From the IMG/VR virus record IMGVR_UViG_3300042879_001241, positions 1 through 26,074 of that record: a DNA stretch of 26,074 nucleotides. The stretch is one strand, 5' to 3'. The notes under the pieces are model-generated. The model searched no databases. It saw nothing but the letters and a program-made list of their open reading frames with translations, and had not been told where the DNA came from. Every line of letters begins with the position of its first letter. Within the stretch, counting starts at the first letter, position 1. Source of the DNA: a virus. Positions 1 through 26,074 of the stretch are shown here, piece by piece. Position numbers and translations under genes: made by a program.

Positions 1-1
1 A

Positions 2-3000
2 ACATTAAGTTCAACGGATGATCTTCAAATTTATTATGAAAGAGAGGAAGTTAATTTTGCTCCTGTAGATAGTTTATTAGATCCCGTAAGTAAGTTTAGA
101 GTTAGTGAACCAGAATCGCTAATTGATACCGACTTTGAATATTCGATTCAACAAACAAAGTGGGAAACTGTAAAATTAACCAATAATATTCCAACCAGTT
201 TTTCACTTGCTGCTACAACAAACGATCCTGTTGTCGTAGCAACTGCAAGTGTGGATGCTAATTCAGATATAGTTAACGTTGTAACTGCGGAAGATCATGG
301 ATTAGTTGCAGGATCTGTTGTAGAAACTACAGGATTTACAGATCCATCTTATGAAGGAACTTTTGTTGTTACTAAAGTTAATACAAATAGAGATTTTAAC
401 TATAAGGTCAGATTTAAATCTTCTTCTAAAAAAGAACTTTCTACAATCTATAGTTTAGTATATCCTGGAGCGTTTTATACTGGATCTGGAATTAATATTC
501 TAGACATCACAACCAATGCTGCAGTTGCCTCAACTTTAACGGTAACTTTTCCAGCAAATCACGGATTTCCAGATAATACAAAATTATATCTTAAAAAATC
601 TAGAGCAACAAGACTTTTTAAAATAAACAGTCCAACGGATGTTAGAGTTGGAGCATCTACGATGCCTTCTCCAACTGGAACTGCACAAACAACACAATAC
701 TCACTAATCAATTCAGCAACCACTACTAACGATAATCGTTATTATGCTCAAAGACCGATTGTAATTGATGATTGGATCGGTAGACATGAAATTAATATTC
801 CTGGAACGTCAGTCAATACGACAAATGGTGTAATTACATATACATCGACAGATCAAATTGGAGTTGCTGCAGGTACAACTGTAGTTGCGAATGATGCTAT
901 TGTTTTCTACACTCCAATTGGTAATACGCTACCTGGAGGAATTACCTCATTTAGGGGATATTATGTATTCCAAACAACGGCAGCAACGGACCCAGTTTCT
1001 GGAGTTACTACAAGCACTCTCAGATTTTCTGATTCTTGGGGAAGCACTACTCCAGTAACTCCAACAAGTACTGGTAATACTTTATATGGAAATCATAGAA
1101 TTCTTGTTGGAAAACGAGTAGCAAGTATTGCTTCTAATGATAGGATTACATTTTCAACTCCACACGGATTCTCTGTAAACCAGAGGTTAATCGCAATTTC
1201 TTCTGGAACATTTAGTAATGTTGCTAAAACTACGAATAATCACATAACATACACTTATTATTATGTAAGACAAATTATAAGTGATACCGTTATTACAGTA
1301 AGTACCACTTCTGGTGGAACTCAGGCAAATATAAATTCATCTTCTTCAACGTTTACACCAGCAGCCAATAATATCTGTATTTTTGCTGCTGTTGATTTGT
1401 GTCCAATCGCAAATGGTTTCTATCTTCCACCTCAAGCAGGATTCTCAACAGTTTCTTGGACAACTGGATCATACTTACTGTATAGAGCGTCTGGTGGTGT
1501 AGGTTATAACCAACTAGGAATAACCACAAATACCAGATATCTTGTAAGAGAAATCAACAATAATCCAAACTGGTATAATCTTTGCTTAAATACAAATACT
1601 GCTATCAATACGCCAATTAATATTACGTTTACTCAAACTAATGCTGGTAATATCTACAATGGTATTCATACATTCACAACAACTTATCCAATTCCAGATG
1701 CATCTAGCATTGAAATTTTAGATCCTCCCAGAGCTGGATATGGAAACAATGAATTAGTTCAGTATTCACCAGATGTTGGAATTTCTACAATTGGTAACTT
1801 AGTAGGAAACTCTCTTTATAGAGTGAAGGTAAATGATAGTACAATGGTTATTCAACCAGGAATTTCAACCGTTGCTACTAAATTTAGACTTTCTGAAACA
1901 TCAAGTGAAACTAAGGTTTATGGAGTCAGTTATACCAAAAACTCAAACTTTATGGACATTTATGTTGCTAATACTGCCGTAGTTGGGTATGGAATTAGTG
2001 TTGGTAAAATGATTCAAGTATCTGGAGTAAATGATACGTTATATAACAATAATCTAATTAATGGATTGCATTATGTAACTGGAATTTCTACTGCGACTTC
2101 GGGAACATGGGCAAATAGACCAAGAATCCGAGTTTTATTCCCACTAAACAACTATAAAAATCAATTCAATAACTTTTCAATCGCTGCGAATGCTACATCT
2201 CTTCAAAATAGTTCAGTTACTGGAATTGTTTCATTCTCAAATGCTGGTGGAATTGGAACTCATAGATTTACATTAGCAAATGATGGTGCTGCAGACGATA
2301 TTTACCTAATTGGTAACTCAATTGGAACATCATTTACTCTATCATCTAATGTAGAAATTCCAGAAGTTGTTAAGACAATTCAAGGTGGTGATGGTCAAAT
2401 TGTTGGTATTAGCAGCAATTGGATTAGATTAACAAGCCATAACTATGCAGATGGGACACAAGTTTCATATGCAACAACACAAACCACTATTGGTGGACTA
2501 ACGAATGGATCTACTTATTATGTTAGAGTTCTAGACAGAAACTTTATTGGACTTGCTACCGAACAAACCGTTGCGTTAGATAGGAATAACGACGAATCTG
2601 GATTGATTGTCTTTAGTGGAGCAGGATCAAGTGTACCGCATTCATTTGTATCAAACAGTGTTAAAGGATTTATTACTGGACCTGGATCAATTGGATTTAG
2701 TACAACATCAACATTAATTACTGGAACTTCAACCAAATTCTTAACTGACTTCTCTATTGGTGACCTGTTTAGAGTATATACGCTTACAGCAGGAAATACT
2801 GGACCAGGATCTTACTTTGAATCTAGAATTGTTAAAGTTAATAGCAACACTGCATTGAGAATTTTAGAGATTCCAAGATACAACGCAGGTTCTGGATCAG
2901 CAAATTATTTTGTTCCAACAAGATTATACCCCATTTCTGATGGTCGTATTGTACATAGACCATTTGATGGTGGAGTAAATCTATCTGCTGGACTTGTTCC

Positions 3001-4876
3001 AAATACACAAGTTGTTAGACAAACAAGAAAATATTTCAGATATCAATCTGGTAAAGGAATTCAATTATCAATCGCAATTAATTTCAATCCAACATTTGAT
3101 ATTGATACAATTTCTGTTGATGGAACTATTGGGATATCTACAGTTGCAATTGTAAACTGCAAATTCCCGCATGGACTTGCTCCAAATTCTGTCGGATCAA
3201 GTCAACAGGTTCGCATTTCTGGTGCGGAAGGTCCTTATGCATCTCAATACAATCAACTTTTCGATATTCGTGAAATTGTTGATGATTTTAAATTTAAAGT
3301 TGCATTCTCATCAGTTGCTCCAGCAGACCCACCAGACGGATTCGCTCAATTTAATGTTGTAAATTGGGGAGATGCTACAGTCAAAGCTGGTATGTTTGAC
3401 GATCAAAATGGATTCTTCTATAAGTATGATGGATCCACTCTATATGCTGTTAGAAGAACAGCAACTCAACAAATTTCTGGACAATTAACTGTAGATCAAA
3501 CGTCTAATATTATTACTGGAACTGATACTCAGTTTACCAGACAACTTACTTCAGGATCCAGACTAGTAATCAGAGGTCAAACTTATAAAGTCATTCAGGT
3601 ACAATCTGATAATGAAATTCATGTCCAACCTGCATATAGAGGATCTTCTGCTACGGATGTAGTAGCAAGTATCGTTAAGGACATTGAAGTTCCACAATCA
3701 GAATGGAATATTGATAGATGTGATGGAACTGGTAAATTTGGATATAATTTGGATCTTAATAAGATCCAAATGGCCTATATGGATTATTCTTGGTATGGTG
3801 CAGGTAAAATAAGATTCGGATTTAAGGATCAAAATGCTGAAGTTAAGTATGTTCATGAATTTATTCATAATAATAAGTTAACAGAATCTTATTTCAGATC
3901 TGGTAACATGCCTGCTCGCTATGAAGTTGAAACTTTTGATAATCCTCTATTCTCACCATCACTCTTCCACTGGGGTGCTTCTGTGATCATGGATGGTAGA
4001 TTTGATGATGATAAGGCATATCTATTCACTGCAGATTCAAACACCCTTCCATTCACAAACGGAGGTATTGCAAATAATGGTACTGGAACAAGACCAGTAG
4101 GAACTGTCTCTGTTGGAAGTACAATTATTACTGCTATTAGCGCAAGTGAAGCAAGTACTCTTGTTGTTGGTGAAGAAATAACAATAGATGGCGCTAGTGC
4201 TGCACAACAATATCCTGCAGGAACAAAAATTGTTGGTATTGAGGTTGATCAATCTAGTACTGCAAACAAATACAGTAATGTTTATACCGTTATAACTTCA
4301 AAAGCATCAAACTTGAGTAGCAGTAGAACATTTAACGTTACTTCTGGCACTTCTGCTGCTTTGAGATCATATATTCCTCTGGTATCGATTCGTCTTGCGC
4401 CTTCTGTAGATAATGGGATTATTGGTAACTTAGGATATAGAGATATTATTACTCGTATGCAAGTTAATCTAAAGTCTGCTGGAATTCTAGCAACGCATGA
4501 CTGTGAAGCAGTTCTTGTTCTCAATCCACAATTAACCAATGATGCATTTAGTGGAATTGGAAATCCAAGTTTGAGTCAGATTTATAAGCATGAAGTTGGA
4601 GACACTTATACTGGAGGAACGGTTATATATTCTTTCAGAGCTGCTGGTGGTAGTATTCTAAACACTACTAGTGGAAAGAGAGGATTGAATAATACCTCAG
4701 TTGAATTGGGTGAAGTCGCATTACTTGGTAACTCAATTCTTGGTGGGGACTTAACCTTCCCAGATGGTCCTGATGTTCTTACCGTTGCGGTAAGACCAAT
4801 TGATACATCTCAAATTACAGGTTCTTCTCCAATGATTGTTTCTGCACGTATTACCTGGGCAGAAGCACAATCTTGA
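2..4876 (+). CDS. Large virion structural / tail-fibre protein, 5' end missing
   Basis: The reading frame is open from the left edge, so the gene starts outside the window; 1624 residues are visible. An internal GTG at 251 is not a credible start because the coding text continues upstream, including FEYSIQQTKWETV near visible residue 46. The protein is rich in Thr, Ser, Asn, Gly and Ile, has few Cys, and repeats a module of the form I-x-F-x-x-x-HG[FL]-x-x-x-x-x-[VL], followed by Y-x-V and a hydrophobic strand (for example around nucleotides 290, 555, 1160 and 3170). This is the make-up of fibrous beta-structured phage tail proteins, and very long proteins of this type are known in cyanomyoviruses. 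The last ~450 residues look less repetitive and more globular. The adjacent fibre gene supports a structural role. Exact position in the virion (fibre or baseplate-associated) is unknown. Confidence 0.85.
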   Translation, partial: TLSSTDDLQIYYEREEVNFAPVDSLLDPVSKFRVSEPESLIDTDFEYSIQQTKWETVKLTNNIPTSFSLAATTNDPVVVATASVDANSDIVNVVTAEDHGLVAGSVVETTGFTDPSYEGTFVVTKVNTNRDFNYKVRFKSSSKKELSTIYSLVYPGAFYTGSGINILDITTNAAVASTLTVTFPANHGFPDNTKLYLKKSRATRLFKINSPTDVRVGASTMPSPTGTAQTTQYSLINSATTTNDNRYYAQRPIVIDDWIGRHEINIPGTSVNTTNGVITYTSTDQIGVAAGTTVVANDAIVFYTPIGNTLPGGITSFRGYYVFQTTAATDPVSGVTTSTLRFSDSWGSTTPVTPTSTGNTLYGNHRILVGKRVASIASNDRITFSTPHGFSVNQRLIAISSGTFSNVAKTTNNHITYTYYYVRQIISDTVITVSTTSGGTQANINSSSSTFTPAANNICIFAAVDLCPIANGFYLPPQAGFSTVSWTTGSYLLYRASGGVGYNQLGITTNTRYLVREINNNPNWYNLCLNTNTAINTPINITFTQTNAGNIYNGIHTFTTTYPIPDASSIEILDPPRAGYGNNELVQYSPDVGISTIGNLVGNSLYRVKVNDSTMVIQPGISTVATKFRLSETSSETKVYGVSYTKNSNFMDIYVANTAVVGYGISVGKMIQVSGVNDTLYNNNLINGLHYVTGISTATSGTWANRPRIRVLFPLNNYKNQFNNFSIAANATSLQNSSVTGIVSFSNAGGIGTHRFTLANDGAADDIYLIGNSIGTSFTLSSNVEIPEVVKTIQGGDGQIVGISSNWIRLTSHNYADGTQVSYATTQTTIGGLTNGSTYYVRVLDRNFIGLATEQTVALDRNNDESGLIVFSGAGSSVPHSFVSNSVKGFITGPGSIGFSTTSTLITGTSTKFLTDFSIGDLFRVYTLTAGNTGPGSYFESRIVKVNSNTALRILEIPRYNAGSGSANYFVPTRLYPISDGRIVHRPFDGGVNLSAGLVPNTQVVRQTRKYFRYQSGKGIQLSIAINFNPTFDIDTISVDGTIGISTVAIVNCKFPHGLAPNSVGSSQQVRISGAEGPYASQYNQLFDIREIVDDFKFKVAFSSVAPADPPDGFAQFNVVNWGDATVKAGMFDDQNGFFYKYDGSTLYAVRRTATQQISGQLTVDQTSNIITGTDTQFTRQLTSGSRLVIRGQTYKVIQVQSDNEIHVQPAYRGSSATDVVASIVKDIEVPQSEWNIDRCDGTGKFGYNLDLNKIQMAYMDYSWYGAGKIRFGFKDQNAEVKYVHEFIHNNKLTESYFRSGNMPARYEVETFDNPLFSPSLFHWGASVIMDGRFDDDKAYLFTADSNTLPFTNGGIANNGTGTRPVGTVSVGSTIITAISASEASTLVVGEEITIDGASAAQQYPAGTKIVGIEVDQSSTANKYSNVYTVITSKASNLSSSRTFNVTSGTSAALRSYIPLVSIRLAPSVDNGIIGNLGYRDIITRMQVNLKSAGILATHDCEAVLVLNPQLTNDAFSGIGNPSLSQIYKHEVGDTYTGGTVIYSFRAAGGSILNTTSGKRGLNNTSVELGEVALLGNSILGGDLTFPDGPDVLTVAVRPIDTSQITGSSPMIVSARITWAEAQS

Positions 4877-4882
4877 TAAATA
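4875..4882 (+). promoter_or_regulatory. T4-type late promoter motif GATAAATA
   Basis: GATAAATA matches the T4 late promoter consensus TATAAATA at seven of eight positions. It overlaps the TGA stop of the upstream structural gene and lies 30 bases before the ATG of the fibre gene. Late promoters of this class are read by the gp55 sigma factor with the gp45 sliding clamp in T4-like phages. A purine-rich ribosome site (GGAG at 4898-4901) lies between motif and start codon. Confidence 0.7.
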
Positions 4883-4912
4883 GTAAAAAATCTGGGTGGA
4901 GAGTGAAACCCA

Positions 4913-7861
4913 ATGTCTACCAATAAGAACTTCATTGTTAAAAATGGATTAGAAGTTGGTTCTAATCTTATTGTTGCAGACGAAACTTTAGGAAAGGTCG
5001 GTGTTGGAACGACTCCGACCTCTTTTGCTTTGGAAGTAAAAGGTGGAGTTGGGGCAACAGATTTAAAGGTTTCTGGAATTGCAACTTTTAATAATATTAA
5101 TGTTACTGGTGTAAGTACATTTGCAACAACCATAATTACAAATGTATCTTCTAGTGGTATTATTACAGCGTCTCAACTTTCTACTGGATCTACAAACGGA
5201 ATAGGAATTAATACAAGCACGATCAGTGGTCCTGCAGAAATTATCATTGATCCTGCTACTGTTGGAGATGATACTGGATCTGTTAAGATAAAGGGAAATT
5301 TAGTAATTGAAGGAGATACTTATGTAAATTCTGATAAGTTTAATGTAGAAAGTAAAACTATTGGAATTGCATCTGCTGCTTCTCCAAATGATACAAGTGC
5401 AGATCAGGCAGGAATTTTTGTTTATGGTACTACAGATAAGACTTGGATTTATGATGATGCAAGTTCATCATGGAAGTCAAGTGAAAATATTAAATTAGAA
5501 TCTGGAAAATCAATTAAAATTGGTTCTAATGAGGTATTGAATTCAACAACTCTTGGAAGCGGAGTTACTTTTTCATCCCTCACGAAGGTTGGAATATTAC
5601 AAGATTTACATGTATCTGGAATTGTTACTGCTAATAGTGGTTTAATTGGTAATCTTACTGGAGATGTTGTTGGTGTAGCATCGACTGCTAGAGGTTTAAT
5701 AGGATCTCCAGATTTAGTTGTCGGTGTTGTTACAGCTACTGCCTTTTATGGATCTGGTATTGGTCTAACAGATATTCCTGCTGGTCTTGGTAGTAAATGG
5801 AAAGATTCTACCACTGGAATCAATACAAGTGTAAATGTTGGTATAGGAACCACAAATCCAACATCTAAATTGCAAGTTGGTGGTGATGTAAAAGTTAGTG
5901 GAGTTGTTACGGCAACCAACTTCTATGGTGATGGATCTGGTTTAACAGGAATCGTTGGTACTGGTGCAGGTATTGAAGTTAGAAATAATGGTACTCCATT
6001 AGGAATTGCTGCTACAATCAACTTTGGAGCAAACTTATCAGCAACACCAGTAGTTGGGGGAGTTTCTACAATTAGTGGAGTTCAACCATACTGGGATTCA
6101 AACTCAACTGGAATACACACAACATCATCTGTTGGAATCGGTACAACTACCGTAACATCAACTCTTACTGTAGTTGGTGATGTTAGTGTTTCAGGAGTTA
6201 TTACGTCTACATTCAGTGGAAATTTAACTGGTAATGTTGTTGGTATTGCTTCCACCGCTATTTTAGCAAACTCCGCTCAAGGTTTAACAGGAACGCCAAA
6301 TATTGATGTCTCAGTTGTAGATGCTACAGAAATTACTGTAGGAATTTTAACTGCTAATTTACTTTCTGTCGGATCAGGCGGAACAATTAGTTTTAACACC
6401 AGCATTCTTCAAGGAACGACTAGAATTGGTTGGGGTGTTGGAACTTTCTTCGATACGAATGTAGTTCTTGGTAAAAATGCTGGAACTGCAACAACAAATG
6501 GAAATGCAAATATTGCGATTGGTAATTCCGCCCTTAATAAACTAGCAACTGGTTTTGGTAACATTGCGATTGGTAATTCTGCAATTAGAAGTTCTGGAAT
6601 TGGAACAGCAAACATTGCGATTGGTCATAGAGCACTTTCTGATGTCTCTTTTGAAGGTAGAGGAAACATCGCAATTGGTTATCTAGCAGGTAGAGATTTA
6701 ACTTCTACTGCGAAAGGAAACGTTATCATTGGTGCATTAGATCCAAGTGTATCAGTTCCTCAAGGTTATATTTTAGCTCCACCAGATCCTGCTGGAGATA
6801 ATCAACTTGTAATCGGAAACAATGATGGAATTTGGATTCATGGTGATTCAGATTATAATGTTGGTTTTGGCGTAACTAACCCAGAATATAAAGTTCATGT
6901 ATATGGAACAGTTAGAGCAAATACTTTCATTGGTGATGGATCTGGATTAACTGGTGTTACTGCAAGTGGAACTGGTATTATTGTACAAGATGATGGAGAA
7001 TTGGTAGGAGTTGTTACTACTTTAAACTTTGGATCTAATATTGATCTATCAACAATTTCATCTGGTGTTGTTACTGTAGATTCTTCAAATCCTTGGAGAG
7101 TTAGCACATCTGGTATTCACACTCTTTCTAATGTTGGTATCGGAACCACAAATCCAAGAGATGCATTAGTTGTTGTTGGAAGCACCAAACTTCAGGATAC
7201 TGATATTACTGGAATAGCGACAATCAGAAGTATCAATGCAAATAATGCTACTTTACATCTTGCTGCTGGATTTGCCGATGCTGTATTGAAGATTGAAAGA
7301 GATGAAATTGGAGATAAGGGAGAAGTACATTTCTATAGTGAAGAATTTGGATTAGAAATTCCAGAGTTTATTGTCGGTCAATCTGGTGATAGAAGACTTA
7401 GAGTTCTTGATGGATCTAGAAATGAATTGGTTGCTATTGATCCAAGTGGAAATGTTAATATTGCTGGTATTGTAACCGCTGTAAGAATCTCTAGTGGTCA
7501 GCACAATACATTCCTTGGATATGGCGTTGGTATCAGTTCACAAGCTTCAGATAAGGTTCTCATTGGTGCTGCAAATACATCATACCTCTTTGATGCTTTT
7601 GTTCCAGAAACATCTAGACAATTTGCAATTGGTGTTAATACAACAGGTACTTCAGAATACTGGATTACTGGAGATCCTTCATTCAATATTGGTATTGGAA
7701 CTCACACTCCAATTGAAAAACTAACTGTTGGTGGACACATTCAGGTTGGAATTGGTACAACTTCTGGAGGAGGAAAAGGTATAGTTCTAACTGCCCCAAA
7801 TGGTACAAAGTACCTCTTAAGAGTCGATAATGCTGGAATTACGTCAATTACAACATATTGA
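4913..7861 (+). CDS. Tail fibre-like virion protein with beta-repeat modules
   Basis: A 982-residue protein starting at ATG 4913 with GGAG 11 bases upstream. It is composed of repeated strand motifs: GDGSGLTG at residues ~339-346 and ~674-681, several copies of VGIGTT followed by a [KV]-x-V-x-G segment, S-T-G-I-H-T linkers, and four NIAIG-x-x-A repeats at residues 533-601. Such repeats are typical of trimeric beta-helical tail fibres of cyanomyoviruses. The C-terminus ends in VDNAGITSITTY, and I see no intramolecular chaperone (peptidase S74) domain. The protein probably takes part in host recognition, as a fibre or fibre-adaptor. It follows another structural gene and is likely expressed late from the motif at 4875. 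Specific T4 orthology cannot be assigned. Confidence 0.85.
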   Translation: MSTNKNFIVKNGLEVGSNLIVADETLGKVGVGTTPTSFALEVKGGVGATDLKVSGIATFNNINVTGVSTFATTIITNVSSSGIITASQLSTGSTNGIGINTSTISGPAEIIIDPATVGDDTGSVKIKGNLVIEGDTYVNSDKFNVESKTIGIASAASPNDTSADQAGIFVYGTTDKTWIYDDASSSWKSSENIKLESGKSIKIGSNEVLNSTTLGSGVTFSSLTKVGILQDLHVSGIVTANSGLIGNLTGDVVGVASTARGLIGSPDLVVGVVTATAFYGSGIGLTDIPAGLGSKWKDSTTGINTSVNVGIGTTNPTSKLQVGGDVKVSGVVTATNFYGDGSGLTGIVGTGAGIEVRNNGTPLGIAATINFGANLSATPVVGGVSTISGVQPYWDSNSTGIHTTSSVGIGTTTVTSTLTVVGDVSVSGVITSTFSGNLTGNVVGIASTAILANSAQGLTGTPNIDVSVVDATEITVGILTANLLSVGSGGTISFNTSILQGTTRIGWGVGTFFDTNVVLGKNAGTATTNGNANIAIGNSALNKLATGFGNIAIGNSAIRSSGIGTANIAIGHRALSDVSFEGRGNIAIGYLAGRDLTSTAKGNVIIGALDPSVSVPQGYILAPPDPAGDNQLVIGNNDGIWIHGDSDYNVGFGVTNPEYKVHVYGTVRANTFIGDGSGLTGVTASGTGIIVQDDGELVGVVTTLNFGSNIDLSTISSGVVTVDSSNPWRVSTSGIHTLSNVGIGTTNPRDALVVVGSTKLQDTDITGIATIRSINANNATLHLAAGFADAVLKIERDEIGDKGEVHFYSEEFGLEIPEFIVGQSGDRRLRVLDGSRNELVAIDPSGNVNIAGIVTAVRISSGQHNTFLGYGVGISSQASDKVLIGAANTSYLFDAFVPETSRQFAIGVNTTGTSEYWITGDPSFNIGIGTHTPIEKLTVGGHIQVGIGTTSGGGKGIVLTAPNGTKYLLRVDNAGITSITTY
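6509..6715 (+). repeat. Four tandem 17-18-codon NIAIG repeats inside the fibre gene
   Basis: Copies of N-I-A-I-G-[NHY]-x-A begin at nucleotides 6509, 6560, 6611 and 6665 (residues 533, 550, 567 and 585), a period of 17, 17 and 18 residues. The core nucleotide text AACATTGCGATTGGT is nearly identical between copies. Similar short A-I-G repeats form stacked trimeric beta structures in fibre and adhesin heads. Confidence 0.85.
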
Positions 7862-7876
7862 TATGACGCTTTAAAA

Positions 7877-7920
7877 ACCGTCCACACCCCGCCAGGATCG
7901 CCTGTGCGGGGTTTTATAAT
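7877..7920 (+). promoter_or_regulatory. Cassette promoter A: upstream element plus TATAAT
   Basis: The upstream element ACCGTCCAC (7877-7885) is followed after 29 bases by TATAAT (7915-7920), with a hairpin between them. The next start codon (7942) lies 22 bases after the box. One of ten copies with the same geometry in the window. Confidence 0.6.
7886..7916 (+). terminator. Rho-independent terminator after the fibre gene
   Basis: ACCCCGC (7886-7892) pairs with GCGGGGT (7906-7912) across a 13-base loop, followed by a T run that continues into TATAAT. It lies 25 bases after the fibre stop codon and would end the late transcript just before the next promoter. Confidence 0.75.
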
Positions 7921-7941
7921 GTCTGGAGACCTGAGAGGCGC

Positions 7942-8049
7942 ATGAGTTACTCAAATCTCGACAGACTGGTATTTGTGGGCAGTTTCATGCTGCTTATGAA
8001 CTGGGGGGTTCGTCTAACCAACGTGGTGCTTAATTATGCTTTTTCTTGA
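7942..8049 (+). CDS. Tiny predicted membrane protein (35 aa)
   Basis: A 35-codon frame starts at ATG 7942, 22 bases after the cassette -10 box, with GAGAGG just upstream. The product has one hydrophobic stretch (about residues 9-20, LVFVGSFMLLMN) and a positive residue on each side, so it may be a single-pass inner-membrane peptide. It overlaps the next gene by 14 bases in another frame. I do not recognise it. The start position relative to the promoter fits the other cassettes, which is the main support. Confidence 0.5.
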   Translation: MSYSNLDRLVFVGSFMLLMNWGVRLTNVVLNYAFS

Positions 8050-8455
8050 ACATTCTGGATACGGTTACAGCAAGAATCGCTGTGAAGATGTTGTTTATTG
8101 GTTCATTGAGAAGTATCTTCCTCGGCATAAAATCGATCTAGTTATCAATCATCGTGGTCTCAGACGAGAATTTGTAGATGGTTGGGCAAACATCGAAGGA
8201 TCTGCATCTCGTCCTCGTGAATTTTTTATCGAACTTCAAAGTAATCTATCAGTTCACGATTATATCACGACTCTTCTTCATGAGTTGTGGCATGTTCATC
8301 AATGGGTAAAAGGTGATCTTCGTGAGAGGAGAACCAAGCGTATTTGGCGTGGTAGAGATCACACCAACGATGAGTATAAAGATCAACCCTGGGAAATTGA
8401 TGCTCGGTGGATGGAAAACGTCTTGTATCAAGAATACTTGACGGACACCCATTAA
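8036..8455 (+). CDS. HExxH zinc metalloprotease-like protein
   Basis: The 139-residue protein contains LHELWHVHQ, in which H82, E83 and H86 form the HExxH zinc site. PWEIDA follows at 118-123, where E120 is well placed to be the third ligand of a gluzincin (H, H, E), as in SprT-like, ImmA-like and minigluzincin proteins. There is no signal peptide or membrane segment, so it probably acts in the host cytoplasm. The substrate is unknown; proteolysis of a host or phage regulator is inference. It overlaps the small membrane gene upstream and precedes a nuclease-like gene with its own promoter. The annotation as peptidase is moderately secure; family placement needs a profile search. Confidence 0.7.
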   Translation: MLFLEHSGYGYSKNRCEDVVYWFIEKYLPRHKIDLVINHRGLRREFVDGWANIEGSASRPREFFIELQSNLSVHDYITTLLHELWHVHQWVKGDLRERRTKRIWRGRDHTNDEYKDQPWEIDARWMENVLYQEYLTDTH

Positions 8456-8467
8456 TATGGATATAAT
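8438..8467 (+). promoter_or_regulatory. Sigma70-like promoter TTGACG-N18-TATAAT
   Basis: TTGACG (8438-8443) and TATAAT (8462-8467) are separated by 18 bases. The -35 box lies inside the end of the metalloprotease gene. The gene at 8505 starts 38 bases after the -10 box. Unlike the cassettes, this promoter has a normal -35. Confidence 0.6.
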
Positions 8468-8504
8468 GCCTTTGCTAAGGTTAATGAGACTTTTCTAATT
8501 TACA

Positions 8505-9134
8505 ATGAGATCACCAAACGCACAGAGAATTACTCCTATAATGCCTCCATTAACTGAGGAAGAGATTGAATTTAATTCAAGAGATTATAATCAAACAGTT
8601 TTTGTAGGAAATTCCTGTGAAAATGTTGTTGCATCTTATTTGCTGAATAACGGAATCAATATTGCAATTCCTAGTGTTGATCAGGGAATCGATTTCCTTG
8701 TTCATGAAGAAGATAATAATTGGTTAAGAGCACAAGTTAAAAAAGTTGTGTTCACCATGCATAAAGACTATGGGTATGAGAAGCGGAACGGATCTGTTTT
8801 AAAGCGTCCTAGATTTGCATTTTCATTTCAAGGCGGTGGTGGTGATAAAAGGCAACATACATCGGATGAGATTGATATCTTTTATCATGTTTTACAGACT
8901 AACTTAAGAACGTTAATCTTTAAAATTCCATCTGATATAATTCCTTTGAGAAAATGTGGTTCTTTTATTCAAGGCAAATATCCAGTTCTTGATAATGAAA
9001 ATTGGATCCGAAAGAAGGCAGATTTTGATATCCGAAAGATGCTAGTACATGCACAATATGATCAAAAACTTATCAAGTTATATTCCGATTTCTTTCTGAA
9101 AGAGGATCCAGTGACTATGGACCAGTTTTTGTAG
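8505..9134 (+). CDS. PD-(D/E)XK-like nuclease family protein
   Basis: The 209-residue protein has a restriction-fold pattern near its N-terminus: E39-N-V-V-A-S-Y-L-L helix, then V-D-Q-G-I-D63-F-L-V, then R-A-Q77-V-K79. Asp in the GID strand and Q-x-K in the next strand fit a PD-(D/E)XK variant in which Gln replaces Glu/Asp, seen in some members such as the homing enzyme I-Ssp6803I family. It may be a homing or DNA-repair endonuclease. The rest has no motif I recognise. An alternative start is ATG 8541. The gene has its own promoter and a strong terminator just after the stop, so it is a single transcription unit, which fits a mobile or independently acquired gene. Confidence 0.6.
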   Translation: MRSPNAQRITPIMPPLTEEEIEFNSRDYNQTVFVGNSCENVVASYLLNNGINIAIPSVDQGIDFLVHEEDNNWLRAQVKKVVFTMHKDYGYEKRNGSVLKRPRFAFSFQGGGGDKRQHTSDEIDIFYHVLQTNLRTLIFKIPSDIIPLRKCGSFIQGKYPVLDNENWIRKKADFDIRKMLVHAQYDQKLIKLYSDFFLKEDPVTMDQFL

Positions 9135-9177
9135 TGTCACATGGGGGGTCGCCTAGACCCCTTTTTTGCTGTATAAT
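9132..9177 (+). promoter_or_regulatory. Cassette promoter B
   Basis: TAGTGTCAC (9132-9140, the weakest upstream element) overlaps the nuclease stop codon and precedes TATAAT (9172-9177) by 31 bases, with a terminator hairpin between. The helicase start follows 20-23 bases later. Confidence 0.55.
9145..9167 (+). terminator. Rho-independent terminator after the nuclease gene
   Basis: GGGGTC (9145-9150) pairs with GACCCC (9156-9161) across a 5-base loop, followed by six T. It is the clearest intrinsic terminator in the window. Confidence 0.85.
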
Positions 9178-9196
9178 ATCTGTATTGAATTGATTG

Positions 9197-10426
9197 ATGA
9201 TGTTTCAACTTCGCCCCCATCAGCAACGTGCTCTGGATGCTCTCGCCAAGTATCTGAAGGGTCAGGTTATTATCCCGACTGGTGGTGGTAAGACCAACGT
9301 TGCGATCTTCGATGCAATTCGTGAGTTTCAATCCGATGCTCCTAAGACCATTGTAGTGGTTGCTCCTCGCATTCTGCTTGCTGAGCAACTGTCTTCTGAG
9401 TTCCTGGAGTTTATCACTAACGCTGCAGTTCTGCACGTTCATAGTGGTGAGACGCATCACCAGAGCACCACCAAACCTGCAGAGATTCATAACTGGTCTC
9501 GTCGTGCTTACAAGCATCAACTGATCTTTACCACCTACAATTCTCTGCAGCGAGTGCAAGCATCTGGTATTCACGTTGATACCATTTACTTTGACGAGGC
9601 ACATAATTCTGTTCAGCGCCACTTCTATCCTGCTACGGAGCACTTTGCTTCTGCTGCTGACCGCTGCTATTTCTTCACTGCGACTCCCAAGCATTCCGTC
9701 ACCATTTCTAAACCTGGGATGAACAATACCCGTGTTTATGGTCAGGTGATCTGCAATGTTCCTGCTCCTGAACTGGTTGAGGGTGGTTTTATTGTTCCCC
9801 CTAAGGTTGTGGTGAAGCAACTTCCTATGGTCGGTAAGGGTCAGGTTCCCGCAGATCGTGACTCTGAGAATCTTCTGGAAACCATCGACGATCAGAATAT
9901 CGGTAAGATCCTGATCTGCGCCAAGGCAACCAAACAGATCGTCAATCTGGTTTCTCAGACTGATTTCTGCAAGCAACTGGAAGATCGTGGTTTCTCTTGG
10001 ATGTACATCACTTCCAAGACTGGTGCTGTGATCGACGGTCGTAAGGTCAATCGTGAGGTGTTTTTCGACACTCTGAGCGCCTGGGGCAAGGATGATAGCA
10101 AGCGGTTTGTGGTGCTGCATCACAGCATTCTGAGCGAAGGTATCAACGTGTCTGGTCTTGAGGCAGTGCTGTTTATGCGTTCCATGGACTATATCGGCAT
10201 CTCCCAAACCATCGGGCGGGTCATTCGCCTGCACAAGGATGATGCTGCTGGTCTTCGGAACGGTTCTATTGCTCCTGGTGCTCTGCAGGACTATACTAAG
10301 TCCTTTGGATTGGTCTGCATTCCTGTGTTCAACAACGTTGGAATCACCACTGCTCGTAAGGTTCAGGCAGTGGTCGATACTGTGTTCAATCAAGGTCAAC
10401 CTGCAATTTCGGTGGTGAAGCGATGA
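9197..10426 (+). CDS. SF2 DNA helicase, UvsW-like
   Basis: The protein has a complete superfamily 2 helicase core: LRPHQQRALDAL Q-like region, Walker A PTGGGKT (27-33), DEAH box in YFDEAHN (131-137), motif III TATP (161-164), motif V SEGIN (313-317) and motif VI QTIGRVIR (337-344). This resembles T4 UvsW and the Res-type helicases, which unwind or reanneal branched DNA in recombination-dependent replication. At ~409 residues it is shorter than T4 UvsW (about 500) and has little beyond the core. Start is ATG 9197 or 9200, 20-23 bases after the cassette -10 box; a TTG at 9194 is less likely. The gene uses CTG, CGT/CGC and GGT far more than the flanking AT-rich genes, suggesting early high expression or different ancestry. 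Confidence 0.85.
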   Translation: MMFQLRPHQQRALDALAKYLKGQVIIPTGGGKTNVAIFDAIREFQSDAPKTIVVVAPRILLAEQLSSEFLEFITNAAVLHVHSGETHHQSTTKPAEIHNWSRRAYKHQLIFTTYNSLQRVQASGIHVDTIYFDEAHNSVQRHFYPATEHFASAADRCYFFTATPKHSVTISKPGMNNTRVYGQVICNVPAPELVEGGFIVPPKVVVKQLPMVGKGQVPADRDSENLLETIDDQNIGKILICAKATKQIVNLVSQTDFCKQLEDRGFSWMYITSKTGAVIDGRKVNREVFFDTLSAWGKDDSKRFVVLHHSILSEGINVSGLEAVLFMRSMDYIGISQTIGRVIRLHKDDAAGLRNGSIAPGALQDYTKSFGLVCIPVFNNVGITTARKVQAVVDTVFNQGQPAISVVKR

Positions 10427-10602
10427 CTAAAAGTAAGGGATTTGTAACTGATGATGGGTATGCTGCTGTCCCATGGGGAAAGAGATTTGTAATCATCTAC
10501 AATGGTCAGCAGTTGGATGATGTATCCACAGTTAAGCAGGCAGAAAAGTATATCAAAAATCATAGGACCACTCCACAAACTGGCACAGTCTTTATTCAAT
10601 GA
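10423..10602 (+). CDS. Hypothetical protein (59 aa)
   Basis: Starts at ATG 10423, overlapping the helicase stop by ATGA. The product is soluble, contains VPWGKRFVIIYNGQQLDDV and a predicted helix VKQAEKYIKNH, and has no motif I recognise. Its stop codon falls in the terminator hairpin of the next cassette, and its last codons overlap that cassette's upstream element. It may be co-expressed with the helicase. Confidence 0.7.
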   Translation: MTKSKGFVTDDGYAAVPWGKRFVIIYNGQQLDDVSTVKQAEKYIKNHRTTPQTGTVFIQ

Positions 10603-10621
10603 CTGTGCTTTACCCTATAAT
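10578..10621 (+). promoter_or_regulatory. Cassette promoter C
   Basis: AACTGGCAC (10578-10586, best form of the element) precedes TATAAT (10616-10621) by 29 bases, with a hairpin between. The preferred start of the next gene is 21 bases after the box. Confidence 0.65.
10583..10611 (+). terminator. Hairpin terminator in cassette C
   Basis: GCACAGTC (10583-10590) pairs perfectly with GACTGTGC (10601-10608) over a 10-base loop, followed by TTT. The left arm shares bases with the upstream element and the right arm includes the upstream stop codon. The T tract is short, so termination may be partial. Confidence 0.6.
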
Positions 10622-10641
10622 AGTATCAAATGGGAAATCTG

Positions 10642-10842
10642 ATGAAGACCAAAGCAAAGTTTGTAAATGTGACTCCTTTGAGTTCTAAAGCAAAGAATCG
10701 CTTTGTAAATATTATGGAATCCTTTCATGCTTGCCGTGTGGAACAGGAGAAGGATGGTAAACTGTTTTTGGTTTCTTTGAATGGTAACTACTGCTTTTGG
10801 ATTCAAAAGAGTGGAAATGAGCACTGGAAGATTGAAAAATGA
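10642..10842 (+). CDS. Hypothetical protein (66 aa)
   Basis: ATG 10642 is preferred over ATG 10630 because it lies 21 bases after the cassette -10 box like the other cassette genes; the upstream ATG would leave almost no leader. The product is basic at the N-terminus (MKTKAKFVNV), then VEQEKDGKLFLVSLNGNYCF, a likely beta hairpin. No family recognised. It overlaps the following secreted-protein gene by ATGA. Confidence 0.65.
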   Translation: MKTKAKFVNVTPLSSKAKNRFVNIMESFHACRVEQEKDGKLFLVSLNGNYCFWIQKSGNEHWKIEK

Positions 10843-11066
10843 AATCTTTGATTCTGGCGATAGTTCTTGCTTCCGCTGCTCCAGTTCGGGCAGAAGTAAT
10901 TCCAACTAATGATGTTGTAATTATCAATCCGTCTAAGGTTTGCATCGATCTCTTTGGATTGAATCGCAAATCAAATTTCAGTTACATTGATTGGGAAAAC
11001 TATCAGTATTGTATTAAGTATCTTTACCATCAAGATCAACTCCTATATGATGAACAGGTTAAATAG
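10839..11066 (+). CDS. Small exported protein with signal peptide (75 aa)
   Basis: The N-terminus MKSLILAIVLASAAPVRA is a classic Sec signal peptide: Lys, a hydrophobic core, and V-R-A before a likely cut at residue 18/19. The mature part (~57 residues) has two Cys in VCIDLFG and YQYCIKY, which could form a disulphide in the periplasm, and several aromatic residues. The function is unknown. A role in the envelope, such as blocking secondary infection or aiding lysis, is speculation. It follows the upstream gene with ATGA overlap. Confidence 0.75.
   Translation: MKSLILAIVLASAAPVRAEVIPTNDVVIINPSKVCIDLFGLNRKSNFSYIDWENYQYCIKYLYHQDQLLYDEQVK
11058..11065 (+). promoter_or_regulatory. Possible late-type promoter GTTAAATA
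   Basis: GTTAAATA overlaps the stop codon of the exported-protein gene and lies 22 bases before ATG 11087. It matches T4-late TATAAATA at six of eight positions. The position at a gene end mirrors the motif at 4875, but the match is weak in an AT-rich genome. Confidence 0.25.
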
Positions 11067-11086
11067 TACATCTGAGATTTAAATCT

Positions 11087-11260
11087 ATGGATGAAGAATC
11101 AAAACGAGATAAATGGAATCGTGGATTAGATTTGTTTATCGAAAGCGTTCATAAACCAGATAATGAACTTCGTCAATGTGCTCACAATCAAAAGTGTTAC
11201 AATGAACTGATGGAAGTCCGAAATCAAATTCTAGAGTACCTAGGTACTTTAAGACGATGA
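11087..11260 (+). CDS. Hypothetical protein (57 aa)
   Basis: Starts at ATG 11087 and overlaps the next gene by ATGA. The product is charged and helical, with LDLFIESVHKPDNELRQCAH and YNELMEVRNQILEYL. No motif recognised. Confidence 0.65.
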   Translation: MDEESKRDKWNRGLDLFIESVHKPDNELRQCAHNQKCYNELMEVRNQILEYLGTLRR

Positions 11261-11505
11261 CTTCCTATTATGTTTGGTTCATCATTTTCTTTTGCATTGC
11301 TTATTTGATCATCACAGATCAATCAATAGCGAGGGCATTTTATATGCTTACTCAACTTGCAAGAGTTCAATACGAAAAAACTAAATGGTGGATCGCTCAT
11401 AATCCAGCAAATCCTATTGTAAAGTATCTCATGTGGCGTAGAGCATTGAGGACAGCAAAGGAACTGGAACAGGAGTTTGCAAAAAGACAAAAAGACTCTG
11501 TATAA
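11257..11505 (+). CDS. Predicted membrane protein (82 aa)
   Basis: Residues 4-20 (YYVWFIIFFCIAYLIIT) form one strong membrane helix. The rest is an amphipathic basic tail with WWIAHNPANPIVKYLMW and R-R-A-L-R-T-A-K-E-L-E-Q-E, so the positive C-terminal part probably stays in the cytoplasm. The end of the gene carries the upstream element and the -10 box of cassette promoter D. Function unknown. Confidence 0.7.
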   Translation: MTSYYVWFIIFFCIAYLIITDQSIARAFYMLTQLARVQYEKTKWWIAHNPANPIVKYLMWRRALRTAKELEQEFAKRQKDSV

Positions 11506-11506
11506 T
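11462..11506 (+). promoter_or_regulatory. Cassette promoter D (no hairpin)
   Basis: AACTGGAAC (11462-11470), one mismatch from the best element, precedes TATAAT (11501-11506) by 30 bases; the gene at 11530 starts 24 bases after the box. Both parts lie inside or at the end of the upstream gene. TTGCAA at 11477-11482 with an 18-base gap could act as a weak -35. Confidence 0.55.
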
Positions 11507-11529
11507 CATTACATCATCACATACTCATC

Positions 11530-11745
11530 ATGTCTCGTCTCAATCTTAAAAATTTTAGTACCGCAGAACTTATTGGTTATGGTTTGGGCATTGTTGTTAT
11601 TAGCGCAGCAATTGTTTGCTTTGAGGCATGGTTGCTCAGTATTGTGCTGAGTTGGTTTGGTGTGTCTCTGGAATTTTGGAAGAATGTGGTCATTGTAATT
11701 TTGCTAAGTTCCCTGTTTGGAGGATCTAGAATCTCTTCGTCATGA
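11530..11745 (+). CDS. Predicted two-helix membrane protein (71 aa)
   Basis: Two hydrophobic segments are visible, about residues 15-42 (YGLGIVVISAAIVCF and continuing) and 50-64 (WKNVVIVILLSSLFG). The short N-terminus has R and K, suggesting N-in orientation. It overlaps the phosphoesterase gene by ATGA. No family recognised; holin-like size, but nothing else supports that role. Confidence 0.7.
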   Translation: MSRLNLKNFSTAELIGYGLGIVVISAAIVCFEAWLLSIVLSWFGVSLEFWKNVVIVILLSSLFGGSRISSS

Positions 11746-12530
11746 AAGTCAAAGTTGTATCTGACCTGCATCTTGAGTGCTGTGAACATGGGCATGGAGT
11801 TCCTGATCTTGGAGATGGTGAGGTTCTGATTCTTGGCGGGGATATTTTATGTGCTCGCCATTTTAAGAAGAATGGAGCACTAAATCGGATTTATTCCGAT
11901 TTTCTCAACAAATGCGTACAAAATTTTGACCATGTTCTGTATATCGCTGGAAACCACGAAGCATACGGATACAACTATGAAGGCACTTGGGATGTTCTAA
12001 AGGAGCATTTTCCGAAGGGTATTCACCTGATGGAAAATAGTGTTGTGAAGATTCAAGATTGGGTTTTTATTGGATCTACTTTCTGGACAGATTTTCGGAA
12101 TGAGAATGCTCTGGAAATGATGGAAGCAGCACAGTGCATGAATGACTACAAGACTATTCGCATCACTTCAAAGTATCGGAAGATGAATCCTGATGATACG
12201 CTACGGTTTCATAAACAATCTAAGCAATTTCTTCTGGATCAATTAGAACAATTCAAAAATCAGAAAATCTGGGTCATGACGCACCATGGACCCTCATACC
12301 AGTCCGTTCACGAAAAATTCAAAAGTACAGGAATCGCAAACGGTGCCTACGTCAGCGATCTTGACGGTCTCATCTGGGATCATCCTGAGATTCGGGTCTG
12401 GTCCCATGGGCACACCCATAATTCATTTGACTATCAAATCAACACAACTAGGGTTGTCTGCAATCCAAGAGGATATTATCCTACTGAAGAGAACCTAGAC
12501 TTCGATCCTAACTTTACCATTACTCTCTAG
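11742..12530 (+). CDS. Calcineurin-like metallophosphoesterase
   Basis: The 262-residue protein shows all metallophosphoesterase motifs in order: SDLH (D8, H10), GGD (D34), GNHE (N71, H72), THH (H181, H182) and SHGHTH (H224, H226). These bind two metal ions and hydrolyse phosphoesters. Length is normal for the single-domain family. There is no export signal. Cyanophages commonly carry such genes; the substrate is unknown and could be nucleotide, RNA or protein phosphate. It is coupled to the membrane-protein gene before it. Confidence 0.9.
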   Translation: MKVKVVSDLHLECCEHGHGVPDLGDGEVLILGGDILCARHFKKNGALNRIYSDFLNKCVQNFDHVLYIAGNHEAYGYNYEGTWDVLKEHFPKGIHLMENSVVKIQDWVFIGSTFWTDFRNENALEMMEAAQCMNDYKTIRITSKYRKMNPDDTLRFHKQSKQFLLDQLEQFKNQKIWVMTHHGPSYQSVHEKFKSTGIANGAYVSDLDGLIWDHPEIRVWSHGHTHNSFDYQINTTRVVCNPRGYYPTEENLDFDPNFTITL

Positions 12531-12534
12531 AATC

Positions 12535-12756
12535 ATGACTGTTACAGAATCGTTTCCATACGAGTCATTTCCGATTCGTTTTCAGTATAAATTAGATAAG
12601 AATACACATGTATGTTATTTCGCATCTGTGGATCACTATGAGAAGTATTTTGCGAGGTTAAAAGGTGTAAAAGATTACAAAGTGGAGCATAGAGATGACC
12701 CTTCCTATCCTAACAATCGGAGACAAAAAACTAAAAAGAAAGTCCAAAAGGATTGA
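12535..12756 (+). CDS. Hypothetical basic-tailed protein (73 aa)
   Basis: Starts at ATG 12535, four bases after the phosphoesterase stop. The N-terminal part is aromatic-rich (SFPYESFPIRFQYKLD, YFASVDHYEKYF); the last 20 residues are highly basic (RRQKTKKKVQKD). The final 62 bases overlap the start of peptide deformylase in another frame, so the basic tail may be partly dictated by the deformylase code. No family recognised. Confidence 0.65.
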   Translation: MTVTESFPYESFPIRFQYKLDKNTHVCYFASVDHYEKYFARLKGVKDYKVEHRDDPSYPNNRRQKTKKKVQKD

Positions 12757-13144
12757 TAAAATTGATGATACCATTAGAACTTTGTGTGCATCCTTAGTAG
12801 AAACGATGTATGCAAATAATGGTATTGGATTAGCAGCACCTCAAGTTGGAATTCATAAGAGAATTATTATTGTTGATAAGGGAGATAAAGAGCCAATCAT
12901 CCTAATCAATCCAGAAATTATCTTTTCAAGTGAGAGTTTGATTGGTATGGAGGAGGGATGTTTAAGTGTTCCCAATACCTTTGAGACAGTAAAAAGACCC
13001 GAATCAATTTCAGTTAAATTTAGAGATACAAAAGGTAGAACTCATTTCAACACATATGATGGATTGGTCGCAAGAGTAATACAACATGAAATTGATCATC
13101 TTGATGGAAAACTTTTTGTCGAGTATCTAAATGAACAAAAATAA
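12695..13144 (+). CDS. def: Peptide deformylase
   Basis: This 149-residue enzyme removes formyl from N-terminal Met of new proteins. All three family motifs are present: GIGLAAPQ (43-50), EGCLS (87-91, metal-binding C89) and QHEIDHLDG (130-138, with H131, E132 and H135 binding the metal and acting in catalysis). The start MTLPILTIGD matches the usual deformylase N-terminus, so ATG 12695 is preferred despite a 62-base overlap with the upstream gene. The C-terminus stops soon after the third motif and lacks the long C-terminal helix of many bacterial enzymes, as in other cyanophage versions. Cyanophage deformylases are thought to help process host photosystem proteins such as D1 during infection. 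Confidence 0.95.
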   Translation: MTLPILTIGDKKLKRKSKRIDKIDDTIRTLCASLVETMYANNGIGLAAPQVGIHKRIIIVDKGDKEPIILINPEIIFSSESLIGMEEGCLSVPNTFETVKRPESISVKFRDTKGRTHFNTYDGLVARVIQHEIDHLDGKLFVEYLNEQK

Positions 13145-13265
13145 TACTACTCCAATTGTTTTATTTCTCGGAGTTTTGTTGCTACTTGACTTTTTGATTA
13201 TAGGTGGTATATTATGGAAGGGTCACGCAAACTTTATTGAACTGTATAAACATTTAAAGAAATGA
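13131..13265 (+). CDS. Small predicted membrane protein (44 aa)
   Basis: ATG 13131 lies inside the end of the deformylase gene in another frame. The product MNKNNTTPIVLFLGVLLLLD has one strong membrane helix (about residues 8-28) and a short basic-aromatic C-terminus ending in YKHLKK. It overlaps the next gene by ATGA. Function unknown. Confidence 0.65.
   Translation: MNKNNTTPIVLFLGVLLLLDFLIIGGILWKGHANFIELYKHLKK
13186..13213 (+). promoter_or_regulatory. Possible sigma70-like promoter TTGACT-N16-TATATT
   Basis: TTGACT (13186-13191) and TATATT (13208-13213) are 16 bases apart, inside the small membrane gene. If used, it would drive the gene at 13262 and the dehydrogenase block. Chance matches in coding AT-rich DNA are common, so the support is weak. 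Confidence 0.25.
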
Positions 13266-13450
13266 CTGAACGTACTTTTACAGACAAAAATAACAATCAA
13301 TGGAGTTGGGAGGAATCACCAGAAACTGTTGAAGCATTGAAAAAAATGCAAGAAGTTGTTGAAAAAACAAAAGTAAAATTTGCTGGTAATTATCAAGGTC
13401 CTTTGTATGCTCCCCATCCTGACTTAGCGAATGGAAAAACAACTAATTGA
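13262..13450 (+). CDS. Hypothetical protein (62 aa)
   Basis: Starts by ATGA overlap with the membrane gene. The N-terminal half has TFTDKNNNQWSWEESPETVE, a short beta hairpin with W-x-W, followed by a helix rich in Lys and Glu. It resembles the small 'decorated hairpin' proteins common in cyanophages, but no family name can be given. It overlaps the next gene by 20 bases. Confidence 0.65.
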   Translation: MTERTFTDKNNNQWSWEESPETVEALKKMQEVVEKTKVKFAGNYQGPLYAPHPDLANGKTTN

Positions 13451-13637
13451 TGACGCTTTTTACGTTGATGAAAAAAAGTATGGACTTTGGTATTCTACCG
13501 ATAAAGATGGTAATGGACTTATCACATCTCTCACTGAAGAGTCATGTATATCAGCAACCCGTTTTTATCTTAAAGGACGGCAGGAAGGTTGGTCTGAAAC
13601 CACAACTTATGAAGGCAGTGTAGGTGGTAAGTTATGA
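13431..13637 (+). CDS. Hypothetical protein (68 aa)
   Basis: Starts at ATG 13431 inside the previous gene and overlaps the dehydrogenase start by ATGA. The product has KKYGLWYSTDKDGNGL and SATRFYLKGRQEGW, suggesting a small alpha/beta fold. No motif recognised. Confidence 0.65.
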   Translation: MEKQLIDDAFYVDEKKYGLWYSTDKDGNGLITSLTEESCISATRFYLKGRQEGWSETTTYEGSVGGKL

Positions 13638-14437
13638 GTAAAATTGTAGGAATTATTGGTAACGGATTTGTTGGTAATGCAGTATATCAAAATCTAAAAG
13701 ACCGAGTAGAAACTCGTGTTTATGATGTTGTTCCTGAAAAATCTCTAAACAATTATTCAGACGTTCTATCATCAGACTATATCTTTGTTTGTTTACCAAC
13801 TCCAATGTTGGATGATGGAGACTGTAATATTTCATATGTGTGTGACTTCTTCAACGAAGTTCCTATGCACAATCCTGGAATCTTTATCCTAAAGTCCACA
13901 GTTCCCATTGGAACAACAGATGCTATTATTCAGCAAAGACCAGATTTGAAAATCATTCATTATCCAGAGTTTTTAACTGCTGATAATGCTTCCGAAGATT
14001 TTTTCAAGTGTGATCGAAACATTTTTGGTGGTGGATATCAAGAGTCTCTTGAGGTTAAAGAGTTTCTATATTCTGTAATTACTGAGTGGAAAGAAAACAA
14101 AGTAGAGGCATTGTTTGTATCTCCAAAAGAATCTGAGACAATCAAATATTTTGCAAATTGTTTCCTTGCAGTTAAGGTTTCATATTTCAATCTCTTATAC
14201 CAAACATGCAAATGCTTTAATTTAGATTATGATATTGTTAAGACTGGTGTAACTTTGGATGAAAGAATTGGCAATTCTCACACCACAGTTCCTGGTCCAG
14301 ATGGAAAACTTGGTTATGGTGGATATTGTTTTCCAAAAGACATTAACGCACTGATCTACCACTTGCAACAATATGGAATTGATGTTAGCATGTTGACCGC
14401 ATCATGGAACTATAACCAATCCATTCGCCCATCGTAA
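13634..14437 (+). CDS. Truncated nucleotide-sugar (UDP-glucose/GDP-mannose) dehydrogenase
   Basis: The protein has an NAD-binding Rossmann start VGIIGNGFVG (GxGxxG, 9-14), the STVPIGTT segment (88-95), the ESETIKYFANCFLAVKVSYFN helix containing N175 and K181, and the catalytic loop GYGGYCFPKD with Cys232. These define the UDP-glucose/GDP-mannose 6-dehydrogenase family, which oxidises a sugar nucleotide to a uronic acid in two NAD-dependent steps. Length is 267 residues against about 390-440 for the family: the N-terminal and middle domains are present, but the C-terminal substrate-binding domain is missing. The natural stop follows a normal reading frame, so this is a short form, not an obvious frameshift. 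Related short forms occur in cyanophages, and the substrate may differ. Confidence 0.85.
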   Translation: MSKIVGIIGNGFVGNAVYQNLKDRVETRVYDVVPEKSLNNYSDVLSSDYIFVCLPTPMLDDGDCNISYVCDFFNEVPMHNPGIFILKSTVPIGTTDAIIQQRPDLKIIHYPEFLTADNASEDFFKCDRNIFGGGYQESLEVKEFLYSVITEWKENKVEALFVSPKESETIKYFANCFLAVKVSYFNLLYQTCKCFNLDYDIVKTGVTLDERIGNSHTTVPGPDGKLGYGGYCFPKDINALIYHLQQYGIDVSMLTASWNYNQSIRPS

Positions 14438-14440
14438 CCA

Positions 14441-14956
14441 ATGAACATATTCGTTACAAATCAATTTCCTGCCGAAAGTGCTATCTGTCTCCCTGATAAA
14501 CACATCGTTAAAATGCCGCTTGAATGCTGTCAAATGCTTTCTATTGTGGCGTCTAAAAAATGGGGTCATGGTTATGGCGATCTTCATAAATCTGATAGCA
14601 CTCCCTACAGAACTGAAAAGGGTGCGTTTCGTAATCATCCCTGTACCAAATGGGCAATGGAAAGTATCCATAATGCCTATTGGTTGATTAAACACGGCAT
14701 GAATTTGTGTGATGAATATCATCTAAGATATGGTAAGTTTCATTCATGCTACAACACTTTATTGCAAGCATACTATTTGTTTCCCAAAGGAAAGATAACT
14801 GAAGTAACTCCATTTGTAAGAGCTATGCCCGATGAGTATAAACTTGACGAAAGCATTGATACTTTTACTGCTTACAAGATGTATATCGCATCCAAACCTT
14901 GGGTTGCATCTAATTATCTTCGTATGCCGCAACGAAAACCTAATTGGGTAAACTAA
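14441..14956 (+). CDS. Conserved phage protein, DKHxVKMxLEC family
   Basis: The 171-residue protein starts MNIFVTNQFPAESAICLPDKHIVKMPLECCQML, read here as an N-terminal strand, then D19-K20-H21 and a K-M-x-L-E helix. Further conserved-looking features are NHPCTKWAMES (66-76), DEYHLRYGKFH and FVRAMPDEYK. I recall proteins with the DKH-[VI]-VKM pattern in many unrelated tailed phages, usually of unknown function. His, Lys and Glu clustering suggests an enzyme active on nucleic acid, but this is inference. It begins three bases after the dehydrogenase stop. Confidence 0.75.
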   Translation: MNIFVTNQFPAESAICLPDKHIVKMPLECCQMLSIVASKKWGHGYGDLHKSDSTPYRTEKGAFRNHPCTKWAMESIHNAYWLIKHGMNLCDEYHLRYGKFHSCYNTLLQAYYLFPKGKITEVTPFVRAMPDEYKLDESIDTFTAYKMYIASKPWVASNYLRMPQRKPNWVN

Positions 14957-14959
14957 ATT

Positions 14960-15493
14960 ATGACTAAACCTATTTTGACTCCAACTGAATATTACGCACT
15001 TTGCAATGTTCTTGAGTTTTGTTGGGAGTTACTTAGAAATGAACCAGAACTTTGTGAACAGAAAATTAATTACATGAATAATTATGATGATGATGGTAAT
15101 CAAATTGATGTAATTAAAACTGGGGAGTGTGGTCTTGGATTTTCCGAAGCATTTGAATATACATTAGATGAACCAAATGCTAGGAATATGATGACTATGG
15201 TAACTAATTTGATGTATAAGTTGAATTGTAATCCAATTCTTGCACATGGACTTGGAAATAGTTGGGAAACTCTTTCCTCATTAGTGGATAAGGAAGAATT
15301 GGATAGAATTATTGATGGAGATGATGATTCGGATGCAACCATGCAAACGATTGAAAAATATAAACTTGAAAATATTGGTTTGGAAAACAAAATTTCTAAA
15401 GTTCAGGAATATCATGATAATGTTAATGAAATAGGTATGGTTCAAGTTAGTGAAAATTTGTGGATGGATCTCTCTAATTCTGATACTTGGTGA
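14960..15493 (+). CDS. Hypothetical protein (177 aa)
   Basis: An acidic, soluble protein starting at ATG 14960. The N-terminal part has TEYYALCNVLEFCWELLRNE and the middle has an aspartate-rich stretch IIDGDDDSDA. The C-terminal ~50 residues look coiled-coil. No signal peptide or membrane segment. Function unknown. Confidence 0.7.
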   Translation: MTKPILTPTEYYALCNVLEFCWELLRNEPELCEQKINYMNNYDDDGNQIDVIKTGECGLGFSEAFEYTLDEPNARNMMTMVTNLMYKLNCNPILAHGLGNSWETLSSLVDKEELDRIIDGDDDSDATMQTIEKYKLENIGLENKISKVQEYHDNVNEIGMVQVSENLWMDLSNSDTW

Positions 15494-15500
15494 TTAAATT

Positions 15501-15634
15501 ATGAGTGACACTGATCCTACAGCACCTTGGTATGAATTTTTATCTTACTGTAGATGTTGTGAAAGTTTAGGAGTTCCAATTCGGATTCAATCCTTTATGC
15601 GATATAATGCTTACCTAAAAGAAATTGGAATACT

Positions 15635-15638
<4 letters not shown>
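15501..15638 (+). CDS. Hypothetical small protein (45 aa)
   Basis: ATG 15501 follows the upstream stop by seven bases and the gene ends in an ATGA overlap with the next. The product contains YCRCCESLGVPIRIQSFMRY, with three Cys close together that might bind metal. Function unknown. Confidence 0.55.
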
Positions 15639-16151
<513 letters not shown>

Positions 16152-16152
<1 letters not shown>

Positions 16153-16328
16153 TGTATGAAGACCTCGATACCTTTGAGAGAGCACTCGCACACTTTGGGA
16201 CTAGGGTAGATGTTATCTGTGCTATGGAAATGGGTGGAAGAATCGATGCAGAAACTGCCTATAAAAATATTAAACAAGAACTCAAAGAACTTAAAAAAGT
16301 TAGAAAATCCTTTAAAAAGGAAGTGTAG
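16152..16328 (+). CDS. Hypothetical helical protein (58 aa)
   Basis: ATG 16152 overlaps the ferredoxin stop (TGATG). The product starts MYEDLDTFERALAHFGTRVD and ends in a Lys/Glu-rich helix. The second half of its coding DNA also encodes the N-terminal part of a zinc-ribbon protein in another frame. Function unknown. Confidence 0.6.
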
Positions 16329-16446
16329 TAGATGTAAAGAAGAAAAACCACTTGATAAGGATAATTACCAAGTGGTTAAGTATTTTCGCACAGGATTCTC
16401 ATACTACTGCAATGAATGCAACAAACCCAAACCTAAAGAATCATGA
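16246..16446 (+). CDS. Small zinc-ribbon protein
   Basis: The C-terminal half has C-S-R-C-K-E-E-K-P-L ... Y-Y-C-N-E-C-N, two CxxC knuckles about 30 residues apart, the pattern of a zinc ribbon similar to that at the start of some HNH nucleases. No HNH motif follows, so it is probably a DNA- or RNA-binding fragment or adaptor. The start is uncertain: ATG 16246 gives 66 residues, ATG 16210 gives 78; either overlaps the previous gene by 83-119 bases. The N-terminal segment is very basic (KNSKNLKKLENPLKRK), which fits nucleic-acid binding. Confidence 0.6.
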   Translation: MQKLPIKILNKNSKNLKKLENPLKRKCSRCKEEKPLDKDNYQVVKYFRTGFSYYCNECNKPKPKES

Positions 16447-16613
16447 AAGACTCACTTAAAGTCACTCAAAAAGAAGACGGTAGTTTTGATATTGAGTGGG
16501 ATGAGACTGATCTCAAGTATGCTTTTCTTAGCACCTTGACTGAAGAACAGTTATCTGCTATCATAATCAGGAATCTTGAGTACGCTATTCAACATGGACA
16601 AAAACATGAATGA
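16443..16613 (+). CDS. Hypothetical protein (56 aa)
   Basis: ATG 16443 overlaps the zinc-ribbon stop by ATGA. The product is acidic, with FDIEWDETDLKYAFLSTLTE and a helix EEQLSAIIIRNLEYAIQ. The D-x-E-W-D then L-T-x-E-[EQ] pattern looks like a small helical adaptor common in cyanophages. No name is possible. Confidence 0.65.
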   Translation: MKDSLKVTQKEDGSFDIEWDETDLKYAFLSTLTEEQLSAIIIRNLEYAIQHGQKHE

Positions 16614-17214
16614 TTTTGACTACAAAAAGTATTCTCTTGAAAAACTTCAAGATTGGGTTCATGATGCGATGAATAGTGATGCTTCACCACATGAAATCTA
16701 TTCTGCGATTCGTGAAGCAGTTCGGGAAGATTATTATTATCATAAGGATTGTATTAGTCGTGCTTCTGGACTTCTGGAACTGTTGAGTGGTCATCGTCCA
16801 GTAAAGAACGAAAGCGTCGATGATGGTATGCGTCCATGGGGTCATAGTGATCTTGAGTATCAGATTGCAAATAAAGATAAACCATTATCTTGCGATAATG
16901 ATGATACATCTACAGAATGTAAAATAGCTTGGAATAGTTTTTGGGAAGAAAACTACTACCCAGAAGAGTACTACAAAAACGTTCAACCAAGTTCTACTCA
17001 AAGGGATATTGATAAAGTAAAAAAATGGGTTCTTCCAGTTGAAGAATGCAAAGATGCAGACACCGATGAAACTGAATACTTTGTATCTTTCCCCGATGAT
17101 CTTCTGGAAGCGGCAGATCTGAAAGAAGGTGATCAAGTCTATTGGGTAGACAATGGTGATGGAACCTGGATGATTCGTAAAGTTACGAAACCTCTTGGAA
17201 TGGATGAGTGTTGA
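16606..17214 (+). CDS. Protein with C-terminal AbrB/MazE-like domain
   Basis: ATG 16606 is preferred (ATGAATGA overlap with the previous gene); ATG 16594 is possible. The N-terminal ~70 residues are helical, with LEKLQDWVHDAMNSDASPHE and a YYYHKD stretch. The C-terminus, residues 157-195, reads YFVSFPDDLLEAADLKEGDQ then VYWVDNGDGTWMIRKV, the swapped-hairpin pattern of SpoVT/AbrB/MazE DNA-binding domains: strand, [IL]P-x-x-[LV]-[LR], L-x-x-G-D, strand. It could be a transcription regulator or a toxin-antitoxin-like antitoxin; no toxin partner is next to it. Total 202 residues. Confidence 0.65.
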   Translation: MNDFDYKKYSLEKLQDWVHDAMNSDASPHEIYSAIREAVREDYYYHKDCISRASGLLELLSGHRPVKNESVDDGMRPWGHSDLEYQIANKDKPLSCDNDDTSTECKIAWNSFWEENYYPEEYYKNVQPSSTQRDIDKVKKWVLPVEECKDADTDETEYFVSFPDDLLEAADLKEGDQVYWVDNGDGTWMIRKVTKPLGMDEC

Positions 17215-17408
17215 TGTTTGAACTTTTATTTTGTGGATTTAATTTAAGTTGCGGATTTGATACAATTAGGGATTGGACAAGCAGACCGAAATATCCACCA
17301 GATGTAGCACAGTTATGTGCTTATTTTGAAGAACAAAAAGCAACTCTTCCAGATTATTGTAAATGGGATGATCAACCTAAACCACCAAGAAGAAGGAGTG
17401 AATTTTAA
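17214..17408 (+). CDS. Hypothetical protein (64 aa)
   Basis: ATG 17214 overlaps the previous stop by one base (TGATG). The product starts MFELLFCGFNLSCGFDTIRDW and has the tail PKPPRRRSEF. The hydrophobic N-terminus is short. An AAGGAG site near its end serves the next gene. Confidence 0.6.
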   Translation: MFELLFCGFNLSCGFDTIRDWTSRPKYPPDVAQLCAYFEEQKATLPDYCKWDDQPKPPRRRSEF

Positions 17409-17635
17409 TGGCTTTATCTGAATCTGTAGAAAGTAGTTTAAAAGAAGCAGAGGCATCTTTACGAAATGCTCTAGCATATGCTGCTCGTCAAGAAAAACCC
17501 TTTATTGCAAAACATATTGCTGATATGGTTATGCAAATTGATAATCTCATTAGTGCTGATAAATTAATTGATAAATTAGAAGAACGTAAACCAGGAGATT
17601 CTGGATTTTTTGGGACATTTTGGAAAGATGACTGA
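17408..17635 (+). CDS. Hypothetical helical protein (75 aa)
   Basis: ATG 17408 follows AAGGAG (17393-17398), one of the clearest Shine-Dalgarno sites here, and overlaps the previous stop by one base. The protein is mostly helix (ESVESSLKEAEASLRNALAY and onward) with a GFFGTFW tail. It may be a small helical bundle. Function unknown. Confidence 0.7.
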   Translation: MALSESVESSLKEAEASLRNALAYAARQEKPFIAKHIADMVMQIDNLISADKLIDKLEERKPGDSGFFGTFWKDD

Positions 17636-17990
17636 ACAACAACCTAATGAATTTGGTAAATCAATTCAAGAGTGGTGGGACTCTGATGCTTGTAAGCAAC
17701 TTCAGAAAGATCTTGAAGAATCCAGACAACGTGCAGTAGGAAAGTACTTTATGCTTTCTGAAGAAGATAAACTTGATATGGTTCAGGCAATCTGCTACAT
17801 TATGTGTAAGGCAGAAAGTGAAGGAACCAGTCATCGTGGTCTTCAAGATGCTCTAGGAATCTACCCTGCAGGTTTCTGGGTTGATCATTTAATGGATGTT
17901 CATAATGCATTGTGGGGTTTCTATCATGATCAGAAGAAAGAAAAGGAACTGAAAGATGATCTTGATACACTTGATAAGTTCATTAAGTAA
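17628..17990 (+). CDS. Hypothetical protein (120 aa)
   Basis: ATG 17628, with GGAAAG just upstream, gives MTEQQPNEFGKSIQEWW; the reading frame extends to a TTG at 17610 but that lacks a site. The protein is acidic and helical, with KYFMLSEEDKLDMVQAICYI and GIYPAGFWVDHLMDVHNALW, and a charged C-terminal coil. No family recognised. It is the last gene before an 87-base gap. Confidence 0.7.
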   Translation: MTEQQPNEFGKSIQEWWDSDACKQLQKDLEESRQRAVGKYFMLSEEDKLDMVQAICYIMCKAESEGTSHRGLQDALGIYPAGFWVDHLMDVHNALWGFYHDQKKEKELKDDLDTLDKFIK

Positions 17991-18034
17991 TGTTAAGACA
18001 CTCTTAAAGCATAATTAAGGATCCGCAAAACATG

Positions 18035-18042
18035 TTTAAATA
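18035..18042 (+). promoter_or_regulatory. Possible late-type promoter TTTAAATA
   Basis: The 87-base gap between 17990 and 18078 holds TTTAAATA, seven of eight positions of the T4 late consensus, 35 bases before ATG 18078. No hairpin or -35/-10 pair is clear. The gap also carries several TTAAG/CTTAA words of unknown meaning. Confidence 0.3.
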
Positions 18043-18077
18043 GTGTTAGCATATCCTCACAATCTACTGAGGCTACT

Positions 18078-18254
18078 ATGACCCTAGCAAAATCTGGTCC
18101 ATCCGAACTCACTAAAGAAGAATGGGACGAACTTGTTGCACTTAAAGATGCAATTACCTATGCTCCGCAAACAGTCTCTGCAGAAAAGATGGAAAGGTTT
18201 ACTGAGCTTATGGTAAGATCTCTTGAAGGAAAAGGAGATGTGACACGTCCTTAA
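18078..18254 (+). CDS. Hypothetical protein (58 aa)
   Basis: ATG 18078 begins a soluble helical protein with ELTKEEWDELVALKDAITYA and SAEKMERFTELMVRSL. The pattern of two helices joined by a short P-Q-T-V-S-A loop is common among small cyanophage proteins. The stop overlaps the upstream element of cassette promoter E. Function unknown. Confidence 0.65.
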   Translation: MTLAKSGPSELTKEEWDELVALKDAITYAPQTVSAEKMERFTELMVRSLEGKGDVTRP

Positions 18255-18297
18255 GTGGCACACTAAAAGTTTTGGGTGGTGCTCGATCCCCTATAAT
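18253..18297 (+). promoter_or_regulatory. Cassette promoter E
   Basis: AAGTGGCAC (18253-18261) precedes TATAAT (18292-18297) by 30 bases; the next ATG (18320) is 23 bases after the box. There is no strong hairpin between them here. The leader shares TTCATAAGCAAC with cassette J. Confidence 0.65.
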
Positions 18298-18330
18298 ACT
18301 TTCATAAGCAACAAACCCGATGAGCACCAC
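18276..18330. repeat. Inverted repeat flanking the promoter E -10 box
   Basis: GTGGTGCTC (18276-18284) and GAGCACCAC (18322-18330) are perfect 9-base inverted repeats with 37 bases between them. They bracket the -10 box and start codon. The left arm lies upstream of the expected transcript start, so it would act on DNA, not RNA. It may be a chance match. Confidence 0.4.
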
Positions 18331-18760
18331 GACCTTCGCTGAGTATGCTGCCGCCGCTGAAGCGCGGAAGGACATCGCTACTGCCGTTCTGGGGCACACC
18401 TACGCCCTCTGTGAGGCGCTCCGCCAGAACTTTATTGACTACAGTATTCGGTCCCATCAACATCATCTGAACGTTGATAATCACGACTACCATAAACAGC
18501 AGATTGAGAAATTGCGTCAAGGCACTTGTGATTATGACTTCTACCCTGAGACGGGTCGCAAGTATCACAAAATCATTATGAATGCAAATGGTTCTCGCTC
18601 TGTTCATGCCTTTGTAGATAAGAAGACTGGTGAGGTTTATAAGTCTGCATCTTGGAAAGCACCTGCTAAGGGTGTTCGCTACGATCTTCGTCTGATTGAG
18701 CAGCGTGAATGGTTGCTGCAACATGCTGATTGGGCAGGTTCTTATCTGTACGCTCGTTGA
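18320..18760 (+). CDS. Conserved cyanophage-type hypothetical protein (146 aa)
   Basis: ATG 18320 is 23 bases after the cassette -10 box. The N-terminal ~80 residues are helical and His-rich (SIRSHQHHLNVDNHDYHKQQ). The C-terminus has KYHKIIMNANGSRSVHAFVD then KKTGEVYKSASWKAP, which looks like a compact beta module. I recall this second part from other cyanophage small proteins, without a known function. The codon use is richer in GC than the neighbours. It is followed 11 bases later by a membrane gene with a good ribosome site. Confidence 0.7.
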   Translation: MSTTTFAEYAAAAEARKDIATAVLGHTYALCEALRQNFIDYSIRSHQHHLNVDNHDYHKQQIEKLRQGTCDYDFYPETGRKYHKIIMNANGSRSVHAFVDKKTGEVYKSASWKAPAKGVRYDLRLIEQREWLLQHADWAGSYLYAR

Positions 18761-18771
18761 GGTGAATTGAA

Positions 18772-19071
18772 ATGGCGACTTGGAGAGCAAAATGTTGGTT
18801 AGGTTCTTCCTCTGGTTATCAAGATCTGGAGGTACAATCTAACACTGCATATGGTGCAAAGGAGCAGTTTCAGCGTATATATGGCGCTGAACAAATTATC
18901 AACCTCCATGAGGTAAGAGATTCTTCTGTCGGTTCTGCAATTAGTTCTGGCGGAAGTATTGCTTTAGTTGCGTTTTTATTTGTCGTTTGGTTAATTATTG
19001 AATACTGGTATTTTGTTATTCCAGGTGCTATAATCTTAGGATTGCTCTATTGGTATGGTCGTAATGCCTGA
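18772..19071 (+). CDS. Predicted membrane protein (99 aa)
   Basis: GAGGTGA (18759-18765) lies six bases before ATG 18772. Residues 1-55 are soluble (WRAKCWLGSSSGYQDLEVQS), then two hydrophobic segments, about 57-74 and 78-95 (SIALVAFLFVVWLIIEY and YFVIPGAIILGLLYWYG). The short loop suggests a helical hairpin with the N-terminal domain in the cytoplasm. Its end overlaps the methyltransferase start by 17 bases. Function unknown. Confidence 0.7.
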   Translation: MATWRAKCWLGSSSGYQDLEVQSNTAYGAKEQFQRIYGAEQIINLHEVRDSSVGSAISSGGSIALVAFLFVVWLIIEYWYFVIPGAIILGLLYWYGRNA

Positions 19072-20041
19072 TATTCAAATTCTTCAGAAACCTGTAGAAC
19101 AACTAAATACCATCGATCAAACTTTCGATTTGGTATATCTTGATCCTCCCTTTGGATTGCAAAGAGATTTTACCATGCAGGAGGAAAATGGCGAAGAAAA
19201 GGGATTTAGTGATCATTGGGATTCATTTGACGATTATATCGACTGGTATTCTTCTGTTCTGGATTCATGCTTTGAGAAACTGAATAAGGATGGGTGGATG
19301 TATTCCCACAATAATTTCATTGGAAATGCATTGGTTCTCTCAAAAGTCAGCGATAAACTGAGGAACAGTTTTTATACAAACATCAGTTGGAAACGATGTG
19401 GTCCAAAGAATAATATCAAGAACGGTTGGGGTAATATTGTAGATAGTATTGTTGTTTTCCAAAAGGGAAAACCATATTTTGAGGTAGAATATGGACCTTT
19501 GGATCCAGTTTACGAGGCAAACTCCTTTAAAAATAAGGATGAGGTTGGATACTATGCGCTTGCAAAGGTAACTGGAGAAAAGAGTCGCCCTTGTGCCCGA
19601 TATGAGTACAAAGGATACAATCCCCAGTATGGGTTTCGTATAACAAGGGAAAAACTTGAAATTCTGGACCAGCAGGGTCTACTGCACTACGGCAGCAACA
19701 ACATTTACAAAAAAATCTATTCTCATGAGTCCAAGGGTGTCCCAGTACAAAATTTGTGGGATGATGTATATTTTATCAGCAGAAGTGAGCAGAATAAGCG
19801 TAAATATCCCACTCAAAAACCACTAAAACTGTTAGAACGTATCATAAAGTCGTCTTGTCCCCCTGGTGGATGGGTGCTTGACCCCTTCTGTGGATCTGGA
19901 ACCACCGCAATATCTGCTTTTGGTCTGGGTAGGAATTGTATCACGATGGATGTGAATCCAGACGCAATTCGCATCGCTCAAGAGTCAGTTGATGAACTGG
20001 CACATGGGCAGTCGAATCCCTTGGTGGATGCCCTATACTAA
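19055..20041 (+). CDS. Beta-class DNA methyltransferase (N6-adenine or N4-cytosine)
   Basis: Motif IV comes first as D-L-V-Y-L-D30-P-P-F, and motif I (DPFCGSGTT, residues ~276-284, the S-adenosylmethionine site) comes near the C-terminus, followed by NCITMDVNPD. A YPTQKPLKLLERII motif X-like segment precedes motif I. This order is the beta class. DPPF is found in both N6-adenine and N4-cytosine enzymes, so the target base is open. The 328-residue length is normal for a solitary methylase. No restriction gene is adjacent, so it likely protects phage DNA or alters regulation. Start may be ATG 19055 or ATG 19064. Its last codons form part of the next promoter. Confidence 0.9.
   Translation: MVVMPDIQILQKPVEQLNTIDQTFDLVYLDPPFGLQRDFTMQEENGEEKGFSDHWDSFDDYIDWYSSVLDSCFEKLNKDGWMYSHNNFIGNALVLSKVSDKLRNSFYTNISWKRCGPKNNIKNGWGNIVDSIVVFQKGKPYFEVEYGPLDPVYEANSFKNKDEVGYYALAKVTGEKSRPCARYEYKGYNPQYGFRITREKLEILDQQGLLHYGSNNIYKKIYSHESKGVPVQNLWDDVYFISRSEQNKRKYPTQKPLKLLERIIKSSCPPGGWVLDPFCGSGTTAISAFGLGRNCITMDVNPDAIRIAQESVDELAHGQSNPLVDALY
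19995..20039 (+). promoter_or_regulatory. Cassette promoter F, inside the methyltransferase gene end
   Basis: AACTGGCAC (19995-20003) precedes TATACT (20034-20039) by 30 bases; the next ATG (20065) is 26 bases after the box. The whole promoter is coding sequence, and its 3' half (from TGGATGCCC) is nearly identical to promoter I. No hairpin. Confidence 0.65.
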
Positions 20042-20064
20042 CAAGGTAATCAAAAAAACCACTG

Positions 20065-20472
20065 ATGGCTACTCGCTCTCGCATTGGTATCGAACTCTCT
20101 GATGGTTCTGTGCTGTCTGCCTATCACCACTGGGATGGTTATCCCGAATGGTTGGGTCGCATTCTCACCACGCACTATAACAGCAGGGAACTCGCTGCTG
20201 AACTGATTGATGGTGGTGATATGTCCTGCTGCTGGACTGAGGATCGTTGGGATAGTGAGACCAAAGCACAAGAATATGGTCCCCAATACTACTCCCAGCG
20301 TGGCGATGATTGTCCTCCTCGTTATGATGTAAGTGTGAAGACTTATTTGGAGACTGGTGAAGAGTACGCCTATCTCTTCCGCAATGATGAGTGGGTGTGC
20401 TATAATCGTAATGAGTTTGGGAGTAAATATCCTGAAGTTGTCGAAATTCCTTCTGGTGCCCTTGCTGTTTGA
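20065..20472 (+). CDS. Conserved phage hypothetical protein (135 aa)
   Basis: The N-terminus ATRSRIGIELSDGSVLSAYH followed by HWDGYPEWLGR is a pattern I recall in unrelated phage proteins of unknown function. The protein is rich in Tyr, Trp and acidic residues, soluble, and has three Cys. The start is 26 bases after the cassette -10 box. Codon use is GC-richer than neighbours. No catalytic motif can be named. Confidence 0.75.
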   Translation: MATRSRIGIELSDGSVLSAYHHWDGYPEWLGRILTTHYNSRELAAELIDGGDMSCCWTEDRWDSETKAQEYGPQYYSQRGDDCPPRYDVSVKTYLETGEEYAYLFRNDEWVCYNRNEFGSKYPEVVEIPSGALAV

Positions 20473-20474
20473 TT

Positions 20475-20639
20475 ATGCTTGAACTCCTTACTTCTGCACT
20501 TATTGCATCTTCCAATCAATCGGAAGAAATCAATAAGTTCTGTGCCTACGTTGTAGGTATTCCATACGCCAGTGATAATTTTACTGACGAAGAATGGAAT
20601 CGGTTTGTTTACTGTCGTGAAAACTTAAAAATGTTATGA
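20475..20639 (+). CDS. Hypothetical protein (54 aa)
   Basis: ATG 20475 follows the previous stop by two bases. The product starts MLELLTSALIASSNQSEEIN and has FTDEEWNRFVYCRENLKML. The C-terminal F-T-x-E-E-W helix resembles that of the 58-residue protein at 18078. Overlaps the next gene by ATGA. Confidence 0.6.
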   Translation: MLELLTSALIASSNQSEEINKFCAYVVGIPYASDNFTDEEWNRFVYCRENLKML

Positions 20640-20758
20640 TTACTACTATTATGGCTGCATTTGCCTTTGGTTATTGTGTAGCAGACATTATTCTTAACTA
20701 CGTCAATAATAAACGTTTGAATGAAGATCTTAAACAAATTATTGAGGCTGAAAAATGA
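20636..20758 (+). CDS. Small predicted membrane protein (40 aa)
   Basis: ATG 20636 overlaps the previous stop. Residues 3-22 (TTIMAAFAFGYCVADIIL) form a membrane helix, followed by a charged helix NNKRLNEDLKQIIEAEK. It overlaps the next gene by ATGA; both are membrane proteins with a charged helix, so they may act together. Confidence 0.6.
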   Translation: MITTIMAAFAFGYCVADIILNYVNNKRLNEDLKQIIEAEK

Positions 20759-21159
20759 AACCTGATCACACTCTTCGTAACGCTGGTATCATCGGTGTAT
20801 CTTTTCTTTTGTCGTTGATGATCATCAACGCTGTAGTTGGTCCTCTGTATAATGTATGGGCACAATCTTTGCAAGGTAAGGCAGAACTGCAAAAGGCAGA
20901 ATATACTCGCCAGGTTGCAGTTCTTGAGGCACAAGCAAAGAAAGATAGTGCTCAACAACTTGCCGATGCTGAAGTGATTCGCGCTCAAGGTGTTGCTAAG
21001 GCGAACCAAATCATTGGTAATAGCCTGAAAGATAACCGTGAGTATCTTCAGTATCTGTATATCACGGGTCTGGAAGATGGTAGCAAGAATGGTAACGTAA
21101 CCATCTATGTTCCTACCGAAGGTGGTATGCCTGTGCCCACTCTACAGATGAACAAGTGA
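20755..21159 (+). CDS. Membrane protein resembling the C-terminal part of SPFH/prohibitin (band 7)
   Basis: One N-terminal membrane helix (about 10-31) is followed by a charged coiled coil with QVAVLEAQAKKDSAQQLADA and EVIRAQGVAKANQIIGNSL, then NREYLQYLYITGLED and VTIYVPTEGGMPVP. In prohibitin/HflC-like proteins the same order occurs: E-A-x-A rich coil, A-E-G-x-A-x-A, I-x-x-S-L, YL-x-[LY]-x-x-[IL]-x-x-L, then V-x-[VI]-[VY]-VP. The SPFH domain itself is missing, giving 134 residues instead of ~280. It may insert into host band 7 complexes, which in bacteria scaffold FtsH protease. This is inference from pattern. Confidence 0.65.
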   Translation: MKPDHTLRNAGIIGVSFLLSLMIINAVVGPLYNVWAQSLQGKAELQKAEYTRQVAVLEAQAKKDSAQQLADAEVIRAQGVAKANQIIGNSLKDNREYLQYLYITGLEDGSKNGNVTIYVPTEGGMPVPTLQMNK

Positions 21160-21168
21160 CGGTTTAAC

Positions 21169-21216
21169 AACTGTCCACTCTTTACCCCATCGGCCCTGCT
21201 GGTGGGGTATTATACT
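21169..21216 (+). promoter_or_regulatory. Cassette promoter G
   Basis: AACTGTCCAC (21169-21178) precedes TATACT (21211-21216) by 32 bases; ATG 21238 is 22 bases after the box. A hairpin fills the gap. The leader shares AAGGTAATC with cassettes F and I. Confidence 0.6.
21184..21208 (+). terminator. Hairpin in cassette G
   Basis: ACCCCATC (21184-21191) pairs with GGTGGGGT (21201-21208) including one G-T pair, over a 10-base loop. No T tract follows, since ATTATACT comes next, so termination may be weak or need a factor. Confidence 0.5.
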
Positions 21217-21237
21217 AAGGTAATCAAGGGAACCACG

Positions 21238-21399
21238 ATGGTCACCGACACTATACAGGACGCACAACTCCGCCGCACCATTCAGAAAACGATTGAGCAG
21301 GAGATGCCTCTGCGTTTGCTGAAGCGGATTGTTTATGAGGTTCGCTGTGAAGAGATGGGCATCCGCCCTGATGGTTGGAAACTCTACCCTGAGGACTGA
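21238..21399 (+). CDS. Hypothetical protein (53 aa)
   Basis: ATG 21238 (MVTDTIQDAQ) is 22 bases after the cassette -10 box, preferred over the in-frame GTG 21202 that lies upstream of the promoter. The product is helical: DAQLRRTIQKTIEQEMPLRL followed by LKRIVYEVRCEEMGIRPDGW. Basic and soluble. Function unknown. Confidence 0.65.
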   Translation: MVTDTIQDAQLRRTIQKTIEQEMPLRLLKRIVYEVRCEEMGIRPDGWKLYPED

Positions 21400-21402
21400 T
21401 TG

Positions 21403-21564
21403 ATGAAAAACTATCGCATTCAAGTCACCACCTTTGATGGACTTCGCACCGTCTGGTATGAGAAGTCCAAAGCAAAGAAAGCAACCGATATTATCTGTAG
21501 GCGTGTTTATGACCAACTGTGTGGTCTGAATATCAAGGAGATTGATGTGAGTCTTTCTGTCTGA
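21403..21564 (+). CDS. Hypothetical protein (53 aa)
   Basis: ATG 21403 follows the previous stop by three bases. The product reads as strand-strand-helix-strand: NYRIQVTTFDGLRTVWYEKS, KAKKATDIICRRVYDQL, KEIDVSLSV, typical of a small alpha/beta fold. Its last codons include the -35 of the next promoter. Confidence 0.6.
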   Translation: MKNYRIQVTTFDGLRTVWYEKSKAKKATDIICRRVYDQLCGLNIKEIDVSLSV

Positions 21565-21570
21565 TATAAT
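21542..21570 (+). promoter_or_regulatory. Sigma70-like promoter TTGATG-N17-TATAAT
   Basis: TTGATG (21542-21547) and TATAAT (21565-21570) are 17 bases apart, overlapping the previous gene end. The next ATG (21595) is 25 bases after the box. No upstream element of the cassette type is present. Confidence 0.65.
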
Positions 21571-21594
21571 TACCATTGAAGATTTAAAACACTT

Positions 21595-21792
21595 ATGAAA
21601 GTTGTAGCACACACCAAATATGGTCAGTTTGAGAGTCTTGATGTAGAGTACACTGAAAATCAATACAACTATCTTAGGGATGTTGTATTCAAAGTTGCAG
21701 ACTCTCCATTCTTTCATTTTGAAACTGCTAATGGAACTGTTTATCTCCCTCAGGGAATAATTCAAGATACCATCTTTGAAATTCAAAAGTAA
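21595..21792 (+). CDS. Hypothetical protein (65 aa)
   Basis: The protein starts MKVVAHTKYGQFESLDVEYT and shows alternating strands and a central helix (ENQYNYLRDVVFKVADS), ending FHFETANGTVYLPQGIIQD. Looks like a small alpha/beta protein that could bind a ligand or partner. No family recognised. It has its own promoter and is followed by a hairpin. Confidence 0.7.
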   Translation: MKVVAHTKYGQFESLDVEYTENQYNYLRDVVFKVADSPFFHFETANGTVYLPQGIIQDTIFEIQK

Positions 21793-21811
21793 TTCAATAG
21801 ACACCTTCAAA

Positions 21812-21855
21812 ACCGTCCACCCACCCCCTGCAGGATGCCCTGTACGCCCTATAAT
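21812..21855 (+). promoter_or_regulatory. Cassette promoter H
   Basis: ACCGTCCAC (21812-21820), the same element form as in cassette A, precedes TATAAT (21850-21855) by 29 bases. The likely start GTG 21878 is 23 bases after the box. Confidence 0.6.
21829..21844 (+). terminator. Weak hairpin in cassette H
   Basis: TGCAGG (21829-21834) pairs with CCTGTA (21839-21844), one G-T pair, 4-base loop. Without a T tract it is at best a weak terminator; its position matches the stronger hairpins of the other cassettes. Confidence 0.35.
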
Positions 21856-21877
21856 GACTTCAGTTGACGAATCCCCC

Positions 21878-22060
21878 GTGACCATCCCCCGAAGCAGCGT
21901 AGAGCGGATTCTGGAGGGTCTAGAAGACGCCATCCAGCAGTCCTATGATGCTGTAAGTGACCAGGAGCAACGTGGTTATCCATATGCTTATGGTTATCTG
22001 TCCGCATCAATTAAAAGCACCATTTCCGACCTTCAATCTCTCCTCAAGTATTATGTTTGA
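21878..22060 (+). CDS. Hypothetical protein (60 aa), GTG start
   Basis: The start GTG 21878 (MTIPRSSVERILEGLEDAIQ) is 23 bases after the cassette -10 box. ATG 21854 overlaps the box itself and would lie upstream of the transcript start. The product is helical, with a YPYAYGYLSASIK motif and a coil TISDLQSLLKYYV. Overlaps the next gene by 8 bases. Function unknown. Confidence 0.55.
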   Translation: MTIPRSSVERILEGLEDAIQQSYDAVSDQEQRGYPYAYGYLSASIKSTISDLQSLLKYYV

Positions 22061-22211
22061 CTTTGAAATTAACGGTAAGAAGTTCGGTCTTCTGAATAGT
22101 GGTCATCTTCATTTGCAAGATGATGAAGTCGATGCTTTCCTTGAAGAATGTGAGCGTCGTGCTGCTGAATTGGAACTTCCCTTGGATTATTACCTCGCTG
22201 AGTTTACTTGA
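22053..22211 (+). CDS. Hypothetical acidic protein (52 aa)
   Basis: ATG 22053 (MFDFEINGKKFGLLN) overlaps the previous stop. The product has a beta hairpin, then DDEVDAFLEECERRAAELEL and PLDYYLAEF. Acidic helix with E-C-E-R-R. Overlaps the next gene by one base (TGATG). Confidence 0.6.
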   Translation: MFDFEINGKKFGLLNSGHLHLQDDEVDAFLEECERRAAELELPLDYYLAEFT

Positions 22212-22366
22212 TGGAACAAAGAATAAAATTCATTCTTGCACTTGATCAGGTTGGTAACCTAACCAAGTTGTTGGAAGGTAATGAGTATCAGCAGTTCTTT
22301 TACTCACATTTAATTTCTATGGAAGTTGAATTAAAACGTCAACTTTCTCTGGTCTCTAAAAATTGA
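22211..22366 (+). CDS. Hypothetical helical protein (51 aa)
   Basis: ATG 22211. The product is mostly one long helix (RIKFILALDQVGNLTKLLEG, YQQFFYSHLISMEVELKRQL). Its stop overlaps a TTGACT that could be a -35 for the next gene. Confidence 0.6.
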   Translation: MEQRIKFILALDQVGNLTKLLEGNEYQQFFYSHLISMEVELKRQLSLVSKN

Positions 22367-22391
22367 CTTTTCACCCATTTCATACTAACAT
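22363..22391 (+). promoter_or_regulatory. Possible promoter TTGACT-N17-TAACAT with strong ribosome site
   Basis: TTGACT (22363-22368) and TAACAT (22386-22391) are 17 bases apart. A strong AGGAGG (22405-22410) lies 12 bases before ATG 22423, a somewhat long distance. The match of the -10 box is only fair. Confidence 0.4.
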
Positions 22392-22422
22392 CAAAAAGTA
22401 AACGAGGAGGTTTCCTACTTTA

Positions 22423-22656
22423 ATGAAGTATTTTTATTTGATTGATTACTGGGTTCCATTCCCTTCTTCTGAGTATGGTGGCGTGATTAGCGTCATTGGG
22501 GAGAATGATAATGAAGTCCATGATCTTCTGTTGGATTGGCGTGATGAGTACAACTCTGAATATGATTCCAACATCATGGAACGTGTAGTTAATGCTCAAA
22601 AGTTTGCTCTTGCAAATGATGAAGAGTCCTGCATCGTTGATACTTTCACTACCTGA
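22423..22656 (+). CDS. Hypothetical protein (77 aa)
   Basis: ATG 22423 is preceded by the strong AGGAGG. The product starts MKYFYLIDYWVPFPSSEYGG, then VISVIGENDNEVHDLLLDWR, an acidic middle, and SCIVDTFTT at the end. It looks like a small alpha/beta protein (strand, helix, strand). Acidic and soluble. Function unknown. Confidence 0.7.
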   Translation: MKYFYLIDYWVPFPSSEYGGVISVIGENDNEVHDLLLDWRDEYNSEYDSNIMERVVNAQKFALANDEESCIVDTFTT

Positions 22657-22662
22657 TTCATC

Positions 22663-22947
22663 ATGCATCTGAGAGAGTTTCCTCATAAGGCACCAAAAGG
22701 ATATTCTTATTCTTTTGAAGAGTTTAAGCGAAATGTTATCAGGATTTGGATACATGATTCAAGAGTCTATGACTATAACAATGGTGAACCTGTAAAATGC
22801 ATCTGGGGATTTTACAATAGTAAAAAACAGACGTATTTTGCACCAATCAACAGTTCAACTGTAGGTAAAGAAGTTCCCATTGAATGCACCAGACCATACA
22901 CTGCAATGCAGATTAAACAAACTCCCCTAGAGTCCGCATTTACATGA
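22663..22947 (+). CDS. Hypothetical protein (94 aa)
   Basis: ATG 22663. The product has FKRNVIRIWIHDSRVYDYNN then KCIWGFYNSKKQTYFAPINS, a beta-rich pattern with W and Y, and a loose Pro-rich C-terminus. No family recognised. It lies six bases after the previous stop. Confidence 0.65.
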   Translation: MHLREFPHKAPKGYSYSFEEFKRNVIRIWIHDSRVYDYNNGEPVKCIWGFYNSKKQTYFAPINSSTVGKEVPIECTRPYTAMQIKQTPLESAFT

Positions 22948-22948
22948 T

Positions 22949-23131
22949 ATGATTTACGCAGAAGGTACGAAAGTCATCTACAAACAACATATGGGTGTTA
23001 TTTCTTTTGTTTGCGATCATTCTATCTGCATTTGCGTAAGTCGGGGAGAGCACAGATCTCATGATGTAAACCTTGTGGTTTATCGTCACGATTTTAATCA
23101 AATTAAACTTTTTAAAGAATCTGAAAAATGA
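22949..23131 (+). CDS. Hypothetical protein, small beta-barrel-like (60 aa)
   Basis: ATG 22949. The product MIYAEGTKVIYKQHMGVISF with V-C-D-H-S-I-C-I-C-V and VNLVVYRHDFNQIKL reads as five short strands, like a KOW- or SH3-like barrel: G-T-x-V-x-Y, G-x-I-x-F, C-I-C-V. Ligand unknown. Overlaps the next gene by ATGA. Confidence 0.65.
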   Translation: MIYAEGTKVIYKQHMGVISFVCDHSICICVSRGEHRSHDVNLVVYRHDFNQIKLFKESEK

Positions 23132-23292
23132 AAAACCATAGTGCTGATATGTTAGGTCAACTGTCTATTGCTCTTCAAGAACTTGTGGAGAGTGGTGCAT
23201 GGGGTCGTGATGATGAATTGAAAGTGTGCATTGGTGGAACTCTACCCAAAGACAAATTCATTGTAATTCAGAACGTAACAAAAAGAAGTTAG
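23128..23292 (+). CDS. Hypothetical protein (54 aa)
   Basis: ATG 23128 overlaps the previous stop. The helix ADMLGQLSIALQELVESGAW is followed by a strand pair LKVCIGGTLPKDKFIVIQNV. Next gene follows directly after the TAG. Confidence 0.6.
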   Translation: MKNHSADMLGQLSIALQELVESGAWGRDDELKVCIGGTLPKDKFIVIQNVTKRS

Positions 23293-23439
23293 ATGAAATT
23301 TGAACTGACCTACTACAAAAGAAAGAAAAAAGGTTATAGCAAACAAACAGCAGTCTTCTATAATATTGAAGACGCAATGTTCTGGGAAAAATACATAGAA
23401 AGCGAAGGATGTAAAGACATACAAATTAACGTTAAATGA
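23293..23439 (+). CDS. Hypothetical basic protein (48 aa)
   Basis: ATG 23293 follows immediately. The product has MKFELTYYKRKKKGYSKQTA then FYNIEDAMFWEKYIE. The basic cluster KRKKK and alpha/beta pattern resemble the 53-residue protein at 21403. Overlaps the next gene by ATGA. Confidence 0.6.
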   Translation: MKFELTYYKRKKKGYSKQTAVFYNIEDAMFWEKYIESEGCKDIQINVK

Positions 23440-23681
23440 AACATAAAAAGACTGTTTGGCGATGGTGGGCAAAAGCATTAGGTGAGAAGGCAAGCAAATG
23501 TGATAAAGAATCTGATAGCATCGCAGTAATTCGCACTGTAATCTTTGCAACGTATCTGATTACAAATTGTTTTATTGTTGCTGGTGTGATTAGACACTGG
23601 AATGACCAACCAGAAATTTACCTTGTGCCAGTTCAAGAAGAGGCACACTGGAAGCAGAAACTGGTCCTGGATGCCCTATAA
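23436..23681 (+). CDS. Predicted membrane protein (81 aa)
   Basis: A basic N-terminus KHKKTVWRWWAKALGEKASK is followed by one membrane helix (about residues 31-50, IRTVIFATYLITNCFIVAGV) and an acidic tail ending in KQKLVLDAL. The last 14 codons also carry promoter I, so the C-terminal sequence is partly set by the promoter. The topology predicts N-terminus in the cytoplasm. Function unknown. Confidence 0.65.
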   Translation: MKHKKTVWRWWAKALGEKASKCDKESDSIAVIRTVIFATYLITNCFIVAGVIRHWNDQPEIYLVPVQEEAHWKQKLVLDAL

Positions 23682-23682
23682 T
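23639..23682 (+). promoter_or_regulatory. Cassette promoter I, inside the membrane gene end
   Basis: AGAGGCAC (23639-23646) precedes TATAAT (23677-23682) by 30 bases; ATG 23709 is 27 bases after the box. The stretch from TGGATGCCC through AAGGTAATC is almost the same as in promoter F. The upstream stop codon TAA is inside the -10 box. Confidence 0.6.
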
Positions 23683-23708
23683 TACAAGGTAATCGAGAGA
23701 CGCCCCCC

Positions 23709-23957
23709 ATGCAACTGTCTACCTTCTCCAAGATCGACGGTCAACCCTCCATGGTTGTTGATTACTTCCCTGTAAAGGATAGCACTCAGTTCATGTTTAA
23801 GGTGCTCAAGTTTCGTGGTGTTGATACCATGTCTTACAAGTGCATCACCAAGCGTGACTTTGAGCGTGAAATGGATGAGCGCATTGGTATGGGTTGGGAA
23901 GTAACTGGTTTCAACACTGAAGTTCGCAATGTGAATCCTATGTCGGGTGCTTGCTGA
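23709..23957 (+). CDS. Hypothetical protein (82 aa)
   Basis: ATG 23709. The product MQLSTFSKIDGQPSMVVDYF then STQFMFKVLKFRGVDTMSYK and TKRDFEREMDERIGMGWEV, ending in NPMSGAC. It reads as beta strands with a helical middle; no family recognised. Codon use is GC-richer than in neighbouring genes. A run of six C precedes the ATG. Confidence 0.7.
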   Translation: MQLSTFSKIDGQPSMVVDYFPVKDSTQFMFKVLKFRGVDTMSYKCITKRDFEREMDERIGMGWEVTGFNTEVRNVNPMSGAC

Positions 23958-23995
23958 TGATCTCTCTTCCCAATCCAAACAAAACGGTTTTTATT

Positions 23996-24241
23996 ATGTC
24001 TAACGTTCAATTCAGTGGTGTTTTTCTGACCGTTGAGAATCACGGTTGTGTTTATACCATTTGCACTGAAGGTGAGTTGTTCTACTCTCCAATCTATCAG
24101 AATGGTACTGTAAACTTCGATGAGTTTGATGTTGTAGACTTTGATGGTTCTGATGTTGATTCGGAAGAGTTAGAGGAAATTCAAGCAGCACTGATTGATA
24201 TGAGTCAACGTGCTGGTCTATACTTCAAGGTTGCTGCCTGA
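23996..24241 (+). CDS. Hypothetical acidic protein (81 aa)
   Basis: ATG 23996 (MSNVQFSGVFLTVENHGCVY) is preferred over ATG 23957, which would add 13 residues and overlap the previous stop; the first residues of the longer form look less natural. The product is beta-rich, then a strongly acidic middle (FDEFDVVDFDGSDVDSEELE) and a C-terminal helix. Acidic surface could mimic nucleic acid, but this is speculative. Confidence 0.65.
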   Translation: MSNVQFSGVFLTVENHGCVYTICTEGELFYSPIYQNGTVNFDEFDVVDFDGSDVDSEELEEIQAALIDMSQRAGLYFKVAA

Positions 24242-24248
24242 GTCAACT

Positions 24249-24419
24249 ATGAAAAAGCGTTACTTTGTTCTCATCGCTCTTGGTTTGATCGGTTATAATC
24301 TATTTCTCATTCAGAGGGATAATGCTCTCTTTGAAGCATACAATCAACCGACGCCCAAAGAACGTTATTGTAAAACTCTTTCCCCTTCACAATTTCACCC
24401 TGATTGCAACGTAGAATGA
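24249..24419 (+). CDS. Small exported or membrane-anchored protein (56 aa)
   Basis: ATG 24249 gives MKKRYFVLIALGLIGYNLFL, a positive start and a hydrophobic helix (signal anchor). The rest has PTPKERYCKTLSPSQFHPDC with two Cys, probably in the periplasm. No clear cleavage site, so it may stay anchored. Overlaps the next gene by ATGA. Confidence 0.65.
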   Translation: MKKRYFVLIALGLIGYNLFLIQRDNALFEAYNQPTPKERYCKTLSPSQFHPDCNVE

Positions 24420-24622
24420 TGACTGAAGATTTTATTCGCCTTAATGTCCATGAGATTGGTATTCTCCTCTCTGTCCTTCAATGCATTGATTTGAGAGAAG
24501 AGTTGCAGATTGCAAGAGAATATGGTAGTGTACCTGCACTATACAATAAACTCTACTCTGTCTGGGAAGAAATGGATAAGACTGAAGTTAAATTTAAAAA
24601 TGATGTAGTTCCATCATTCTGA
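24416..24622 (+). CDS. Hypothetical helical protein (68 aa)
   Basis: ATG 24416 (ATG 24419 also possible). The product has FIRLNVHEIGILLSVLQCID and ELQIAREYGSVPALYNKLYS, a helix-loop-helix. Soluble. Next gene starts two bases after its stop. Confidence 0.65.
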   Translation: MMTEDFIRLNVHEIGILLSVLQCIDLREELQIAREYGSVPALYNKLYSVWEEMDKTEVKFKNDVVPSF

Positions 24623-24624
24623 TT

Positions 24625-24807
24625 ATGAAACCTAAAATCCGTGTTATCTTGGAGCAAGCAATCGAAGAAGGTGTGCGTCGTGGTTATTCACGAGCACACA
24701 AACATGTAGAAAATCCTACCGAAGGTGCTATTATTGAACACATCGAAGATGCTGTAATGTCTTCGATCTATGAATACTTTACATTTGAAGAGGAAGATTA
24801 TCAATGA
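24625..24807 (+). CDS. Hypothetical helical protein (60 aa)
   Basis: ATG 24625. The product MKPKIRVILEQAIEEGVRRG, then HVENPTEGAIIEHIEDAVMS, ends in acidic EYFTFEEEDYQ. The arrangement of two helices with a G-x-R-R-G turn is seen in several phage small proteins. Overlaps the next gene by ATGA. Confidence 0.65.
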   Translation: MKPKIRVILEQAIEEGVRRGYSRAHKHVENPTEGAIIEHIEDAVMSSIYEYFTFEEEDYQ

Positions 24808-25082
24808 GTTTTTCCAAGACTGTTTCTGTGTTTGCTGCTCTCGCAAGTATCTTTGCTGCTGGTGCTGCTGGTTGGAAACTATCACAAGATAGCACACCAC
24901 AAGACACATCAGTATTTGAGAAAAAGATTGTTGAGTTGGAGAATAAACTTGAAGAAGCACAACAACCACAAGTTGCTCCAACAGAATTAAAACTTCCTGC
25001 ACCAGTGGTTCAACCAGCACCACAATCTGCTACACTACCACCACCGCCACCACCTGTAACTACCACTGAGTCAATACCATGA
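24804..25082 (+). CDS. Membrane-anchored coiled-coil, proline-rich protein (92 aa)
   Basis: ATG 24804. The N-terminus has a hydrophobic anchor or signal (about 6-24, TVSVFAALASIFAAGAAG), then a short coiled coil (FEKKIVELENKLEEAQQ), then a Pro/Val/Ala/Thr-rich tail with a run of seven P. The tail is extended like a TonB or spanin-type spacer and might cross part of the periplasm. No lipobox Cys is visible. Function unknown. Confidence 0.7.
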   Translation: MSFSKTVSVFAALASIFAAGAAGWKLSQDSTPQDTSVFEKKIVELENKLEEAQQPQVAPTELKLPAPVVQPAPQSATLPPPPPPVTTTESIP

Positions 25083-25291
25083 CCTACGACGAACTCTATG
25101 AGCACATCGTCAAGTATGTTGCTTCTCCCCATACTACGATTGTAGAGCACGATAAGAAACGTGCTTGTCTGATTCTTGGTTCATTTATGGAGTTTATTCT
25201 TGACTGTGATGATGCTGGTATTGATGTGAATAAGATTGATATTACTGATTTTGTGAATGAGAAACTTGATGAGTTGGAGGAAACCAAATGA
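25079..25291 (+). CDS. Hypothetical acidic protein (70 aa)
   Basis: ATG 25079 overlaps the previous stop by ATGA. The product has MTYDELYEHIVKYVASPHTT, then CLILGSFMEFILDCDDAGID and a final acidic helix. Mostly helical. Overlaps the next gene by ATGA. Confidence 0.65.
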   Translation: MTYDELYEHIVKYVASPHTTIVEHDKKRACLILGSFMEFILDCDDAGIDVNKIDITDFVNEKLDELEETK

Positions 25292-25461
25292 ATTACCTAT
25301 GCCTTGTTGATGGTCTTGTAGAATACAGCAGTACTCGTTTGAGTGATTTTGCTCACTATCAACTGATGTATGCTGAAGAACATCGGGATGCTAATGTAGA
25401 GTATCTTACTCTCACCGATGAAGAGTTTGATGCTATGTTCCCTGTGGAGGAAGAAGAATGA
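25288..25461 (+). CDS. Hypothetical acidic protein (57 aa)
   Basis: ATG 25288. The product MNYLCLVDGLVEYSSTRLSD with helix FAHYQLMYAEEHRD, then LTLTDEEFDAMFPVEEEE, an acidic C-terminus. Overlaps the next gene by ATGA. Confidence 0.6.
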   Translation: MNYLCLVDGLVEYSSTRLSDFAHYQLMYAEEHRDANVEYLTLTDEEFDAMFPVEEEE

Positions 25462-25718
25462 GGTTTCGTAACATAGAGTTCCGTTGGTGCGAACTCAACA
25501 ATAAATATGAACTCGTCAAGTGGCATCGTGATAATGGTTCTCAAAAAGAATATTGTTATGTGATTGCCTTCTTCAATAAAGGTAAAGAGTATTATGATAT
25601 GTGGACTATTGGTGATCGGTTCTTTGAGGATAAAGATGCTTGGGTTGTGGGTAAGTATGGTCTGGAGTTTCTAAATGAAATCTTTGAGATTGAAAGGATT
25701 GAAGAGGAACTGAAATAG
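25458..25718 (+). CDS. Hypothetical protein (86 aa)
   Basis: ATG 25458. The N-terminal part is beta (RNIEFRWCELNNKYELVKWH), the middle CYVIAFFNKGKEYYDMWTIG, the end acidic and helical (LEFLNEIFEIERIEEELK). Rich in Trp and Tyr. The stop is followed by a TTGACA and the cassette J terminator. Function unknown. Confidence 0.7.
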   Translation: MRFRNIEFRWCELNNKYELVKWHRDNGSQKEYCYVIAFFNKGKEYYDMWTIGDRFFEDKDAWVVGKYGLEFLNEIFEIERIEEELK

Positions 25719-25729
25719 GACACTTTGAC

Positions 25730-25774
25730 AACTGGCACAGGGGGTCTCCACAAGACTCCTTTTTGCCTTATAAT
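25730..25774 (+). promoter_or_regulatory. Cassette promoter J
   Basis: AACTGGCAC (25730-25738) precedes TATAAT (25769-25774) by 30 bases; ATG 25797 is 23 bases after the box. TTGACA lies just before the element (25725-25730), but 38 bases from the -10 box, too far to act as a normal -35. The leader shares TTCATAAGCAAC with cassette E. Confidence 0.7.
25741..25764 (+). terminator. Rho-independent terminator in cassette J
   Basis: GGGGTCT (25741-25747) pairs with AGACTCC (25753-25759), with one G-T pair and a 5-base loop, followed by TTTTT. Confidence 0.75.
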
Positions 25775-25796
25775 GACTTCATAAGCAACCAAACAA

Positions 25797-26051
25797 ATGC
25801 GTATTCCACTCAAAGCAATCACAGTAACTTACACCCGAACTCTCACAGTTTCTCCCACAACTGAAATGTTTGAGGACTGGGAGGATTATCCAGACCAAGA
25901 AGGATTTGAGAGTTTAGTGCTTAATGAATTGTTTGATAAAATCCATTATGAGATGGGAGGACCTGCAAATCCTATGCCTTACACTAATGTAGAACAGTTT
26001 GAAACCGTTGAGATTGATTGGGAGGGTGATGATGAGGAGGATGAAGAATGA
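25797..26051 (+). CDS. Hypothetical acidic protein (84 aa)
   Basis: ATG 25797 is 23 bases after the cassette -10 box. The product starts MRIPLKAITVTYTRTLTVSP and becomes strongly acidic (MFEDWEDYPDQEGFESLVLN and a final WEGDDEEDEE tail). The N-terminal strands look like a small beta sheet. An acidic tail could bind basic proteins, which is only a guess. Overlaps the next gene by ATGA. Confidence 0.7.
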   Translation: MRIPLKAITVTYTRTLTVSPTTEMFEDWEDYPDQEGFESLVLNELFDKIHYEMGGPANPMPYTNVEQFETVEIDWEGDDEEDEE

Positions 26052-26074
26052 CTGAAGAACTCCCAGTATCAAAC
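26048..26074 (+). CDS. Start of a further gene, cut by the right edge
   Basis: ATG 26048 overlaps the previous stop by ATGA; nine codons (MTEELPVSN) are visible without a stop. The ATGA coupling common in this region supports it, but the product cannot be judged. Confidence 0.5.

Follow-up and report, generated by a model that had tools for sequence, protein, structure and literature searches.

Sequence evidence for a phage and bacterial protein family related to the C-terminal hat of SPFH proteins, with a possible role in membrane assembly

Described SPFH cages and the cyanophage gene

In a modelled 24-mer of stomatin the cap is made of CC1, CC2 and the C-terminus, and in human stomatin a C-terminal hydrophobic stretch is described as crucial for oligomerization (both in an excerpt of PMC10153343). 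For the complex of FtsH with HflK/C, an excerpt of PMC12048511 reports an assignment of about 110 C-terminal residues of 24 subunits to the hat, contacts of E. coli FtsH hexamers with the SPFH domains of HflK and, in the 'nautilus' form, an entryway close to SPFH domains that resisted modelling. Among phages, Band 7 ORFs are listed for RB43, 44RR2.8t and Aeh1 (in a part of PMC1524935), and the reason for phage SPFH-type proteins has been called unclear even for one that has the domain (in a section of PMC13239085). Our literature searches of open-licence PMC papers returned no report of a phage hat protein lacking the SPFH domain.

The window, that is the whole stretch of DNA analysed, is a virus record of 26,074 bases, and the hat gene that it carries (Table 1) lies on a cyanophage contig; of the 324 phage records that match its segment 18001-26000, 322 are named Synechococcus phage, cyanophage or Prochlorococcus phage. 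Elsewhere in the window lie genes for a 2Fe-2S ferredoxin (15862-16152) and for an N6/N4-type DNA methylase (19055-20041). The hat gene has a GAGG upstream of its ATG, and its product consists of a single membrane anchor, a helix rich in alanine, another helix and a strand at the C-terminus. The most hydrophobic stretch of 19 residues begins at residue 10 (mean Kyte-Doolittle 2.34), and the motifs AQGVAKA, YLQYLYITGL and VTIYVPTEGG are all present, so that the reading frame, anchor, coil and motifs are as the first-pass annotation of this DNA had described them. An anchor of the kind found in SPFH proteins (hydropathy of at least 1.6) was present in 253 of 257 family members. Behind it the window protein has 103 residues, and roughly residues 43-125 align with SPFH tails.

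Table 1. Positions of the hat gene, its parts and associated features (numbering of the window, except for the last row, which gives loci)
Feature	Position	Strand	Remarks
SPFH-hat protein gene, PHROG_11227 family	20755..21159	+	134 aa, ATG start
N-terminal membrane anchor, residues 1-31, exchangeable module	20755..20847	+	Hydropathy, comparison with S-SRM01 and S-SZBM1
YNVW exit motif and alanine-rich helix, residues 32-92	20848..21030	+	Alignment, AF2
Second helix and C-terminal strand(s), residues 93-134 (YLQYLYITGL ... TIYVPTEGGMP)	21031..21156	+	Alignment, AF2
Single-span membrane ORF, 40 aa, ATGA overlap with hat gene	20636..20758	+	ORF list
Hat loci preceded by nrdA, Novosphingobium/Sphingomonas-type	L148, L155, L160, L163, L167, L169-L174, L178		

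The AlphaFold2 (AF2) monomer of the window protein (mean pLDDT 82.9, pTM 0.40) consists of one helix spanning residues 6-91, a second at 95-111 and strands at 115-119 and 127-131; the long continuous helix is its confident part, and confidence is low from about residue 111 to 134. Foldseek with this monomer gave no PDB or viral match at E <= 0.001 and no SPFH entry among the matches listed. The charge pattern prefers the coil outside in the cyanophage relatives (46 to 1 of 80, the others being ties) and the opposite orientation in the genome set (coil outside 8 to 55 of 80), and charge-based topology is thus inconsistent across the family.

Relationship to the C-terminal third of SPFH proteins

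The window protein belongs to PHROG_11227, whose profile matches it at E 2.6e-49 (residues 12-133 to positions 13-132 of 138) and is matched by all 18 members of our alignment (the window protein and those of 17 named phages). PHROG_200, a full-length SPFH family, matches it at E 3.2e-11 over profile positions 263-360 of 379; that this profile includes the SPFH part is seen from the matches there of E. coli HflK, HflC and QmcA and of a sphingomonad prohibitin-like protein. Even tblastn with the window protein alone reaches halovirus proteins annotated as SPFH, one of which, the 290-residue protein of HRTV-10, is matched at residues 215-282 with 29 of 74 positions identical (39%). When the family was compared by hhalign with an alignment of seven full-length SPFH proteins, the probability was 98.0% over 80 columns in their C-terminal part, and a PDB search with a 128-member profile placed eight SPFH chains on top (E 1.2e-4 to 0.16), the first non-SPFH chain being ATP synthase b at E 2.2. 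The profile alignment spans residues 175-282 of QmcA and 168-228 of prohibitin. Homology to SPFH proteins thus extends over the C-terminal coiled coil, the second helix and the strand, and the earlier proposal that the parts are arranged as at the end of band 7 proteins is borne out by PHROG_200, HRTV-10, hhalign and the PDB structures alike.

The relationship was also visible within a single bacterial family. A hat-profile scan of 119 Sphingomonadaceae genomes, drawn around one genome picked for having the hat gene, gave seven matches: three hat proteins (in the starting genome and 2 of the 118 others) with E below 1e-47, and four weak matches (E 2.5e-5 to 4.2e-4), every one of which is a full-length Band_7 protein. 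Composition shuffles were used to test the window protein against the last 190 residues of eight full-length SPFH proteins; it stood 16.8 SD above its shuffles for HRTV-10, 7.6 for HflC, 7.2 for QmcA and 1.7 for HflK. Among full-length matches a viral prohibitin-like protein was the best seen, followed by prohibitin and QmcA types, with HflC weaker and HflK not significant. The first-pass annotation had likened this end to that of HflC; the SPFH tail stands, but the closer relatives are of the other types.

Pfam returned no match for the window protein, Band_7_C included; the Band_7_C model gave sub-threshold matches in QmcA types, and the NCBIfam matches of family members were weak and mixed. 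Band_7 (PF01145) was absent at E <= 1 from the window protein and the 17 other aligned members (18 of 18), while the same search does detect it in full-length proteins, and the predicted absence of the SPFH domain is upheld. To judge from these comparisons, the protein is a hat-only derivative related to SPFH proteins and not a member of PF01145. Nor was a peptidase domain found in it (Pfam, E <= 1), and the label 'protease' carried by PHROG_11227 is without support from any domain match; it appears to derive from the 'membrane protease subunit' names of HflC and stomatin relatives, and the family assignment given here corrects a misleading entry in public phage annotation. In Salmonella phage SPN1S the hat gene, annotated as 'protease', begins at 2666 in the record, and the reading frame extends back without a stop to an ATG at 2483 (L086:2483-2860). 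Since this longer version includes an anchor, the start in the record probably lies too far downstream.

A hat-only family and its genomic surroundings

Relatives were collected in three ways, 80 being kept from each: a scan of viral contigs that used the window protein alone (346 relatives), a profile-based scan of viral contigs (at least 568) and a scan of one genome per species (136). The 80 viral loci of the profile scan and the 80 genome loci make up a diverse set of 160, of which 158 are readable from the anchor on, L177 being cut by a contig end and L183 having an interrupted frame. In 152 of the 160 the open frame before the start of the match is no longer than 60 residues, and in the other 8 the whole frame is free of a Band_7 match. 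Because this survey shows no SPFH domain, the stand-alone C-terminal piece is, as far as sequence comparison can tell, a widespread family of phages and some bacteria. The earlier view of a truncated protein is right in that the domain is missing, but this is not a loss in one phage, since no examined family member has it. Its phage members infect Proteobacteria, Cyanobacteria and Bacteroidetes, and others come from genome assemblies of bacteria and archaea, a part of which may contain prophages or contigs of viral origin. A tree interleaves viral and cellular rows, its starred branches forcing at least 5 to 6 changes.

Eleven residues (G41, A72, E73, R76, A77, G79, A81, Y97, Y100, Y118 and P126) are invariant in all 128 aligned members. 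With a dN/dS of 0.085 among 43 distinct sequences including the window (903 pairs), the gene is under strong purifying selection; the value is a ratio of sums, taken over pairs whose dS lay between 0.05 and 3, and only members of 134 residues were used (60 before duplicates were removed). By part, the ratio fell from 0.164 in the anchor through 0.066 in the coil to 0.040 in the tail. The anchor and the core behave as separate modules that have been swapped between cyanophages (L002, L084), with the break near YNVW: the window protein shares 26 of 31 anchor residues and 48 of 103 core residues with S-SRM01, against 5 of 29 and 98 of 103 with S-SZBM1.

The first-pass annotation had further coupled the hat gene to the preceding gene for a 40-residue membrane protein and linked it to photosystem D1 turnover. 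The ATGA overlap of the two genes is real, and a relative of the 40-residue protein is encoded by each of the three named Synechococcus phages that have the hat: in S-PM2 and S-SZBM1 it directly precedes the hat gene, and in S-SRM01 it is a weak match (E 6e-3, covering 75% of the query) some 0.8 kb upstream. Among the close relatives, however, only 5 of the 79 with upstream sequence have such a match ending no more than about 300 nt before the hat gene, and 7 of 80 have one anywhere in the locus, so that an obligate pair is rejected as a rule and the case for a partnership is weak. The D1 link fared worse: none of 80 close cyanophage relatives had psbA within about 4 kb of the hat gene, some flanks being shorter, and only S-SZBM1 has it nearby; as a rule this association too is rejected. 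A partner encoded by the phage was likewise not found, with FtsH protease domains in none of 8 cyanophage records and Band_7 in none of 11 hat-bearing phage records (five of these records may be fragments), although the positive control, S. elongatus, gave matches to both. A Band_7 gene was present in one of 25 further viral records, contig L281, where it encodes a head-only SPFH protein without a hat (1784-2350, minus strand, 188 aa, Band_7 E 2.4e-19) and lies about 5.6 kb from the hat-only gene on the same strand (7997-8401, minus). A general split into head and hat genes is unsupported, because on four other contigs with a head-only relative no hat gene is seen in the available DNA.

In the viral flanks, 113 of 148 ORFs were scanned, the remaining 35 being omitted by eye (mainly near-duplicates, minus-strand or doubtful ORFs). 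The recurring named families among the best 25 of 108 were RecT-like proteins, exonucleases and nucleotide kinases, with 3 to 5 members each. By mechanical ORF calling, a same-strand ORF lies within 60 nt upstream in 55 of 79 viral loci; in SPN1S, which we take to be a temperate phage, the hat gene is on the opposite strand to its terminase neighbours. Among the 80 genome loci, 12 from sphingomonads have nrdA before the hat gene (Table 1; nrdA recognized by a C-terminal motif), 4 of them also with nrdB downstream within the available DNA, and Pfam confirms one nrdA (L174) and one nrdB. This position after nrdA, sometimes before nrdB, suggests that the hat gene is a resident chromosomal one in these Novosphingobium/Sphingomonas-type relatives.

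Possible functions and comparison with known systems

We tentatively propose, at somewhat less than even confidence, that the window gene encodes a membrane-anchored SPFH-cage hat that assembles with itself on the membrane. The protein would comprise the anchor, the final stretch of coiled-coil 1, all of it followed by coiled-coil 2 and the C-terminal strand, with no SPFH wall domain. During infection it would be inserted in the host inner (or thylakoid) membrane with its coil probably on the outer face, as the charge pattern of the cyanophage group suggests, and its hat surfaces would drive assembly into a small homo-oligomeric dome or ring that may cluster or shield a patch of membrane for the phage. 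Since the tail aligns with the hat region and the SPFH domain is missing, the part retained would be the assembling one and the part absent the one that contacts FtsH; it is because the retained part forms the cap or hat in SPFH cages that a self-assembling, membrane-tethered hat is favoured. It is also possible, though a shade more doubtful, that the free-standing hat of phages and some bacteria in general self-assembles as a minimal, wall-less membrane dome.

It might additionally enter host SPFH rings, the idea of the first-pass annotation, and such entry is, on its own, the chief rival explanation, albeit a rather unlikely one. A wall-less subunit joining a host cage of the stomatin/QmcA/prohibitin or HflK/C type would leave a gap and so alter FtsH access or membrane quality control. 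The hat surfaces are kept in the window protein, the excerpt of PMC12048511 places the entryway of the HflK/C shell near unmodelled SPFH domains, and S. elongatus has the Band_7 and FtsH matches that the phage records (0 of 11 and 0 of 8) do not. However, the contact with FtsH reported in that excerpt is made by the SPFH domain, which the window protein does not have, and nearly the same core occurs in phages of very different hosts. The tails are moreover most alike one another, with scores of at least 191 for three queries against 13 others and of at most 144 against eight full-length SPFH proteins, and those of enterobacterial phages are no closer to E. coli HflK, HflC or QmcA than are other tails, the cyanophage tail included. 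Within a comparison limited to E. coli, this argues against host-specific mimicry, and from these scores we favour self-assembly.

Considerably less probable is an envelope protein of superinfection exclusion or lysogenic conversion, whose coil and hat would bar other phages. A lipobox-like cysteine near the membrane exit in 69 of 257 members (by a loose regular expression, some matches of which fall within the hydrophobic stretch) and the cargo-like orientation of the SPN1S gene are in keeping with it, but the same expression matched none of 80 close cyanophage loci, the protein is known from large phages and cellular operons, and the close upstream ORFs and recurring recombination and nucleotide-kinase genes do not describe isolated cargo. 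More improbable again is a mere coiled-coil spacer or tether without hat assembly; the confident long helix would suit it, yet the strongest constraint lies on the C-terminal helix and strand and not on the coil, and Y97, Y100, Y118 and P126 are invariant. Chance or compositional likeness of an alanine-rich coil, such as gives weak matches to ATP synthase b and others, is rejected as exceedingly improbable by the shuffles, hhalign, the first places of eight SPFH chains in the PDB search and an alignment that runs on through the non-coil strand.

If the self-assembling hat is real, it would be a new class of membrane organizer in which the hat alone suffices for SPFH-type assembly, able to cap a phage-specific patch of membrane or, through wall-less subunits, to open host FtsH cages. 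The vague question of why phages carry SPFH-type proteins becomes, with a hat-only family, the testable one of what the hat does alone, in a small protein that occurs in phages infecting Synechococcus or relatives of E. coli.

With its own family, PHROG_11227 (138 positions), the window protein agrees in length and parts without difference. Phage SPFH proteins with the domain (PHROG_200; HRTV-10 gp055, 290 aa; Javan576_0036, 282 aa) have in common with the family the C-terminal coil and helix and, in HRTV-10, the strand, and their N-terminal anchor or lipoprotein signal resembles its anchor, but they have the SPFH domain (Band_7 model, 176 positions) that the family lacks. E. coli QmcA, HflC/HflK and the eukaryotic prohibitins, whose C-terminal third is profile-aligned to the family (weakly for HflC, not significantly for HflK), likewise keep that domain, and because of its absence the window protein would be without the FtsH-contacting surface described for HflK. 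The head-only phage SPFH protein (L281:1784-2350 and four relatives) is also half an SPFH protein, but the opposite half, with Band_7 present in its 188 residues and the hat absent.
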